From contig NZ_JAMDHK010000004.1 in assembly GCF_024721115.1 (NCBI RefSeq), forward strand, positions 147,862 through 211,861: a DNA stretch of 64,000 nucleotides, written 5' to 3'. The notes under the pieces are model-generated. The model did no database searches, was not told the origin of the DNA, and saw only the letters and a list, made by a program, of their open reading frames with translations. Below, one piece after another: positions 1-64,000 of this stretch; position 1 is the stretch's first letter; every line of letters starts with the position of its first letter. Origin of the DNA: Salipiger pentaromativorans. Its GTDB lineage: Bacteria > Pseudomonadota > Alphaproteobacteria > Rhodobacterales > Rhodobacteraceae. A program made the position numbers and the translations under genes.

Positions 1-1029
1 GACGCCCGAGAGCCCGCCCGCCACCAGCAGCCGCGGCGGCGGCGGGGCAAAGCTGGCAAGCGCGTCGTCGAGAAAGCCCCGCGCCTGCGCGGCATGCTCT
101 GCGGGGTCTCCGGCGGCGCGTCCGGTCTGGACCTCGACCATCGCCTTGATCGCCGCGCGGATGCCCAGGAAATAGGGCAGGGCGGCGAGCCCGGCATCCT
201 GCTGCCCCTCTGCCGCGAAGAGCCAGGAATCGAGCACGATGCAGGCGGCGCGGGCCAGCCGGCGGTGGCGCAGATCCATCACCAGAAAGGCGAGATCGTA
301 GAGCACGTCGCAGGTGCCCAGAACCTCGTCGAATTCCAGCGCGTCGAACAGCACCGGGCGCCGGTCCAGCAGCACGATATTGTGCAGATGCAGATCGCCA
401 TGCGCCCGGCGGACATGGCCCTCTGCCGCGCGCGCCGTCAGCAGCGGCGCCAGCGCCGCTTGCAGGCGCCGCGCGCGCTGGCGGAAGAGCAGGGGGCGCT
501 CCGGGCCCAGCTCCTCCGTCATGCCGGAAAAGGCATCTTCCAGCTCGGTCACGATGTCGGCCATCAGCCGGGCGCCATCGGCATCGCGCCGGGGCGCCTG
601 TTCGTGGTAGGCGTGAATGGACTCTCCCAGCGCTTGTGCGAGCCCGTCGGTCAGGGCGCCCCGCCCGGCAATCTCCGAGAGCTCGTTTTCGCGGGGGAAT
701 CGGGCCATGCGCAGCACCCATTCCACCACGGCGCCCCTGCCATCCAGCTCCAGCCCGCCATCCTCGCGGCGGGTGAGCGGGCAGATGTCGCGGTAGATCT
801 CCGGCGCCATGGGACGATTCAGATCAAGTTCGCGGCGCAGCATCGCCTCGCGCAGCGGCAGGGTCGAGAAATCCATGTAGTCGTAGGTTACGGCGCGCTT
901 GATCTTGTAGGCGTGGTCGCCGGCGAGAAACACATGCGCCCCATGGGTTTGCACATGTTCCACCGGCGCGCCGCCATGGCTGGCCGGGTCGGAAAGATAG
1001 GCAATCACCTCTGTCTGGTCGTCTGGCAT
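1..1029 (-). CDS. Bifunctional aminoglycoside phosphotransferase-like / P-loop kinase (C-terminus cut by window edge)
   Basis: The minus-strand frame is open from an ATG at 1029 to the window edge, giving the first 343 residues of a longer protein. Residues 205-235 carry the phosphotransferase-type catalytic loop (HGDLHLHN at 210-217) followed by LFDALEFDE, the metal-binding Asp region of APH/choline-kinase folds. The last visible residues, LLVAGGLSGV, look like the beginning of a Walker A strand. This is the layout of the two-domain APH-plus-AAA-ATPase proteins usually annotated 'bifunctional aminoglycoside phosphotransferase/ATP-binding protein'. The physiological substrate of these proteins is unknown and a resistance role should not be assumed. 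The gene is divergent from the phasin gene. Family assignment is good; function is inferred. Confidence 0.8.
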   Translation of the reverse strand, partial: MPDDQTEVIAYLSDPASHGGAPVEHVQTHGAHVFLAGDHAYKIKRAVTYDYMDFSTLPLREAMLRRELDLNRPMAPEIYRDICPLTRREDGGLELDGRGAVVEWVLRMARFPRENELSEIAGRGALTDGLAQALGESIHAYHEQAPRRDADGARLMADIVTELEDAFSGMTEELGPERPLLFRQRARRLQAALAPLLTARAAEGHVRRAHGDLHLHNIVLLDRRPVLFDALEFDEVLGTCDVLYDLAFLVMDLRHRRLARAACIVLDSWLFAAEGQQDAGLAALPYFLGIRAAIKAMVEVQTGRAAGDPAEHAAQARGFLDDALASFAPPPPRLLVAGGLSGV

Positions 1030-1148
1030 GGGTGCCTCCGCCTCGCGGCATTGTCTCAGATTCCGCGACGCCGGCCATGACCAGAATCAATGGCGGCATT
1101 GCGGTGATGTGTTAGAATCGCCAAATTATGAAAGGGTGGAGGTTCATC

Positions 1149-1490
1149 ATGAATATGATCGCTACCAAAGACCGTCTCACAACCGACCGCATGCCGGATC
1201 GCGACTTTCACATCCGCTGGAGCCTTGAGCCCTTCGCAGCCACCTCGGTGGTGGATGCGTGGCTCGATCTCGGTAGCGAGATGCAGTCCTTCTATGCGGA
1301 CCGGATTCGCGAGGACGTGAGCACGCAGCACCGGTTCCTGCACTGCAAGAGCCCGGCTGAAATGTTCGAGATCCAGGCGGGGTTCTTCCGCAAGGCCGTC
1401 ACCGACTACCGGGCTCATGCGGGCCGGATGTCGGAGCTGGCCGAGCGGCTGTGGTTCCCGAAACCCGGCGCGGATCAGCCGAACACATAG
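1149..1490 (+). CDS. Phasin family protein (PHA granule-associated)
   Basis: A 113-residue, largely helical protein without cysteine-rich or membrane segments, typical in size for short alphaproteobacterial phasins, which coat polyhydroxyalkanoate granules. The middle (around LDLGSEMQSFYADRI and the FEIQAGFFRKAVTDY stretch) has the amphipathic phasin pattern. The start at 1149 is chosen because GTGGAGG lies six bases upstream; an in-frame ATG at 1128 would put that ribosome binding site inside the gene. It converges on phaC and the two coding regions overlap tail to tail by 16 bases. The phaC neighbourhood strongly supports the assignment. Confidence 0.85.
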   Translation: MNMIATKDRLTTDRMPDRDFHIRWSLEPFAATSVVDAWLDLGSEMQSFYADRIREDVSTQHRFLHCKSPAEMFEIQAGFFRKAVTDYRAHAGRMSELAERLWFPKPGADQPNT

Positions 1491-3214
1491 GTTCCCGGCG
1501 CTGCCCCGAGCGAGGGCAGCGCATCGGTGACAGCGGGGCGCGTCCCCGAGGACCGGCCAGAGAGCCAGTCTGCCCATGCGGGCCACCACGATCCCTCGAC
1601 AGGCGTATGGGATGCCTGCCAGGCGTCGGCGCTTTCCGCGTGGCCAATCACCTCGCCGATCCGGTAATGCCGGCGCGGGTGGCCCGGCTCCGAGACGATG
1701 CCCGCGTTGTGGCCGCCGCTCGTCAGCAGGAAGGTGTTGCTGCCATCGGCGAAGCGGGTGATCTTCCAGACCGATTTCCAAGGCGCCACATGGTCCTTTT
1801 CGGTGCCGACGGCAAAGACCGGAATGTCGATGTCTTCGACCGAAACCGGCCGTCCGCCGAGCTTGTACTGCCCCAGCGCCAGCCTGTTTTCGAGGAACAG
1901 CCTGCGCAGATATTCCGAATGCATCCGCGCGGGCATGCGCGTGGCATCGGCGTTCCAGGCCATCAGGTCGTTCATCCCGCCGCGTTGGCCCAGCAGGTAA
2001 TCGTTGATCGTGCGGGACCAGATCAGATCGTTCGAGCGCAGCATCTGGAAGGCGCCGGCCATCTGGTCGGATTTCAGATAGCCCTGCTCGGACATGATGT
2101 CCTCGAGGAAGGCGACCTGGCTGTCGTCGATGAACAGCGTGATCTCGCCCGCTTCGGCAAAATCCACCTGCGCGGCCAGCAGCGTCAGCGAGGCGAGCCG
2201 GCTGTCGCCGTCGCGCGCCATGGCGGCGGCGGCGATGGAGAGCAGCGTCCCGCCCAGGCAATAGCCGGCGGCGTGGATCTTCTGATCGGGGACGGCCTGG
2301 CCGATGGCGTCGAGCGCCTCGAACACGCCGAGACGGACGTAATCCTCCATCGAGAGTTCTGCGTCTTCGGCATCGGGGTTCAGCCAGGAGATCATGTAGA
2401 CCTCGATTCCCTGATCCACGAGGAACCGCACCATGGAGTTCTGCGCCGAGAGATCGAGAATATAGTATTTCATGATCCAGGCCGGCACGATGAGCAGCGG
2501 CTCGGCCTGGACGGTCTTGGTGGTTGGCCGGTAGCGGATCAGCTCCATCAGCCGGTTGCGGTGCACCACCTCGCCCGGGGTGATTGCCATGTTTTCCCCG
2601 ACCTTGAAGGCGCCGGTATCCGGCGGTGCATCCTCGGCGTAGCGGGCAAAATCCTCGAGCAGGTTCTGGAAGCCGCGCAGCAGGTTGGCGCCATGCTCTT
2701 CCTGCGTGCGTTCCAGCACCACCGGGTTGGTCAGCGCGTAGTTTGACGGCGCCATCATATCGAGCGTTTGCCGGGCGGCGAAATTGGTCATGTGTTCATG
2801 ACGCGGAGCGACGCCCTGCACGCCGCTGGTGGCGGTATCCCACCAGCTTTCCGTCAGCAGAAAGCACTGGGCCATGAGATTATAGGGGTAGCGCTGCCAT
2901 TCGGGGGCGCGAAACCGCTTGTCGGCGGCCATCTCGGCGCAGCCGCCCCCCTCGGGGGAGAGCGGGCAACTGACCGAGGCTTGCATGGCCCGGGCCGCGT
3001 TGGCCACGGCCTTTTCCTGCAATTCGGCCTGCTTGGCGGGCGAGCCTGCCAAATGCACCGCCCAGTCGAACCAGGCGGTCGCCAGCCCCATGGGGGAAAG
3101 CCCCCCGGTCAGGCTGCCGATGGTGGCGTGAAAGGCGCGGTCGATGGCGCTGTGCTGGTCAGCGTCCGCGGCCGGCACCGCTTGGGCGGGGGGGATGTTT
3201 CCGGCGTGTTTCAT
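1475..3214 (-). CDS. phaC: Class I poly(R)-hydroxyalkanoate synthase PhaC
   Basis: A 579-residue PHA synthase that polymerises (R)-3-hydroxyacyl-CoA into granules. The lipase-box-like GYCLGG holds the nucleophilic cysteine (about residue 319). The catalytic aspartate region reads VGTEKDHVAP and the catalytic histidine region SGGHNAGIV, in the usual order near the C-terminus. Length is normal for class I enzymes that act without PhaE. The ATG at 3214 is preferred over an upstream in-frame codon at 3262 because AGAGGGG lies just upstream. The gene faces the phasin gene and is divergent from the TetR regulator at 3384. A 3-hydroxybutyryl-CoA dehydrogenase lies 10 kb away. Confidence 0.95.
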   Translation of the reverse strand: MKHAGNIPPAQAVPAADADQHSAIDRAFHATIGSLTGGLSPMGLATAWFDWAVHLAGSPAKQAELQEKAVANAARAMQASVSCPLSPEGGGCAEMAADKRFRAPEWQRYPYNLMAQCFLLTESWWDTATSGVQGVAPRHEHMTNFAARQTLDMMAPSNYALTNPVVLERTQEEHGANLLRGFQNLLEDFARYAEDAPPDTGAFKVGENMAITPGEVVHRNRLMELIRYRPTTKTVQAEPLLIVPAWIMKYYILDLSAQNSMVRFLVDQGIEVYMISWLNPDAEDAELSMEDYVRLGVFEALDAIGQAVPDQKIHAAGYCLGGTLLSIAAAAMARDGDSRLASLTLLAAQVDFAEAGEITLFIDDSQVAFLEDIMSEQGYLKSDQMAGAFQMLRSNDLIWSRTINDYLLGQRGGMNDLMAWNADATRMPARMHSEYLRRLFLENRLALGQYKLGGRPVSVEDIDIPVFAVGTEKDHVAPWKSVWKITRFADGSNTFLLTSGGHNAGIVSEPGHPRRHYRIGEVIGHAESADAWQASHTPVEGSWWPAWADWLSGRSSGTRPAVTDALPSLGAAPGTYVFG

Positions 3215-3354
3215 GGCCCCTCTCTGGCACGATTTGCTTTGGAATGTCTTGATCAAGAGCAAGAAACCCCCTCGACGTTACGTCGTATCTGAGCCGTTAG
3301 CGTAACCTTTTCGTGTCACTTCGGAACCCCGGGTCAGCGAATCGTGACTTGCCA

Positions 3355-3374
3355 TAAATCAAACGATTGATTAA
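3355..3374. promoter_or_regulatory. Candidate TetR/CecR operator
   Basis: An inverted repeat AATCAA-ACGA-TTGATT (3357-3372) sits 12 bases before the start of the TetR-family gene. Half-site length and spacing fit a TetR dimer, and the AT-rich arms stand out from the surrounding GC-rich DNA. Autoregulation of the downstream operon is inferred from position only. Confidence 0.45.
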
Positions 3375-3383
3375 TTCCTGACC

Positions 3384-4034
3384 ATGGCACCGCGTCCCGA
3401 CTCATCCGGCCCCGCCGAGACCACCCGCAGCAATCTGATCGCGGCGGGATTCGAGTTGTTCGGTACTGCCGGTTATGCGGCGACATCGACGCGCAGGCTG
3501 GCCGAGCGGGCGGGCACCAATGTCGCCTCCATCGCCTATCACTTCGGCGGAAAGGCCGGGCTGCACGCCGCCTGCGCCCAGGCGGCGGCGGAGCGGATCG
3601 CCGACGCGGTGGGCGCACCGCGGGATCCCGGCGCCATCGGCGCGGACGCGGCGGTTGCGGCGCTGGAAAAGGCGCTGCGCGGGTTGGCCGCGCTGCTGCT
3701 GAACGGCGAACAGGCGGCCAGCATGGTGGGGTTTCTGGTGCGCGAGATGAACGCCTCCGAAGAGATCGTCCAGATCCTTTTCGACCGCTTCGTCGGCCCG
3801 AAACACCGCGAGCTCTGCGCGCTCTGGGCGGCGGCCACCGGCCGCCCGGCGGAGAGCGAGGAGGTGCGGCTATCGGTCTTCTCGATGATCGGGCAGGTGC
3901 TTTACTTCCGACTGGGACAGCCGGTGGTGCTGCGGGGCATGGGCTGGGACGCGGTCGGTCCCGACGAGGCCGGGCGCATCGCCGAACATCTCGTGGCGCA
4001 GCTTCGCGCCTCTATCGACAGGAGCCGGATATGA
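3384..4034 (+). CDS. TetR/AcrR family regulator, CecR (YbiH)-like
   Basis: A 216-residue repressor with an N-terminal helix-turn-helix at about residues 35-57 (TRRLAERAGTNVASIAYHFG) and a C-terminal ligand domain of the CerR/DUF1956 type. In E. coli the homologue CecR controls ybhGFSR, an HlyD/ABC exporter linked to sensitivity to some antibiotics. The same partners follow here (HlyD, ATPase, permease), and the next start overlaps this stop by four bases (ATGA), so the genes are co-translated. A palindrome just upstream is a likely self-operator. Family is clear; the inducer and exported substrate are unknown. Confidence 0.85.
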   Translation: MAPRPDSSGPAETTRSNLIAAGFELFGTAGYAATSTRRLAERAGTNVASIAYHFGGKAGLHAACAQAAAERIADAVGAPRDPGAIGADAAVAALEKALRGLAALLLNGEQAASMVGFLVREMNASEEIVQILFDRFVGPKHRELCALWAAATGRPAESEEVRLSVFSMIGQVLYFRLGQPVVLRGMGWDAVGPDEAGRIAEHLVAQLRASIDRSRI

Positions 4035-4984
4035 CAGGATTGCTTTGTGCGCTTCCCTTTGCCGCCGCGCTGTTCGGCGCCTGCGCGGATCCCGGCCCGC
4101 TGGCCACCGGCTATGTGGAGGGGGATTTCACCCTGATCGCGCCGGTTGCCACCGCGCAGATCCGGGGCGTTACCGTGACCAGCGGCGATACGGTCGCGGC
4201 GGGCCAGGTGCTGGTCACGATGGAGCGGCGCGATGCCGAGATCGCGCTCGCCCGGGCCGAGGCGGCGCTGGCGCAGTCCGAAAGCCAGCTCATGGACCTT
4301 CAGGAAGGCAAGCGCCCGGCCGAGATCCGCGCCATCGAGGCCTCGCTGGCCTCCGCCAAGGCGCAGGCCGAGGACGCGGCCCGCACCCGCGACCGGATGG
4401 TCAGCCTCGCCAGCCGCGGGGCCGTGACCGAAAGCCAGCGCGACGACGCCGTGACCGCCGCCACGGTCGCCGAAGCGCATGTGGCACAGATCGAGGCCGA
4501 GCTGGCCGTCGCCCGCCTGCCGGCGCGGGCGCAGGCGATTGCCGCCGCAAAGGCCGCGATGACCGGGGCCGAGGCCGCGCGCGACGAGGCGCGCTGGAAC
4601 CTCGATCAACGGACCCTCGCCGCTCCGGCGGCGGGCACGATCTTTGACGTGATCCGCCATGAGGGAGAGATCGCCGGCCCGTCCTCTCCGGTGCTTTCGA
4701 TGCTGGCGGAGGGCGCGGTGAAGCTGCGGCTCTACGTGCCCGAGACAGAGTTCTCGCAAGTGTCGGTCGGCACGCTTCTGGCGGTCAATTGCGATGGCTG
4801 CGGCGCCGGGATGACGGCGCGGGTGACCTATGTCTCGGACGAGGCGGAGTTCACGCCGCCGGTCATCTACTCGCTCGAGAACCGGCAGAAGCTGGTCTAT
4901 TTGATCGAGGCGCGGCCCACGCTGCCCTCATCGCTGAAACCGGGGCAGATCGTCGATGTCTCGCTGGCGGAGACGGCGCAGTGA
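4031..4984 (+). CDS. HlyD family periplasmic adaptor subunit (YbhG-like lipoprotein)
   Basis: A 317-residue membrane-fusion protein. The N-terminus carries a lipoprotein signal ending in LFGAC, so it is probably anchored to the inner membrane facing the periplasm. A biotinyl-lipoyl-like half (TAQIRGVTVTSGDTVAAGQVL) is followed by a long Ala/Glu-rich coiled-coil hairpin (about residues 75-185) and the second lipoyl half. It would connect the ABC transporter to an outer-membrane channel, which is not encoded in this window. It overlaps both neighbours by four bases, at the regulator stop and at the GTG start of the ATPase gene. Confidence 0.88.
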   Translation: MTGLLCALPFAAALFGACADPGPLATGYVEGDFTLIAPVATAQIRGVTVTSGDTVAAGQVLVTMERRDAEIALARAEAALAQSESQLMDLQEGKRPAEIRAIEASLASAKAQAEDAARTRDRMVSLASRGAVTESQRDDAVTAATVAEAHVAQIEAELAVARLPARAQAIAAAKAAMTGAEAARDEARWNLDQRTLAAPAAGTIFDVIRHEGEIAGPSSPVLSMLAEGAVKLRLYVPETEFSQVSVGTLLAVNCDGCGAGMTARVTYVSDEAEFTPPVIYSLENRQKLVYLIEARPTLPSSLKPGQIVDVSLAETAQ

Positions 4985-5904
4985 CCGAGCCGGCCATATC
5001 GGTTCACGACCTGACCAAGCGCTTCGGCGACAGGACGGTGGTCGACCGGGTCTCGCTGTCGGTCGAGCGGGGCGAGATTGCCGGGTTTCTCGGGCCCAAC
5101 GGCTCGGGCAAGACGACGACGATCCGGCTGATGTGCGGGCTGTTGCAGCCCGATGGTGGCACCGGGCGGGTGCTGGGCCATGACATCCTGACCGACCGCG
5201 GCGCGATCAAGCGCGAGGTCGGCTACATGACCCAGAGGTTTTCCTTTTACGAGGATCTCACCATCGAGGAAAACCTGAACTTTGTCGCCGGTCTCTACCG
5301 GATGACGCGGCGGCGCGAGGTGGTGCGCGAGACCCTTCAGGATCTGGGGCTCTACAGCCGTCGCGGGCAGCTTGCCGGCGCGCTGTCCGGCGGCTGGAAA
5401 CAGCGGCTCGCGCTGGCGGCCTGCGTCATGCACCGGCCCAAGCTGCTGATGCTCGACGAGCCCACGGCGGGGGTGGACCCCAAGGCGCGGCGCGATTTCT
5501 GGGACGAGATCCACCGGCTCGCGGCGGACGGGCTGACCGTTCTGGTCTCGACCCATTACATGGACGAGGCGGAGCGCTGCCACCGGATCAACTATATCTC
5601 CTACGGCACGCTGGTGGCGCGCGGCACCGTGGCCGAAGTGGTGCGCGACGCGGGGCTCACCACGGTGATCGTCACCGGCGAGCGGACCGCCGAGGCAGCA
5701 CGGCGGCTGGCCGGGGCGGCGGGGGTCGATCAGATCGCTCCCTTCGGCAATGCGCTGCATGTGGTGGGGCGTGACGGCGCTGCGCTGCGGGCCTCGGTGG
5801 CGCGGGTGGCGGAGGAGACGGGCACGCGGATGGCCGATGCCGAGACCAGCCTTGAGGACGTGTTCATTCAGCTCATGGGCGATGCGCAGGACAATATGGC
5901 ATGA
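4981..5904 (+). CDS. ABC transporter ATP-binding protein (single-domain YbhF-like)
   Basis: A 307-residue ATPase with Walker A GPNGSGKT (residues 38-45), signature LSGGWKQ (135-141), Walker B LLMLDE (155-160) and a switch histidine in STHYMDEA. The GTG at 4981 is chosen because it overlaps the preceding stop (GTGA) and gives a normal N-terminus; the open frame extends further upstream but without ABC-like sequence. E. coli YbhF carries two fused nucleotide-binding domains, whereas this protein has only one, so the transporter probably works with a homodimer. The stop overlaps the permease start (ATGA). Confidence 0.9.
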   Translation: MTEPAISVHDLTKRFGDRTVVDRVSLSVERGEIAGFLGPNGSGKTTTIRLMCGLLQPDGGTGRVLGHDILTDRGAIKREVGYMTQRFSFYEDLTIEENLNFVAGLYRMTRRREVVRETLQDLGLYSRRGQLAGALSGGWKQRLALAACVMHRPKLLMLDEPTAGVDPKARRDFWDEIHRLAADGLTVLVSTHYMDEAERCHRINYISYGTLVARGTVAEVVRDAGLTTVIVTGERTAEAARRLAGAAGVDQIAPFGNALHVVGRDGAALRASVARVAEETGTRMADAETSLEDVFIQLMGDAQDNMA

Positions 5905-7025
5905 CACGCATTCTCTCGTTCACAAGGCTCTGGGCGCTGCTGGTCAAGGAAACGATCCAGATGCGCCGCGACCGGGTGACCTTTGCCATGATGATCGGCA
6001 TCCCGCTGGTGCAGCTCATGCTTTTCGGTTTTGCCATCAACACCGATCCGAAGGAGCTGCCCGCCGCGCTGGTGGCCCCCACGCAGGACCGTTTTACCCG
6101 CGCGATGGTCAGCGCGCTGGAGCTGACCGGCTATTACCGTTTCATCGCGCCCGACGCGACGGCGGCGGAGGCCGAGGAGATGATCGCGCGGGGGGACGTG
6201 GTGTTCGTGGTGACGGTGCCGTCGGATTTCGGGCGGCGGGCGGAGCGCGGCGACGCCCCGTCGATTCTGATCGAGGCGGATGCCACCGATCCCTCGGTGG
6301 CCTCGGGGGCGATCTCGACCCTGGGCACGGTCGCCTCGGAGGCGCTGCAACGCGAGGCGGGTGGGGCGCAGAGCGACGGTCAGGCGCTCTCGGTCGTGGT
6401 GCACAAGCGCTACAATCCCGAGGGCATCACGCAATACAACATCGTGCCGGGGCTGCTGGGGGTGATCCTGCAACTGACCATGGTGATGATGACCGCCATG
6501 GCGCTGACCCGCGAGACCGAGCGGGGCACGATGGAGAACCTTTTGTCGATGCCCGCCACGCCGCTCGAGATCATGCTGGGCAAGGTGGTGCCCTATCTCG
6601 GGGTCGGGGCGGTGCAGGTGGTTGTGGTGCTCGTCGCCTCGAAGGCGATCTTCGACATCCCCATGGTGGGGCATCTCTGGGTGATCCTGTTCGGGATCTT
6701 CGTCTTCGTGCTGGCGCTGGTGATCCTGGGCTATCTGATCTCGACAGTGTCGCGCACGCAGATGCAGGCGATGCAGCTCACCTTCTTCTTCTTCCTGCCC
6801 TCGATCATGCTCTCGGGCTTCATGTTCCCCTATCGCGGGATGCCGGGCTGGGCGCAGACGCTGGGAGAGGTGTTTCCGCTCACCCATTTCCTGCGGCTGA
6901 TCCGCTCGGTCATGCTGAAGGGGGCGGATGCGCAGACGGTGGCGCAATCGCTCGCGGCGCTGGGGGTGTTCGTGCTGATCCTGTCGCTGGCGGCGCTGCT
7001 GAGGTTCCGCCGGACGCTGGACTGA
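5901..7025 (+). CDS. ABC transporter permease (YbhS/YbhR-like, ABC-2 type)
   Basis: A 374-residue inner-membrane permease. One membrane segment lies near residues 27-50, followed by a large extracytoplasmic domain (about 50-180) and a block of five hydrophobic segments from about residue 190 to the end. This is the type-V exporter layout of the DrrB/YadH/YbhS group. The motif TERGTMENLLSMPATPLEIMLGK between the membrane helices is characteristic of the family. It is the last gene of the CecR-like operon. Only one permease is present, whereas E. coli has YbhS and YbhR, so a homodimer is implied. Confidence 0.9.
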   Translation: MTRILSFTRLWALLVKETIQMRRDRVTFAMMIGIPLVQLMLFGFAINTDPKELPAALVAPTQDRFTRAMVSALELTGYYRFIAPDATAAEAEEMIARGDVVFVVTVPSDFGRRAERGDAPSILIEADATDPSVASGAISTLGTVASEALQREAGGAQSDGQALSVVVHKRYNPEGITQYNIVPGLLGVILQLTMVMMTAMALTRETERGTMENLLSMPATPLEIMLGKVVPYLGVGAVQVVVVLVASKAIFDIPMVGHLWVILFGIFVFVLALVILGYLISTVSRTQMQAMQLTFFFFLPSIMLSGFMFPYRGMPGWAQTLGEVFPLTHFLRLIRSVMLKGADAQTVAQSLAALGVFVLILSLAALLRFRRTLD

Positions 7026-7031
7026 GCGCGG

Positions 7032-7077
7032 GCAAATCTCTTCGAAGAGATTTGCAACGTCCTTCGAAGGACGTTGC
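7032..7077. terminator. Twin perfect palindromes between convergent genes
   Basis: Two 24-base perfect palindromes (7032-7055 and 7054-7077) share two bases. Each has a TTCGAA centre and GC ends (arms GCAAATCTCT and GCAACGTCCT). They fill almost the whole 55-base gap between the convergent permease and ArsJ genes, so a bidirectional terminator is the simplest reading. There is no long T-tract on either strand. Confidence 0.6.
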
Positions 7078-7080
7078 CCC

Positions 7081-8349
7081 CTAGGCCGGCTGTTGCGTGG
7101 GCTGTGTGCGCAGGTGCCCCGCTCCCCAGGCGCTCAGAGCCACCATGGCCGCCGCCGTGCCGAGACAGAGCGGCAGGCCGCCGAGCTGATAGCTCGCGCC
7201 CGACAGCACCGTGCCCATGAGCCGCCCGGCGGCATTGGCCATATAGTAGAACCCCACATCCATGGTCACCCGTTTGTCCTCGGTAAAGGCGAGGATCAGA
7301 TAGGAATGCAGCGAGGAGTTCACCGCAAAGATCGCACCGAAGACCAGCAGCCCGGCCACCAGCAGGGCGGTCAGCCAGGGCGCCGGCGCACCCGCCGCAG
7401 CGACCAGCCCGGCCAGCACGAGCGGCACCGCCGCCAGCATCAGCGCCCAGGTCCGGGTGTCGGCGATCAGCGCCGCAGTGCCCCGGCGCCGGGCGTGCAG
7501 CAGCTTGGGGGCGGCCGCCTGCACGGCGCCGTAAAGGATGATCCAGACCGCCATGAAGCTGCCGATGATGAAAAACGCCATGCGGTTGCCGGCTTCGGTC
7601 CCGTCCGACAGCACCGCATAGAAATAGATCGGGATGCCGACCACGAACCACACGTCGCGTGCGCCGAACAGGAACACCCGCGCGAAGCTCAGCCAGTTGA
7701 CGTTGCGGTTCTTCGAAAAGACCTCGCGGAATTTCGCGTCCTTGCGGCCCGCCGGCAGCCCGCCCGGCATGCGCAGCACCACCGCGATCAGGATGACGCC
7801 CAGCACCGCCGCCATGCCCAAAACCGCGGGCACGAAGCCCGCGAGCCCAAGCAGCGCCGCGCCCAGCAGGAAGCCCAGCCCCTTGACCGCGTTTTTCGAT
7901 CCGGTCAGCACCGCGACCCAGCGAAAGAGCCCGTCCTCGCCCTTGGGGGCCAGCAGCTTGACGGCGGATTTCGAGGACATCTTGGCAAGGTCCTTGGCCA
8001 CGCCCGAAGCGCCCTGCACCAGCATCACATAAAGCACCGAGAGCCCCATCGCCCAGGACGGGTCGAGCTGCGCCAGCGCGATCAGTGCCAGCACTTGCAG
8101 CGCCAGCCCGGCGTAGAGCGTCGCCGTCAGCCCGAACCGTGCGGCGATCCAGCCCGCCGAGAGGTTCGTCACCACCCCCGCGATCTCGTAGAGCACGAAG
8201 AGATAGGCAAGCTGCACCGGCGAAAAGCCCAGCGTGTGGAAATGCAGCAGCACCAGCATGCGCAGCGCGCCATCGGTGAGCATGAAGGCCCAATAGGCGG
8301 CAGTCACTGCCACATAGGCGGCAAGCCCGCTGGCTCTCTCGGTCGGCAT
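7081..8349 (-). CDS. arsJ: ArsJ, organoarsenical (1-arseno-3-phosphoglycerate) efflux MFS transporter
   Basis: A 422-residue polytopic protein with about twelve hydrophobic segments and the N-terminal pattern YWAFMLTDGALRMLVLLHFH typical of ArsJ. In the described system, a dedicated GAPDH uses arsenate in place of phosphate to make unstable 1-arseno-3-phosphoglycerate, and ArsJ exports it; breakdown outside the cell makes this a net arsenate efflux route. The GAPDH partner lies directly upstream (65-base gap), with an ArsR-ArsC fusion before that. The ATG at 8349 is preferred over a longer reading frame from 8472, which would run into the GAPDH gene. Confidence 0.9.
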   Translation of the reverse strand: MPTERASGLAAYVAVTAAYWAFMLTDGALRMLVLLHFHTLGFSPVQLAYLFVLYEIAGVVTNLSAGWIAARFGLTATLYAGLALQVLALIALAQLDPSWAMGLSVLYVMLVQGASGVAKDLAKMSSKSAVKLLAPKGEDGLFRWVAVLTGSKNAVKGLGFLLGAALLGLAGFVPAVLGMAAVLGVILIAVVLRMPGGLPAGRKDAKFREVFSKNRNVNWLSFARVFLFGARDVWFVVGIPIYFYAVLSDGTEAGNRMAFFIIGSFMAVWIILYGAVQAAAPKLLHARRRGTAALIADTRTWALMLAAVPLVLAGLVAAAGAPAPWLTALLVAGLLVFGAIFAVNSSLHSYLILAFTEDKRVTMDVGFYYMANAAGRLMGTVLSGASYQLGGLPLCLGTAAAMVALSAWGAGHLRTQPTQQPA

Positions 8350-8414
8350 GTCGGGCGGTCCTTCGGGTGGCGGCGTCGGGTGTGAGTATTTTGCAGAAAG
8401 ATGAAAGGGCTGTG

Positions 8415-9413
8415 TCAGAGCGAGGCGCCGACCATCAGCGCCACATCGGAAAGCCGGTTGGCGTAGCCCCATTCGTTGTCGTACCAGGCATAGAGTTTGA
8501 GCTGGGTGCCGTTGGTGACCATGGTCGAGGGCGCGTCCACGATGCTCGATCTGGGATCGTTGACGTAGTCGCAGCTGACCAGCGGACGTTCCTCGTAGCC
8601 GAGGATGCCTTTGAGCGGGCCGTCGGCGGCAGCTTTGAAAAGGGCGTTGACCTCCTCGGCGGTGGTGGGTCGGTCGAGCTCGAAGACGCAGTCGGTCAGC
8701 GAGGCGTTGAGCAGCGGCACCCGCACCGCATGGCCGTTCAGCTTGCCCGTCAGTTCGGGGTAGATCAGCGTGATCGCGGTGGCGCTGCCGGTGGTGGTGG
8801 GGATCAGCGAGTTCAGCGCCGAGCGGGCGCGGCGCAGGTCCTTGGCGGGTTTGTCCACGATGGTCTGGGTGTTGGTCACGTCATGGATCGTGGTGATCAT
8901 GCCGTGTTTGATGCCGAGGTTTTCGTGCACGACCTTGACCACCGGAGCGAGACAGTTGGTGGTGCAGCTGGCCGCCGTGACGATGTCATGTGTCGCGGGA
9001 TCATAGGCGTGGTTGTTGACCCCATAGACGATATTCGCGGTCGGGCCGTCCTTGACCGGGGCGGAGACCACGACCTTTTTCACCCCGGCGGCGAAATAGG
9101 GGGCGAGTTTCGCCTCGGTCTTGAAGACCCCGGTGCAGTCGATCACCACATCCACCCCGTCGAGCGGCAGGTCCTCGATGCGCTTTTCGCAGCGCACGGG
9201 CAGGCGGGTGCCGTCGATGGTCACGCTGTCCGCATCATGCGAGAAGGTCGCGGGCCAGCGCCCGTGCACCGTGTCGAATTCCAGCAGATGCGCGTGCATC
9301 GCCGCATCGCCCACCGCGTCGTTGATCCAGGCGATCCGGGCGCCTTTTTCCAGCAGCGGGCGCAGCGCCAGCTTGCCCATGCGGCCAAGCCCGTTCAGTG
9401 CGTAGGTGGTCAT
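8415..9413 (-). CDS. ArsJ-associated glyceraldehyde-3-phosphate dehydrogenase
   Basis: A 332-residue type I GAPDH with the nucleotide-binding motif GLGRMG (residues 8-13), the catalytic cysteine in ASCTTNC (C150) and the assisting histidine in TTIHDVT (H177). The gene sits between the ArsR-ArsC fusion, which it overlaps by four bases, and arsJ. This marks it as the arsenate-dedicated isozyme that forms 1-arseno-3-phosphoglycerate rather than the main glycolytic enzyme. The NAD-motif variant GLGRMGK, instead of the usual GFGRIGR, agrees with a diverged paralogue. The arsenate role is inferred from gene order. Confidence 0.9.
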
Positions 9414-10258
9414 GCGGTGTGATCCTCAATGTCGGTTTGTCCGATCCGGTCGACGGCGGCCTGAAGCGAGATCCGGTCGAGCGTGTCGAGCGGCAGCGCG
9501 GTGAACCCCGCGAGCCGGTGTTTCAGCATGCCGTAGACCTGCTGGAAGGCGAGGCGCTTTTGCGCCTGGGTGCCCGTCGCCTTCACCGGGTCGGGCAGGC
9601 CCCAATGGGCGCTGATCGGCTGGCCGGCCCAGGCCGGGCAATCCTCGTTCGCGGCACGGTCGCAGACGGTAAAGACGAAATCCATGCGCGGGGCGTCTTC
9701 GGCCCAGAACTCCGAGATATGCTTGGCGCGCAGCGGGGTCGTGTCGAGCCCCTTGTCCCGCAGCATCTCGACTGCGATCGGGTTCAACTCGGAATAGGGC
9801 CGGGTGCCCGCCGAATAGGCCTCAAACCTGTCACCGGCGAGCGCGCGGAGCAGCGTTTCGGCGATGATCGAGCGGGCGGAATTGCCGGTGCAGATGAACA
9901 GCACGTTGTATTTGCGGGTCGTCATCTCCGGGTCTCCTTGCATCGGGTTATGCGCCTCGGGCGGGCAAAGATCGGGCCGCCCCCGGCAGCAATCGTTGAA
10001 CAGGAACCCCATCAGCCCCTGTACCGCCGCCACATCTGCGCGATAGAGCAGCGAGCGCCCCTCGCGGGTCTGGGTGATCAGCCCCGCCTCGCGCAGCGCG
10101 GCCAGATAGACCGAGGCGGTGCTGGGCTTCAGCCCCAGCGCCGTGCCAATCTCGCCCGCCGGCACCGCATCGGGATAGCGGCGCAGGAGCAGGCGGAAGA
10201 GGTCCATCCGCTGCGGGTGGCTCAGGGTGCTGAGCTGGTCGAATCGAATCATTTCCAT
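9410..10258 (-). CDS. ArsR-type repressor fused to LMW-phosphatase-type arsenate reductase (ArsR-ArsC)
   Basis: A 282-residue two-domain protein. Residues 1-100 form an ArsR/SmtB winged helix (recognition region around [13 protein letters not shown]) ending in a cysteine cluster [11 protein letters not shown] (C90, C91, C98), a plausible As(III) site. Residues 115-282 are a low-molecular-weight phosphatase-type reductase with the P-loop CTGNSARS (C123) and two further cysteines, C199 and C207, spaced like the relay pair of thioredoxin-coupled ArsC. An internal ATG at residue 112 could in principle give a free reductase. It is the first gene of the arsenic operon, with an AT-rich palindrome at its start. 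Confidence 0.9.
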
Positions 10259-10259
10259 G

Positions 10260-10284
10260 ATTCATGAATTATTGAATTATTTGG
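10260..10284 (-). promoter_or_regulatory. Candidate ArsR operator / AT-rich promoter of the ars operon
   Basis: Just upstream of the fusion start is a short AT-rich block containing the palindrome ATTCATGAAT (10260-10269) and a further GAATT copy. It overlaps the place where the promoter and leader of a minus-strand transcript must lie, so the ArsR domain could block transcription here. This is inferred from composition and position. Confidence 0.4.
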
Positions 10285-10310
10285 CGGAGCGCAATCCCGC
10301 CCGAACAGGG

Positions 10311-10335
10311 GGTAGGGTGGGCAATCCTGCCCACC
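10311..10335 (+). repeat. Copy of the GGTGGGCA/TGCCCACC hairpin repeat
   Basis: GGTAGG precedes an eight-base stem GGTGGGCA (10316-10323), loop ATCC and TGCCCACC (10328-10335). The same core recurs at 25119, 25343, 62604 and 62646. It lies in the short gap between the ars operon and the Pta-like gene. Confidence 0.8.
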
Positions 10336-10376
10336 GCCCGCGAGGCGCGGTTCTCTGCCGGATGGCCGGAAGAGGT

Positions 10377-11768
10377 TTAGACGGTGATGCCGCTCATCCG
10401 CGCGTGATGCAGGGCCGCCACCGCGCAGGAGGCGAGGCGGCTCATATCGTCGTCGGCCCGGCTGTTGAGGATGATCGGCACCCGCGCACCCATCACCACG
10501 CCCGCAGCCTCGGCATGGGAGATATAGGTGAGCTGCTTCGCCAGCATATTGCCCGCGTCGAGGTTGGGCACCACGAGGATGTCGGCCCGGCCCGCCACCG
10601 CCGAGGTGATGCCCTTGGTGCGTGCGGCGGCGATGTCGACGGCATTGTCCATCGCCAGCGGCCCGTCGACCAGCCCGCCGGTGATCTGGCCCCGGTCGGC
10701 CATCTTGGACAGCAGCGCCGCGTCGATCGAGGAGGGGATGTCGGGGTTCACCGTCTCCGTGGCCGAGAGCACGCCGACCTTGGGCTGCTCCATCCCCAGC
10801 GAGATCGCCAGGTCGATGGCGTTCTGGGTGATGTCCACCTTGGTCTTGAGATCGGGGGCGATGTTGATCGCCGCGTCGCTGACCAGCAGCGGATGGGGAT
10901 AGCCCGGCACGTCCATGACGAAGATATGGGTGAAGCGGCGGCCCATGCGCAGGCCGGTCTGCTTGTCGAGGATCGGTCGCAGCAGCAGGTCGGTGTGAAG
11001 ATGCCCCTTCATGATCGCCTGTGCCTGACCTGCGTGCACCAGCTCCACCGCCTTGCGGGCGGCGTTGCGGTGCAGCGGTTCCTCGATGATCTCGATGCCG
11101 TCCAGCGATACGCCCATGGCGTTCGCGACCTCGGCGATCTTGGCGGTAGAGCCGATCAGGATCGGGTCGATCAGCGTGTGGGTCCGCGCCATGAGCGCGC
11201 CGCCCAGCGAGTTGGGCTCTTCCGGACAGACGACGGCGGTCTTCAGCGCGGCGAGGGGTTCGGCCTTTTTCAGCAGCTTTTCGAAATGGCGGTGGCGCTG
11301 CACGATGAGGCCGGGCAGGTCCTGGCTGTTGTATTCGACCTTGCGGCGCGGGGCGAGCACCTCGGCCACGCCGGACAGCACCAGCGCGTCGTCGGCAATG
11401 CGGCGCACCTCGGTGGCAAGCGTGACGGTGCTTTCCTTCTCGTTCTTGCCGGTCACGGTCACCCGCATGACGATCTCGTCATCGGCGAAGACGCGGGCGT
11501 GAAACACCCAGCTTTGTGCGCGGTAGAGCGTGCCGGCGCCGGGCAGCACATTGCCCAGAACCGCGCCCACCAGCGCCGCGACGAAAGAGCCCGGCGCCAT
11601 GGCTTCGGGGCGGCCGTCGCCGTCGCCATCCTGATCGTAGATATGCAGCGGGTTGTGGTTGCCCGAGACATTGGCATAGGCGAGCAGGTCGTCGGCGGTC
11701 ACCAGGCGGCGCAGCTCGGCGCTGTCGCCTTCCTTGAGTTCGTCGAAGGTGCGGTTTTCGATATGCAT
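10377..11768 (-). CDS. MaoC-like enoyl-CoA hydratase / phosphate acetyl-butyryltransferase fusion
   Basis: A 463-residue protein. Residues 1-145 are a hot-dog MaoC-type domain with the hydratase signature ANVSGNHNPLHIYD. Residues 155-463 form a phosphotransacylase domain (ending around VVMGARVPIILNSRADDDMSRLAS) that exchanges CoA and phosphate on acyl groups. This fused form is common in alphaproteobacteria and is usually called bifunctional enoyl-CoA hydratase/phosphate acetyltransferase. An acetate or butyrate kinase normally pairs with it but is not found here. The ATG at 11768 has GGAG eight bases upstream. The true acyl chain is unknown. Confidence 0.88.
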   Translation of the reverse strand: MHIENRTFDELKEGDSAELRRLVTADDLLAYANVSGNHNPLHIYDQDGDGDGRPEAMAPGSFVAALVGAVLGNVLPGAGTLYRAQSWVFHARVFADDEIVMRVTVTGKNEKESTVTLATEVRRIADDALVLSGVAEVLAPRRKVEYNSQDLPGLIVQRHRHFEKLLKKAEPLAALKTAVVCPEEPNSLGGALMARTHTLIDPILIGSTAKIAEVANAMGVSLDGIEIIEEPLHRNAARKAVELVHAGQAQAIMKGHLHTDLLLRPILDKQTGLRMGRRFTHIFVMDVPGYPHPLLVSDAAINIAPDLKTKVDITQNAIDLAISLGMEQPKVGVLSATETVNPDIPSSIDAALLSKMADRGQITGGLVDGPLAMDNAVDIAAARTKGITSAVAGRADILVVPNLDAGNMLAKQLTYISHAEAAGVVMGARVPIILNSRADDDMSRLASCAVAALHHARMSGITV

Positions 11769-11960
11769 TAAGATCTCCGGCTGTCGGCGCCCCGGCACAC
11801 CGCGCGGGCGACCGAACGGTTTGGGCTGTCGCGATCAGCTATACGCGGCAAACGTATGTAATCCATGACCCGGGGCTGCGTCCGCTCGCCGCACCGCGGC
11901 ATAAGCCGCTCTTCGCCGCAGTCTTCCGTTGCGACCGGTGAAAAACCGGGCAGAGCGGGG

Positions 11961-12788
11961 TCAGGTCAGCAGGTCGCGCAGCTTTGGAACAAGCGCGTCT
12001 GCGACTTCCTCATGCGCCGCCGGGCCCATGAGTTCGGCTGCGGCAGCGGCCTCGAAATCGGCAAAGACCAGCCCCGGGGCACCGCGTGCGCGTGCGGCTT
12101 CGGTGAGTGGCGCCTCGACGATCCCGGCGGCGCGGGGGCGCAGCGCCTCGATCATCGTGCGGTCGATGAAGAGCGGATCGCCCTCGAGCCCGGCGACCGG
12201 CTTTTCCGAGGGCGGATGGTCGGCGAACCACAGCAGCAGCACACGCCCGCGCAGCATGGTGAGCAGATGTTTCATCCGGGCCATCCAGGCCTGGCGCAGT
12301 TCCTCGGCGATCTCGGTGAAGCGGTCGTCCGACAGCGCGCTCAGCCGGCTCAGCAGGTGGCGGTTGAAATGGAACTCGGTGAAATCGACCTCGGGGTAAA
12401 GCGCCTGAAGCCGGTCCGAGGCGCGCAGGAACCGGTCGTTGCGGCGCGGATGCACGCTGTAATAGCGGTTCGACATGTTTTGCGCCCCCATGATCTGGAG
12501 CACGCAGATCTCGGCCCGTTCGGCCACATGCAGCACCGCAGGATCGTGCAGATAGAGGTCGAGCCCGGCATTCACCGCCCCGAAATTGATGCAGGGATGC
12601 TGAAGCGCGGCCTCGATCAGCGCGGGAAAGGGGGTTTCCACGAAGCGGCCATAGGTTTCCGTGCCGCCGAGAAAGCCGATATAAGGCGCATCGAGGGGCC
12701 GTCTGGGCCCCCGGAACAGCACGCGCGACCGGCCGTACCGGCACGGATAATAGTCCAGCGCACCCTGCGCCGTGACAGCATAGGTCAT
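11961..12788 (-). CDS. DUF6473 family protein
   Basis: A 275-residue soluble protein without signal peptide or membrane segment. The N-terminus YYPCRYGRSRVLFRGPRRPL followed by FLGGTETYGRFVETPFP is characteristic of the DUF6473 family found in Rhodobacteraceae, whose function is not established. The GGTETYG segment and the histidine- and aspartate-containing middle resemble SGNH-type folds, but I cannot identify a catalytic triad with confidence. The ATG at 12788 is preferred over a GTG three codons upstream. It is divergent from the 3-hydroxybutyryl-CoA dehydrogenase gene. Confidence 0.75.
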   Translation of the reverse strand: MTYAVTAQGALDYYPCRYGRSRVLFRGPRRPLDAPYIGFLGGTETYGRFVETPFPALIEAALQHPCINFGAVNAGLDLYLHDPAVLHVAERAEICVLQIMGAQNMSNRYYSVHPRRNDRFLRASDRLQALYPEVDFTEFHFNRHLLSRLSALSDDRFTEIAEELRQAWMARMKHLLTMLRGRVLLLWFADHPPSEKPVAGLEGDPLFIDRTMIEALRPRAAGIVEAPLTEAARARGAPGLVFADFEAAAAAELMGPAAHEEVADALVPKLRDLLT

Positions 12789-12945
12789 GGCTCCCACCTT
12801 CGGTCGATCTCACCCGCGAGGCAGAGTCCGGCAAAGATCTTGCCATTTCGCTAATGCGAAAAAGCCCGACAAATCCCCTCTGTGCGCCTTGCGGCGGGTC
12901 GCGGCGCGTGGCTATGGTTGGGGTGGAAAATCAGGGATGCGGGCG

Positions 12946-13821
12946 ATGGAAATCAACAAGATCGGTGTTGTGGGCGCGGGGCAGATGGGCAATGGCATCG
13001 CCCATGTGATGGCGCTGGCCGGCTACGAGGTGCGGCTGTCGGATGTCAGCCAGGACGCGCTTGATTCGGCGGTGGGGCTCATCGCCCGGAACCTCGACCG
13101 TCAGGTCAGCCGCGACAAGGTCTCGCAAGAGGCACGCGACGCCGCGCTGGCCCGGATCCAGACGACGCTGGACATCGCGGAGATCGGCCAGACCGATCTG
13201 GTGATCGAGGCGGCGACCGAACAGGAAACCGTCAAGCAGAAGATCTTCGACAGCCTCGCGCCGCATCTTCTGCCGCATACGATCCTCACCTCGAACACCT
13301 CGTCGATCTCGATCACCCGGCTGGCCTCGCGCACCGACCGGCCCGAGCGGTTCCTCGGCTTCCATTTCATGAACCCCGTGCCGGTGATGCAGCTCGTCGA
13401 GCTGATCCGCGGCATCGCCACCGATCAGGACACTTACGAGACCTGCCTCCGCGTGGTCGAGAACCTTGGCAAGACCGCTGCCAGCGCCGAGGATTTCCCC
13501 GCCTTCATCGTGAACCGCATCCTGGTGCCGATGATCAACGAGGCGGTCTACACGCTTTACGAAGGCGTAGGCAACGTGCGTTCGATCGACATGGCGATGA
13601 AGCTGGGGGCCAACCACCCGATGGGGCCGTTGGAGCTGGCGGATTTCATCGGGCTCGACACCTGTCTCGCGATCATGAACGTGCTGCATGACGGGCTGGC
13701 CGATACCAAATACCGTCCCTGTCCGCTGCTGACCAAATATGTCGAGGCCGGCTGGCTGGGCCGCAAGACCAAGCGCGGCTTCTACGACTATCGCGGCGAA
13801 GAGCCTGTGCCGACGCGCTGA
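12946..13821 (+). CDS. 3-hydroxybutyryl-CoA dehydrogenase
   Basis: A 291-residue enzyme, the standard length for single-domain-pair 3-hydroxyacyl-CoA dehydrogenases that convert (S)-3-hydroxybutyryl-CoA and acetoacetyl-CoA with NAD(P). The N-terminal Rossmann motif is GAGQMG (residues 10-15). The catalytic region reads FHFMNPVPVMQLVELI, with the conserved His and Asn/Pro. ATG 12946 is chosen because AGGGA lies eight bases upstream and it gives the canonical MEINKIGVVG start; an ATG three codons upstream is possible. It converges on the acyltransferase gene, with hairpins in between. Confidence 0.93.
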   Translation: MEINKIGVVGAGQMGNGIAHVMALAGYEVRLSDVSQDALDSAVGLIARNLDRQVSRDKVSQEARDAALARIQTTLDIAEIGQTDLVIEAATEQETVKQKIFDSLAPHLLPHTILTSNTSSISITRLASRTDRPERFLGFHFMNPVPVMQLVELIRGIATDQDTYETCLRVVENLGKTAASAEDFPAFIVNRILVPMINEAVYTLYEGVGNVRSIDMAMKLGANHPMGPLELADFIGLDTCLAIMNVLHDGLADTKYRPCPLLTKYVEAGWLGRKTKRGFYDYRGEEPVPTR

Positions 13822-13832
13822 GCGTGCAGGCA

Positions 13833-13887
13833 GCCCAAGATTATTCGTCCGAAAAATCTTGGGCTTCGGAAAATTCGCAGAATTTTC
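13833..13887. terminator. Two hairpins between convergent genes
   Basis: The first stem pairs GCCCAAGATT (13833-13842) with AATCTTGGGC (13855-13864) and extends inward with one mismatch. The second pairs GAAAATTC (13869-13876) with GAATTTTC (13880-13887) across a three-base loop. They lie between convergent genes, consistent with bidirectional termination. The first closely resembles the hairpin at 22817-22850. Confidence 0.6.
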
Positions 13888-13896
13888 AGGGGTGGG

Positions 13897-14778
13897 TCAA
13901 GCCTGTTGGCGCAGGCTGAGCGTGGCTTCGCGCAGCCAGGCCACGAATTCCCGCTGCTTTCCCGTCCAGGCTTTCACCGCTTCTGGGGTGATGGGCTCGC
14001 CCACCACCGGGCGTTGCGGACGTCCGCAGGCATGCATGACCTCGTGAATCAGCAGCCCCTGGCGCATCGTCGGCGACAGCTTGTTGGCGATCTGATAGGC
14101 GCGGCTGTTCTGGCCGGGGAAATAGATCGGCACCACCGTCGCGCCCGAGCGCTGGATCATCTTCGCGGTGAACGGGTTCCAGATCGCCTCGACCGCCGGG
14201 CCGAAGAGCGTGCGCGAGGCCGCCACCACTCCCGAGGGAAAGAGCGCGATCACGCCGCCTTTCTTGAGGTGGTCCATGGCGCTGGCACGCATTTCCAGGC
14301 TCTGTTCGCGGGCGCTTTCCTCATGCGGGAAGGGCACCGGGATCATGAACTGCTCGATCTCCTTCACGCCGGTCAGCAGCGAGCGGGTGAGGATCTTGTA
14401 ATCGGTGCGCACCCGTCCGATCAGCTCGGCCAGGATCATGCCGTCCACCAGACCGTGCGGGTGGTTCGCCACCACGATCAGCGGGCCCTTTTCGGGAATG
14501 CGGCGGATCTGCTCCTCGGGAGTCTGGAGCTCGATGCCCATATGCCCCAGCGCCTGCGGCCAGAACCCCTGTCCCTCGGTCACGCCCGAGCGTTCGAAGC
14601 GGCGCACCAGCCGGATCAGCGGGATCTTTCCCGTCGCCCATTCCATCGCGCGGATGGTGTTGGCCTTCCACGGATTGGTAAAGGTATTGGCATAGCTCAG
14701 CTTGCGCTTGTCATAGGGGGCGGGCTGGGGGCGTGCCACCTTTCCCTGTCCGGCCGTGGCCTGATAGCTCTCAACCAT
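13897..14778 (-). CDS. Lysophospholipid/1-acylglycerol-3-phosphate acyltransferase family protein
   Basis: A 293-residue PlsC-fold protein. The acyltransferase block NHPHGLVDGM (about residue 104) supplies the His-x4-Asp pair; a substrate motif region LFPSGVVAASR follows, and VVPIYFPGQN is the conserved strand. This is the subgroup with NHPHG that also occurs in ornithine-lipid and haemolysin-like acyltransferases, so the acceptor could be lyso-ornithine lipid or lysophosphatidate. It has no clear membrane anchor. It is followed on the same strand by the HPr gene, after a 47-base gap from its own start. Confidence 0.8.
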   Translation of the reverse strand: MVESYQATAGQGKVARPQPAPYDKRKLSYANTFTNPWKANTIRAMEWATGKIPLIRLVRRFERSGVTEGQGFWPQALGHMGIELQTPEEQIRRIPEKGPLIVVANHPHGLVDGMILAELIGRVRTDYKILTRSLLTGVKEIEQFMIPVPFPHEESAREQSLEMRASAMDHLKKGGVIALFPSGVVAASRTLFGPAVEAIWNPFTAKMIQRSGATVVPIYFPGQNSRAYQIANKLSPTMRQGLLIHEVMHACGRPQRPVVGEPITPEAVKAWTGKQREFVAWLREATLSLRQQA

Positions 14779-14825
14779 GCGCCCGCTCTATCCCGTTTCC
14801 TTGCGCCCGGACCGTCGTCCGGGGC

Positions 14826-15104
14826 TCAGTTCTCTTCTCCGAAGCGGTTGGCGACCAATGCTTCCACGGCATCGGCCAACGCCTGCGCGTCCGGCCCTGA
14901 GGTTTCGACCTCAATAGAGGTTCCTTTGGACGCTGCCAACATCAAAAGCCCCATGATGCTGTCGCCCCCGGCGCTCAGCCCGTCCTTCGAGACCTCGGCG
15001 CGCGCGTCGAATCCTTCCACCACCTCGACCAGCTTGGCGGAGGCGCGGGCATGAAGGCCCTTTTCGTTCACGATCTTCAGCACGCGATGCACGGTTTCGG
15101 TCAT
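14826..15104 (-). CDS. ptsH: HPr, phosphocarrier protein of the (nitrogen-type/incomplete) PTS
   Basis: A 92-residue HPr with the active-site histidine in GLHARAS (H18) and a regulatory serine in GGDSIMGLL (S49), the expected target of the HPr kinase encoded upstream. The gene order chvI-chvG-hprK-rapZ-EIIA-ptsH is the conserved alphaproteobacterial arrangement. No sugar-specific EIIB/EIIC genes are present, which fits a regulatory rather than a transport PTS. Confidence 0.95.
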   Translation of the reverse strand: MTETVHRVLKIVNEKGLHARASAKLVEVVEGFDARAEVSKDGLSAGGDSIMGLLMLAASKGTSIEVETSGPDAQALADAVEALVANRFGEEN

Positions 15105-15136
15105 GGACTCGGTTTTCCCTTGGGGCAGCTCTTGCG

Positions 15137-15535
15137 CTAGACGGGATCGGGCTTGACGTTGACGCTGTCAATATATTTCCGTCCGGCTTCCAGAGCGCCC
15201 TTTACCGCATCCGGCACCGCCATCTGCCGGCTTTTCGCCAGTTTGATCAGCATCGGCAGGTTCATGCCATAGAGAATGCGCCGGTTGTCGGGCTGGCAGG
15301 CCATCAGCGACAGGTTCGAGGGCGACCCGCCATAGAGATCGGTTACCACCACCACGCCGTCGCCGGTATCCACATTGTCGGCCGCGATGCAGATCTCGGC
15401 CTGCTTCTTGCTGCGGTCATGATCGGCTTCGATCGAGACAGCGACGACCCCGGGCTGCGCGCCCACGACATGTTCCACCGCCGCGAGATATTCCCGCGCC
15501 AGTCCGCCATGGGCCACGATCACGATGCCGATCAC
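15137..15535 (-). CDS. PTS EIIA component, mannose/fructose (ManX) type
   Basis: A 132-residue EIIA of the mannose family: the N-terminus IVIVAHGGLA carries the phosphorylated histidine (H9), and TDLYGGSPSNL is the conserved loop. It receives phosphate from HPr. With no EIIB/C/D in the window, its output is probably regulatory. It overlaps the end of rapZ by four bases and precedes ptsH by 32 bases, so it belongs to one operon. Confidence 0.93.
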   Translation of the reverse strand: MIGIVIVAHGGLAREYLAAVEHVVGAQPGVVAVSIEADHDRSKKQAEICIAADNVDTGDGVVVVTDLYGGSPSNLSLMACQPDNRRILYGMNLPMLIKLAKSRQMAVPDAVKGALEAGRKYIDSVNVKPDPV

Positions 15536-16458
15536 CCCTGCCTTCCTCCGCTAGCTTCGCTTTGCCCGCTCCGGGCCGCAAGTCCGCGCCGCTCCAGCTC
15601 GCGGTGTCTAGTTGACACTTGCCAGCCGCGCTCTGCAAGGGCGCTGGCGACGGTTTCCGTCACGGCAACGGAGCGGTGTTGCCCGCCGGTACAGCCGAAA
15701 CCGAACGAAAGATGCGCCTTGCCCTCTTCCTTGCAGGCCGGCAGCACGAAGAGCGCCAGATCCGTCATCTTTGCGACAAAGGGCGCAAAGCGGGAATCCC
15801 GCGCGATATAGGCGGTCACCTCCGTGTCGAGCCCGGTCAGCGTGCGCAGCCCGGGTTCCCAATGGGGGTTGTCCAGAAAGCGGCAGTCGAACACCCAGTC
15901 GAGCCCCTGCGGCAGACCGCGCTTGTAGGAAAAGCTGTGCAGCGAGATCGCCAGGCGCTGGCCGGTCTCGTCGGTGAACCAGCCTTCCATCTGCGCGCGC
16001 AGATCATGCGGCGACAGCTCGCTGGTATCGACCAGGATGTCGGCGGCGACCCGCACGTCCTGCAACAGCTCCAGCTCGCGGGCGATGCCTTGGGTATAGC
16101 TTTCGTCGGGCGCCATCGGATGGCGGCGGCGGGTTTCGGAATAGCGCCGGGCGAGCACCGCCGGGTGGCAGTCGAGATAGAAGAGCTGCGCCTCGATGGC
16201 CGGCTCGGCGCCGAGCCGGCGGTGCAGGTCGAGCAGGCGTTGCACCGAGAAATCGCGGTTGCGTATGTCGATCCCCAGCGCCACCGGGCGGCTCAGCGTG
16301 CCGCCCTCCAGCAGCAGGCGCGGGATCAGGCTGAGGGGGATGTTGTCGATCGCCTCATAGCCGAAATCCTCCAGCACATTGATCGCGGTCGAGCGCCCGG
16401 CGCCCGAAGGCCCGGTTACCAGAACGACGCGCTGGCTTCCCGTCGGCTGATCCTGCAT
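15532..16458 (-). CDS. rapZ: RapZ (YvcJ) nucleotide-binding RNase adapter protein
   Basis: A 308-residue protein with Walker A GPSGAGRS (residues 16-23) and the C-terminal RapZ core (FGFGCTGGQHRSVAV). In enterobacteria RapZ guides RNase E to a small RNA in amino-sugar control. In alphaproteobacteria it sits beside hprK and the incomplete PTS, as here, where its exact role is less clear. It starts six bases after the hprK stop and overlaps the EIIA gene by four bases. Confidence 0.95.
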   Translation of the reverse strand: MQDQPTGSQRVVLVTGPSGAGRSTAINVLEDFGYEAIDNIPLSLIPRLLLEGGTLSRPVALGIDIRNRDFSVQRLLDLHRRLGAEPAIEAQLFYLDCHPAVLARRYSETRRRHPMAPDESYTQGIARELELLQDVRVAADILVDTSELSPHDLRAQMEGWFTDETGQRLAISLHSFSYKRGLPQGLDWVFDCRFLDNPHWEPGLRTLTGLDTEVTAYIARDSRFAPFVAKMTDLALFVLPACKEEGKAHLSFGFGCTGGQHRSVAVTETVASALAERGWQVSTRHRELERRGLAARSGQSEASGGRQG

Positions 16459-16464
16459 GGCAGC

Positions 16465-16920
16465 TCAATTCCTCCTGCCCCCCTTCAGATATTGCACGAG
16501 GGCTGCTGGAAAATAGGGATGCGCGGCTTTGTGAAGCAAGGGGATTCTTTGCCCTTGCAGCATGATTTCGCGGCGTTGCGGCAAGCGCTCCGTCTCGGCA
16601 TGGTCGAGATCGAGAATGGCGGCCAGCCGGACGGGCCCCGATGGCTCGGCCGAGAGCAGCCCCAGCCCGCGCGCCTCGATCAGCCCGCGCAGCGGATCCG
16701 GAGCCGACAGCCACAGCGCGCCGTCGCGGGCGGAGACGATCACGCGGTCGTCGGCGACCAGCGCCGCGCCGCGCGCCATCATTTCCAGCGCCAGCCCCGA
16801 CTTGCCGCTGCCCGAGGCGCCGCGGATGAGCAGCCCGTTGCCCGCAACGGCCACGGCGGTGGCGTGCAGCGGAGACGGGCTGTCCCAGGTCACGGGATCA
16901 GATCGGCAGGCCCACGACAA
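16465..16920 (-). CDS. hprK: HPr kinase/phosphorylase, short alphaproteobacterial form
   Basis: A 151-residue protein consisting only of the catalytic domain, with P-loop GASGSGKS (residues 34-41) and the ADDRV segment. The long N-terminal domain of Firmicutes HprK is missing, as is normal in alphaproteobacteria. It phosphorylates the serine of HPr. The ATG at 16920 overlaps the end of chvG by 23 bases; a GTG at 16893, five bases beyond the chvG stop, is an alternative start that would remove nine residues. Either way the gene is coupled to chvG. Confidence 0.9.
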   Translation of the reverse strand: MSWACRSDPVTWDSPSPLHATAVAVAGNGLLIRGASGSGKSGLALEMMARGAALVADDRVIVSARDGALWLSAPDPLRGLIEARGLGLLSAEPSGPVRLAAILDLDHAETERLPQRREIMLQGQRIPLLHKAAHPYFPAALVQYLKGGRRN

Positions 16921-18628
16921 AGCGCGCGCCCAGCGGTTCCGAGGTCACGTCGGCTTCGGTCGGGCGGATGTTTTCGGCCCAGATCACGCCGCCATGCGCC
17001 TCGACGATCTGCTTCGAGATCGCCAGGCCAAGGCCGGAGTTGTTGCCGAAATCGTTCTCGGGGCGCTGCGAATAGAAGCGCTTGAAGATCTTTTGCAGCG
17101 CCTCTTCGGGGATGCCCGGGCCGGTATCCTCGACCACGACCAGCACGCGGTTGTCGCGGCGCCGCGCCCAGACGCGGATCGCGTCGCCATCCTCGCAGAA
17201 GCTGATGGCGTTGGTGATGAGGTTCACGAAGACCTGCGCCAGACGCGGTTCCAGCCCGTTGATCATGATCGGCTTGGCGGGCAGGTCGGTGATGAACTCG
17301 ACCCCTTTCTTGCGCGCGTCCTCGCCCAGAAACTGAGTGATATTTCCAAGCATTTCGAGCAGGTTGAACTCCTGCTCCTCTTCCTTGACCAGCTCGGAAT
17401 CGAGCCGCGAGGCGTTGGAGATGTCGCTCACAAGACGGTCGAGCCGGCGCACATCGTGTTCGATCACGTTGAGCAGCTTGTCGCGATGCTCTTCCTTCTT
17501 GACGATACGCAGCGAGCCGATGGCCGAACGCAGGCTGGCCAGCGGGTTCTTGATCTCATGCGCCACGTCGGCGGCGAATTGTTCGTTGCTGTCGATGCGG
17601 TCGTAGAGCGCCGAGACCATGCCGCGCAGCGCGCCGGAAAGGCGCCCGATCTCGTCGGGGCGGGCGGTCAGGTCGGGAATGCGGATGCGGCGCGACGCGC
17701 CCTTGCTGCGGTCGTTGCGGTCGCGTCCGATCTCGGCGGCGTCGGCGAGGTCGGAAATCGGGTTGGCGATGGTCGAGGCCAGCACCAGGCTGAGGCCGAT
17801 GGAGACCAGCGTGGCGATGACGAACATCTGTAGCACGCGCTCGCGCTCGGCGCTGACGGCGGCGTCGATCCCGGCGGCGGTCGAGACCATGGCCACGGTG
17901 CCGATGATCGCGTCGCCCTGGCGGATCGGCGACAGCGCGGTGAACAGCGTCTCGCCGCTGCTGCCACTGCCCGAGGTCACGCGCGTGGCGGTGGGGTCGC
18001 CGGCCTCGATGGCGCGGCGCAGCCGGTCTTCGAGATCGAGCTCGGGCGCGCTTTCGAAATAAGAGAACAGCCCGGCGACCCCGCGCCAGACCGTATCGAG
18101 GAAATCCGAGATCAGCGTCGGGTGATCTTCGCCACGCGGATCGACGGGCTGGGGCAGGGGCAGCGTGCCGGTGGTTTCGCCCACAAGGAAATTGCCGGCG
18201 TCGAACACCAGCACCTCGACGCCCTGGCGCAGATCGAGCCCGTCGAGCGTGGCGGCCAGATCGACCCCGGGCGTGTTGCCCAGCACCGCCGCCGGCGTCG
18301 CGGGCAGTTGCGCCTCGAACACGTCCGCGATCAGCTCGACCTCGGAGATGAGCGCATTGCTGCGCTGTAGCACCAGCGTATCGCGTGAGGAATTGAGCCA
18401 CAGGATGCCCGCGACCAGCACATTCAACGCGATCAGGTTGAACGTGATGATCTTGCGGGTCAGCGGCGAACGATTGAGCGAAAACAGGCTGCGCCGCGCG
18501 CGGCTGTCGCGCAGCTCTTTCTCAACCGTGCTGTCGGGGGCGACCCAATCGTCCCCCAGAACAACATCGGCATCCTGCCGTTCGCCCGACTGGTCGTCGC
18601 GCATCGAGATCCTTTCGGCCAGGGCCAT
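16898..18628 (-). CDS. chvG: ChvG sensor histidine kinase
   Basis: A 576-residue inner-membrane kinase: TM1 at about residues 59-79, a periplasmic sensor domain (80-267), TM2 at 268-288, HAMP to about 345, the H-box FAADVAHEIKNPLASLR with phosphorylated H357, and a GHKL ATPase domain at the C-terminus. ChvG (ExoS) with ChvI governs cell-envelope and acid-stress responses in alphaproteobacteria. In rhizobia it is held in check by the periplasmic protein ExoR, which is not in this window. It starts three bases after the chvI stop. Confidence 0.95.
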   Translation of the reverse strand: MALAERISMRDDQSGERQDADVVLGDDWVAPDSTVEKELRDSRARRSLFSLNRSPLTRKIITFNLIALNVLVAGILWLNSSRDTLVLQRSNALISEVELIADVFEAQLPATPAAVLGNTPGVDLAATLDGLDLRQGVEVLVFDAGNFLVGETTGTLPLPQPVDPRGEDHPTLISDFLDTVWRGVAGLFSYFESAPELDLEDRLRRAIEAGDPTATRVTSGSGSSGETLFTALSPIRQGDAIIGTVAMVSTAAGIDAAVSAERERVLQMFVIATLVSIGLSLVLASTIANPISDLADAAEIGRDRNDRSKGASRRIRIPDLTARPDEIGRLSGALRGMVSALYDRIDSNEQFAADVAHEIKNPLASLRSAIGSLRIVKKEEHRDKLLNVIEHDVRRLDRLVSDISNASRLDSELVKEEEQEFNLLEMLGNITQFLGEDARKKGVEFITDLPAKPIMINGLEPRLAQVFVNLITNAISFCEDGDAIRVWARRRDNRVLVVVEDTGPGIPEEALQKIFKRFYSQRPENDFGNNSGLGLAISKQIVEAHGGVIWAENIRPTEADVTSEPLGARFVVGLPI

Positions 18629-18631
18629 CGC

Positions 18632-19333
18632 TTACTCTTCGTTGTAACGATACCCGATCCCGTACAGGGTTTCGATGGCCGAGAAATCGGAATCCACCGT
18701 ACGCATCTTCTTGCGCAGGCGCTTGATATGGCTGTCGATCGTGCGGTCGTCCACATAGACCTGATCGTCATAGGCGACATCCATGAGCTGGTCGCGCGAT
18801 TTCACGAAGCCCGGACGCTGCGCCAGTGCCTGCAGCAGCAGGAATTCGGTGACGGTCAGAGAGACATCCTTGCCCTTCCAGGTCACCGCGTGGCGCAGCG
18901 GATCCATGCTCAGCGAGCCGCGGGTCATCAGCTTGGTTTCCTCGGTGTCGCCCACCACATCGCCGGCGACCGCCTCCTGGCGGCGCAGAAGCGCGCGGAT
19001 GCGCTCGACCAGAAGTCTTTGAGAAAACGGCTTTTTCACGTAGTCGTCGGCGCCCATGCGCAGGCCGAGTACCTCGTCGATCTCGTCATCCTTGGAGGTG
19101 AGGAAGATCACCGGCATCTTGGATTTCTGCCGCACCCGCTGCAGCAGATCCATGCCGTCCATGCGCGGCATCTTGATGTCGAAGACGGCCATGTCGGGCA
19201 TCTTCTTGTTGAACGCGTCCAGCGCGGACTGCCCGTCGTTGTAGGTTTCGACCTCAAACCCCTCTGCCTCGAGAGTCATCGACACAGATGTCAGGATATT
19301 CCTGTCATCGTCCACCAAGGCGATTTTCGACAT
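18632..19333 (-). CDS. chvI: ChvI response regulator (OmpR family)
   Basis: A 233-residue regulator: receiver domain with phospho-acceptor D52 in [10 protein letters not shown] and a winged-helix DNA-binding domain from about residue 130 to the end ([14 protein letters not shown] region). It is divergent from pckA, an arrangement shared with Rhizobiales, and is the first gene of the chvI-chvG-hprK-rapZ-EIIA-ptsH run, all on one strand with minimal gaps. This suggests that envelope stress and PTS signalling are expressed together. Confidence 0.95.
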
Positions 19334-19687
19334 GGGCCTGTTTCCTTGTACTGCTCAACTGCCTGTTTTTTGCCGCACTATGCGGGAATTTGGGCTTTAC
19401 AACAATCCCAAACTGCGAATCAGGCAAGCGTCCCGCCCTCATTGCAGAGGAAATGTGGTAAGGAATGGCTAAAATGCCTCAGTCGCTGCCGGGCCGGTCG
19501 GCGGGGTTTCGCGGGTGCTAACGCTAAACCAGAGCTGGTTGCGCTAACTGAGCGGATGCGTCCTGTTCTTGACGTAATGCGTCGTGCTAAAGGCTCCGGT
19601 GCCGGCGGCGGGCGCCTCCGGTGAACGGATCTCTTTTTCGTTCTGATTACGACCGCCGCGTTTTGCGCGGCTACAGGAGCTTGGCAG
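19334..19687. promoter_or_regulatory. chvI/pckA divergent regulatory region with two LacI-type operator-like sites
   Basis: This 354-base gap must hold both promoters. Two sequences, TGCTAACGCTAAAC (19516-19529) and TGGTTGCGCTAACT (19536-19549), resemble the LacI-family pattern TGNTANCGNTANCA that I associate with the CceR/PckR carbon regulators of alphaproteobacteria. They are 20 bases apart and about 140 bases before pckA. A TTTGGG/CCCAAA inverted repeat lies nearer chvI. No gene is seen here. Regulator identity is inferred. Confidence 0.5.
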
Positions 19688-21286
19688 ATGACATTTGGAC
19701 GGGTGAACCCGCAATTCCGGCTGGAGGATCAGGGGATCGAGGGGCTGGGCAATGTCTATTACAATCTTATGGAGCCGGCGCTGATCGAGGCCGCCCTGAA
19801 ACGCGGCGAAGGCACGCTGGGCAAGGGCGGCGCCTTTTACGTCTCCACCGGCAAGTTCACCGGCCGTTCGCCGCAGGACAAGCACGTGGTCAAGACCGAC
19901 TCCGTCGCGGACAAGATCTGGTGGGAAAACAACCGCGAGATGTCGCCCGAGGGCTTCGACCGCCTCTATGAAGACATGATCGAACACATGAAGGGCCGCG
20001 ACTATTTCGTCGAGGACCTGACCGGGGGTGCCGACCCGGCCTATTCCATCAAGGTCCGCATGGTGACCGAGCTGGCCTGGCACGGTCTCTTTATCCGCCA
20101 CATGCTGCGCCGCCCCGAGCGCGACGCGCTGGACGATTTCATTGCCGATTTTACCGTCATCAATTGCCCCAGTTTCAAGGCCGATCCGGAAAAGCACGAC
20201 TGCCGCACCGATACGGTCATCGCGATGAACTTCGACAAGAAGATGATCCTGATCGGCAACACCGAATATGCCGGCGAGAACAAGAAATCGGTGTTCACGC
20301 TGCTGAACTACCTGCTGCCGCTCAAGGGCATCATGGCGATGCACTGCTCGGCCAACCACGCGCCGAACAATCCGGTGGACACCGCCGTGTTCTTCGGCCT
20401 GTCGGGCACCGGCAAGACCACGCTCTCGGCCGACCCCGAGCGCGTGCTGATCGGCGATGACGAGCATGGCTGGTCGGATCGCGGCACCTTCAACTTCGAA
20501 GGCGGCTGCTATGCCAAGACCATCAACCTGAGCGCCGAGGCCGAGCCGGAAATCTACGCCACGACCTCGAAATTCGGCACCGTGATCGAGAACATGGTCT
20601 TCGATCCCGAGACATTCGAGCTCGATTTCGACGATGACAGCCTGACTGCCAACATGCGCTGCGCCTACCCGCTGGAGTATATCTCCAACGCGTCGCCGAC
20701 CGCGCTGGGGGGGCATCCGAAGAACATCATCATGCTGACCTGCGACGCCTTCGGCGTGCTGCCGCCGATCGCGCGGCTCACCCCGGCGCAGGCGATGTAT
20801 CACTTCCTGTCGGGCTTCACCTCGAAAGTGGCGGGCACCGAGCGTGGCATCACCGAACCGCAGCCGACCTTCTCGACCTGCTTCGGCGCGCCCTTCATGC
20901 CGCTGCGCCCCGAGGTCTATGGCAACCTGCTGCGCGACAAGATCGCCAAGCACGGCGCGACCTGCTGGCTGGTCAACACCGGCTGGACCGGCGGCGCCTA
21001 CGGCACCGGCCACCGCATGCCGATCAAGGCGACCCGCGCGCTGCTGCATGCCGCGCTGAACGGCTCGCTGGCCAAGGTCGAGTTCCGCAAGGATCCGAAT
21101 TTCGGCTTCGAGGTGCCGGTGTCGGTCGAAGGCGTGCCGGAGCTGCTGCTCGACCCGCGCCGCACCTGGTCGGACAAGGAGGCGTTCGATGCTCAGGCGG
21201 CGAAGCTGGTGAAGATGTTCGCCGACAATTTCGAGCAATACGTGCCCTATATCGACGACGACGTGAAAGCGGCCGCCATCGGCTGA
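19688..21286 (+). CDS. pckA: Phosphoenolpyruvate carboxykinase (ATP)
   Basis: A 532-residue ATP-dependent PEPCK, the first step of gluconeogenesis (oxaloacetate + ATP to PEP + CO2). The kinase P-loop [14 protein letters not shown] lies at residues 237-250; the substrate-binding [13 protein letters not shown] is at 53-65. Length and composition are normal. AGGAG lies nine bases upstream of the ATG. It is transcribed away from chvI and ends in a clear terminator. Confidence 0.97.
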
Positions 21287-21315
21287 TCCCGTCGCTCGAC
21301 GGATGAGAGATACAG

Positions 21316-21341
21316 CGCCCGCCGGAAACGGCGGGCGTTTT
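21316..21341 (+). terminator. Rho-independent terminator of pckA
   Basis: Stem CGCCCGCCG (21316-21324), GAAA tetraloop and CGGCGGGCG (21329-21337), then TTTT. It lies 30 bases after the pckA stop. Confidence 0.85.
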
Positions 21342-21441
21342 GCGTTGCGCGGGAGATCGCGCAAACTTGCCGGGCAATGCTCTTTCCCTTTGTGGGCTCG
21401 CGCAGTATCCCGTCGCAGGATCCGCCTTTCCGGAGACCGTC

Positions 21442-21990
21442 ATGCTGTCACTGTCCCGTTCCGTGCTTGCCTGCCTCGCCGCGTTTGCGGCGCCGGCTCC
21501 GGCTGTTGCCGCGGAGTCCTATGCCCACGATCCGATGATCCTGATCGACCATGGTGTGATCTGTCAGGTCACCGCGCAGGGTGCGCGCCCTGCGCCCGAC
21601 ACGCTGCTGGGCGAAATCAACCTGATCGAGCAGACCCGCGATATGGATGTGACGACCCGCGTGGTGCCGGCGAAGGCGGGCATCAGCTTCGGGATCAAGT
21701 TCACCCTGCGCCCCGGCACGGGCGAGCGCGACATGCGGGTGATCGTGACCCATCCGCCCATGGGGCCCGAGGGCATCACCCGCGAAAGCTGGACCGCGGC
21801 GGTCTCGGAGGGGCGCAGCAGCCTCAATCTCTTCACCTTCGAATTCCCCTACGAGATGGTCCCCGGCGAGTGGGTCATGGCGCTGGAGGCCGAGGGCGAG
21901 CGTCTGATGGAACAGCGCTTCGAGGTGGTGCCGGAACTGGCGGCGCCGGGGGTATTGTCGGTCTGTTTCGGGCAGGATTTCCTGTCCTGA
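21442..21990 (+). CDS. DUF3859 domain-containing secreted protein
   Basis: A 182-residue protein with a Sec signal peptide (hydrophobic VLACLAAFAAPAPAVAA, cleavage expected near AVAA-ES). The mature part begins with the LIDHGVICQVTAQGARPAP pattern of DUF3859 and is beta-rich, with two cysteines that could pair. It is periplasmic by prediction; function unknown. The ATG at 21442 is chosen because it opens the signal peptide; the longer frame from 21340 adds non-signal sequence overlapping the pckA terminator region. Confidence 0.75.
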   Translation: MLSLSRSVLACLAAFAAPAPAVAAESYAHDPMILIDHGVICQVTAQGARPAPDTLLGEINLIEQTRDMDVTTRVVPAKAGISFGIKFTLRPGTGERDMRVIVTHPPMGPEGITRESWTAAVSEGRSSLNLFTFEFPYEMVPGEWVMALEAEGERLMEQRFEVVPELAAPGVLSVCFGQDFLS

Positions 21991-22306
21991 TCAAGCGTTG
22001 GCGGGCGGTTCCGGGCCGCAGGGCGTTTTCCGGTTGCGGATGGCGCGGCGTCAGGGCAAGTCCCGCGTTCCCCTGCAAAGCGCCGCGTGGCAAGTTACCC
22101 ACATATCCACAGTCGCCATCTTGAGCGCTACGGGAAGTCATCCACAACTTATTGCGTGGGTCTCGAATATTTCGCTTTACAGAAGCTGCCCCCCACATGC
22201 ACGATATATGGTAAGGGGAGGGGAACAACTCCCAGCCCCTAGAGCAGTCAGCTAGCGCTTGGGGCGCAGCCATTTCCCCGGCGCTACGAGCACAAAGAGG
22301 TGGCGC
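21991..22306. other. Intergenic region with a cluster of DnaA-box-like sites
   Basis: No gene is visible in these 316 bases. Three nonamers, each one mismatch from TTATCCACA, lie on the same strand: TTACCCACA (22095-22103), ATATCCACA (22103-22111) and TCATCCACA (22138-22146). A relatively AT-rich stretch (about 22147-22190) follows. This could be a DnaA-responsive promoter for the YbjN-like gene or a DnaA titration site. It is not a convincing chromosomal origin because only three sites are seen and the usual neighbours (dnaA, hemE, parAB) are absent. Confidence 0.4.
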
Positions 22307-22807
22307 ATGGCACTGTCCGAAGAGTTTCTGAGCGACGAGATTCACCCCATCGATATCGTCGAGACGCTGGCCGAACACCATGAGTGGGATTTCGACCGTA
22401 TCGCCGAGGATCAGATCGCCATGGCGGTGGAAGGCCAGTGGCGCACCTATTCGATCACCCTGGCCTGGTCCCCCTACGACGAGACCTTGCGCCTGATCTG
22501 CACTTTCGAGATGGAACCGCCCGAGCACGCGCTGCCCGAGCTTTATGCCGGGCTGAACGCGGTCAACGATCAATGCTGGGCGGGATCCTTCAGCTACTGG
22601 GCCGAGCCCAAGCTGATGGTCTATCGCTATGGGCTGGTGCTCGCGGGCGGGCAGAGCGCCAGCGCCGAGCAGATCGACACGATGATCTCGGCCGCGGTGC
22701 TGTCGTCGGAGCGCTACTACCCGGCGTTCCAGCTCATCGCCTGGGCGGGCAAGCCCGCCTCCGAAGCGATCAAGATCGCCATCGCCGAGGCTTACGGCCG
22801 CGCCTGA
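22307..22807 (+). CDS. YbjN domain-containing protein
   Basis: A 166-residue cytoplasmic protein of the YbjN family, which has a fold related to type III secretion chaperones and is linked to stress and motility control in enterobacteria; function is otherwise unclear. The HHEWDFDRIAEDQIAMAVEG start and the SYWAEPKLMVYRYGL centre are typical. AGAGGTGG precedes the ATG at 22307. It stands alone, followed by a strong hairpin. Confidence 0.82.
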   Translation: MALSEEFLSDEIHPIDIVETLAEHHEWDFDRIAEDQIAMAVEGQWRTYSITLAWSPYDETLRLICTFEMEPPEHALPELYAGLNAVNDQCWAGSFSYWAEPKLMVYRYGLVLAGGQSASAEQIDTMISAAVLSSERYYPAFQLIAWAGKPASEAIKIAIAEAYGRA

Positions 22808-22816
22808 CCACCGGGC

Positions 22817-22850
22817 GCCCGAAGATTTTTCGGACGAAAAATCTTCGGGC
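22817..22850. terminator. Perfect 16-bp stem hairpin after the YbjN-like gene
   Basis: GCCCGAAGATTTTTCG (22817-22832), a two-base centre, and its exact complement (22835-22850). It lies nine bases after the stop codon. The stem is nearly the same as that at 13833-13864, so it belongs to a dispersed terminator-like family. No T-tract follows. Confidence 0.6.
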
Positions 22851-23009
22851 TCTGCCGTGGCGGCGCGGGTTTCGCAGAGCCCGGGATTTCCAGGCCGTTG
22901 CCCCTTGGGCAGCGGCCTTGTGCTGCCGGAGAGGCGCGCGCCTGACGGCACAGCTTGAATCCCGGAGCCTGCCACGACAGATTGGCGCCGACGCTAGGAG
23001 AGAGACATC

Positions 23010-23825
23010 ATGCAGGATGGTGATATTGCACGCCGGGGCCTCGTGCTTCTGGGATGCGGCAAGATGGGGTCGGCCATGCTCGAGGGCTGGCTGAAACGCG
23101 GGCTTCCCGCCACATCGGTCTGGGTGATGGATCCGCACCCCTCGGACTGGCTGCGCGCCCGGGGCGTGCATCTGAACGACGAACTGCCCGAGGATCCCGC
23201 CATCGTTCTGGTGGCGGTGAAGCCGCAGATGATGACGGAGGCGCTGCCGTCTCTGGTGCCGCTCGGCAATGGCACGACGCTGTTCCTCTCCGTCGCGGCG
23301 GGCATCCGCATCGCGACCTACGAGACGATGCTGGGCGCCGACACGCCGGTCATCCGCGCCATGCCCAACACCCCGGCGGCGGTGGGGCAGGGGATCACCG
23401 CCATCGTCGGGAACGCGCGGGCCACGGATATGCAGTTGGCACAGGCCGAAGAGCTGCTCTCCGCCGTGGGCGCTGTGGTGCGGCTGGAGAGCGAGGCGCA
23501 GATGGACGCGGTGACCGGGGTCAGCGGATCGGGGCCGGCCTATGTGTTCCACATGATCGAATGCCTCGCCGCGGCAGGAGAGGCGCAGGGGCTGGCACCG
23601 GAACTGGCGATGCAACTGGCCAAGGCGACGGTCGCGGGTGCCGGGGCGCTGGCGATGCAGGCCGATGAGGACCCCGCGCAGCTTCGCCGCAACGTGACCT
23701 CGCCCAACGGCACCACGCAGGCCGGGCTCGAGGTGCTGATGGACGAGACGGCGGGCCTGCCGCCGCTGATGGCGGCGGCGGTGGCGGCGGCCACCCGCCG
23801 GTCGAAGGAGCTTGCCGATGGCTGA
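23010..23825 (+). CDS. proC: Pyrroline-5-carboxylate reductase
   Basis: A 271-residue enzyme catalysing the last step of proline synthesis with NAD(P)H. It has the nucleotide motif GCGKMG (residues 15-20), [12 protein letters not shown] in the middle, and the family signature [15 protein letters not shown] near the C-terminus. AGGAGAGAGA precedes the ATG. Its last eight bases overlap the start of the CsaA-like gene, so the two are translationally coupled. Confidence 0.95.
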
Positions 23826-24156
23826 GATCACCTATGACGACTTTCTCGCGGTCGATATCCGGGTGGGGCGCGTGATCCGCGCCGAACCTTTCCCCGAGGC
23901 GCGCAAGCCGGCGATCAAGCTCTGGATCGACTTCGGCCCCGAGATCGGTCAGAAGAAATCCTCGGCCCAGATCACCGTGCATTACGATCCCGAGAGCCTT
24001 GTCGGGCGTCAGGTGATGGCGGTGGTGAATTTCCCGCCGCGTCAGATCGGGCCCTTCATGTCGGAATGTCTGACGCTGGGCTTTTCCGACGAAAGCGGCG
24101 CGGTGGTGCTCGCCGGCCCCGACCAGGACGTGCCTTTGGGCGCGCGGCTGCATTGA
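23818..24156 (+). CDS. tRNA-binding protein, CsaA-like
   Basis: A 112-residue single OB-fold protein of the CsaA/Tyr-tRNA-synthetase C-terminal type: [20 protein letters not shown], then [16 protein letters not shown] and [14 protein letters not shown]. CsaA binds tRNA and has been described as a chaperone-like factor in Bacillus. The ATG at 23818 lies within the end of proC (ATGGCTGA). The stop overlaps the TTG start of the next gene. Confidence 0.87.
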
Positions 24157-25106
24157 CCCGCATTCTCATCGGCCGCAACCTGCCCGCGCGTGTCGTCGAG
24201 GCGGCCCGGGGCCTTTTCGACGTGACCTATCGCGACCGGCCCGAGCCGCTCGACCGGGAGGAGATGCTGGTCGCGCTGCGCGATTACGATGGCGCGCTCG
24301 TCACGCTGGGAGATGCTTTCGGGGGCGATGTCTTTGCCGAGGCCGGGGCGCCGCGCGCGCGCATCCTCGCCAATTTCGGCGTCGGCTATAACCATATCGA
24401 CGTGGCTGCGGCGCGTGCCGCCGGGCTGGTGGTGACCAACACCCCCGGCGCCGTCACCGACGCCACCGCCGACCTCGCCATGACGCTGATGCTGATGACC
24501 TGCCGCCGCGCGGGCGAGGGCGAACGGCTGGTGCGCTCGGGCCGCTGGCAGGGCTGGCATCCGGTGCAGATGCTGGGGCTGCATCTGAGCGGCAAGCGTG
24601 TGGGCATTCTGGGCATGGGCCGGATCGGCCAGGCCATCGCGCGGCGCTGCCATTTCGGCTTTGGCATGAGCGTCGCCTATGCCAGCCGCACGGAAAAGAC
24701 ACTCGACTTTCCGGCGGAGCGGCTTGCTTCGCCCGAAGCGCTGGCGGCGGCGGCGGATGTGCTGGTGGTCGCGGTGCCCGCGAGTCCCGAGACCTATCAT
24801 ATGGTGGATGCCGGGGTGCTGGCGTCGCTGCGGCCGCATGCGCATCTGGTCAATATCGCGCGGGGCGACATCGTGGACGAGGCGGCGCTGATCGCGGCGC
24901 TGCAGTCGCATGCTTTCGCCGGGGCGGGGCTTGATGTCTACGAGCACGAACCGCTGGTGCCGGAGGCGCTGCGGGCGCTCGACAACGTCACGCTGCTGCC
25001 GCATCTGGGCACCGCCGCGCTGGAGGTGCGTGAGGATATGGGGCGCATGGCGGTGGAGAACCTGCGGGCGTTCTTTGCCGGTGAGGCGGTGCCGAACCCG
25101 GTGTGA
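24153..25106 (+). CDS. D-2-hydroxyacid dehydrogenase (glyoxylate/hydroxypyruvate reductase type)
   Basis: A 317-residue NAD(P)-dependent reductase: nucleotide motif [11 protein letters not shown], catalytic arginine in [10 protein letters not shown], the glutamate in YEHEP, and the histidine in LPHLGTA. The open frame continues upstream inside the CsaA-like gene, but the family N-terminus begins at TTG 24153 ([18 protein letters not shown]), which overlaps the preceding stop as TTGA. The unusual start codon and overlap indicate coupled, probably modest, translation. Substrate is likely glyoxylate or hydroxypyruvate. Confidence 0.88.
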
Positions 25107-25113
25107 GGAGAGG

Positions 25114-25370
25114 GGCGTGGTGGGCAAATTGCCCACCCTACCGCGCGTTGCCCCAGCGTGGGACAAGGCGAAGCCGCCTCTCACACCGCCTCTCACACAT
25201 GGCCAAGCGATTTGGTGACGTCTACGCTTTGTTGCGAGCTCCCTCGGATTTGGCCAAGATAAAGCAAAAATAAGGGGTTCGTTGCGTTGCATCGCCATCC
25301 CACGGTCCGGCGATGGCACGACGCCCGATGCTTCTCGTCACCGTAGGGTGGGCAATCTGCCCACCACGCC
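25114..25370. repeat. MITE-like 257-bp element bounded by 30-bp inverted repeats
   Basis: The ends 25114-25143 and 25341-25370 are inverted copies matching at 28 of 30 positions. Each contains the GGTGGGCA-type hairpin (stems at 25119-25137 and within 25343-25365). The interior is non-coding, AT-richer than average near 25255-25285, and has a CATCGCC/GGCGATG inverted repeat. No transposase is present. It could be a small non-autonomous element or two independent repeat copies in opposite orientation. It fills the gap between convergent genes. Confidence 0.6.
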
Positions 25371-25379
25371 GCAGACGCC

Positions 25380-25823
25380 TTACGCCTCGCTGTCCATCCA
25401 GATCGTGACCGGCCCGTCATTGACTAGCGCGACCTTCATGTCGGCGCCGAACCGGCCCGTGGCCACCGAAACCCCCTCCGCCTGAAGCCGCGCGGCGAAA
25501 TACTCGTAAAGCTCTTCGCCGATCTCGGGCGGCGCGGCGGTGGAAAAGCCCGGGCGGTTGCCGCTGCGCGTGTCGGCGGCCAGGGTGAATTGGCTGACCA
25601 CCAATGCTGCGCCGCCCAGATCGCGGACCGAGCGGTTCATGCGCCCCTCTGCATCCTGGAAGATGCGCAGCTTGGCAATCTTCGCCGCCAGTTTCTCTGC
25701 CTGCGCCGGGCCGTCTCCGCGCATGGCGCAGATCAGCACCAGAAGACCGGGGCCCACCTCGCCCAGCACCGCGCCCTCGACCGTCACCCGCGCCTCCGAG
25801 ACGCGCTGGATGAGCGCCCTCAC
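25380..25823 (-). CDS. dtd: D-aminoacyl-tRNA deacylase
   Basis: A 147-residue Dtd that removes D-amino acids (and glycine) mischarged on tRNA. The conserved SQFTLAADT and [12 protein letters not shown] segments are present, and the length is normal. The GTG at 25823 overlaps the stop of the sugar kinase gene (GTGA). The protein then begins [13 protein letters not shown], as expected. It lies at the end of a two-gene operon. Confidence 0.95.
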
Positions 25824-26719
25824 AGTTCGTCCTCCCAAGGCGGATTGGCTCCGGCGCGGCTCACCGTCACCGCCGCCGCCCGGGCGCCAAGCGCGACGCA
25901 GGGGCGCAGCGCCTCGAGCCCGGCGGCGCGCAGCGCCTGCCGGTCCAGCAGGTTCTCCCGCCAGAGCCCGGCCAGCAGCCCGGCATTGAAGGTATCGCCG
26001 GCGCCCACCGTATCGACCACCTCGGCCTTGTGCGCGGGCACCAGCATCTCGCCCGCCGCGCTGACCGCCAGAATGCCCTCGGCCCCGCGTGTCTCCAGCA
26101 CCAGCGCCGCCCCTCCGGCGCATAGCGCGGCGGGGGTGGTGCCCAGCCAGGCCATGTCCTCGTCGGAGATCTTGACGATGTCGGCCCGTGCCAGCATCGC
26201 CCCAAGCCGCGCGCGATAGCGGGCCTCGTCGGTGATGAAGCCGGGCCGGATATTCGGGTCGATCATCACCAGCCGGTCGCCCGACCGCGCGCAGAGGCTG
26301 GCATAGGTATCGGCGGCGGGCTCGGCGACCAGGCTGATGCCGCCGAAGAACAGCGCGGCGATCTCGTCGGACAGGGCAGGGAGGTCGGTTGCGGCCAACA
26401 TCCGGCCGGCGGTGTTCTCGTCGTAGAAGGCGTATTGCGCCTGCCCGTCGGTGAGCGTGACGAAGGCCAGCGTGGTGGGGCGCGGGGACCTGGGGCAGAG
26501 CCTGTCGTCCACCCGGGAGGCGCGGAGCGCCTCCGTCAGCGCGGTGCCGAACAGATCGGTGGAAAGCCCGCCGAAATAGCCCGCGGGCGCGCCCAGGCGC
26601 CCCAGCGCGATGGCGGTGTTGAAGACCGCGCCGCCGGGGACGGGGGCAAAGCCCGGCTCGCCGGCGGTGGTGGTCCGGGGCAGCATGTCGATCAGCGACT
26701 CGCCACAGCACAGGATCAT
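25820..26719 (-). CDS. PfkB family sugar kinase (fructokinase-like)
   Basis: A 299-residue ribokinase-fold kinase. The N-terminal [13 protein letters not shown] and [15 protein letters not shown] are the sugar-binding region, and the C-terminal signature [15 protein letters not shown] holds the catalytic aspartate. Fructose is the most likely substrate but other sugars cannot be excluded. A GTTAGCGCCGCAACC sequence just upstream (26734-26748) faintly resembles the operator-like sites at pckA. The gene is coupled to dtd by a four-base overlap. Confidence 0.85.
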
Positions 26720-26853
26720 GGCAACCTCCCTCTGTTAGCGCCGCAACCTGCCCTGACAAATCCGCCGACACAAGGCCCGGATTTGCGCAGGATCATGGCG
26801 CGGTCCCTGCCTCTGAGGGATAATCCGCAATGTGAGGAAAGGAGGTGGTTGTC

Positions 26854-27267
26854 ATGGTCGAAACCAACCAAACCGGCCTCTGGCCGCACCTTTACGCGCC
26901 GCTTCGGGGGCTGAGTACCAAGCTGTCGGAATGGTTGTCTCCGGCCTCGGATGCGTCTTCGGATGACAGGGTCTACCGGATCTCGGTCGAACTTCCCGGA
27001 GTGCCCGAGGATGCGCTTGAGCTGACGGTGGACGACGGCGTTCTCACCGTGACGGGCGAGAAGACCGCGACCCGTGAAGACAAAGGAGAAACGTGGTATT
27101 TTACGGAACGGGAGTATGGTGCGTTCCGCCGCTCGTTCCGGCTGCCGGGCGATGCCGATGCCGGCAAGGCCGAGGCGCATATGAAGGACGGCGTGCTTGA
27201 GGTGACCGTCCCGCGAAGAGCGCCGGAGGAAGGCCGCGGCAAGAGGATCGCGGTGACGAAGGGATAG
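26854..27267 (+). CDS. Hsp20/alpha-crystallin family small heat-shock protein
   Basis: A 137-residue holdase. The alpha-crystallin domain runs from about residue 40 to 130, with the strand-bordering motifs VELPGVPEDALELTVDD and the AHMKDGVLEVTVPRR signature close to the C-terminus. A very strong ribosome binding site, AAAGGAGGTGG, ends six bases before the ATG at 26854; the in-frame GTG at 26845 is inside it and unlikely. An eight-base inverted repeat CAAATCCG/CGGATTTG (26757-26785) upstream is a possible control site. Confidence 0.92.
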   Translation: MVETNQTGLWPHLYAPLRGLSTKLSEWLSPASDASSDDRVYRISVELPGVPEDALELTVDDGVLTVTGEKTATREDKGETWYFTEREYGAFRRSFRLPGDADAGKAEAHMKDGVLEVTVPRRAPEEGRGKRIAVTKG

Positions 27268-27325
27268 GCGCTAAGGCGGTGATCCCCGTCCCGCCTTCCC
27301 CGAAGCCTGTGCCTGCGTTATCGCG

Positions 27326-27353
27326 GAAGGGTGGACAGCAATGTCCACCCTTC
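27326..27353. terminator. Bidirectional hairpin with GCAA tetraloop
   Basis: A perfect 12-base stem GAAGGGTGGACA (27326-27337) closes on a GCAA loop between the convergent Hsp20 and zinc-ribbon genes. The stem resembles the GGTGGGCA repeat family but with GGACA in place of GGGCA. Confidence 0.7.
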
Positions 27354-27355
27354 AT

Positions 27356-28447
27356 TCATAGGCCCTGATTCTGGGCCATGACATAGCCGACGATGGCGGC
27401 GGCGATCAGCCCGAGTGCCACGGCGAAGGCGATCTTCCAGGCCGACCAGGGGCGTTCGCCCTGCACCCGGCCCGTGGTGCCGTTCACCACGAAGCGGTAG
27501 GTCTTGCCGCGATATTTATAGGCCGCCATCCAGACCGGCAGCAGGATGTGCTTGAAGGTCACGTTCGACACGGCGGTGTCGATGCGGTGGATGCGCTGGC
27601 GGTCGCCGCCGATGTCGAATTTCACGTCGCGTTCGATCTGCCGGTCCATCAGCGCGCGTGCCTGGCCATAGCCCTCGTCGAGATCGACCTGATAGCCTTC
27701 TGCCCGGAACCCCGCGAGGAACTCCGGCCGGTAGGGTTCCATCCGCGTCAGATCCCAGGGCTCCAGTGCGTCGGTGAAGCGCTTGGGCAGGGAATGCGAG
27801 GCGAGAACCAGCACATCGTCGAAAAACCGCGCCACACGGCCCGAGGCCGGGCGCCAGCGGATCTTGGCCACCTGGACGGTCTGCATCTTGCCGTCGCGCA
27901 TGACCTGCCGCGTCTCGTAATAGACCGTGCCCCGCTCGCCCCGGTAGTCCGAGGCAGTGTTGGCGTCGAAGGTCCAGTAGGGCACGTAGATGCCCTGCAT
28001 CTTCCGCCCCTTGCGGGCATAGTTCTGAAGCCCGTTCGGGGCGAACCAGAGCCGGCCCAGCCAGTCGGTCATGGCGCTGCGGGCGGCCTCCTCGTCAAGC
28101 TGGAACGGCAGAAGGCCGCGCGGCTTGATCTGCCGGTGGGTGCCGGTGTCGGTCACCACCGGGGTGGCGCAGAACGGGCATTCGGTGGCGTGGGTGTCGG
28201 GGTCGAACTCGACCTCGGCGCCGCAATTGGGGCATTGGGTGACGCGCAGCTCTTCCATTTCCTGCAAGGGCAGGAGGTTGTCGATGGCGGTGCGGAAATC
28301 CAGCTCGCGGATGCTGCCCTTCCATGGGCCGGTGTCGCCGATCTCTTTCACATCGCCGCAATGGTCACAGACCAGTTGGCCCTTGGCGGGATCGTAGCGG
28401 TAATCGGCGCCGCATTGTTCGCAGGGAAAGCGGTGTTCCTCGATCAT
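27356..28447 (-). CDS. Membrane-anchored double zinc-ribbon protein (YdjG-like)
   Basis: A 363-residue protein with two four-cysteine zinc ribbons (C9, C12, C27, C30 and C72, C75, C90, C93), a large uncharacterised soluble region with many aromatic residues (YVPYWTFDANTASDYRG), and one C-terminal membrane helix at about 337-357. Such proteins are often misannotated as helicases because of the TFIIB-like ribbon. In Bacillus subtilis the zinc-ribbon membrane protein YdjG works with a PspA homologue and the SPFH protein YdjI. An SPFH protein is encoded 1 kb upstream here, so a membrane-stress role is plausible but inferred. Confidence 0.7.
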   Translation of the reverse strand: MIEEHRFPCEQCGADYRYDPAKGQLVCDHCGDVKEIGDTGPWKGSIRELDFRTAIDNLLPLQEMEELRVTQCPNCGAEVEFDPDTHATECPFCATPVVTDTGTHRQIKPRGLLPFQLDEEAARSAMTDWLGRLWFAPNGLQNYARKGRKMQGIYVPYWTFDANTASDYRGERGTVYYETRQVMRDGKMQTVQVAKIRWRPASGRVARFFDDVLVLASHSLPKRFTDALEPWDLTRMEPYRPEFLAGFRAEGYQVDLDEGYGQARALMDRQIERDVKFDIGGDRQRIHRIDTAVSNVTFKHILLPVWMAAYKYRGKTYRFVVNGTTGRVQGERPWSAWKIAFAVALGLIAAAIVGYVMAQNQGL

Positions 28448-28571
28448 GATTGCACCCTTGGTTCCGGCAGCGCGACCCTAGGGCGGATGCAAGGGGGATG
28501 GAACCCGGTTTTCCTTTGCCGCGCCCCTGTCTAGGGTGGCGCCACCGCGGCCCGGCCCGCGGCGGTTCGAT

Positions 28572-29192
28572 ATGCAAGACGAGGCGGATGTGAAACAGCG
28601 GCTAGGAGCGGCGATTCTGGCAACGGGGCTGGCGGCTTGCGCGGTTCCGGCTTTGGCCGAGACCGTGAGCTACCGGTTCGACTGGCAGGGCTCGGGGGGG
28701 TATTCCATGCGCGGCGCGCTGGGGTTCGATGCGGAGCTTCTGGCGCGCGAGGAAATCCGGGCCGCCGATCTGAGCTGTTTTGTGATCGAGGGGTTTCACG
28801 ACGGAGCGCCGGTCGGGCGATGGGCGCTGTCGATGCTGAACGAAGAGACAAGCTGGGTGCTGACCTTTTTGCCGCGTTCGTCGGAATTCGCTGTCTTCGG
28901 TCCCGGCCGTCTGATGCCGCAGGCCTGGAACATGGACGGGGCGGGCACCGACTGCGGCCCCGGCGGTTTCGGCTTCAACATCGGCAATGCGGCGCAGGAT
29001 CTCTGCCTCAACGGCCGCCTGGTGGTCGAGTCGCAGGTGGCGCCCGCGCGCCCCTTTCCCGCGCGGCGGGAGCAGGGCATTTCGTTTCCGGCCGATGCCT
29101 GTCTGGGGCCGATGCTTATGAGCGCGCTGCCCGCGCGAGCCGTTCCCGTGTCTTTCCAAACCGAAAAGGACCCTCCCCATGGCCAAGACTGA
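28572..29192 (+). CDS. Putative secreted protein, unknown function
   Basis: A 206-residue protein with an N-terminal export signal (AAILATGLAACAVPALAET) and a mature domain with three to four cysteines (SCFVIEG, GTDCGPGG, DLCLNG, ADACLGP) that could form disulfides in the periplasm. I do not recognise the family. Two starts are possible: ATG 28572 or GTG 28590, which gives a tighter signal peptide (V-K-Q-R-L-G). The end overlaps the cupin gene by 14 bases, so they are coupled. Confidence 0.65.
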   Translation: MQDEADVKQRLGAAILATGLAACAVPALAETVSYRFDWQGSGGYSMRGALGFDAELLAREEIRAADLSCFVIEGFHDGAPVGRWALSMLNEETSWVLTFLPRSSEFAVFGPGRLMPQAWNMDGAGTDCGPGGFGFNIGNAAQDLCLNGRLVVESQVAPARPFPARREQGISFPADACLGPMLMSALPARAVPVSFQTEKDPPHGQD

Positions 29193-29466
29193 GGCTGTCG
29201 CCACCCCATTGCTTTCCGATGAGCAGACCCGCACGACCCGGTTCGATTTCGCCCCCGGTGCGGAAACCGGCTGGCATGTGCACGATCATGATTACGTGAT
29301 CGTCGCGGTCACCGACCTGACCATGCGGCTGGAACTGCCGGGCGGCGAGACCCGCGAGGTGTTCACCCCGGCAGGCCAGGCCTATCGCCGCGACAAGGGC
29401 ACCGAACATAATGTCATCAACGCGGGCGACGCGCCGATGAGCTTTGTCGAGGTGGAAATCCTCTGA
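29179..29466 (+). CDS. Cupin domain-containing protein
   Basis: A 95-residue single-cupin protein. Motif 1 is GWHVHDHDYVIVAVTD, with the metal-binding histidines, and motif 2 is the later TEHNVINAGDAP with another histidine. No enzymatic partner domain is fused, so binding of a metal and small ligand is all that can be said. The ATG lies inside the end of the preceding secreted-protein gene. Confidence 0.85.
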   Translation: MAKTEAVATPLLSDEQTRTTRFDFAPGAETGWHVHDHDYVIVAVTDLTMRLELPGGETREVFTPAGQAYRRDKGTEHNVINAGDAPMSFVEVEIL

Positions 29467-29474
29467 GGATGCGA

Positions 29475-29493
29475 AGGGCGGCTTGCCCGCCCT
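29475..29493. terminator. Hairpin between convergent cupin and SPFH genes
   Basis: AGGGCGG (29475-29481), a five-base loop and CCGCCCT (29487-29493) lie in a 33-base convergent gap. No T-tract. Confidence 0.5.
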
Positions 29494-29499
29494 CGCCGC

Positions 29500-30636
29500 T
29501 CACGCGCCGGGGGGCGGCGGCGGCATGACGGTGAAGAGCTGTGCCAGCTCGGTCACGTCCTCGGCCTTTTGCCAGCCGTCCTGACCTTGCGTCCAGACAT
29601 AGGTTTCGCGGGTCAGCCCGCCTTCGGTCACCATGCGGCCCAGCCGCGCCTTGGAGAAGGGGCCGCTGGTCTGGCCGTTCTCGGCGATGTGCCAGACATG
29701 TTCGACCGGCGGCGGGGGAGGCGGCGGCGGGGCCGAAGCGGCGGGCGCGGGCTGCGCCGCCGCCGGGCGCGCGCCCCAGGGTCCGGCCTGCATCCCGGTC
29801 ATCTGCGCGCCCATCGCCATGCCGAGCCCGGCGCCGAAACCGGTGCCCATGGCCTGACCGGCGGCGGAGCCCTCGGCCCCCAGCGCTTCGGCAGCCTGGA
29901 ACTTGGTATAGGCGTCAAGATTGCCGACCACGCCCATCGAGGTGCGCCGGTCCAGCGCCTTTTCCACGGCTTCCGGCAGCGAGATATTCTCGATGTAAAG
30001 CTCCGGCAGGCTCAGCCCGTATTCCGCGATGGTGGCCGAAATCCCCTCGGCGAGCATCCGGCCCAGATCGGCGGTGTTCGCAGCCATGTCGAGTACCGGA
30101 ATGCCCGAGCCGGCGATGAGCCGCGAGAATTCCTGCACGATGATATTGCGGATCTGGAAGCTGATCTCGTCGGAGGTGAACTCGCCATCGGTGCCGACGA
30201 TCTCGCTCAGGAATTTCGCCGGGTCGCTCACCCGGACCGAATAGGTGCCGAAGGCGCGCAGACGCACCGGGCCGAATTCCGGGTCGCGGCAGATGATCGG
30301 GTTCTTGGTGCCCCATTTCAGCCCGTTGAACCGCGTCGTGTTGACGAAATAGATCTCGGATTTGAAGGGCGAGCGGAAGCCGTGATGCCAGTGCTGGAGC
30401 GAGGTCATGATCGGCATGTTGTTGGTCTCGAGCATGTAGAGACCGGGGCTGAACACATCCGCGAGCTGCCCCTCATGCACGAACACCGCCGCCTGGCCCT
30501 CGCGCACGGTCAGCTTGGCGCCGTATTTGATCTCGTGCCCCTCGCGCTCGAAGCGCCAGACCATCGTGTCGCGGGTGTCGTCCACCCAGTGGATCACGTC
30601 GATGAACTGGCCCGAGAGGAAATCCAGAATGCCCAT
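29500..30636 (-). CDS. SPFH domain protein with C-terminal GYF domain (YdjI-like)
   Basis: A 378-residue protein. Residues 1-250 are an SPFH/band-7-type domain without a clear membrane helix. A Gly/Met/Ala-rich stretch and a proline run (eight prolines near residue 300) lead to a GYF_2-type domain (VWHIAENGQTSGPFSKARL, about 312-365) that probably binds proline-rich peptides. Similar proteins were once called virion-core-like; Bacillus YdjI is the closest functional parallel I know. It is the last gene of a minus-strand run that begins near 35015. Confidence 0.8.
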   Translation of the reverse strand: MGILDFLSGQFIDVIHWVDDTRDTMVWRFEREGHEIKYGAKLTVREGQAAVFVHEGQLADVFSPGLYMLETNNMPIMTSLQHWHHGFRSPFKSEIYFVNTTRFNGLKWGTKNPIICRDPEFGPVRLRAFGTYSVRVSDPAKFLSEIVGTDGEFTSDEISFQIRNIIVQEFSRLIAGSGIPVLDMAANTADLGRMLAEGISATIAEYGLSLPELYIENISLPEAVEKALDRRTSMGVVGNLDAYTKFQAAEALGAEGSAAGQAMGTGFGAGLGMAMGAQMTGMQAGPWGARPAAAQPAPAASAPPPPPPPPVEHVWHIAENGQTSGPFSKARLGRMVTEGGLTRETYVWTQGQDGWQKAEDVTELAQLFTVMPPPPPGA

Positions 30637-30654
30637 TGGTTGCTCCTTTGAAAG

Positions 30655-31635
30655 TCAGCTCGGCCCTGTGCCACCGGCAAGCTGCGCAGCCAGATCCCGC
30701 ACGATGGGACGCACGGTGTCGGCGTCCATGCCCGGCTTCAGCCTGGGATCGTAGAGGATTTTCAGCAGCATCTCGTCATGCGTGGTCAGCAGGGCGAACT
30801 CGTCGTCGTCGTTGAAGATCGAGGGGCGTGCCTGGGGCGAGTCGTTGCCCAGCCCCAGCCCCTGCGCCACTTCCTCGTGGATGCAGGAGCGGCGCAGCAG
30901 ATCGGGATGTTCGGACCGGATCACCGCGATGGCCTCGCCGTAGGAATAGCCGCCGGGCTGCTCGGAAAAGGCGATGACCAGGCAGTGGATCGAGCGCGGC
31001 AGGTTCTGGAACACCTCCAGCGCGGCGGGGTTCACATCGGGCACGAGCTGGCGGATGCGCGGGGCGATGCTGGCCTTGTCGTCCTCGGACATGAACAGCA
31101 CATGGAAGTTCGCCGCGCCGGTGGTCATGGTGATCGGATGCCCGGTCACCCGCGCCAGCCGGCTGACATACTGGATCAGCATGTTGCGGTCCTGCACCTG
31201 CTGATCCGCCGGTACGAGATCGCCGAATTCCACCGAAACGCGGACCGGTTTGACCCATTTCTTCACCCGCCCGAGCTCGCCGCGCGAGGGGCGCAGCCCG
31301 GCGCCGCGCTCGTATTCCTCGGCCAGCGCGATGCGTTCGAAGTTCCGCGCCAACATCGTGTCGGTGAAGGGCGTGTCCGGGCCGCCGCCATCGGTGCGCA
31401 GCAGGCCCTGCGCCAGAAGGTCGGCCTGGACGCGGGCGTAATAGACCTCGAGATCGTGGCTGGCGAGCGACTGCCCCGCAGGTTTGCGGGGCGACGGGGC
31501 CACCGGTTGCAGCCCCGTCGGACGCGCATGCGGCGGCACGTCGGTCTTGCGGGGGGCAAGCGGCGAGGTCTCGCAGGCCGAGAGACCCGCAAGCAGACTG
31601 ACCGCAAGTGCGATACGGCGCACGCCCCCGCGCAT
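30655..31635 (-). CDS. DUF2927 domain-containing lipoprotein
   Basis: A 326-residue protein with a lipoprotein signal (SLLAGLSAC, lipidated C21). The DUF2927 domain fills the second half; its segment CIHEEVAQGLGLGNDSP contains an HEEVAQ sequence resembling a zinc-protease-like helix, followed by a TTHDEMLLKILYDPRL segment. Catalysis has not been shown for the family to my knowledge. It starts three bases after the telA stop and precedes the SPFH gene by 18 bases, so it is in the same operon. Confidence 0.8.
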   Translation of the reverse strand: MRGGVRRIALAVSLLAGLSACETSPLAPRKTDVPPHARPTGLQPVAPSPRKPAGQSLASHDLEVYYARVQADLLAQGLLRTDGGGPDTPFTDTMLARNFERIALAEEYERGAGLRPSRGELGRVKKWVKPVRVSVEFGDLVPADQQVQDRNMLIQYVSRLARVTGHPITMTTGAANFHVLFMSEDDKASIAPRIRQLVPDVNPAALEVFQNLPRSIHCLVIAFSEQPGGYSYGEAIAVIRSEHPDLLRRSCIHEEVAQGLGLGNDSPQARPSIFNDDDEFALLTTHDEMLLKILYDPRLKPGMDADTVRPIVRDLAAQLAGGTGPS

Positions 31636-31638
31636 GGC

Positions 31639-32841
31639 TCAGGCGCCTTTCGGCACCGAGGTGCCGGCGGTGTCGCCGACACCGTCGCGGCGCGCCTTGG
31701 CCGAGGCCAGCGTGTCGCGCAGGTCGTGCTCCATCTTCTTGAGCTCCTCTTCGGCCTTGGCGCGGCGGGCCTTGCCCTCGTCGGCGATTTGCAGCGATTC
31801 CTGGATCGTGGCGATCAGGTCGGAGTTGGCCTGCTTCACCGCCTCGATGTCGAAGACGCCGCGCTCCATCTCCTCGCGGATCATCTTGTTGCTGTCGCGC
31901 AGGTTCTTGGCGTTGGCGGTCAGCAGCTCGTTGGTGAGGTCATTGGCGTCGCGCACCGCGGCGGCGGCCTCGGCCGAGCGCTGGATGGTGACCGCCTGCG
32001 CAAGCTGGGTTTCCCAGAGCGGCACGGTGTTGACCAGCGTCGAGTTGATCTTGGTGACCAGCGACTTGTCGTTCTCCTGCACCAGACGGATCGAAGGCAG
32101 CGACTGCATGGTGACCTGACGGGTCAGCTTGAGGTCGTGCACCCGGCGTTCGAGATCGTCGCGGGCGGCGCGCAGGTCGCGCAGCTCCTGCGCCTTCATC
32201 ACCTGATCCTTCTCGGGCGCGGCCTGCACTTCGGCTTCCTTGGCGGGAATGACCGTGCCGTCGAGCTCTTTCAGCTTTTCCTCGCCCGCGGCGATATAGA
32301 GCGCCAGCTCGTCGTAGAATTGCAGCGTCTTGTCATAGAGCAGATCGAGCGACTTGATGTCCTTCAGCAGCGTGTGCTCGTGCTTGAGCAGGCTATCGGT
32401 GATCTTGTCGATCTGGCCCTGCACCTGCTCGTAGCGGGCGGTGAACTTGGCGAAGGGCGCGGCCTTGCCCAGCAGCTTCTCCCACCAGCTCCGCTTGCGG
32501 CGCACGTCCAGTTCCGAGACCGAGAAGCCGCGAATCGTGGTGACGATGTTGCGCAGGCTGTCGCCGGCCGGGCCCACATCCTTGTTGCGGACACCGTCGA
32601 GCATGGCCTGGCTGATCTCCTGAAGCTCGGCTTGCGCGGCAGAGCCGAAGGAGACGATGGAATTGGTGTCGGCCATGTCGATCTCGGACATGCGCGACCG
32701 GATCTCTTCGCCCACTTCCGGGGTGGCATCGGCCAGCGGTACGACCGCCGCCGCCTCGACGGGCTCGGGCAGGACCACCGCGTTCACCTCGTCAACCATC
32801 GCCAGCGCCTTTTCGGCTTCGGCTCTCACATTCTCAGACAT
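31639..32841 (-). CDS. telA: TelA/YaaN toxic-anion-resistance family protein
   Basis: A 400-residue, almost entirely helical and highly charged protein with no membrane segment, matching the TelA family (segments RRKRSWWEKLLGKAAPFAKF and VPLWETQLAQAVTIQRSAEAA). TelA was named from plasmid tellurite resistance, but chromosomal members pair with XpaC-type membrane proteins (xpaC-yaaN in Bacillus) and act in envelope stress in an unknown way. The XpaC-like gene is 37 bases upstream. Tellurite resistance should not be assumed. Confidence 0.9.
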   Translation of the reverse strand: MSENVRAEAEKALAMVDEVNAVVLPEPVEAAAVVPLADATPEVGEEIRSRMSEIDMADTNSIVSFGSAAQAELQEISQAMLDGVRNKDVGPAGDSLRNIVTTIRGFSVSELDVRRKRSWWEKLLGKAAPFAKFTARYEQVQGQIDKITDSLLKHEHTLLKDIKSLDLLYDKTLQFYDELALYIAAGEEKLKELDGTVIPAKEAEVQAAPEKDQVMKAQELRDLRAARDDLERRVHDLKLTRQVTMQSLPSIRLVQENDKSLVTKINSTLVNTVPLWETQLAQAVTIQRSAEAAAAVRDANDLTNELLTANAKNLRDSNKMIREEMERGVFDIEAVKQANSDLIATIQESLQIADEGKARRAKAEEELKKMEHDLRDTLASAKARRDGVGDTAGTSVPKGA

Positions 32842-32878
32842 CGGATGTCCCCCAGACTTTTCATTTACACGCTTCGGC

Positions 32879-33769
32879 TCAACTCAGCCGCACGCCTTCG
32901 CGTTGCAGCCGGTCCCGAAGAACTTCGATTTCGACCGTCAGGTCGGCATTGTTATCCAGCAGGAGTTTTTCATTCTTTTGACCGAAGCTCTCTTCCAGGT
33001 CGGTCAGCAGCATCATGAAATCGCTTTTTGCGCCGCGATCCTGCGTGCGGCTGTAGATGTCGGCGAATTTCACCGCCGCATCGCGGGCGCCCATCAGATA
33101 GACGCCCAGGTATTTGCGTGCCGCGGTCAGGTCGCGCGGGTCTTCCTCGACCGTCCGGATCAGCTGCGAGACCTTCTGGTGAAAGCGCTCGACCCGCGCC
33201 TCGACCTGGCGGTCGGAGGCGCGTTTCACCGCATCGTCCATGGCCGTGAGATAGGCTTCGGCCTCGTCCACCACCTTGGCGACGCGGTCCTGCTGGAAGG
33301 TGTCGATGCCTTCCATGCCCTTGCTTTTCAGCGGGTCGATGCCGAAGGCGCCCAGATGCAGCACCATGGCGGACAGCCCGTAAAGCGCCGGGGCGATGAC
33401 GCCCGGCTCGGCCTTGAAGGCGGCGATGGCGATGCCGACCCCGGCGAGGCCGGCGGCAAAGATCTTGCGCGGGATCGAGGGGCGCCGCGCCACGCGACGT
33501 TCGTCGAAGGCGGCCTGCGCCCGCAGCCCGTCACGCAGCAGCCAGGCCCCGAGCAGCAGCACACCGGCGCCCGCGAGCCCCAGCGTCAGCCCGGCGGCGC
33601 CATCGTTGAGCGAGGTCGCCGCCAGCACGATCGGGGGCACGAACAGCACGTTCGAGCGCGCGCCCACAGGATCCACCTTGGCGCCACGGTAATGGCTGGG
33701 GCGGATCGGTTCGTCATCGGCCGATTCGGAGGCTTCGGGGCTGTATTTCCCGCCGTAGCGCTGCGCCAT
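32879..33769 (-). CDS. XpaC-like 5-bromo-4-chloroindolyl phosphate hydrolysis family protein (copy 1)
   Basis: A 296-residue membrane protein. Four hydrophobic segments lie in the first 150 residues (around VLFVPPIVLAA, LTLGLAGAGVLLLGAW, IFAAGLAGVGIAIAA and ALYGLSAMVLHLGAFG), followed by the FGIDPLKSKG turn and a helical cytoplasmic domain of about 140 residues. The enzyme-like family name comes from an old plate phenotype, and hydrolase activity is doubtful. It is flanked by the TelA gene downstream and a 29-residue ORF immediately upstream. Confidence 0.85.
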   Translation of the reverse strand: MAQRYGGKYSPEASESADDEPIRPSHYRGAKVDPVGARSNVLFVPPIVLAATSLNDGAAGLTLGLAGAGVLLLGAWLLRDGLRAQAAFDERRVARRPSIPRKIFAAGLAGVGIAIAAFKAEPGVIAPALYGLSAMVLHLGAFGIDPLKSKGMEGIDTFQQDRVAKVVDEAEAYLTAMDDAVKRASDRQVEARVERFHQKVSQLIRTVEEDPRDLTAARKYLGVYLMGARDAAVKFADIYSRTQDRGAKSDFMMLLTDLEESFGQKNEKLLLDNNADLTVEIEVLRDRLQREGVRLS

Positions 33770-33770
33770 G

Positions 33771-33860
33771 TCAGAGGCCCCCCAGCCAGCCCGAGGTGAC
33801 CCCGAACAGGAGCACGATCAGAAGAACATAGGCTACCTTCTGCAAGGCCGTCCCAGACAT
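33771..33860 (-). CDS. 29-residue membrane micropeptide ORF between the XpaC-like genes
   Basis: An ATG at 33860 with GGGAGG five bases upstream opens a 29-residue frame (starting MSGTALQKVAYVLLIVLLFG and ending WLGGL) that stops one base before the next gene's ATG. The middle is a single transmembrane-length hydrophobic helix. The strong ribosome binding site, operon position and membrane character support translation. It is too short for standard gene callers. Function unknown. Confidence 0.6.
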   Translation of the reverse strand: MSGTALQKVAYVLLIVLLFGVTSGWLGGL

Positions 33861-33943
33861 GCCGCCTCCCGGATTTTCGCGGTTCGCGGAAAACTTAGGG
33901 GGAAAGCGGGCAACTTGCTAGGGGGAAAGGCCCGGGCTTTCGG

Positions 33944-34792
33944 TCAGGCGGCGCGGTCTTGCCGCATGCGGATCCAAAGCAGGTCCGCTTCAAGCTCGAA
34001 TGCATCGCGACCGGTCTTTGCGCCGGTTTTCCGGGCATTCTCTTCAAAGGCTTCGCCCAGCGTGGTGATATGCGCCACATAGCGGCGGCGCGCCTGCTGC
34101 CGGTCGCCAGAGTCCCAGGCGGCCAGCAGGCTGGCATTCTCGCGGCGCATGAGGTCGATGAACTTCACCACCGGCTTGCGCAGGCGCTTCATGTCGCAGG
34201 GCTGTTCGCAAAGCGCGCGGATCAGCCCCATGACGCTGGATTTCAGCGCCTCGACCTGGCGGCAGAGCTCGGCATCGCCCAGATCGGAGATCTCCTGAAC
34301 CATGTCGTCGAGCGTGCTGTCGATCCGCGCCAGCACCGCTTCGGGGGCGGCGTGGCCGTCGGTCTTTTGCGGCGCCGCAATGTCCAGGGGCTGCCCCTTG
34401 TCCTTCATCGGGTCGAGCCCGAAGGCCATGACGGTCAGCGCCGAGGCGATCAGGCCGAAACCCAGCGGCAGCAGCAGCGACACGAAATGATGCCCGGCAA
34501 GCAGCAGCACCATCAGCCCGATCAGCGCAGCGCCGGTCGCCTTGCGCGGAAAGCGCGGGGCGCGGGCGGTCTCGGCCGCGTCATAGGCGTTCTGCAATTG
34601 CTGGCCGCGATGGATGAGCCGCAGCGCCGCGAGGAACAGCGCCAGTTGCAGTACCCCAGCGAAGGCCGAGGTCGGGCTGCCCTGAAACAGCAGCAGGATC
34701 ATCGGGAAGGCCGCCAGGAACAGCACGCTCAGGCCCGAATCGAGCGGGCCCATGCCGTCGTCCTGTGTCTGTCCATGCAATGTCTTGGCCAT
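33944..34792 (-). CDS. XpaC-like membrane protein (copy 2)
   Basis: A 282-residue protein with the same architecture as the gene at 32879: four hydrophobic segments (for example SVLFLAAFPMILLLFQG and GALIGLMVLLLAGHHF region), the FGLDPMKDKGQPL turn, then a helical domain. The two copies are clearly diverged, so they may form a hetero-oligomer. ATG 34792 has GGAG eight bases upstream; a GTG six codons earlier is an alternative. Confidence 0.78.
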   Translation of the reverse strand: MAKTLHGQTQDDGMGPLDSGLSVLFLAAFPMILLLFQGSPTSAFAGVLQLALFLAALRLIHRGQQLQNAYDAAETARAPRFPRKATGAALIGLMVLLLAGHHFVSLLLPLGFGLIASALTVMAFGLDPMKDKGQPLDIAAPQKTDGHAAPEAVLARIDSTLDDMVQEISDLGDAELCRQVEALKSSVMGLIRALCEQPCDMKRLRKPVVKFIDLMRRENASLLAAWDSGDRQQARRRYVAHITTLGEAFEENARKTGAKTGRDAFELEADLLWIRMRQDRAA

Positions 34793-34817
34793 GGCGGAGG
34801 CTCCGTTCACGAGGGGA

Positions 34818-35015
34818 TCAGAGATAGCTCAGAGCAAAGATCAGCAGCCAGAGCGCCACAAAGGCGATCTTGGCGCCCGGGTTGCCGCTGCGCCGCATCC
34901 GCGTCGCGGCATGCGACAGCGCTTCGAACGTGTCATGCGCCACCATGCGCAGGTTCCCCAGAACCAGCAGCGTGGTGGCAGTCAGGATTGCGAAGGCGAG
35001 GATCGTTGTCATCAT
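34818..35015 (-). CDS. Small two-helix membrane protein
   Basis: A 65-residue protein with two hydrophobic helices (ILAFAILTATTLLVLG and IAFVALWLLIFALSYL) around a short basic loop. ATG 35015 is taken as the start, with a second ATG one codon later. It ends 25 bases before the second XpaC-like gene and is probably the first gene of the TelA/XpaC/SPFH run. I do not recognise a named family. Confidence 0.65.
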   Translation of the reverse strand: MMTTILAFAILTATTLLVLGNLRMVAHDTFEALSHAATRMRRSGNPGAKIAFVALWLLIFALSYL

Positions 35016-35117
35016 GGCCAAAGACTGCCCCCGAATCCGGGCGAAAAAGGGGCGTGTCTCGGGAAAAACCGGGCTAATTTTCGCCTAAGTTAACCGATGC
35101 TTAGCGGTGCCGGGTCC

Positions 35118-35942
35118 TCAGCCTTTTTGCGGCCCGCCGCGCGGTTTCCGGCGGCGTGTCGGCTGCGGGCGGTCGGGTTTGGCGCCCTCGAGACCGAGCT
35201 GGTCGCGCAGCACCCGGCCGCGGATCTCCTGGACCTCTCCGGGCTTTAGCTGCCCGAGCTGGAAGGGGCCGTAAGAGACGCGGATCAGCCGGTTCACGGT
35301 CAGCCCGATGTCGGTCATCGCGCGGCGGATCTCGCGGTTCTTGCCTTCGCGCAGCCCGATGGTCAGCCAGGCATTCGCGCCCTGCTGCCGGTCGATCGCC
35401 ACCTGCATCGGCTGGAATGCCTGGCCATCGACGACGATCCCGTTGCGCAGCGGCGCCAGCATGTCGTCGGTGGGCCGGCCGTTCACCCGCACGCGGTACC
35501 TGCGCAGCCAGCCGGTCGAGGGCAGTTCGAGCCGCCGCTTGATCCCGCCGTCATTGGTCAGCAGCAGCAGCCCTTCGGAATTGAGGTCGAGCCGGCCGAC
35601 GCTCATCACTCGCGGCAGATCGTCGGGCAGATCGTCATAGATCGTCGGGCGGCCCTGCTCGTCCCGGGTGGTGGTCACCAGCCCGGTGGGCTTGTGATAA
35701 AGCCAGAGGCGGGGCGCCTGCGGTGCCTCCAAGGGCTTGCCATCAATGGTGATTTTGTCCTGCGCGGTGACGTTCAGCGCGGCGCGGGTGATGGTTTCGC
35801 CATTCACCGTCACACGGCCCATCTCGATCATGCGCTCCGCCTCGCGACGGCTGGCCACGCCGGCGCGTGCCAGCACCTTGGCGATGCGGTCGCCGGGCGG
35901 GGTCTGGGGGTCTTTGCTGGGGCGGGCAGGAGGCTTTGTCAT
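35118..35942 (-). CDS. Pseudouridine synthase, RluB/RsuA family
   Basis: A 274-residue enzyme: an N-terminal S4 RNA-binding domain (about residues 18-65, DRIAKVLARAGVASRREAER) and a catalytic domain with the aspartate motif GRLDLNSEGLLLLTND. The length and S4 domain fit RluB (23S rRNA U2605 in E. coli) better than RluE. The C-terminus is a basic tail (RPQPTRRRKPRGG). It is divergent from tadA across 77 bases. Confidence 0.88.
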   Translation of the reverse strand: MTKPPARPSKDPQTPPGDRIAKVLARAGVASRREAERMIEMGRVTVNGETITRAALNVTAQDKITIDGKPLEAPQAPRLWLYHKPTGLVTTTRDEQGRPTIYDDLPDDLPRVMSVGRLDLNSEGLLLLTNDGGIKRRLELPSTGWLRRYRVRVNGRPTDDMLAPLRNGIVVDGQAFQPMQVAIDRQQGANAWLTIGLREGKNREIRRAMTDIGLTVNRLIRVSYGPFQLGQLKPGEVQEIRGRVLRDQLGLEGAKPDRPQPTRRRKPRGGPQKG

Positions 35943-36019
35943 GCGTCCCCGCTTACTGCAAAGCCGCGCCCGGGGGAAGCCGCCTCGCCAAAGCGCCGCC
36001 GCTCGGCTATCACCGCGCC

Positions 36020-36481
36020 ATGAGCTTTCGCAGTCATATGGAGCAGGCGCTGTCCGAGGCCCGCGCCGCCGCCGCGCGCGGCGAGGTGCCGGTGGGCGCG
36101 GTGGTCGTTTCGCCGGCGGGAACGGTTGTGGCCGCCGCCGGGAACCGGACGCGCGAACTGAACGATCCCACGGCGCATGCCGAGGTTCTGGCGCTGCGGG
36201 CGGCCTGCGCCGCCGCCGGGTCGGAACGGCTTCCGGGGCATGATCTCTACGTCACGCTCGAGCCCTGCCCGATGTGCGCGGCGGCGATTTCCTTTGCCCG
36301 GATCGGGCGGCTTTACTACGGCGCGGGCGATCCGAAATCCGGCGGCGTGGCGCATGGCGCGCGGGTGTTTTCGCATCCACAATGCCACCATACGCCCGAG
36401 ATTTATGACGGGATTGCGGCAAAAGAGGCCGAAACGCTGCTCCGGAGCTTCTTTGCCGAGAGGCGGGACAGGGGATGCTGA
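36020..36481 (+). CDS. tadA: tRNA(adenine34) deaminase
   Basis: A 153-residue cytidine-deaminase-fold enzyme that makes inosine at the wobble position of tRNA-Arg(ACG). Zinc ligands and catalytic glutamate are visible: TAHAEV (H53, E55) and PCPMC (C83, C86). The C-terminal FFAERRDRGC completes the family pattern. The ATG at 36020 gives the usual length. Its end overlaps the next pseudouridine synthase gene by seven bases. Confidence 0.94.
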   Translation: MSFRSHMEQALSEARAAAARGEVPVGAVVVSPAGTVVAAAGNRTRELNDPTAHAEVLALRAACAAAGSERLPGHDLYVTLEPCPMCAAAISFARIGRLYYGAGDPKSGGVAHGARVFSHPQCHHTPEIYDGIAAKEAETLLRSFFAERRDRGC

Positions 36482-37014
36482 TTCTCTTTAACAAACCCTT
36501 TGGGGTGCTCTCGCAATTCACCGACAAGGGCACCGAAGGCAGTCCGCGCGCGACGCTGTCGGCCTATATCGACATGCCGCGGGTCTATCCGGCGGGGCGG
36601 CTCGACCGCGACAGCGAGGGGCTGCTGCTGCTCACCGACGACGGGCGGTTGCAGGCGCGCATCGCGCATCCGAAATTCAAGAAGCCCAAGACCTATCTGG
36701 TGCAGGTCGAGGGGGATCCGACGGATGCGCAGCTTGCGCAGCTGCGCTCTGGGGTGACGCTCAAGGACGGGCCGACCCGCCCGGCGCAGGTCCGGCGTAT
36801 CCCACCACCGCTGCTCTGGCCGCGCATCCCGCCGGTGCGGTTCCGCAAGACCGTGCCCGACGCCTGGCTGGAGATGACCATCACCGAGGGCCGCAACCGG
36901 CAGGTGCGCCGCATGGTGGCGCATGTGGGGCTGCCCTGCCTGCGGCTGGTGCGCTGGTCGGTGGGGGACTGGACGGTGCAGGGGCTCGCGCCCGGGGAAT
37001 GGCGCGCGCTCTGA
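36475..37014 (+). CDS. Pseudouridine synthase, RluE-like
   Basis: A 179-residue catalytic-domain-only member of the RsuA family with the aspartate motif AGRLDRDSEGLLLLTDDG (D44) and the RNA-binding EGRNRQVRRM. The absence of an S4 domain and the short length match RluE (23S rRNA U2457 in E. coli). It overlaps tadA by seven bases; together they form an RNA-modification pair opposite the RluB-like gene. Confidence 0.9.
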   Translation: MLILFNKPFGVLSQFTDKGTEGSPRATLSAYIDMPRVYPAGRLDRDSEGLLLLTDDGRLQARIAHPKFKKPKTYLVQVEGDPTDAQLAQLRSGVTLKDGPTRPAQVRRIPPPLLWPRIPPVRFRKTVPDAWLEMTITEGRNRQVRRMVAHVGLPCLRLVRWSVGDWTVQGLAPGEWRAL

Positions 37015-37074
37015 GCAGGCCGCGCCGGCGACAGATCTGGTCATTTGCGCCGAAGGGCGCCATAGCTGCGGGCC

Positions 37075-37977
37075 ATGGACCTCTGGATCGTCGTCACCAT
37101 CTCTGCCGCGTTCTTTCAGACGCTGCGTTTCATGCTGCAGAAGGTGCTGAGCATGGGCGGGCTCTCCGCCACCGGTGCCACCTTCGCGCGTTTCCTCTAC
37201 GCACTGCCTGCTGCCGCGCTGGTCACCGGGCTCTATATCTTGGCGACCGGGCAGCGCTGGCCCGAGATGGGGGCGGGGTTCTGGCCCTATGCGGTGACCG
37301 GCGGGCTGGGGCAGATCCTGGCCACGGTCTGCGTCATCGCGATCTTCAAGCAGCGCAACTTTGCGGTGGGGATCACCTTCAAGAAGACCGAGGTGATCCA
37401 GACCGCGCTGGTCGGGCTCGTCCTGCTGGGCGAGCGCATCTCGCCGGCGGGCTGGGGCGCGATCCTGATCGGGCTGGTCGGCGTGCTGCTGCTGTCGGAG
37501 ATGCCGGGGGCGGGCGGCTCGTGGCTGCGGCGGTTCGGCAACCGCACGGTGGTGCTGGGGCTTGCCTCGGGGTTCTTCTTTGCCTTCTCGGCGGTGGGCT
37601 ATCGCGGCGCCTCGCTGACCGTGGCCTCCGAGGATCCGGTTCTGCGCGCCTCGGTCACGCTGCTTTGCGTGCTGCTGTTTCAGGTCGCGGCCATGGCGCT
37701 GTGGCTGCGCGGCGCCGAAAAGGGTCAGATCTCGGCGGTCTGGGGCACCCGGCGGATGGCGGTCTGGCTCGGTCTGGTCTCGATGGCGGGCAGCCTGTCG
37801 TGGTTCATTGCCTTCACCTTGCAGACCGCCGCCTATGTCCAAGCCATGGGGCAGATCGAGCTGGTGTTCTCGATCCTGGTTTCGGTGCTGTTCTTCAAGG
37901 AGCGGGTCACGATGCGGGAGCTTGCGGGGATCGGCTTTCTTGGGCTGTCGATCCTGGTGCTCGTGCTGGTGCTGTAA
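37075..37977 (+). CDS. DMT superfamily (EamA) transporter
   Basis: A 300-residue inner-membrane protein of about ten helices arranged as two EamA repeats, the second beginning near residue 150 (RTVVLGLASGFFFAFSAVGY). GQIELVFSILVSVLFFKE is the characteristic end of the second repeat. Substrate cannot be inferred. Its last 71 bases overlap the 3' end of the convergent DUF817 gene. Confidence 0.87.
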   Translation: MDLWIVVTISAAFFQTLRFMLQKVLSMGGLSATGATFARFLYALPAAALVTGLYILATGQRWPEMGAGFWPYAVTGGLGQILATVCVIAIFKQRNFAVGITFKKTEVIQTALVGLVLLGERISPAGWGAILIGLVGVLLLSEMPGAGGSWLRRFGNRTVVLGLASGFFFAFSAVGYRGASLTVASEDPVLRASVTLLCVLLFQVAAMALWLRGAEKGQISAVWGTRRMAVWLGLVSMAGSLSWFIAFTLQTAAYVQAMGQIELVFSILVSVLFFKERVTMRELAGIGFLGLSILVLVLVL

Positions 37978-38803
37978 GCGGCGCGCGGCTCAGCGCATCG
38001 CGCAGCACGAGGGTGACCGTGACAAAGCTCACGTAAAGCAGCAGATACCACGAGCCCATCTTGGCAAAGCTCACCATCTCGAAATCCGCCTGTCCGGCAT
38101 AGACCCAGGTGCCGGTGTTGGTGCCGACATTCTCGGCGATCCAGAGAAAGACCGAGGTCAGGCCGGCGGCCAGCGGCAGCGGCATCCAGCGTGTGCCGTG
38201 ACCGGTGCTGAACCACACGCGGGTGCGGGCGTAGAGCAGCAGGGTCGCCGCCATCAGTAGATAGCGTGCATCGGGCAGGTAGTGATGGGCGAAGAAGTTC
38301 ACATAGATCCCGATCGCCAGCAGCAGCGTTGTCCAGAACGGCGGGTAGGGGGCGAAGCGCATGTCGAAGATGCGGATCACCCGTGCCATGTAGGAGCCGA
38401 CCGAGGCATACATGAAGCCCGAAAACAGGGGCACGCCCCAGAGCTTCAGCACCGCCGGTTCGGGATAGGCCCAGCTTCCGGCGCCGACCTTGAAGAACTC
38501 CATCGCGGTGCCGGTGAGGTGAAACAGCAGGATCACCTTGGCTTCGGCCAGCGTCTCCAGCCGAAAGAGCAGGAACCCCGCCTGTAGCGCCACCGCATAG
38601 ACCAGCAGCGCATCGTAGCGCGCGACGGCCCAGCCGTCCTGCCAGATCGCCTTGCTGACCAGCAGTCCGGCCAGCATCAGCGCCCCGAACAGGCAGGCCC
38701 AACCCTGTTTCAGCACAAACATCACGGCTTCCTGCGCCCAGCGGGGCAGCAGGCCGCGCATCCAGTCGCCAAGCGCGCGTTCAAGAGAGCGGGTCGGTTT
38801 CAT
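37907..38803 (-). CDS. DUF817 family integral membrane protein
   Basis: A 298-residue protein with about eight hydrophobic segments and histidine-containing loops (LLFHLTGTAMEFFKVG, FFAHHYLPDARY) typical of DUF817, a family of unknown function. The C-terminal 25 residues are proline- and serine-rich and are encoded in the region overlapping the DMT transporter gene on the other strand. A shorter ancestral C-terminus is possible. Confidence 0.85.
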   Translation of the reverse strand: MKPTRSLERALGDWMRGLLPRWAQEAVMFVLKQGWACLFGALMLAGLLVSKAIWQDGWAVARYDALLVYAVALQAGFLLFRLETLAEAKVILLFHLTGTAMEFFKVGAGSWAYPEPAVLKLWGVPLFSGFMYASVGSYMARVIRIFDMRFAPYPPFWTTLLLAIGIYVNFFAHHYLPDARYLLMAATLLLYARTRVWFSTGHGTRWMPLPLAAGLTSVFLWIAENVGTNTGTWVYAGQADFEMVSFAKMGSWYLLLYVSFVTVTLVLRDALSRAPLTAPARAPGSTAQESRSPQAPAS

Positions 38804-39228
38804 GGCGTCATATGGCGCGGTGGGCGCGGGCCTGTCGAGTGGGGAATACCGGCAGGGGCAGGGGGCCGCCTATGAGGGGCTGACGAGGGGCGCGGCCCTG
38901 GCGGCAAACCCACCGGGGCGAGGATCGGGCACGCGCGGCGCGTGCCGGCCCGCGTTTCTAGGGTGTGTGGCCCATGCATCCGGCTCCCCGTGTGCCGCCG
39001 TCCCTCTATACGACGAGCGACGGTCCCTGCGCGGGTTGCGCTGTGCCGATTGGGCAGGATCTGACGCTGTCGCGTCGTCCGGATGACATCGGCGGCGCGA
39101 GAGGCGGCAAGCGACCCGAACGGACCGTCCGGCCTGCGCTCGCGCCCGGCGATGGCCCCCTCCCCCCGGCTTCGGGGGCTCGGGCCGTCTCCTTGCCTTT
39201 TCCATCCGACCGGAGACGGGCGGCCCGC
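38804..39228. other. 425-base intergenic region without a supported gene
   Basis: Very GC-rich DNA between the start of the DUF817 gene and the end of the LysR gene. Open frames here have no ribosome binding site or family-like sequence. A CCCCCGGCTTCGGGGG hairpin (about 39165-39180) and a GCCGTCTCC/GGAGACGG stem (about 39183-39220) could terminate the LysR transcript on the minus strand. I see no tRNA. Confidence 0.5.
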
Positions 39229-40140
39229 TCAGGGGGCAAGCTCTGTGGCCAGCAGATCCACGAATTGCCGCACTTTCGCATCGAGCAGCCGTCGGTGCGG
39301 GTAAAGCGCCATGATCTCGACCGATCCGGCATCGTGATCCGGCAAGACCTGCCTCAGATGATCCAAGCCCAGGTCGCGGCGCACCAGGCTTGCCGGCAGC
39401 AGGGCCAGCCCCATTCCGGCCAGCGCCGCTTCGCGCAGGGCTTCGCCGGAATCCATCCGGAGCCGGGATCGCCCGGCAACCCGCATCCAGGTGCCGTCGC
39501 GCTCCTGCATCTGCCAGGTCAGCCGCGCGCGCTGGTGACTGTGAATCAGCAGATCGTGCCGGCTCAGATGCTCGACACGTGTCGGAGGGTCGGTCCGGGC
39601 GAGGTAGGCGGGGCTTGCGCACAGCACCAGCGGTTCCCGCCGCAGGGTCCGGCAGATCAGCCCGGGGTTCGGGGTGCTGACACCGATGCGAATGGCCAGG
39701 TCGGTGCCGTCTGTCACCATGTCGGTGACGCGGTCGGAAAGGCTCATCTCCACCTGCACCTGTGGCCAGCGGTCGAGAAACCGCTGCACGACCGGCAGCA
39801 CCAGCCGCCGCCCCAGAGCATCGGGCGCGCTGATCCGCAACTCACCACGCGGATCGCCCGCCCCCGTGGTGAGTTCACCGCCGATGCTGTCGAGCGTTTC
39901 GCGCAGCGCCAGCGCCTGGGCGTGCAGGCGGCGGCCATCTTCGGTCAGGCTCAGGGCGCGGGTGGTCCGGCGCAGAAGCCGGGTGCCGAAATGCGCCTCG
40001 AGCCGCGCGACGGCCTTGCCGGCGGCCGAGCGCGAGAGCCCCAGGCTCTGGCCGCCCGCAACAAAACTGCCCGCCTCCACGACCGCAAGGAAGGCCATCA
40101 ACTCGTCTACCTGCGCGCCGCTCAGGGCCGTGCGCGTCAT
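39229..40140 (-). CDS. LysR family transcriptional regulator
   Basis: A 303-residue regulator with an N-terminal winged helix (FLAVVEAGSFVAGGQSLGLS, recognition helix to about residue 45) and a periplasmic-binding-protein-like effector domain. A longer frame from 40293 adds sequence reaching into the divergent RidA gene, so ATG 40140 is used. It is divergent from the RidA-like gene across 121 bases and probably controls it. Confidence 0.87.
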   Translation of the reverse strand: MTRTALSGAQVDELMAFLAVVEAGSFVAGGQSLGLSRSAAGKAVARLEAHFGTRLLRRTTRALSLTEDGRRLHAQALALRETLDSIGGELTTGAGDPRGELRISAPDALGRRLVLPVVQRFLDRWPQVQVEMSLSDRVTDMVTDGTDLAIRIGVSTPNPGLICRTLRREPLVLCASPAYLARTDPPTRVEHLSRHDLLIHSHQRARLTWQMQERDGTWMRVAGRSRLRMDSGEALREAALAGMGLALLPASLVRRDLGLDHLRQVLPDHDAGSVEIMALYPHRRLLDAKVRQFVDLLATELAP

Positions 40141-40261
40141 TGCCGCTTTCCAATCGTCATAGAATGGAATCCTGTTCGTCTTTGCTGGCGCATACATAAG
40201 GGTTCGGACCGCGCCTGTCAGCCAGCGCGCGGCCGATGAGACCGTTGAAAAGGAGAAGAGG

Positions 40262-40666
40262 ATGGATCCCCTCACCCGCATGAACCCGCCCACGCTGCCC
40301 GACGCCGGGCGCGCCGGCTATTCGCAGATTTCGGTGGCCCCGCCCGGGCGGCTTGCCTTTGTCTCGGGGCAGGTCGCCTGGCGGCGCGACGGCGGCGCGG
40401 TGCCCGGCACGCTCGCGGAACAGACCCGCGTGGTGATCGAAAACCTGGGCCACGCACTGGCGGCGCTCGAGGCCGGGCCAGAGCAGATCGTGCAGATGCG
40501 TGCCTATACGACCGATCTGAGCCCCGAAACGCTGGAGCTTGTCATGACCCGGCTCGGTGCCTTCCTGGCCGGCGCCCGGCCAAGCCTGACGGGGGTCGGG
40601 GTGCGCTCTCTGGCGGCACCCGATCTGCTGCTCGAGGTGGAGATGGTGGTGAGCGTTCCGGGCTGA
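40262..40666 (+). CDS. RidA family protein
   Basis: A 134-residue YjgF/RidA-fold protein, a trimeric family that hydrolyses reactive enamine/imine intermediates. FVSGQVAW, QTRVVIENLGHALAALE and the closing LLLEVEMVVSV fit the family. I do not see the strict arginine motif (usually CVxAR) of archetypal RidA, so this may be an Rid4-7-type paralogue with a different task. AAAGGAGAAGAGG precedes the ATG. Probable target of the divergent LysR. Confidence 0.82.
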   Translation: MDPLTRMNPPTLPDAGRAGYSQISVAPPGRLAFVSGQVAWRRDGGAVPGTLAEQTRVVIENLGHALAALEAGPEQIVQMRAYTTDLSPETLELVMTRLGAFLAGARPSLTGVGVRSLAAPDLLLEVEMVVSVPG

Positions 40667-40922
40667 CACCCGCGACCGCCCGCGCGCGACAGGGCCGGAG
40701 ACCGCGCCGGCGCCGCCGCCGGCCGGCGCTCCGCCTTGCCGGCAGATCCGCCTCCCGCGGGCGCCGCCGGCCTGCGCGGGAGCGCGATCGCTGTCCGGGC
40801 GCCGTATCCCTGCACCGGACGGCCGCGTCGGCCGCCTCAAAACGGCTGCCGCTTCCGCATCTCCCGGGTTGCGCCTTCCCCCTCCCGGTGCGAGGTTCTG
40901 CCGGCATCAGCAGGAGAGAGAC

Positions 40923-41711
40923 ATGCCCTTCACCCTCGCCACCTGGAACATCAACTCCGTCCGTCTGCGCGAGGCACTGGTGGCCAAGCTCCTGACAGAA
41001 GAGGCGCCGGATGTGCTCTGCCTGCAGGAATGCAAGAGCCCGGTGGACAAGATCCCGATGGAGGCGTTCCGGGCGCTGGGCTACGGCCATATCGTGGCGC
41101 GCGGTCAGAAGGGCTATAACGGTGTGGCGATCCTGTCGAAACAGCCGCTGCGCGATCTGGGCGACAAGGATTTCGCGGATCTCGGCCATGCCCGCCATGT
41201 GGCCGCCGAGCTGGAAAACGGCGTGACGATCCACAATTTCTACGTCCCCGCGGGCGGGGATGTGCCCGACCGGGAGGTGAACGAGAAATTCGGCCAGAAG
41301 CTCGACTACCTCGCCGAGATGCGCGACTGGTTCCATGCGGAGAAGCCGGGCAAGGCGATCCTTGTGGGGGATCTCAATATCGCCCCGCGCGAAGACGACG
41401 TGTGGTCGCATAAACAGCTTCTGAAGGTGGTTTCGCACACCCCGGTCGAGGTCGAGGCGCTGGGGGCGACGCAGGAGGCGGGCGGCTGGGTCGACATCAC
41501 CCGCAAGGACATTCCCGAGGGGCAGCTTTATTCCTGGTGGTCCTACCGCGCCCGCGACTGGGACGCGGCGGATAAGGGCCGCCGGCTCGATCACATCTGG
41601 GCCACGCCGGACATCGCGGGCGCGGGCCATAACAGCCGCATCCTGCGCGCCGCGCGCGGCTGGGAGAAACCCTCGGACCACGCGCCGGTGTTCGCGACCT
41701 TCGATCTCTGA
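40923..41711 (+). CDS. xth: Exodeoxyribonuclease III
   Basis: A 262-residue AP endonuclease/3'-5' exonuclease. Landmarks are ATWNINSVR, LQECK (metal-binding glutamate), LVGDLNIAPREDDVW, RLDHIWATPDI and the closing SDHAPVFATF. Length is normal. AGGAGAGAGAC lies before the ATG. The 256-base gap upstream is extremely GC-rich with a GCCGGC-type hairpin, but no gene is visible in it. Confidence 0.95.
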   Translation: MPFTLATWNINSVRLREALVAKLLTEEAPDVLCLQECKSPVDKIPMEAFRALGYGHIVARGQKGYNGVAILSKQPLRDLGDKDFADLGHARHVAAELENGVTIHNFYVPAGGDVPDREVNEKFGQKLDYLAEMRDWFHAEKPGKAILVGDLNIAPREDDVWSHKQLLKVVSHTPVEVEALGATQEAGGWVDITRKDIPEGQLYSWWSYRARDWDAADKGRRLDHIWATPDIAGAGHNSRILRAARGWEKPSDHAPVFATFDL

Positions 41712-41851
41712 ACGAGCAGGGGTGCGCCGGGGGCGTGTCTGGCGGGATGTCGTTGGCTGGGTCCCGAGGCTATGACATGGTCAGAGTGTCTGCTGTGGGG
41801 GACAAGGTTGGTCGGTCGCGCCGGGCATCCCCTTGCAGGATGTTGCAAAGA

Positions 41852-42469
41852 TCACGGGGCCAGCTCGGTCGCTGCCAGTGCAATGCCGAAGCCGACCAGG
41901 AAAACGCCGAAACCCCGGTCAATCCAATGACGTGCATCGAAAATACGCCGCTGGACAGGCGGAGCGCCAAAGAACAGGCTGACGATGGAGAACCACGCCA
42001 CATGGGCCAGCGAAATGAACATTCCGTAGGCAAGTCTTGTCGCGAGCGGTGTATCTGCCTGAACGACCTGCATAAATAGGCTGACGATGAAGAGCGTTGT
42101 CTTGGGGTTCAATGCGTTGGTCAGGAAACCGACCCGCAAGGCGCCAAGGTCGGACAGGACCGTTTCGGTCGCGGAAACCGGTCCCTCAGCCTTGTGGCTC
42201 AAGAGCATCTTCGTTCCCAACCAGACGAGATAGGCCGCGCCGACCAGCTTCAGAATATCGAACAGAGCTGGTGTCTCCCGGATCAATACCCCGATACCAA
42301 GCAGCGTGTAGCTGACATGGACCAGGACGCCCGCACCAATGCCAAGCGCGGTCAGGATGCCCGCCCGGTGGGAAAGCGACAAAGAATTGCGCGACACCAT
42401 GGCGAAGTCCGGTCCCGGACTGATGACGGCGAAGATCGTGATGGTGATGACAGCAATCCATTCGGTCAT
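41852..42469 (-). CDS. LysE family translocator
   Basis: A 205-residue amino-acid exporter of the LysE/RhtB type, with about six hydrophobic helices and the family start AVITITIFAVISPGPDFAMV. It is divergent from a LysR regulator that probably controls it. Base composition is lower in GC than both flanks and codon use is more relaxed, suggesting acquisition by transfer together with the regulator. Confidence 0.9.
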   Translation of the reverse strand: MTEWIAVITITIFAVISPGPDFAMVSRNSLSLSHRAGILTALGIGAGVLVHVSYTLLGIGVLIRETPALFDILKLVGAAYLVWLGTKMLLSHKAEGPVSATETVLSDLGALRVGFLTNALNPKTTLFIVSLFMQVVQADTPLATRLAYGMFISLAHVAWFSIVSLFFGAPPVQRRIFDARHWIDRGFGVFLVGFGIALAATELAP

Positions 42470-42561
42470 AGCGTTTCCTCAAGCTCTTCTCGCTGAGTAA
42501 CCCGGCACCGACGGCAGCAAAAACGATGACTTCTAACAGAATGTGTGAGAATAAATGACAC

Positions 42562-43473
42562 ATGAGGCAACACATCACATCGCTCCCGGCACTGGCCTGT
42601 TTTCGGGTGGCCGCCGAACTTGAGAGCTTCAGCAAGGCGGCAGAACGTCTAAATCTGACGCATGGTGCGGTCAGCCGAGCGGTGCGTCTTCTGGAGGAGG
42701 ACCTTGGAACGCCGCTGTTCGAGCGTCGCAATCGTGCGGTTTTTCTGACGGATGTCGGGCGCGGGCTGGCGCTTGTCGTCGGGCGGGGGCTTGGCGAGAT
42801 CGAAGAGGAAGTGCAGCGCATCAAGGCCGAACAGGTCGATGCTCCGGTCACTGTTTCATGCGAACCGACGCTGATGATGCGCTGGCTCATTCCGCGAATG
42901 CCGCAGTTCCATGCGGCGCATCCGGCAGCCGATGTCCGCTTGCTTGCCGGTGGCGGACCGGTGTCGCTTGGGTCGGGCATCGACCTCGCCATTCGCCGAA
43001 ATGATTTCACCTGGCCTGGGACCTACGTTGCGCGGCACCTGTTTGACGAACGGATCGGTCCAGTCTGCCGCCCCGACATGGCTGCGGTTTTTTTCGATGC
43101 GGGCCGGATCAAGGCGGATGCGACGCTGCTGCATACACGCTCACGCCCGTCGGCCTGGGCGACATGGGCAGAAAACACCCGCGAACCCCGTCTCTCCGGC
43201 CCTGGACAGAACTTTGAGCATTTTTATTTCAGCTTGCAGGCTGCCGTGGCGGGTCTGGGCGTTGCCATGGGGCCATGGCATCTGGTGCAGAACGACATTC
43301 GGGATGGGCTTCTCGTCGCACCGCAGGGGTTTTGCGAGGACGGCAGCGCCTATTTCCTACTGTCGGCACGGGAACCGAAAGGCGGCTCAGTGTCCGAGAT
43401 ATTCGGAGACTGGCTGAGAGCAGTGGCGCATGACGAAGGCGCTTCGCCAATGGCCCAAGCTCAGCACGGCTGA
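42562..43473 (+). CDS. LysR family transcriptional regulator (GcvA-like)
   Basis: A 303-residue LysR protein with the GcvA-type N-terminus LPALACFRVAAELESFSKAAE and helix-turn-helix AERLNLTHGAVSRAVRLLEE. It is divergent from the LysE-type exporter across a 92-base AT-richer gap where the promoters and its binding site must lie. It shares the lower-GC composition of that gene. Confidence 0.9.
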   Translation: MRQHITSLPALACFRVAAELESFSKAAERLNLTHGAVSRAVRLLEEDLGTPLFERRNRAVFLTDVGRGLALVVGRGLGEIEEEVQRIKAEQVDAPVTVSCEPTLMMRWLIPRMPQFHAAHPAADVRLLAGGGPVSLGSGIDLAIRRNDFTWPGTYVARHLFDERIGPVCRPDMAAVFFDAGRIKADATLLHTRSRPSAWATWAENTREPRLSGPGQNFEHFYFSLQAAVAGLGVAMGPWHLVQNDIRDGLLVAPQGFCEDGSAYFLLSAREPKGGSVSEIFGDWLRAVAHDEGASPMAQAQHG

Positions 43474-43643
43474 TCTCTAGGGGCTCGGAGGAGGTCTTCG
43501 TCACGCCGCGAACCCCCGATTGCCGCGGTCGTCTATTTTGACCCGACCTATCAGGGACGGCGGTGCTTGCTCCGCTGATCGGACCGCGCCGGGGAACCCA
43601 AGCCCCCTGTCAGGGTTGATCAAAGCCCTGTACAAGCGAACCC

Positions 43644-45065
43644 ATGATCTTCTCCGACCTGCGCATCCTCTGGTCCCTCGTCATCGCGGTCCTGCTGCCC
43701 ATCTTCGTGGCGCTTGCGATCTGGCGGGTCCTGCGCCATGCGCGCACACCGCAGGGTTCGGTCGCCTGGGTGGTCTTTCTGCTGGCCTCGCCCTGGTTCG
43801 CGCTGCCCGCCTATCTGCTTTTCGGCCACCACAAGCTGCATGGCTACACCAAGCAGCGCCGCGCCAGCCACGAGGCGATGAAACGGCTGGGGTCTTATGC
43901 AAAGGCGGTGCGCCCGCGCGACGCCCTGCCGGAGCACCGGCTGTTCGAGCGGCTGGCCGGGCTGCCGGTGGTCGGCGGCAACGAGCTTGAGCTGCTGATT
44001 GACGGCGAGGCGGTGTTTGCGGCGATCTTCGCCGCCATCGACCGGGCGGAAACCTATGTGCTGGTGCAGTATTACACCATCGCCGACGATGCGACGGGCG
44101 GCGCGCTGGCCGACCGTCTCATCGCCGCCGCCGGGCGCGGCGTCACGGTGCGGGTGATCTATGACGGCGTCGGCAGTTACGGGCTTTCGGGGACGTGGCG
44201 GGCGCGGCTGATGCAGGCCGGGGTGCAGGTGCTCGACCCGCGCCATGCGCGCGGCCCGACCTCGCGCCTGCAGGTGAATTTCCGCAACCACCGCAAGACG
44301 GTGATCGTGGACGGGCGGGAAGGCTTTCTTGGCGGGCTTAACATGTCCGACACCTATCGCGGGTTGAATGCCAAGTTCGGTGCCTGGCGCGATACGCATC
44401 TGCAGCTCCGAGGACCGGCGGTGGCGCAGCTCCAGCTCGCCTATATCGAGGACTGGCACTGGGCCACCGGCGAGGCGCTGGGGCCATCGCTGTTCTGGAC
44501 GCCCGCGCCGCGCGAGGACGGCGCGGACGCGGTGATCGTGCCCTGCGGCCCGGTGGACACGCTCGACACCGGGGCGCTCTATTACTTCGCCGCGATCTCG
44601 GAGGCGCGCGAACGGGTGTGGATCGCCTCGCCCTATTTCGTGCCCGACGGCGATATTCTCTCGGCGCTGAAGACGGCGGCGCTGCGCGGCTGCGATGTGC
44701 GCGTACTGGTGCCCGAGCGGCGCGACCACTGGCCCACCTGGCTGGCCGCCTTCGCCTATTTCGACGAGGTGCGCGAGGCGGGGGTGAAGGTCTATCGCTA
44801 TCAGCCGGGCTTCATGCATCAGAAGGTGGTGCTGACCGACGATAGGCTGGTGGGGATCGGCACCGCCAATCTCGACAACCGCTCGTTCCGGCTGAATTTC
44901 GAGACCATGGCGACGGTCTTCGACCATGAGTTCGCGCAAGAGGTGGCGGCGATGCTGGAGACCGATTTCGCCGCCGCCGAGCCGGTCGCGAAGACGCTGG
45001 GCGAGCAGCCGCTCTGGCTGCGGGCCGGGGCGCTTCTGGCGCGGCTGATGGCGCCGGTGTTGTGA
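43644..45065 (+). CDS. Cardiolipin synthase (phospholipase D superfamily)
   Basis: A 473-residue membrane enzyme with two N-terminal hydrophobic segments (about 8-28 and 40-60) and two HKD motifs: NHRKTVIVD (H216, K218, D223) and HQKVVLTDD (H392, K394, D399). It condenses two phosphatidylglycerols to cardiolipin. It is followed after seven bases by an endonuclease/phosphatase-fold gene, a pairing that suggests a shared lipid-related operon. Confidence 0.93.
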   Translation: MIFSDLRILWSLVIAVLLPIFVALAIWRVLRHARTPQGSVAWVVFLLASPWFALPAYLLFGHHKLHGYTKQRRASHEAMKRLGSYAKAVRPRDALPEHRLFERLAGLPVVGGNELELLIDGEAVFAAIFAAIDRAETYVLVQYYTIADDATGGALADRLIAAAGRGVTVRVIYDGVGSYGLSGTWRARLMQAGVQVLDPRHARGPTSRLQVNFRNHRKTVIVDGREGFLGGLNMSDTYRGLNAKFGAWRDTHLQLRGPAVAQLQLAYIEDWHWATGEALGPSLFWTPAPREDGADAVIVPCGPVDTLDTGALYYFAAISEARERVWIASPYFVPDGDILSALKTAALRGCDVRVLVPERRDHWPTWLAAFAYFDEVREAGVKVYRYQPGFMHQKVVLTDDRLVGIGTANLDNRSFRLNFETMATVFDHEFAQEVAAMLETDFAAAEPVAKTLGEQPLWLRAGALLARLMAPVL

Positions 45066-45072
45066 GGAAAAG

Positions 45073-45750
45073 ATGCGGTTGAAACTGGCCAGCTACAACA
45101 TTCGCAAGGCGGTGGGGCTCGACCGGCGCCGCGATCCGGCACGGATCCTGACGGTGCTGAACGGCATCGGCGCCGATGTGGTCATGCTTCAGGAGGCCGA
45201 TCTGCGGCTGGGCGCCCGGCCCGCCGCGATTCCGCGTTTCCTGATCGCGCAGGAGACCGATTACGAGGTGGTCGATCTGTCGGTGAATGACGTGAGCCTC
45301 GGCTGGCATGGCAATGCGGTGCTGCTGCGCCGGGGGCTGGAGCCGCAGAGCGTGAAGCGGATCGACCTGCCGGGGCTGGAACCGCGCGGCGCGGTGCAGG
45401 TCGATGTGGCGGGGCTGACGCTGGTGGGGGCGCATCTGGGGCTCATGCGGCGTTACCGGCTGTTGCAGATGACCGCGATCCGCGAGCATCTGCGCGGGCA
45501 CGAGGCGCGGACCTTTATCGCGGGCGATTTCAACGAATGGTCCGACATCCGCGGTTACGAGCCCTGGGAGACGGAGTTTCGGCTCGTGCTGCCGGGGCGC
45601 AGCTATCACGCGGCACGGCCCTTCGTGGCGCTCGACGGCTTCGCTTATGGCGCCGGGCTGACCATCGCGCAGATGGGGGTGGAGCGTTCGGGTCCGGCAC
45701 GGGTGGCCTCCGACCACCTGCCGATCTGGGCCGAGCTGGAGCGGCGATAG
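45073..45750 (+). CDS. Endonuclease/exonuclease/phosphatase family protein
   Basis: A 225-residue member of the EEP (DNase I-like) fold: SYNIRKAVG, the metal-binding glutamate in MLQEADLRLG, AGDFNEWSDIRG and the final SDHLPIWAELE. Linked to the cardiolipin synthase gene by a seven-base gap, it may hydrolyse a phospholipid or phosphodiester rather than DNA. The specific substrate cannot be read from the sequence. Confidence 0.88.
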   Translation: MRLKLASYNIRKAVGLDRRRDPARILTVLNGIGADVVMLQEADLRLGARPAAIPRFLIAQETDYEVVDLSVNDVSLGWHGNAVLLRRGLEPQSVKRIDLPGLEPRGAVQVDVAGLTLVGAHLGLMRRYRLLQMTAIREHLRGHEARTFIAGDFNEWSDIRGYEPWETEFRLVLPGRSYHAARPFVALDGFAYGAGLTIAQMGVERSGPARVASDHLPIWAELERR

Positions 45751-45774
45751 AGCCGGCTGCCGCCGCGCTGGGTG

Positions 45775-46143
45775 TCATGCGTCCGGCGTGCAGACGCGGA
45801 TACGGTGTCCGTCGGGGTCCAGCGCCACGAAGGTCAGGCCGAACACCGCTTCGGCGGGCGGCTGCTCGATGATGACGCCGGCAGCGCGCCACCGGTTGTG
45901 CAATGCCTGCACCTCGTCGTCGCTCGCCACCAAGAAGGCAATTTCGCAGCGGTGCCCGCTGCCGCCGGAAAGAAAATCCTGTGCGCTGGTGGACCAGAGG
46001 CCGACGCTCGTGCCGTTCTCGAAGGCAAAGGAGACATAGCTCGGAAAACGCGCCGCAGGCGGTGCGCCAAACAGTGTTTCGTAAAAAACGGCGCTTTCCA
46101 ACGGATCGGTCACATAGAGCAGGAAAAGGGACGGGGTCGGCAT
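45775..46143 (-). CDS. VOC/glyoxalase superfamily protein (PhnB-like)
   Basis: A 122-residue single VOC module: LFLLYVTDPLESAVFYETLFG at the start and FVALDPDGHRIRV at the end, carrying two typical metal-ligand positions. Members act as dioxygenases, lyases or binding-type resistance proteins, and nothing here selects among them. ATG 46143 is chosen; the longer frame lacks VOC sequence. Confidence 0.85.
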   Translation of the reverse strand: MPTPSLFLLYVTDPLESAVFYETLFGAPPAARFPSYVSFAFENGTSVGLWSTSAQDFLSGGSGHRCEIAFLVASDDEVQALHNRWRAAGVIIEQPPAEAVFGLTFVALDPDGHRIRVCTPDA

Positions 46144-46391
46144 GGCGCGCTCCTTTGGCAGCGTGGGTCTCGGGAAGCGGATACCGCGCGCTCCTGTCAG
46201 GAAACGGCGGGAAGGCCCGGTGCAGCGACGGCGCCGTGCGGTGCAAAATGCGCTGTCGGGCACCTTCGAAAGCCCGCAAAGGACGCCGAAAGCGGGCCCC
46301 TATCTGCTATGCCGCAGGGCTCGACCCTTGCAAGATCGGGGGGCATGGGCCATTTCTCTCAGCAAAGTGACCGCAAGCAGCGGAGGATAAG

Positions 46392-47306
46392 ATGCTGGAA
46401 CTGGGTGGCAAGACGCAGGCGCCGACGGGCGATCTGATCAAGGATGTGTCCGAGGCCGATTTCATGGCCGAGGTGGTGGACAAGTCGCAGGAGGTCCCGG
46501 TCATCGTGGATTTCTGGGCGCCCTGGTGCGGCCCCTGCAAGCAGCTTGGCCCGGCGCTGGAAGAGGCGGTGAAGGCCGCCAAGGGCGCCGTGGTGATGGC
46601 CAAGGTGAACGTGGACGAGAACCAGATGATCGCGGGCCAGCTACGCATCCAGTCGATCCCCACGGTCTATGCCTTCTGGAAGGGCCAGCCGGTCGACGGG
46701 TTTCAGGGCGCGCTGCCCGGCTCCGAGCTGAAGGCGTTTATCGACCGGGTCATCCAGGCGGCGGGCGGCGACGCCAGCGGCGGGCTCGACGAGGCGGTCG
46801 ATGCTGCCGAGGAAATGCTGGAGCAGGGCGCGGCCACCGACGCGGCGCAGACCTTTGCCGCGATCCTCGAGGAAGACCCCGAGAACGCCCGCGCCTATGG
46901 CGGCTTTGTCCGCGCGCATATCGCCCTCTCCGATCTCGACCAGGCAGAGGCGATCCTGAACGGCGCGCCGGTCTCGATCTCGAAAAGCGCCGAGCTGGAA
47001 GCGGCTCATGCGCAGCTTGAACTCGCCAAACAGGCGGCGGATGCGGGCCCGGTGGGCGAGCTTCAGGCCAAGGTCGATGCCGATCCGACCGATCTTCAGG
47101 CGCGGTTCGATCTGGCGCAGGCGCTTTACGCCAAGGGCGATGCCGAAGCCGCGGTCGAGCAGCTTCTGGAGGTCTTCAAGCGGGACCGCGAGTGGAACGA
47201 TGGCGCGGCCAAGGCGCAGCTCTTCACCATTTTCGAAGCGCTGAAGCCGAACGATCCGGTGGTTCTGCACGGGCGGCGCAAGCTCAGCTCGATGATATTT
47301 GCCTGA
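46392..47306 (+). CDS. Thioredoxin-fold protein with TPR tail (CnoX/YbbN-like)
   Basis: A 304-residue protein: thioredoxin domain (about 20-125) with an intact CGPC active site (C46, C49), then a helical TPR-type region of about 170 residues. E. coli YbbN/CnoX has this layout and protects substrates from oxidation for transfer to chaperones, but its active site is SXXC. Here both cysteines are kept, so it could be redox-active. GGAGG precedes the ATG. Confidence 0.9.
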   Translation: MLELGGKTQAPTGDLIKDVSEADFMAEVVDKSQEVPVIVDFWAPWCGPCKQLGPALEEAVKAAKGAVVMAKVNVDENQMIAGQLRIQSIPTVYAFWKGQPVDGFQGALPGSELKAFIDRVIQAAGGDASGGLDEAVDAAEEMLEQGAATDAAQTFAAILEEDPENARAYGGFVRAHIALSDLDQAEAILNGAPVSISKSAELEAAHAQLELAKQAADAGPVGELQAKVDADPTDLQARFDLAQALYAKGDAEAAVEQLLEVFKRDREWNDGAAKAQLFTIFEALKPNDPVVLHGRRKLSSMIFA

Positions 47307-47333
47307 CGGCGCATGCGGGCTAGCTCGCTCTTC

Positions 47334-47978
47334 ATGTCCAGGCGTTTCGACCTTCCGGGCACGATCCCGGTCTTTCCCCTTCCCGGCGCGCTGCTATTGC
47401 CGCGCGCCCGGCTGCCCCTGCATATCTTCGAGCCACGCTATCTGGCGATGCTCGACGACGCGCTGAAGACCGAGGCGCGGATCATCGGCATGATCCAGCC
47501 CGACCGCATGGCCGAACGCGACGGCGGCACCGGGCTGCACCGCATCGGCTGCGCGGGCCGCGTGACGCAGTTCTCGGAGACCGAGGACGGGCGCTATATG
47601 ATCACGCTCACTGGCCTGTCGCGCTTCCGCGTGTCGCGCGAGGTCGAGGGGTTCACCCCCTACCGCCGCTGCGAGGTGAGCTGGGAGGGGTTCGAGCGCG
47701 ATCTGGAGAGCGGCGACAGCGATCCCTGCTTCGACCGGGGCGCCTTTCTCAAACTGCTCGACCGCTATTTCGACGCGCGCGGGCTGTCGGCGGACTGGGC
47801 GACGCTGAAAGAGGCCGATGACGAGCTGCTGATCAACTCGCTGTCGATGCTTCTGGAATTCGCGGTCGAGGACAAGCAGGCGCTGCTCGAGGCGCCGTCG
47901 TTGCAGACCCGGCGGGAAACGCTGGTGACGCTGATCGAATATGCCCTGCGGGGCGGCGGAGAGGATAATATCCAATGA
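47334..47978 (+). CDS. LON N-terminal (substrate-binding) domain protein
   Basis: A 214-residue protein containing only the Lon substrate-binding domain ([20 protein letters not shown], then [13 protein letters not shown]), without ATPase or protease parts. Function is unknown; its neighbour encodes Trm112. ATG 47334 gives the common MSRRFDLPG start; an in-frame ATG at 47313 is the alternative. Neither has a strong ribosome binding site. Its stop overlaps the Trm112 start (ATGA). Confidence 0.88.
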
Positions 47979-48178
47979 GTGACGCAGTGACCGCGCCCCA
48001 GGCGCCCGGATTCGACCGCCGCATGCTGGAGGCGCTGGTGTGCCCGGCGACGCAGGGTACGCTGGACTACGATGCCGAGCGGCAGGAGCTTGTCAGCCGC
48101 GCGGCGGGTCTGGCCTTTCCGATCCGCGACGGCATACCGGTGATGCTGGTCGATGAGGCGCGGCGACTGGAGGATTGA
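47975..48178 (+). CDS. Trm112 family protein
   Basis: A 67-residue protein with [17 protein letters not shown] and the closing [12 protein letters not shown] pattern. Trm112-type proteins serve as small partners or activators of methyltransferases; the usual zinc cysteines are reduced to a single one here, as often in bacteria. It is coupled to the LON-domain gene by a four-base overlap. Confidence 0.9.
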
Positions 48179-48218
48179 GGTCCGGTTGCGGGTCTCGGTG
48201 TCGCGTGAGGAGAGTGCC

Positions 48219-48485
48219 ATGGGGCGGAAGGTGATTTTGGTGGGGCTGGTCTTGGCCGGACATGCAGGGCTGCCCGCTTCGGCGGCGCCGGAGGCCGAAG
48301 CCTATTGGACGCAGTCCTGCGCCCGCTGCCATCGTGACGTGGTGGCGCTGACCGCGCCCTACGCCGGGCGCGACCCGCAAGAGGCGGCGGCAGAGCTCGA
48401 CAGCTTCCTTGCCCGCCACCGCGCGCCGGATGCCGCGCTGCGGGCGGCGCTGATCGACTGGCTGCTGTCTCAGGTCAGCGAATAG
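48219..48485 (+). CDS. Small periplasmic c-type cytochrome
   Basis: An 88-residue protein with a signal peptide (VILVGLVLAGHAGLPASAA) and one haem-binding CARCH motif (C34, C37, H38). The mature part contains no methionine, so the sixth iron ligand cannot be the usual Met; H67 is the only other histidine near the end, suggesting bis-His or five-coordinate haem. It converges on a ferric-reductase-like flavocytochrome gene and overlaps its end by 16 bases. They are probable redox partners by position. Confidence 0.8.
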   Translation: MGRKVILVGLVLAGHAGLPASAAPEAEAYWTQSCARCHRDVVALTAPYAGRDPQEAAAELDSFLARHRAPDAALRAALIDWLLSQVSE

Positions 48486-49900
48486 GCGGCGATGGCGGCG
48501 CTCAGCGCGGCGAAGAGCAGTGTGAACCCGCCGAGCATCCGCTTGTCTTTCCTCGATAGTGCTCCGGAGCCGTAGCTGAACCGCTCGTAGTCGATCTGCG
48601 ACAGTGGCACCCCCATCCCGGCCAGCAAATCGGTGAGCGAGGTCATCAGCGGGCCTGGCCCGCAGATCAGCACCTCGGTCTGCGCCGGGTCGAGCCCGTC
48701 GAGCAAACGCTGCATCTGCGCTTTGCCCAGCCGCCCTTGTGCGACCCCGTCGCCGGTGCCCGTGCTGGCCATCAGCAGCGGCGTGACATTCAGCGCCTCG
48801 AGTGCCGGGCGCAGCATCTCCTGCGGGATCATGTCCTTGGTGTCATGCGCGGAATAGGCAAAGCGCACGGGGCAGGCGCTGCCGCGATGGGCCAGATCGG
48901 TCAGGATCGAGAGGGCCGGCGCGATCCCCACGCCTCCGGCAATCAGCACCAGCCCGCCGCGCGGCTTGCCGCTGGGGCCGAAGCTGCCATGCGGCCCGTC
49001 GATGCCCACCCGCGTACCCGGCGTGACGCTGCCGAGCGAGGAGGTGAAATCGCCGACCTCCTGAATCAGCAGGCGAAGCTGTGGGTCATGCGGGGCCGAG
49101 GCGATGGAGAACGGGTGATCGTGCAGCGGCAACCGCCGCCCACCCACACTGGCCCAAACGAATTGTCCGGGGCGGAACCGCAGCCGGTGTCCCTGCGGGT
49201 TGTCGAGCGTCAGCTCCCAGATACGCGGGGTCAGCTTGCGCACCCCCGCCACGGTCCAACAGTCGCGGGCGGGGCGCGTCAGCCGTTTCACATAGACCCA
49301 GAGCGCGGGCAGGGTGACCGCCAGCGCAAAGCCGATCCAGAGCGCGGTGCCCGCCGGGCCCATGCGCCCGTCGCCGAGGATGTGCCAGACCAGCAGGGCC
49401 ACCAGCGCCACGGCGCCAAGCGCGTGGCTGGCGCGCCAGATCTGGTAGCGTGCCGGCAGACGGTCGCGCAGCAGCGCCAATACGACCAGCAGCACCAGGA
49501 GGAGGAGCGCGAACCGCGCATCCCAAAGCGTGTCCGAGGTGGCGTAGAAGAGCAGCCGCCGGGTCACGCGATAGGGGCGCTCGGGATCGGGCAGGCCGAT
49601 GAGGAAGGCCACATGCGCCAATGCAAACGCCAACGCCACGGGAGCGGCCCATTTGTGAAACGCCATGGTGATGTCGATGCCGATCCGGCCCGAGACGGCC
49701 TCGAACCGCCCGCTGGAGATCATTTGCAGCAGGATCATCCCTGCCGCCACGGTGCCCGTCGCAGCAGCGAATTGCATGGTCACATGGCGATGCGCTTCGC
49801 CCGCCGCTGCGGCAAACGCCAAGGGCAGCAGCACCGCGCCGGTATAAAGCAGCGCAAGGATCAGGGGCGGAAGGCCCCGGCGGCGGGGAAGATCGGTCAT
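48470..49900 (-). CDS. Ferric-reductase-like transmembrane flavocytochrome (NAD(P)H oxidoreductase)
   Basis: A 476-residue membrane protein. Residues 1-215 hold about six helices with paired histidines for haem b (MAFHKWAAPVALAFALAHVAF and IWRASHALG...LLVWHIL). Residues 220-440 form a ferredoxin-reductase module with HPFSIAS (FAD), GGVGIAPALSIL (nucleotide) and CGPGPLM. A further hydrophobic segment closes the chain. It would move electrons from cytosolic NAD(P)H across the membrane, perhaps to the small cytochrome c encoded tail to tail. GGGAGG precedes the ATG. Confidence 0.88.
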   Translation of the reverse strand: MTDLPRRRGLPPLILALLYTGAVLLPLAFAAAAGEAHRHVTMQFAAATGTVAAGMILLQMISSGRFEAVSGRIGIDITMAFHKWAAPVALAFALAHVAFLIGLPDPERPYRVTRRLLFYATSDTLWDARFALLLLVLLVVLALLRDRLPARYQIWRASHALGAVALVALLVWHILGDGRMGPAGTALWIGFALAVTLPALWVYVKRLTRPARDCWTVAGVRKLTPRIWELTLDNPQGHRLRFRPGQFVWASVGGRRLPLHDHPFSIASAPHDPQLRLLIQEVGDFTSSLGSVTPGTRVGIDGPHGSFGPSGKPRGGLVLIAGGVGIAPALSILTDLAHRGSACPVRFAYSAHDTKDMIPQEMLRPALEALNVTPLLMASTGTGDGVAQGRLGKAQMQRLLDGLDPAQTEVLICGPGPLMTSLTDLLAGMGVPLSQIDYERFSYGSGALSRKDKRMLGGFTLLFAALSAAIAAYSLT

Positions 49901-49963
49901 CTTGGCCTCCCAAGGAATGGCGCCGAGTCTACCCTGCCAACCTTGCCGCAGCCTTGAGCGGGG

Positions 49964-50935
49964 TCAAAGCGTGGTGTCGAGCGCGCGGCGGAAAACGGCC
50001 GGATCGACATTGCCGCCCGAAACCGTGCAGATCACCGCATCGCCCTCGATCTCGTCAGGACGGAAGAGCGCGGAGGCCAGCGCCACCGCGCCGCCCGGCT
50101 CGGCGACGATCTTGAGATGGCGGAAGGCGGCCTGCATGGCGCGCAGGGCCTCTTCTTCGGACACGGCAAGGCCCGGCCCGCAGAGGCGCTGCATGATCGG
50201 GAAGGTCAGGTTGCCCGGCTGCGGCGTGACGATCGCGTCGCAGATATTGCCGGAAAGCTGGTTGTTGCGTTCGATCCCGCCCGAGGCGAGCGAGCGTTTC
50301 ACATCGTCAAACCCTTCGGGTTCCGCAGGCCGCACCCGCAGGCCCGGCGCCTTGGCCTCCAGCGCCAGCGCGATGCCCGAAGTGAGCCCGCCGCCACCGC
50401 AGCAGACGATCACATCCGCCTCGGTCACGCCTTCCTCCGCCGCCTGTTCGGCGATCTCCAGCCCGCAGGTGCCCTGACCCGCGATGACCAGCGGCTCGTC
50501 GAACGGTTTGATCAGCGTCAGCCCGCGCTCTTCCGCGAGCTTGGCGCCAAGCGCGTCGCGGTCTTCGTTGGCACGGTCATAGGGCACGACCTCGGCGCCC
50601 AACCCCTTGGTGCCCGCGACCTTCGCGGCGGGCGCGTCCGAGGGCATGATGATCACGGCGGGAATGCCATGGGCGCGGGCGGCGGCGGCGATGCCCTGCG
50701 CATGGTTGCCCGAGGAAAACGCGATAACCCCACGCTTGCGGATCTCTGGGTCAAGCGCCGAAATCGCCGACCAGCCGCCGCGGAACTTGAAGCTGCCGGT
50801 GTGTTGCAGGCACTCGGCCTTGACCAGCACGCGGCGGCCCGCGATCTCGTCGAGGAAGGGGGAGGAGAGCAGCGGCGTGCGGCGGGCGTGACCGGCCAGC
50901 CGCAGAGCGGCGGCCTCGATACGGGCGATGTCCAT
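49964..50935 (-). CDS. Threonine/serine dehydratase (PLP, fold type II)
   Basis: A 323-residue enzyme with the PLP lysine in GSFKFRGG, the phosphate-binding glycine loop CCGGGGLTSG and SSGNHAQGIA. It has no C-terminal regulatory domain, so it is the catabolic type (threonine ammonia-lyase or serine racemase/dehydratase) rather than biosynthetic IlvA. A longer frame from 51055 overlaps the next gene's start and is not used. Confidence 0.88.
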   Translation of the reverse strand: MDIARIEAAALRLAGHARRTPLLSSPFLDEIAGRRVLVKAECLQHTGSFKFRGGWSAISALDPEIRKRGVIAFSSGNHAQGIAAAARAHGIPAVIIMPSDAPAAKVAGTKGLGAEVVPYDRANEDRDALGAKLAEERGLTLIKPFDEPLVIAGQGTCGLEIAEQAAEEGVTEADVIVCCGGGGLTSGIALALEAKAPGLRVRPAEPEGFDDVKRSLASGGIERNNQLSGNICDAIVTPQPGNLTFPIMQRLCGPGLAVSEEEALRAMQAAFRHLKIVAEPGGAVALASALFRPDEIEGDAVICTVSGGNVDPAVFRRALDTTL

Positions 50936-51037
50936 GTGGGGTATCCTGTCGGCTTGTTCCGGCGGCAAGGTGCGCCCGGCGGTCCGGGGTGTCAACGGGG
51001 GTTGCCCTGCAAGGCGGCGCCGGGCAGGAGTCGGGTC

Positions 51038-51577
51038 ATGATCGAGCGGCATCATCAGGCGGAAGACGTGAGCTCGCGGGCGCTCTATTCGCCCTGCGAG
51101 CGCTACCGCTACGGGCTGGAGCGGGTCTGGGGCGACGGGCCCATGCTGCTTTACATCATGCTGAACCCCTCGACGGCGGACGAGCTGCGCAACGATCCCA
51201 CCATCGAACGCTGCCAGCGCCGCGCGGGGCAGCTCGGCTTCGGCGCCATGCGGATCGCCAATCTCTTCGCCTGGCGCGCCACCCGGCCCGAGGATCTGCG
51301 CCGGGCCGAGGCGCCGGTGGGGCCGGAGAACGACGCGCTTCTACAGACCTGGCAGGGCGAGGCGGATATGACGCTGGCGGCCTGGGGCGTGCATGGCGCG
51401 CATCTGGGGCGCGGCCCGGAGATGGCGGCGGCGCTCGGAGGGGCGCTGCATCATCTGGGGCTGACCCGCGACGGGCATCCGCGCCACCCGCTCTACGTCT
51501 CCTACAAGGTGCAGCCCGAACCCTGGCCCGCCGCCGCGCGCTATGCGGAAACCGCGGCGGCGTTTTCCGGCGGTTAA
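51038..51577 (+). CDS. DUF1643 domain-containing protein
   Basis: A 179-residue soluble protein. The DUF1643 core is visible as YIMLNPSTADELRNDPTIER followed by ANLFAWRATRPEDL. The family is widespread, often near phage or accessory genes, and has no established function. CAGGAG precedes the ATG at 51038. It is divergent from the dehydratase gene and followed after 78 bases by the RTX-type gene. Confidence 0.85.
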   Translation: MIERHHQAEDVSSRALYSPCERYRYGLERVWGDGPMLLYIMLNPSTADELRNDPTIERCQRRAGQLGFGAMRIANLFAWRATRPEDLRRAEAPVGPENDALLQTWQGEADMTLAAWGVHGAHLGRGPEMAAALGGALHHLGLTRDGHPRHPLYVSYKVQPEPWPAAARYAETAAAFSGG

Positions 51578-51655
51578 CCTTCCTCTGCGAAATCCGTTGA
51601 AGGGCTGTCGGCGATCGGGGAAGATCGCCGCGCGCCTGATATGTGAGGATGGCGG

Positions 51656-52672
51656 ATGCTGTGGTTGGCCGGTTTGATGGGAATGATGGTGCTGGGATCG
51701 GTCGCGGTCATCGGCACGCAAGACACGTCGCCGGACGAAGATGTCGGCGATGGCGATCTGCCCGAAGACCTGCATGCCGGGCCGGAAGAGGCGTCCGCAG
51801 ATCCGGAGGCCGCCGCTTCGGCCAGGGCTGAGACGGGGGGCGGGGGTCTGATCGCCTCCGGCACGCCGGGGGACGATACGCTGATCGGCACGGAGCGGAC
51901 CGACCTGCTGGGCGGGTCCGACGGCGACGATCTGGTCGATGGGCGCGGCGACGATGACGAGCTTCTGGGCGGTGACGGGTCCGATACGGTGATCGGCGGC
52001 GCGGGCAACGACACGTTGCATGGCGATGGCGGCAGCGATCTGCTGCTGGGGCTCGAGGGCAACGATGTGCTTTATGCCCATGACGGGGGTGGCACGCTCG
52101 ATGGCGGCGCCGGCGACGACGAGCTGCAAAGCGGGCAAGCCGCCGACTCGCTGCTGGGCGGCACCGGAAACGACGCGCTGCACGGGCGTGAGGGCGACGA
52201 CACCCTGCGCGGCGGGCTTGGATTGGATACGCTGTTCGGCGGCTGGGACAACGACGCCCTGTCGGGGGTGGAGCGGGATGCGGCGGGTTCTGACCGCGAC
52301 GGGCAGGATTTTCTCAACGGCGGCGATGGTGACGACACGCTGGAGATCGGCGCGGGCGATGTGGCAACGGGCGGCGAGGGGGCCGACCTGTTCATGCTCG
52401 GGCATTGGGGTGCCGGGGGCGAGACGGCCACGCTGATGGATTTCGATGCCGCGCAGGACCAGATGCTGGTCGTCTATGACGACAGCGCCGGCGATGCCGT
52501 GCCCGAGCTGGAACTGCGGGCCAGCCCCGATACGCCAGGCATGATGGAGCTCCTGCTGGACGGCGCCGTGCTGGCGGTGATGCCAGAGGCGGATGCTCCG
52601 GACCCGGACAGCATCGTTCTTGTCGGAGAAAGCATGGCACCGGCGCTGGGCGCGGCCTCGCCGGCGCCCTGA
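51656..52672 (+). CDS. RTX (haemolysin-type calcium-binding repeat) protein with N-terminal membrane segment
   Basis: A 338-residue acidic protein. An N-terminal hydrophobic helix (residues 2-20, LWLAGLMGMMVLGSVAVIG) is followed by an acidic linker and about thirteen GGxGxD-type nonapeptides (roughly residues 68-230, for example GSDTVIGGAGNDTLHGDGG). The C-terminal domain has the GADLFML/DFDAAQDQMLV pattern common in roseobacter RTX proteins. RTX proteins normally leave by type I secretion via the C-terminus; the N-terminal helix suggests it might instead stay anchored. No type I secretion genes are in the window. Confidence 0.88.
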   Translation: MLWLAGLMGMMVLGSVAVIGTQDTSPDEDVGDGDLPEDLHAGPEEASADPEAAASARAETGGGGLIASGTPGDDTLIGTERTDLLGGSDGDDLVDGRGDDDELLGGDGSDTVIGGAGNDTLHGDGGSDLLLGLEGNDVLYAHDGGGTLDGGAGDDELQSGQAADSLLGGTGNDALHGREGDDTLRGGLGLDTLFGGWDNDALSGVERDAAGSDRDGQDFLNGGDGDDTLEIGAGDVATGGEGADLFMLGHWGAGGETATLMDFDAAQDQMLVVYDDSAGDAVPELELRASPDTPGMMELLLDGAVLAVMPEADAPDPDSIVLVGESMAPALGAASPAP

Positions 52673-53119
52673 GGGGGCGTCACACGGGGGGAGGACAAGG
52701 CGCGGGCTGCGCCTTACCGTCTGCGCGCCTGCGGTTCAGAGACCGCCGCGCAGCTTGTCTGCCGGCGTATTGTGGCGGTCGCTTCGACCTTGCGAGGACC
52801 AGGCGCATGCTCTCCCGGAGTACGAGGGCAGGTCACACTGTGCGTGGCCAGGGGGCAACCGGTGGGCCGCAACCGGATACGGCGTCTGCGCGGCGCTAGG
52901 CGGCGAGGCTGCCGCCTGCTGGCCGTGTCTTGCGCTGCGGGTCTGGCTGCTGTTTCGGTGGGCGAGGGCCGCAGGGGGCACTTGGGATTTTCCTTTTCAT
53001 CGGCGTGGAATCGCCCTATACGCGCGCATCCGCTCGACGACCGAGCGGCTTTCTCCACGGGCCCTGCTGGACGACATCCCGGCTTGCGCCATCCACACCA
53101 ACCTTCGAAGGAGACCCCG
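52673..53119. other. 447-base gap upstream of rpsO, with terminator-like hairpin and leader
   Basis: No gene is supported. An AAGGCGC/GCGCCTT hairpin (about 52698-52716) follows the RTX gene and may terminate it. The distal part carries the rpsO promoter (see 52994-53022) and a leader of roughly 90 bases in which S15 autoregulation could act. The frames open here have no ribosome binding site. Confidence 0.5.
52994..53022 (+). promoter_or_regulatory. Candidate rpsO promoter
   Basis: TTTTCA (52994-52999) and TATACG (53017-53022) are spaced by 17 bases, about 100 bases before the rpsO start. The same hexamer TTTTCA with a 17-base spacer and TATGGC occurs before pnp. Confidence 0.45.
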
Positions 53120-53389
53120 ATGTCGATCACTGCCGAAGAAAAAACCAAGCTGATGACGGAATACGCCACCAAGGAAGGCGACACCGGTTCGCCCGAGGTG
53201 CAGGTGGCCATCCTGACCAGCCGTATTTCGACCCTGACCGAGCACTTCAAGACCCACAAGAAGGACAACCACTCGCGCCGTGGCCTTCTGAAGCTCGTGG
53301 CTCAGCGCCGCAAGCTGCTGGACTACCTGAAGGGCAAGGACGAAGGCCGTTACCAGAGCCTGATCCAGCGTCTGGGCATCCGCCGCTGA
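53120..53389 (+). CDS. rpsO: 30S ribosomal protein S15
   Basis: An 89-residue protein of exact family length: [37 protein letters not shown] and the basic end [20 protein letters not shown] precedes the ATG. In most relatives pnp follows closely; here a 2-kb RTX/DUF4214 gene and a DUF6525 gene intervene, and rpsO has its own terminator. Confidence 0.97.
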
Positions 53390-53433
53390 CGCCAAGGCCT
53401 CGGCGGGCGCCCCGCCCGCCCAACGCTTTGCAG

Positions 53434-53466
53434 CGCCCGTTCCGATTGGAGCGGGCGTTTTCTTTT
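53434..53466 (+). terminator. Rho-independent terminator of rpsO
   Basis: A ten-base-pair stem (53434-53443 with 53448-53457, one G-T pair) closes on GATT and is followed by TTTTCTTTT. It separates rpsO from the downstream secreted-protein gene. Confidence 0.85.
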
Positions 53467-53617
53467 GCCGTCCTCGCGCGGTCGTCCGCATCCGCCTCGC
53501 GCAGTCCGCGAGAGCGCGCCGAGCGCGGGCCCGGAACCGGAACCGGAACCGGGTTGTAATCCCGGAGACGGGTGGCACACTTCCTGGGAAAGTGATTGCA
53601 GTTTGAGGAGCTTTTTC

Positions 53618-55609
53618 ATGGCCGACGATTTTTCCGCAGATACCAGCACCACCGGCGTGGTCCTCGTGGGGGGCAGCGTCACCGGGGAGATCGACCCGGC
53701 AACCGATACCGACTGGTTCGCGGTTCAGATGGAGGCGGGGCGCTTCTACCAGATCGAGCTGGTCGGTGAGGCGACCGCAACGATGCCCGGCTTGAGCGAC
53801 ACGCTGATAGAAGGCGTGTACGATCCCTCTGGCCAGTACATCGAGAACACCGACAATGACGACAGCGACGGGACGCTGTTTTCGAAACTGCTTTTCGAAG
53901 CAACGGAGACCGGCACCTACTATATTTCCGCGGCTTCCTATTCCACAATCAGTCCTTATACCACACTTACCGGTGGTTACCGGCTGAGCGTTTCGACCGT
54001 CGATATCACGGATGACTTCCCCGCCTCGCCCGATACGACCGGTGTGCTGACCCTTGAGAGTGCGACCTTCGGCAACATTCAGCCGCTGGCGGCAAACAGC
54101 GCGCCGGACGAAGACTGGTTCGCGATCGAGCTGAAGGCGGGAACGACCTATTCTTTCCGCTCGGGGGCCTGGCTGGCCGAGATTGCCGCGGTCTATGACG
54201 AAACCGGCGCGCCGCTTTCGCTGACGGATCAGGAGTTCGACAATCAGACCGTCGGGGTCTTTACGGCGCCGGAGGACGGCACCTATTACGTTTCTGTCGG
54301 GGGTTCGGAATACTATACCTATTTCGGGGAGGGCAACTATGCCTTGACCGCCCAGGAGCTGTTCGAGCACAGCGCCGACGAGATCGCCGCACTGCCAGAA
54401 GGCCATCCGGAGAACGTCTGGCTGTTGCGCGACACCTGGAAGGTGGCGGTTGAGGGCGACGCGCAATCGGAGCTGTTCGTCGGACGGAGCGAGGACGAGA
54501 CGATCAGCGGGGCCGGTGGATCCGATACCATTCTGGGCAATGTCGGCGACGATTTTCTGATCGGCGACAATGCGCTGCCGGTCGACTGGACGCTGGCGGA
54601 AATGGTGGCGGTCTACGGGATGTATAATTTCCTGCTTGGCCGGTCGCCGACGACGTCGGAGCTGGCCAACGGGGTCAGCCTCGTCGGGGGCTCGGGATAC
54701 CGGCTGGAGGTTCTGGCAAGCCAGATCCTGGAGAGCAGCGAGTTTCTCGATCTTCACGGCGAGATGACCAACGAGGAGCTGATCGACTTTTACTATGTCC
54801 AGCTCCGCGGCGATGTGGTGGATTCCGATCCCGGGCGGCAGGTCTGGCTCGACCTGCTGACTGCGCAGTCGACCTATTACGATGCGGGGCGGATCGCACG
54901 GGCCTTCGTCATGAGCCCGGAATACAGCCGGGCGCATTCGGAAGGGGCCGTGGTCGAGATTCTGAGTACGCAGATCAACGGCTGGGCCGACGAGGTCTTT
55001 GGCGCTTATCGCGGGCTGCTCGGGCGCGATCCCGATCCGAGAGGGTTCGACAATTGGTACGACCGCATGGCCCAGGGCGGTGACCTGGGGGATTTGGCGC
55101 AGAAGTTTCTGCGCTCGCCTGAGTTCCAGAAGGCCAACACCGGGCTTTCGGACCGCGATTTCGCGGCACTGGTTCTGGGCAATCTCGAGCTTCCCACCGG
55201 GTCTGGCGCGCTCGACGCCGCCGAGGCCCTCCTGTCCGGAGGCATGAGCCGGGCCGATTTCACCGCGGTCCAGATCCTGATGAGCGACGATTCCGGGGTG
55301 ACCGACTGGATCCGCGCGCGCGGGCCCGACGATGTGCTGGTCGGCGGCCCCGGCAGCGATCTGCTGTTCGGCGGAGAACTCTCCGACCGCTTCGTCTTCG
55401 AGCCGGGGCTGCTTGGCACGGATCGTGTTCTCGACCTCGAACCTTGGGACATCATCGACCTCACGGCCTTTGGCTTTGCCGATACCGATGCGGCGCTGGC
55501 CGCGTTCAGCCAGGAGGGGACGGTGGCGGTGTTCGAAGATCAGGGCATCACCGTGCGGTTTGCCAACACCGATCTTGCGATGATCGGCGAAGAGATGCTG
55601 CTCGTGTGA
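53618..55609 (+). CDS. Large secreted protein with pre-peptidase-like, RTX and DUF4214 domains
   Basis: A 663-residue acidic protein, probably a type I secretion substrate. Two beta-sandwich repeats resembling bacterial pre-peptidase C-terminal domains come first (each with EIDPATDTDWFAVQ or ANSAPDEDWFAIE). A short RTX stretch (SGAGGSDTILGNVGDDFLIG, about 325-345) follows, then DUF4214-type helical repeats (FLLGRSPTTSEL and YRGLLGRDPDPRGFDNWYD). An RTX-like end with ADTDAALAAFSQEGTVAVF closes it. It has no catalytic motif I can see. GAGGAG precedes ATG 53618. Adhesion or surface-layer functions are possible. Confidence 0.85.
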   Translation: MADDFSADTSTTGVVLVGGSVTGEIDPATDTDWFAVQMEAGRFYQIELVGEATATMPGLSDTLIEGVYDPSGQYIENTDNDDSDGTLFSKLLFEATETGTYYISAASYSTISPYTTLTGGYRLSVSTVDITDDFPASPDTTGVLTLESATFGNIQPLAANSAPDEDWFAIELKAGTTYSFRSGAWLAEIAAVYDETGAPLSLTDQEFDNQTVGVFTAPEDGTYYVSVGGSEYYTYFGEGNYALTAQELFEHSADEIAALPEGHPENVWLLRDTWKVAVEGDAQSELFVGRSEDETISGAGGSDTILGNVGDDFLIGDNALPVDWTLAEMVAVYGMYNFLLGRSPTTSELANGVSLVGGSGYRLEVLASQILESSEFLDLHGEMTNEELIDFYYVQLRGDVVDSDPGRQVWLDLLTAQSTYYDAGRIARAFVMSPEYSRAHSEGAVVEILSTQINGWADEVFGAYRGLLGRDPDPRGFDNWYDRMAQGGDLGDLAQKFLRSPEFQKANTGLSDRDFAALVLGNLELPTGSGALDAAEALLSGGMSRADFTAVQILMSDDSGVTDWIRARGPDDVLVGGPGSDLLFGGELSDRFVFEPGLLGTDRVLDLEPWDIIDLTAFGFADTDAALAAFSQEGTVAVFEDQGITVRFANTDLAMIGEEMLLV

Positions 55610-55663
55610 CCTCTTGGCGGCGGGAGCGGTGATCCGGTCCCGCCGCCTCGAAGCGAAATGGCC

Positions 55664-55692
55664 TTGGCAGGCGCGACATGCACATCTAGAGT
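55664..55692 (+). promoter_or_regulatory. Candidate sigma-70 promoter upstream of the DUF6525 gene
   Basis: TTGGCA (55664-55669), a 17-base spacer and TAGAGT (55687-55692). A GATAT-GTT-ATATC palindrome (55693-55705) overlaps the predicted start site and could bind a regulator. The rest of the 203-base gap (55610-55812) shows nothing else. Confidence 0.45.
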
Positions 55693-55812
55693 GATATGTT
55701 ATATCGTATCATCTCAGGTTTCCCGGCCCATGCTCACCCTTCGCCCGCCTCTTGCCGCTTGTTCGGTTGCATCGGTCTTTGTGCGAGAGACACTCAGCGC
55801 AACGGGTGCCGC

Positions 55813-56070
55813 ATGAGCCGGAAAGGTCGGGGAAACTGCGGGGCCAGCCGGCTTCGGCGGCGATCCCGGGCCGGAGATCCGATGCACCGCTTCGATGCCC
55901 TGCCGCCGCCACTGCGGCGCTGGATGGCCGAGGCGGCACGGCCCTGGTCGCCCAGCTCCTGCCTGGCGATCTGGCGGCGGGTGCTGGCCCGGGGCGGCAG
56001 TGCCGAAGAGGCCCTGGCACATCTCGACCGGACCGAGCGGGCGCTTCTGGCCCGCGACGCCCTGCAATAA
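55813..56070 (+). CDS. DUF6525 family protein
   Basis: An 85-residue basic protein. GASRLRRRSRAGDPMHRFDAL followed by LRRWMAEAARPWSPSS is the pattern of a short Rhodobacteraceae family (DUF6525), often found just upstream of pnp. Function unknown; the basic N-terminus could bind nucleic acid. ATG 55813 gives the family N-terminus; ATG 55882 would remove it. A terminator-like hairpin follows. Confidence 0.7.
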   Translation: MSRKGRGNCGASRLRRRSRAGDPMHRFDALPPPLRRWMAEAARPWSPSSCLAIWRRVLARGGSAEEALAHLDRTERALLARDALQ

Positions 56071-56082
56071 AGCGGCGCACCG

Positions 56083-56106
56083 CCGCGGATCGCGGGTTTT
56101 TCTTTT
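56083..56106 (+). terminator. Terminator-like hairpin after the DUF6525 gene
   Basis: CCGCG-GAT-CGCGG (56083-56095) followed by GTTTTTCTTTT. The T-rich run also contains the -35 element of the putative pnp promoter. Confidence 0.5.
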
Positions 56107-56131
56107 CATTTGGAGGGAAACACTGTATGGC
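56103..56131 (+). promoter_or_regulatory. Candidate pnp promoter and structured leader
   Basis: TTTTCA (56103-56108), 17 bases, TATGGC (56126-56131). About 120 bases of leader follow with GC-rich stems (for example GGCGGC/GCCGCC near 56186-56203) that could serve RNase III/PNPase autoregulation as known for enterobacterial pnp. The layout mirrors the rpsO promoter. Confidence 0.45.
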
Positions 56132-56259
56132 CGCGCCATCTGAGACGTGACGCCTTTGGCCCCCGGGCGCGTGCACGAGGATAGGGGGCGGCGGCAATGG
56201 GGCCGCCACGCCAACGGGAGACCCGGAGGGCCGGGAGAGCTCCCTTACAGGATACACTT

Positions 56260-58410
56260 ATGTTCAACATTACCAAAAAGACCATGCAGTGGGGCGAGGA
56301 AACGCTCACGCTGGAAACGGGCAAGGTTGCCCGTCAGGCCGACGGCTCGGTCATCGCCACGCTGGGCGAGACCAGCGTCATGGCCAACGTGACCTTCGCG
56401 AAAGAGCCGAAGCCTGGTCAGGATTTCTTTCCGCTGACCGTCCACTACCAGGAAAAATACTATGCCGCCGGTAAAGTGCCGGGCGGCTTCTTCAAGCGCG
56501 AGGCGCGTCCGACCGAGAAAGAGACGCTCACCGCCCGCCTGATCGACCGTCCGATCCGCCCGCTGTTCGTTCCGGGCTTCAAGCATGAAGTGCTGGTGAT
56601 GTGCACCGTGCTGAGCCACGATCTGGTCAACGACCCCGACATCGTCGCGATGATCGCCGCCTCGGCTGCGCTGACCATCTCGGGCGTGCCCTTCATGGGC
56701 CCGATCGCCGGCGCCCGCGTCGGCTTTGAAGATGGCGAATACGTGCTGAACCCGACCGTCGACGACATGCAGGGGCTGCGCAACAACCCCGAGCAGCGTC
56801 TCGACCTCGTGGTCGCCGGCACCAAAGACGCCGTGATGATGGTGGAATCGGAAGCCTACGAGCTGACCGAGGACGAGATGCTGGGCGCCGTGACCTTCGC
56901 GCACGAGCAGATCCAGCCGGTTATCGACCTGATCATCAGCCTCGCCGAATCCGCCGCGAAAGAGCCCTTCGACTTCCAGCCGCCGGATTACTCCGCGCTG
57001 TTCGAGGTCGTGAAAGGCGTCGGCGAAGAGAAGATGAAGGCCGCCTACGCGACCACCGACAAGCAAGAGCGCGTGGCCGCCGTGGCCGCCGCCAAGGAAG
57101 AGATCAAGGCCCAGCTCACGGAAGAGCAGCTTGAAGATCCGAACCTCGGTTCGGCGATCAAAAAGCTGGAATCCACCGTGCTGCGCTCGGATGTGGTGAA
57201 GAACAAGCGCCGCATCGACGGCCGCGCGCTGGATCAGGTCCGCTCGATCCTGTCGGAAACCTCGGTTCTGCCGCGGACCCACGGCTCGGCGCTGTTCACC
57301 CGTGGCGAAACCCAGGCGCTGGTCGTGACCACGCTGGGCACCGGCGACGACGAGCAGATCATCGACGCGCTGCACGGCAACTTCCGCTCGAACTTCCTGC
57401 TGCACTACAACTTCCCGCCCTATTCGGTGGGTGAGGTTGGCCGTGTGGGCTCGCCCGGCCGCCGCGAAATCGGCCACGGCAAGCTGGCATGGCGCGCGCT
57501 TCAGGCCGTACTGCCCGCACCGACCGATTTCCCCTACACGATCCGCGTCGTGTCGGAGATCACCGAATCGAACGGCTCCTCCTCGATGGCTTCCGTCTGC
57601 GGCGGCTCGCTGTCGATGATGGATGCCGGTGTGCCGCTCAAGGCGCCGGTGGCGGGTGTGGCCATGGGCCTCGTGCTGGAAGACGATGGCGACTGGGCCG
57701 TGCTGACCGACATCCTGGGCGACGAGGATCACCTCGGCGACATGGACTTCAAGGTGGCGGGCACCGAGAACGGCATCACCTCGCTGCAAATGGACATCAA
57801 GGTCGCGGGCATCACGCCCGAGATCATGAAGCAGGCTCTGGCGCAGGCCAAGGAAGGCCGCATGCACATCCTGGCCGAGATGGCCAAGGCGATCACCACC
57901 GCCGGTGAGTTCAGCGTGCACGCGCCGCGCATCGAGACCATGCAGATCCCGACCGACAAGATCCGCGAAGTGATCGGTTCGGGCGGCAAGGTGATCCGCG
58001 AGATCGTGGAAACCTCGGGCGCCAAGGTCGACATCAACGACGACGGCGTGATCAAGATCGCGTCGCCGAACGGCGAAGCCATCCAGAAGGCCTATGACAT
58101 GATCTATTCGATCGTGGCAGAGCCGGAAGAGGGCAAGGTCTACAAGGGCAAGGTCGTGAAGATCGTCGATTTCGGCGCCTTCGTGAACTTCTTCGGCAAG
58201 CGCGACGGTCTGGTGCATGTGTCCCAGATCGAGAACCGCCGCCTGAACCATCCCTCGGACGTGCTGAAGGAAGGCCAGGAAGTCTATGTGAAGCTGCTCG
58301 GCTTCGACGACCGCGGCAAGGTGCGCCTGGCGATGAAGATGGTCGACCAGGAGACCGGCGAGGAGCTGCCGCCGGAACCGAAGAAGAAAAAGGAAGAGGC
58401 TGCCGACTGA
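56260..58410 (+). CDS. pnp: Polyribonucleotide nucleotidyltransferase (PNPase)
   Basis: A 716-residue phosphorolytic 3'-5' exoribonuclease: two RNase PH domains (about 10-225 and 310-545, with the catalytic-core [20 protein letters not shown] and [19 protein letters not shown]), a KH domain ([15 protein letters not shown], about 565-620) and an S1 domain ([20 protein letters not shown], about 625-695). The Lys/Glu-rich tail is short. AGGA lies seven bases before the ATG. Length is normal. Confidence 0.97.
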
Positions 58411-58435
58411 GGTCTGCCCGCTAACGAGACAGGAA

Positions 58436-58467
58436 ACGCCCCGGCATCGCTGCCGGGGCGTTTTTTT
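58436..58467 (+). terminator. Rho-independent terminator of pnp
   Basis: A perfect 11-base stem ACGCCCCGGCA (58436-58446) with loop TCGC, followed by seven T residues. Very strong intrinsic terminator. Confidence 0.92.
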
Positions 58468-58649
58468 CTGTACTGGGAAAGCGCGAAAGACTTTACCCGT
58501 TTCTTAATCTCTTCATGATGGCATGAGCGTCGTATGGCGCTGCTGACGCCACTCACGGATTCAGGCAGCTCATGGGGCCCCGGATGGGGACCGGGGCCCA
58601 CTTCGCGTTGCCGGCGCCATCCGTCCAGCGCGGGAATTTGCGCCAGGTA

Positions 58650-59582
58650 CTATGCCGCGCCGGTTTCGAGCTGGTCGGCAATGGGTTTCAGCGCGGCGTA
58701 TAGCACCGAATGGATCGGGGTCGGCACGCCGTATTGCGCCCCCAGCCGCACCACATCGCCGCTCAGATATTCGTGTTCGATCGGTTTGCCGCGCCGCAGG
58801 TCGTCGAGCATCGAGGCGTGCATGGTGGCGGGCAGGGTCTCGACGAAGACCCAGTTCTTTTCGAACACGTCGTCCGGCAGATCGGGGATCACCGCCCGGC
58901 CCACGGCGATGGTCTCGTTGATTGCGTCCTTGAAAAGCTGGCGCGAGGCCGGGGTCTCGCGCAGCGGGCCAAGGTCGAGCCCGGTCAGCGTGGTCAGCGA
59001 GGCCAGCGTCGCCTGAGAGCAGAACTTCGACCAGAGCTCGTGCTGGATGTTGTCGGGGACGACCGCGGTGGTGCCGGCCGCGCGCAGAGCTGCGGCCAGC
59101 GCCTCGGCCCGGGGGCTCGTGCCGCCACCGGGCTCGCCAAAGATCAGCATGTCGAACTCGGCGCTGTGGCGCACGGTGCCGGGCTCGGGAATGTCGCCGG
59201 GAATGCGGGCAACGCCGGGCAGCACGCGCTCCGGCCCGATGATCGCGCCCAGCCGTTCCCAGGCGGTGACACCGTTCTGGCAGGTGACGACAAAGGTGTC
59301 GGGGCCCAGCATCGGCCTGATGGCCTCGCCCGCGCTTTCCACGTCGCGGTTCTTGACCATGAAGAGGATGACATCCGCCGGGCCGACCTCGGCCGGGTCG
59401 CCCGTGGCATGGATCGCGGTCACATGCGCATCGCCCTTGGGGCTGAGGATCTTCAGCCCGTTCGCTTGCATCGCCTCGAGATGCGCCCCGCGCGCGATCA
59501 GCCAGACCTCGTGCCCGGCCTGCGCCAGCCGGCCACCGAAATACCCACCAAGCGCGCCCGCGCCCATCACTGCAATTTTCAT
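58650..59582 (-). CDS. 2-dehydropantoate 2-reductase (PanE/ApbA family)
   Basis: A 310-residue NADPH-dependent reductase with the Rossmann motif GAGALGGYFGG (residues 7-17) and the catalytic-lysine region ELWSKFCSQATLASLTTLTG. It reduces ketopantoate to pantoate for CoA synthesis, although many genomes have several family members with other 2-keto acid substrates. It stands alone on the minus strand opposite the pnp terminator. Confidence 0.88.
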   Translation of the reverse strand: MKIAVMGAGALGGYFGGRLAQAGHEVWLIARGAHLEAMQANGLKILSPKGDAHVTAIHATGDPAEVGPADVILFMVKNRDVESAGEAIRPMLGPDTFVVTCQNGVTAWERLGAIIGPERVLPGVARIPGDIPEPGTVRHSAEFDMLIFGEPGGGTSPRAEALAAALRAAGTTAVVPDNIQHELWSKFCSQATLASLTTLTGLDLGPLRETPASRQLFKDAINETIAVGRAVIPDLPDDVFEKNWVFVETLPATMHASMLDDLRRGKPIEHEYLSGDVVRLGAQYGVPTPIHSVLYAALKPIADQLETGAA

Positions 59583-59673
59583 CAGGCCCTCCGTCAGATG
59601 CCGCCGCCATGAAAGACGGCGGGGCGGGGGATTTCAACCACCGGGCTGCGGGCAGGGAGGCGGATATGAAGAA

Positions 59674-59694
59674 GGCCGGGCTGAACGCCCGGCC
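59674..59694 (-). terminator. Terminator hairpin after the DUF2202 gene
   Basis: GGCCGGGC (59674-59681), a five-base loop and GCCCGGCC (59687-59694). On the minus strand it follows the DUF2202 stop and is trailed by TTCTTC. The same stem sequence occurs in the terminator at 60486-60506. Confidence 0.65.
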
Positions 59695-59733
59695 CGATCC
59701 TGCCGGCCCGACCGGGGCCGGGCCGCGCGTTTG

Positions 59734-60318
59734 TTAAGCCAGCAGCGACGCGAAGGCGTCGAGATGGTAACCGGAGCCGGTCAGGAGGTGATCGTAGGTC
59801 TCGGCCAGCGGCGTGCCCTCCACCTCTTCGATGGCCTCGGCGATGTCGGTCATGTCCTTGGTCTCGATCGCCAGCCCAACCTCGAGCGCGTCGGTCACCG
59901 AGACGGAGCCGCTGGCGAGCAGCGTGTCGTACATCTCCTGCAACTCGTCGTTGAGAAAGGTGCCTGCGGGTTCGAGAAGGAAGACATCCACGTCGAGGCC
60001 GATGTTTTCGGCCTGCGAGATCAGCGCATCGAAATGGCGGTCCTCGGAGGTTGCGATCTGATCGAAGATCTTCAGACCGTAGAGGTCGTAGAACGCCTCA
60101 TAGATGTCCCCCGCGAGCTTTTCCTCTTCGATCATGTAGTAGAGCTCTGCGATGGCCGCGTCGTCGTAAAGCACCGTCGATGTCACGTTCTCGGTGTCGC
60201 CGCTTCCCGCCGGGACGGTGGGGATCTCGTTCCCGTCACCGGCTGCGCCGAACCCGTACTGCACCTCTTGCGATATGGCCCCCGCATGCCCCTTGGGTCC
60301 GAATGACAATTGTCTCAT
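59734..60318 (-). CDS. DUF2202 ferritin-like protein
   Basis: A 194-residue acidic protein of the DUF2202 family. The predicted four-helix core has the metal-ligand-like pairs EEEKLAGDIYEAF and SEDRHFDALISQ, then a second half with ELQEMYDTLLASG and DIAEAIEEVEG, as in ferritin-like di-iron folds. There is no clear signal peptide. AGAGG precedes the ATG and a TATAAT lies about 40 bases upstream. Iron or redox-stress handling is a plausible but unproven role. Confidence 0.82.
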   Translation of the reverse strand: MRQLSFGPKGHAGAISQEVQYGFGAAGDGNEIPTVPAGSGDTENVTSTVLYDDAAIAELYYMIEEEKLAGDIYEAFYDLYGLKIFDQIATSEDRHFDALISQAENIGLDVDVFLLEPAGTFLNDELQEMYDTLLASGSVSVTDALEVGLAIETKDMTDIAEAIEEVEGTPLAETYDHLLTGSGYHLDAFASLLA

Positions 60319-60358
60319 GGTCTTGCCTCTGCATTGCGTTTGGTTCGCGCGTTCTCAC

Positions 60359-60387
60359 ATTATATTCTGAAACCGTTATGTGAACCT
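60359..60387 (-). promoter_or_regulatory. Candidate promoter of the DUF2202 gene
   Basis: On the minus strand AGGTTC (60387-60382), a 17-base spacer and a perfect TATAAT (60364-60359). The -35 is weak, so an activator or alternative factor may be involved. Confidence 0.45.
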
Positions 60388-60478
60388 TAGGATGGATCAC
60401 GAAAGCGGGAAAATCGCGGTCGCGACGTCGGGTCGCAGCGGCGCGCGCGGCGTCGGGGCAGGGGGCTGACGTAAGGGC

Positions 60479-60558
60479 AAAAAAAGGCCGGGCGAAAAGC
60501 CCGGCCAGGTCCAACAGGGAGGTGCATGTGATGACCCGCACATGCGACGGGAACTCTT
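60479..60558 (-). ncRNA. Predicted FNR-controlled small RNA, about 80 nt
   Basis: Read on the minus strand, a hairpin GCATGTG-loop-CACATGC (60545-60524) is followed by a single-stranded stretch containing CCTCCC (60522-60517), able to pair with ribosome binding sites. Then comes a terminator stem GGCCGGGC/GCCCGGCC (60506-60486) with seven T residues. A 14-base FNR-type box centred 41.5 bases before the proposed start gives class-II geometry. All elements of a trans-acting sRNA are present. Transcription is inferred; the 5' end is estimated from the box. Confidence 0.6.
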
Positions 60559-60592
60559 GGGTTGTATCTAAAGATACCGTTTCGATACTACT

Positions 60593-60606
60593 TTGATCTG
60601 CGTCAA
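60593..60606. promoter_or_regulatory. FNR/CRP-type box
   Basis: TTGATCTGCGTCAA matches the FNR/FnrL consensus TTGAT-N4-ATCAA at nine of ten specified positions (a G replaces one A). On the minus strand it is 35 bases before the proposed sRNA start. A perfect palindrome GTATCT-TT-AGATAC (60577-60564, minus strand) overlaps the expected -10 region. Confidence 0.6.
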
Positions 60607-60670
60607 GCGGGAAGCGCGACCTTTTGCCTGACGGCGGAAAAGTCACAGACTTCGGAAATCCGCATGGTTT

Positions 60671-61357
60671 TCATGCGACTAGGCGGTATCCTCCGGATTC
60701 GGTGACAAGAATGCGGGCATTCGAGGGGTCGGGCTCGATCTTTTGCCGCAAACGATAGATATGCGTCTCGAGCGTGTGAGTCGTCACCCCTGCGTTGTAT
60801 CCCCAGACCTCGTGCAGCAGCACGTCGCGCGCCACGACCCCTTCGGTCGCGCGGTAGAGGAACTTGAGGATATTGGTTTCCTTCTCGGTCAGGCGGATTT
60901 TGCGGTCGTCTTCGGTGATGAGCAGTTTCATCGCCGGTTTGAACGTATAAGGCCCGACCGAGAACACCGCATCCTCGGATTGCTCGTGCTGACGAAGCTG
61001 GGCGCGGATCCGGGCGAGCAGCACCGGGAACTTGAAGGGCTTGGTGACATAGTCGTTGGCGCCCGCGTCGAGCCCGAGGATCGTGTCGGCATCGGTGTCG
61101 TGGCCGGTGAGCATGATGATCGGCGCCTTGACGCCCTGCTTGCGCATCAGCCGGCAAAGCTCGCGCCCGTCGGTGTCGGGCAGGCCGACGTCGAGGATGA
61201 TCAGCTCGTAATTCTGTTCCTTGACGCGGGACATCGCCGAGGCGCCGTTTTCCGCTTCGAAGACCTCGAAATCCTCGGTCATCACCAATTGCTCGGCCAG
61301 CGCTTCGCGCAGGTCGTCATCGTCATCCACCAGAAGGATATTCTTGATCTGAGCCAT
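60671..61357 (-). CDS. OmpR/PhoB family response regulator
   Basis: A 228-residue regulator: receiver with phospho-acceptor D56 in LDVGLPDTDG and an acidic pocket DDDDD (residues 11-15), then a winged-helix domain (TLETHIYRLRQKIEPD). No kinase gene is adjacent. The sequence resembles the essential orphan envelope regulator CenR of alphaproteobacteria, but I cannot confirm this. Divergent from ribA, with a 22-bp-spaced direct repeat in the shared promoter region. Confidence 0.9.
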   Translation of the reverse strand: MAQIKNILLVDDDDDLREALAEQLVMTEDFEVFEAENGASAMSRVKEQNYELIILDVGLPDTDGRELCRLMRKQGVKAPIIMLTGHDTDADTILGLDAGANDYVTKPFKFPVLLARIRAQLRQHEQSEDAVFSVGPYTFKPAMKLLITEDDRKIRLTEKETNILKFLYRATEGVVARDVLLHEVWGYNAGVTTHTLETHIYRLRQKIEPDPSNARILVTESGGYRLVA

Positions 61358-61456
61358 GTTCGTGTCTCCGTGTCGTCTTGAGGATCACATGGAAACACCG
61401 TTGCGTGTGGGCAAGATTTGCTGCACCAGTCTCACGCCCTCGTGTTGAGCGGGGGC

Positions 61457-61488
61457 TTTTGTTACAAGAGCCGAGCTGTTTTGTTACA
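61457..61488. promoter_or_regulatory. Direct repeat TTTTGTTACA with 22-bp period
   Basis: Two identical ten-base copies at 61457-61466 and 61479-61488 lie in the gap between the response regulator and ribA. A 22-bp period is two helical turns, the spacing expected for tandem binding of an OmpR-type dimer or tetramer. Autoregulation and/or ribA control is inferred. Confidence 0.5.
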
Positions 61489-61512
61489 GCGCCGCCGTCC
61501 GGAAGAGCCCGA

Positions 61513-62607
61513 ATGCCCCTTGCACCGAACCTGATGGAAATCCTTGCCCGTGCCCGTGCCGATCTGCGCATGGGGGTGCCGGTGGTGCTGATGGGGGCGG
61601 ATGGCGCCGGGGTGCTGGTGCTGGCCGCCGAAACCGCGTCGGAAGAGCGGCTGGCGCTGCTGCGGCAGGCCGAGGGCGAGACCGAGCTGGTTCTGACGGC
61701 ACGGCGGGCCGAGACGCTCAAGGCGCGGGTCTATGACGGCGATCTGGCGCGGGTGGCGCTACCGGCGGATGCGGGGATTTCCTGGGTGCGCAATGTGTCG
61801 GACCCGGCGGACGATCTGTCGATGCCGATGAAGGGCCCGCTGAAGGAACGGCGCGGCGGCGATGTGGCGCTGCACCGGCTGGCGATCACCCTGGCGAAAT
61901 CCGCCCGGCTGCTGCCGGCGGCGCTGGTGCTGCCCGTCGCGGCGCCGCGCGGTGTGGCGTTGAACGAGAATCTGACGCTGGTCGATGGCGTCGCGGCGGC
62001 GCCCTCGATGCTGATGCTGGCCAATCTCGATCATGTGGTGTCGGCCCGCGTGCCGCTCGAGACGGCCGAGAACGCGCGGTTGCATATCTTCCGCCCGGCG
62101 GACGGATCGGAAGAGCATTACGCGGTCGAGGTGGGCCGTCCGGACCGCCATGCGCCGGTGCTGGCGCGGCTGCATTCGGCCTGTTTCACCGGCGATGTCC
62201 TGGGGTCGTTGAAATGCGATTGCGGTCCGCAGCTTCACGCGGCGCTGGCGCGCATGGGTGAAGAGGGGGCGGGGGTGCTGCTCTATCTCAACCAGGAAGG
62301 TCGGGGCATCGGGCTTGCTAACAAGATGCGCGCCTATGCGTTGCAGGATCAGGGCTTCGACACGGTCGAGGCCAACCACCGGCTGGGCTTCGAGGACGAC
62401 GAGCGCGATTTCCGGCTGGGCGCCGAGATCCTGCGCAAGATGGGCTTTACCTCGGTGCGGCTGCTGACCAACAACCCCAACAAGCTCGCGATGATGGAGC
62501 GGTGCGGTATCGCCGTGGCGGAACGGGTGCCGCTGAAGGTCGGCAAGACCGCGTTCAACGCGCATTACCTTGCCACCAAGGCGGCGAAATCGGGGCATCT
62601 TCTGTAG
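61513..62607 (+). CDS. ribA: GTP cyclohydrolase II with degenerate N-terminal RibB-like domain
   Basis: A 364-residue protein. The C-terminal half is a complete RibA domain: zinc cysteines C224, C235 and C237 (SACFTGDVLGSLKCDCG), then QEGRGIGL (261-268). It opens GTP for riboflavin synthesis. The first 160 residues align in outline with 3,4-dihydroxybutanone-phosphate synthase (GVPVVLMGADGAGVLVLAAE), but the acidic metal-binding motif of RibB is missing, so that domain is probably inactive. The stop codon lies inside an intergenic repeat. Confidence 0.92.
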   Translation: MPLAPNLMEILARARADLRMGVPVVLMGADGAGVLVLAAETASEERLALLRQAEGETELVLTARRAETLKARVYDGDLARVALPADAGISWVRNVSDPADDLSMPMKGPLKERRGGDVALHRLAITLAKSARLLPAALVLPVAAPRGVALNENLTLVDGVAAAPSMLMLANLDHVVSARVPLETAENARLHIFRPADGSEEHYAVEVGRPDRHAPVLARLHSACFTGDVLGSLKCDCGPQLHAALARMGEEGAGVLLYLNQEGRGIGLANKMRAYALQDQGFDTVEANHRLGFEDDERDFRLGAEILRKMGFTSVRLLTNNPNKLAMMERCGIAVAERVPLKVGKTAFNAHYLATKAAKSGHLL

Positions 62608-62668
62608 GGTGGGCAATCTGCCCACCCTGTTTTTCGACAAGGAACGGTGGGCAGATTGCCCACCCTAC
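62604..62668. repeat. Inverted pair of identical 23-base hairpin repeats
   Basis: Positions 62604-62626 and 62646-62668 are exact reverse complements, each itself containing a GTGGGCA-type stem. The left copy supplies the TAG stop of ribA (62605-62607). The right copy abuts the ribosome binding site (CGGAGGT) of the next gene. Same family as 10311 and 25114-25370. Confidence 0.85.
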
Positions 62669-62678
62669 GGAGGTTCTG

Positions 62679-63179
62679 ATGGAGATGGTTCTGACGCCTT
62701 TGGGCCTGCGCTTCTCAGGGCAGCTCTGGCCCTGTTCGGTGGGGCGGGGCGGCATCCGGAGCGACAAGCGCGAAGGCGACGGGGCGACGCCGGTCGGCAT
62801 ACACCGGATCGTCGGCACGCTTTATCGTCCCGACCGTGTGGCGCGGCCCGCGCCCTGGGCCGATCCGATCCTGCCGGGCGATCTGTGGTCGGACGATGCC
62901 GGAGATCCCGCCTATAACACGATGGTGCGGGCGCCCTACGCGCCCAGCCACGAGCGGATGCGCCGCGCCGATCCGCTTTACGACATCGTGCTGCTGACCG
63001 ACTGGAACTGGCCCCTCGCCGAGCCGGGGCACGGCTCGGCGATCTTTCTGCACCAGTGGCGGCGGCCGGGCTTTCCCACCGAGGGCTGCATCGCCTTCCG
63101 CCGCGATCATCTGCGCCAGATCGCGGCGCTGGCTGTCCCCGGCACCCGGCTCATCGTGCCGGAGACCATGGCGGGGTAA
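62679..63179 (+). CDS. L,D-transpeptidase (YkuD family)
   Basis: A 166-residue catalytic domain with the family signature FLHQWRRPGFPTEGCIAF (H125, catalytic C137). There is no signal peptide or membrane helix, so either it is a cytoplasmic-like short YkuD protein, common in alphaproteobacteria, or its export signal is non-classical. Expected chemistry is 3-3 cross-linking of peptidoglycan or attachment of proteins to it. CGGAGGT lies before ATG 62679, immediately after the inverted repeats. Confidence 0.87.
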   Translation: MEMVLTPLGLRFSGQLWPCSVGRGGIRSDKREGDGATPVGIHRIVGTLYRPDRVARPAPWADPILPGDLWSDDAGDPAYNTMVRAPYAPSHERMRRADPLYDIVLLTDWNWPLAEPGHGSAIFLHQWRRPGFPTEGCIAFRRDHLRQIAALAVPGTRLIVPETMAG

Positions 63180-63200
63180 GGCGCTGCCGGTTCCGCCGGG

Positions 63201-63587
63201 CTATTCGGGATAGGCGCGCCGGGCCTTGGCCGTGCCCACGACCTTGTTTCCCGCCTTCGCGGTTGCGGTCCATTCATAGGTGTGGCTGCCGCCGGGCGGG
63301 CAGGGGCTCTTGTATTTGAACGTGCCGAAAGGCAGCTTGCCGCTGCCGGAGATCTTCACCTTTCCGCCGCCGTGGTTGTAGCTCGGCACGTCGAGATCCT
63401 TGAGCCGGAATTCGACCGTGGTCGTGCCGGCGGGCAGATCCTTGATCGTGAAGGCCGGGGCGCCGACCCGGTTGGGCCGCCCGGTGGTGCAAAGCGGGAT
63501 GTCGCCCCAGGTGAAGGAAATGGCAAATTCAGCGCTTGCGGTGCCGGCGGAGAGCAGCAGCGCGGCGACGATTGGCAGGACTCGCAT
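63201..63587 (-). CDS. PEBP/YbhB-like secreted protein
   Basis: A 128-residue protein with a signal peptide (VLPIVAALLLSAGTASA) and a mature domain resembling phosphatidylethanolamine-binding/YbhB-YbcL proteins: FTIKDLPAGTTTVEFRLKDL, then YKSPCPPGGSHTYEW near the end. Ligand unknown. ATG 63587 is chosen because it opens the signal peptide and AAAGGGTG precedes it. Confidence 0.72.
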   Translation of the reverse strand: MRVLPIVAALLLSAGTASAEFAISFTWGDIPLCTTGRPNRVGAPAFTIKDLPAGTTTVEFRLKDLDVPSYNHGGGKVKISGSGKLPFGTFKYKSPCPPGGSHTYEWTATAKAGNKVVGTAKARRAYPE

Positions 63588-63658
63588 GGATACACCCTTT
63601 CTTGTGAGGTGCCGGAGCGTCGCCGGGAATGCAGAACAGATCAAGCGATAGATCGGAC

Positions 63659-64000
63659 TTACGACATCCGCCGGACGCTCATCGAGATATGGGCGCGGCG
63701 GATGAGGGCCGCAGCCTGGGTGTCGCCCGCGCGCAGCGCCGTCCGGGTTTCACGCATCTCGCTGAGAAAGATCGCGCATTCGTCGGCCAGATCCATATGG
63801 GGGATGGATTTCAGCCAGATCCGCGCGGTGCGGTAATACAGCCGTTCGCTGATCTCGCGCAGCGCGGGGTTGCCGGTCAGCGACAGGCCGAAACCGTGAT
63901 AGTCCATATTGAGCTGGGCAAAGGCGCGGGCCTCCGGCGTGGCCAGAAGGGCCTGGCCCCGACGCACAAAGCTTTGCATCTCGTTCAGAACATGGGGGGT
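63659..64000 (-). CDS. GntR family regulator, C-terminal FCD domain (5' end beyond window)
   Basis: The frame is open from the window edge to TAA at 63659, giving the last 113 residues. The helical pattern FAQLNMDYHGFGLSLTGNPA with a metal-ligand-like Asp/His spacing, and the closing LRAGDTQAAALIRRAHISMS, are typical of the all-helical FCD effector domain. The DNA-binding domain lies outside the window. Confidence 0.78.
   Translation of the reverse strand, partial: TPHVLNEMQSFVRRGQALLATPEARAFAQLNMDYHGFGLSLTGNPALREISERLYYRTARIWLKSIPHMDLADECAIFLSEMRETRTALRAGDTQAAALIRRAHISMSVRRMS

Follow-up and report, generated by a model that had tools for sequence, protein, structure and literature searches.

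The window, by which we mean the whole 64,000-nt stretch of DNA that was analysed, carries on its minus strand a small RNA that we assign to the SorX family (RF02784) from its covariance-model match: cmscan aligns the full model, positions 1-73, to 60480-60552 with 93.1 bits against a gathering threshold of 46.6 (E = 6e-22). SorX is the sole Rfam family matched in the 64-kb window at gathering threshold. The RNA is preceded, on its own strand, by an OmpR-type response regulator gene, in whose 3′ region it lies, and is followed by a DUF2202 gene (Table 1). An earlier note on this DNA had called the sRNA unannotated and had recognised no sequence relation to FnrS. The second statement holds, FnrS being absent from the Rfam matches of the window at gathering threshold, so kinship with FnrS was dropped as a reading; the first does not hold, and with the assignment to SorX the reading as a novel sRNA was dropped as well. 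The window RNA also shares its CCTCCCTGTTGGAC linker and its type of terminator with SorY (RF02651), but its score with the SorY model, 34.5 bits, falls below the gathering cut-off of 111. SorY, for its part, is published as having its own promoter (PMC6238624). The genome has another SorX match of lower score (L002, G000:C22:295456-295524, 46.9 bits), which contains an identical CCTCCCTGTTGGA core and is possibly the counterpart of SorY.

Table 1. Features of the SorX locus and its neighbours, in window coordinates
Feature	Position	Strand	Basis or remark
OmpR-type response regulator, upstream of SorX	60671-61357	-	Pfam Response_reg and Trans_reg_C
FNR/FnrL box, TTGACGCAGATCAA on the minus strand	60593-60606	-	Consensus scan
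-10-like element TAGATA, inside CTTTAGATA	60565-60570	-	-12 to -7 relative to a start at 60558
Predicted transcription start, an A	60558	-	Box centre minus 41.5, by arithmetic
SorX sRNA, full model 1-73	60480-60552	-	cmscan
5′ hairpin, 7 bp	60524-60545 (arms 60539-60545 and 60524-60530)	-	Covariation
Anti-Shine-Dalgarno core CCTCCCTGTTGGA, single-stranded	60510-60522	-	Centroid fold, alignment
Intrinsic terminator, 8 G-C pairs at 60486-60506 and 7 T	60479-60506	-	Terminator scan
DUF2202 gene, downstream, context only	59734-60318	-	Pfam PF09968, 100.1 bits

The neighbourhood differs in emphasis from the earlier account, which framed the cassette by its ferritin-like DUF2202 neighbour alone and left out the upstream OmpR-type gene, present here as in Rhodobacter sphaeroides. 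The DUF2202 gene does exist, but it is probably an incidental neighbour, because the nearest of 42 named loci, that of Salipiger abyssi, is 87% identical over 2.1 kb and this similarity stops at the SorX terminator. The same terminator lies between the FNR-type box upstream of SorX and the DUF2202 gene, which makes it unlikely, as the earlier note had also argued, that the box simply serves as the promoter of that gene.

The structural elements that had been read from the letters are all borne out: the 7-bp 5′ hairpin, the CCTCCC (60517-60522), the 8-bp G-C stem followed by seven T residues and, with the Rfam match and the terminator together, an sRNA with its own terminator on the minus strand. 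The 5′ hairpin of SorX is kept by compensatory change across 57 sequences, with changes on both sides at all seven pairs and 97.5% of cells paired; sliding the hairpin partners lowers whole-structure pairing from 94.2% to at most 42.5%. The fold of the RNA has a z-score of -2.70. The core with its CCTCCC is unpaired in the centroid fold and partly paired in the minimum-energy fold, and the columns of this linker are mostly invariant or nearly so in our SorX alignment (A1).

SorX has been described in R. sphaeroides. There the RNA, formerly RSs2461 (PMC5036791), derives from the 3′ UTR of ompR-1, RSP_0847 (PMC8625941, PMC6238624), shares a transcript with ompR that starts at an RpoHI/HII promoter, and is induced by singlet oxygen and superoxide (PMC3320616). 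An unknown nuclease releases a 116-nt precursor, from which RNase E produces the 75-nt form (PMC6238624, PMC9438474). Outside the enterobacteria, SorX serves as a standard case of a 3′ UTR-derived sRNA, with its own section in a review (PMC9438474). An FnrL ChIP-seq study of 2014 listed RSs2461 as one of two sRNAs with an FnrL site in the putative promoter, could not establish a regulatory influence of FnrL on it, and described it as without similarity to FnrS (PMC4263372). FnrL binding near SorX is therefore already known from R. sphaeroides, and what is new here is the recurrent architecture of box and -10 element described below; no SorX promoter of FnrL type was found in the accessible open-licence literature on SorX with FnrL or Fnr.

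In the R. sphaeroides genome itself (our G051, equated with strain 2.4.1 by its SorX coordinate, 2598225 against the published 2598224), the nearest box, TTGCGTGAGATCAA at 2598148-2598161, is a degenerate one lying across the ompR stop codon. A TATAAA lies at class II distance from it, with a predicted start at 2598196. The published 5′ ends, 2598182 and 2598224, are taken as processing products (PMC6238624). We rejected the precursor end at 2598182 as an FnrL-dependent class II start, for which the box centre would be at -27.5.

The box of the window, TTGATCTGCGTCAA, is where the earlier note had placed it. It is the single TTGAY-N4-RTCAA match in 64 kb, with 0.10 expected, and 9 of 100 shuffled windows contain at least one match, so that by itself the box is no more than mildly unusual and weak evidence. 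Its plus-strand 14-mer is identical to the FnrL recognition sequence given upstream of ccpA and speB1 of R. capsulatus (table 1 of PMC4634722). Counting 41.5 bases from the box centre does lead to the start that had been predicted, and the bases at -12 and -11 from there are T and A (60570 and 60569), giving a class II layout in which the box is centred at -41.5 from the inferred start and accompanied by a -10-like element. This element is a poor one, matching TATAAT in only three of six positions, and a sigma-70 scan found no promoter. An FnrL-type protein of 248 amino acids is encoded in the host genome; it carries a cluster of cysteines at its N terminus and shares 79% identity with its best match in G051.

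The case for a promoter comes from relatives. A covariance-model survey across the Rhodobacteraceae, as the earlier note had proposed, finds SorX above cut-off in 311 of the 394 family genomes. We studied 270 loci, one per genome; this set omits two loci at contig ends (G028 and G119) and, it appears, genomes whose best match was at or below 57.3 bits. An ompR end lies within 700 nt upstream of SorX in 257 of the 270, and the 13 other loci were removed before counting. In 64 of these 257 ompR-linked loci the 150 nt ahead of SorX contain TTGA-N6-TCAA, centred between -67.5 and -41.5 in 59 of them, against 0, 0, 4 and 1 in four neighbouring 150-nt control segments; three of the five control matches directly precede a second SorX-type copy (L018, L153 and L211). 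Shuffling gives the same contrast, with 45 matches in the first 130 loci against a mean of 0.3 and a maximum of 5.

A weight matrix with its threshold set at 99% of controls, applied to box centres between -60 and -38, marks 77 of the 257 loci as boxed, the window included, a count that is partly in-sample because the matrix was trained on 58 boxes from the same loci; the full TTGA-N6-TCAA is present in 58 of the 77. The remaining 180 ompR-linked relatives, about 70%, have no box in promoter range. In a later set of 20 loci outside the training of the matrix, high-scoring matches of new genomes rather than a random draw, 8 are boxed. A scan of named genomes returned box plus SorX in 42 stretches and is uninformative on frequency, since the search pattern itself requires box and spacing. 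On the ompR tree, box presence takes 45 changes, against a mean of 66.4 and a minimum of 59 in 200 label shuffles: the box is inherited in part, yet frequently gained or lost. Box, CCTCCC and terminator are thus all found again in relatives, as the earlier note had proposed to check.

Further, box, -10 element and SorX start are locked together. Measured from the box, T-A stands at -12/-11 in 60 of the 77 boxed loci, against no more than 10 for each of the other offsets up to 8 bases either way, and at the corresponding place before SorX it is found in only 7 of the 180 unboxed loci. The distance from box to SorX has a standard deviation of 3.9 nt, a figure bounded by the -60 to -38 search range, and that from the ompR stop to the box one of 38.9 nt; the small spread on one side and the wide spread on the other indicate that the box belongs with SorX and not with ompR. 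Relative to SorX position 1, the box is centred most often at -41.5 (17 loci) and next at -42.5 (11). A box at -41.5 with a matching -10 element is the activation geometry of class II FNR promoters. In the group to which the window belongs, whose SorX begins TCCCG, the box is at -47.5 or -48.5 in 28 of 42 loci, which would move the start upstream by some six or seven bases.

These observations turn the FNR claim of the earlier note from a single motif into a recurrent promoter architecture as predicted from sequence; control by FNR is supported by the relatives and remains a prediction for the organism of the window. The published SorX of R. sphaeroides is of the same sequence and structure family, has the same place after an OmpR-type gene, and has the same hairpin, CCTCCCTGTTGGA linker and terminator. 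It differs in being described as cut from the ompR mRNA under RpoHI/HII, whereas the window and its boxed fellows among the ompR-linked loci have a putative FNR-type class II promoter directly in front of SorX. We consider it probable that SorX has here a class II FnrL-dependent promoter of its own, with read-through from ompR as a possible addition. At low oxygen, we infer, FnrL would occupy the box, centred 41.5 bp before the start, and would activate rather than repress by bringing RNA polymerase to TAGATA, the -10-like element. The transcript, starting near 60558 and ending at the terminator, would be about 80 nt long, and its exposed CCTCCCTGTTGGA could then pair with the ribosome binding sites of target mRNAs. 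Such control would follow the logic of FnrS of E. coli, an FNR-activated sRNA, with an FNR box ahead of a short terminated RNA and no sequence relation between the two, as the earlier note had it. A second supply could come by the published 3′ UTR route, read-through from ompR followed by RNase E cleavage, since the scan detected nothing resembling a terminator on the minus strand in the stretch from the ompR stop to SorX.

That SorX is here solely an RNase E product of the ompR mRNA, with the FNR box incidental or serving something else, we regard as unlikely. It is the route described in the R. sphaeroides biogenesis papers, it fits the order of the two genes, between which no terminator-like site was found, and it agrees with the 180 ompR-linked relatives that have no box and presumably rely on 3′ UTR processing. 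Against it stand the fixed spacing of box, -10 element and SorX start, which ompR does not share, and the well-scoring SorX copies detached from ompR, most of which are boxed. Fourteen loci, 13 from the main survey and one from the later set, have no ompR end within 700-900 nt upstream, and of the six among them that score at least 66 bits, a dividing line chosen after the results were seen, five are boxed (L068, L095, L148, L197 and L338) and one, L131, is not. The box is a full consensus in L148 and L197; in L068, L095 and L338 it starts TTGCG and ends ATCAA, a form also given for an R. sphaeroides FnrL site, hemN. L095 has A-T instead of T-A at -12/-11, and L068 and L338 are from the same genus as the window. 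The eight weaker detached loci (at most 62.7 bits) have no box and may be SorY-like.

Granting a promoter, the box could be read by another protein of the CRP/FNR family (CrpK, RedB or an NNR/DNR type) rather than by FnrL. A second protein with a Crp signature (PF00325) is encoded in the host genome, and the regulons of RedB and FnrL are described as overlapping in R. capsulatus. The distribution of the box argues for FnrL and makes such a reader quite improbable: at an E value of 1e-40, 47 genomes have no FnrL match (20 named in the search output and 27 gaps in the table), and the box is present in none of the 12 that are at least 90% complete, in 1 of 4 less complete ones, and in 76 of 241 genomes with an FnrL match. 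The absence from all 12 near-complete genomes has p = 0.02 (Fisher, relatedness not corrected). The ChIP-seq site at SorX in R. sphaeroides (PMC4263372) likewise is one of FnrL. Repression by bound FnrL, whether by blocking ompR read-through or by shutting SorX off in anoxic cells, which do not form singlet oxygen, would suit the published induction by oxidative stress and the few relatives (5/257) with a box around -11, over the start, but is very unlikely given that the most frequent arrangement, a box at -41.5 and a suitably spaced -10 element, is the layout of activation.

With an FnrL-activated promoter as the preferred reading for the window, we lean towards a broader view, held with somewhat less assurance, in which SorX arises across the Rhodobacteraceae in two alternating ways: cut by RNase E from the ompR 3′ UTR, or transcribed as an autonomous FnrL-activated gene whose promoter has been repeatedly gained and lost, the two modes residing on separate copies in some genomes. 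If so, SorX would be an alphaproteobacterial counterpart of FnrS that links an oxygen switch to a stress switch, with ties both to oxygen and to singlet-oxygen stress, and the FnrL ChIP-seq site of 2014, whose effect was then left open, could be explained. If many relatives use the recurrent FNR promoter, they would form a natural series for the shift of an sRNA between mRNA by-product and independent gene.

A second SorX-type copy lies 105 to 645 nt away at 13 loci (L018, L076, L091, L093, L110, L116, L117, L148, L153, L162, L209, L211 and L262). At four of them the ompR-proximal copy is unboxed and the distal copy boxed, with full boxes at -48.5 (L148), -43.5 (L153), -48.5 (L162) and -41.5 (L262). 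The other nine do not have this pattern at promoter distance: the distal copies of L018 and L211 have a box near -11, and at seven loci neither copy is boxed above threshold. Besides these second copies of L018 and L211, six first copies, L115 and five others, have their FNR-type box at roughly -10 to -12; a repressor site, or a start that has shifted, would be expected to show such a position.

SorX is published as a regulator of a polyamine transporter and SorY as acting on takP, a transporter mRNA. For potA, whose repression belongs to the traits of the SorX family, SorX duplex energies were taken at the putative starts of six potA-family matches. The target prediction from the CCTCCC region that the earlier note had suggested did return a candidate, though only as a lead. 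The complement of CCTCCCTGTTGGA occurs with at most one mismatch at six places in the bacterium's own genome, exact only at SorX and at the second SorX-family match. One of the four one-mismatch places, TCCATCAGGGAGG (L327, 1501-1513), stands 7 nt before an ATG, and the gene that follows is predicted to encode a TRAP-type small permease, with a large permease after it in a predicted operon; the TRAP-type label comes from inspection of the sequence. This permease start is only a lead as a SorX target, because the site was picked by the search itself and a Pfam search with a 66-aa fragment of the permease gave no match. Elsewhere in the window, at about 62555-62700, near-identical runs (GWAICPP...GGQIAHPTE) appear in the translations of both strands, which probably marks an inverted repeat.
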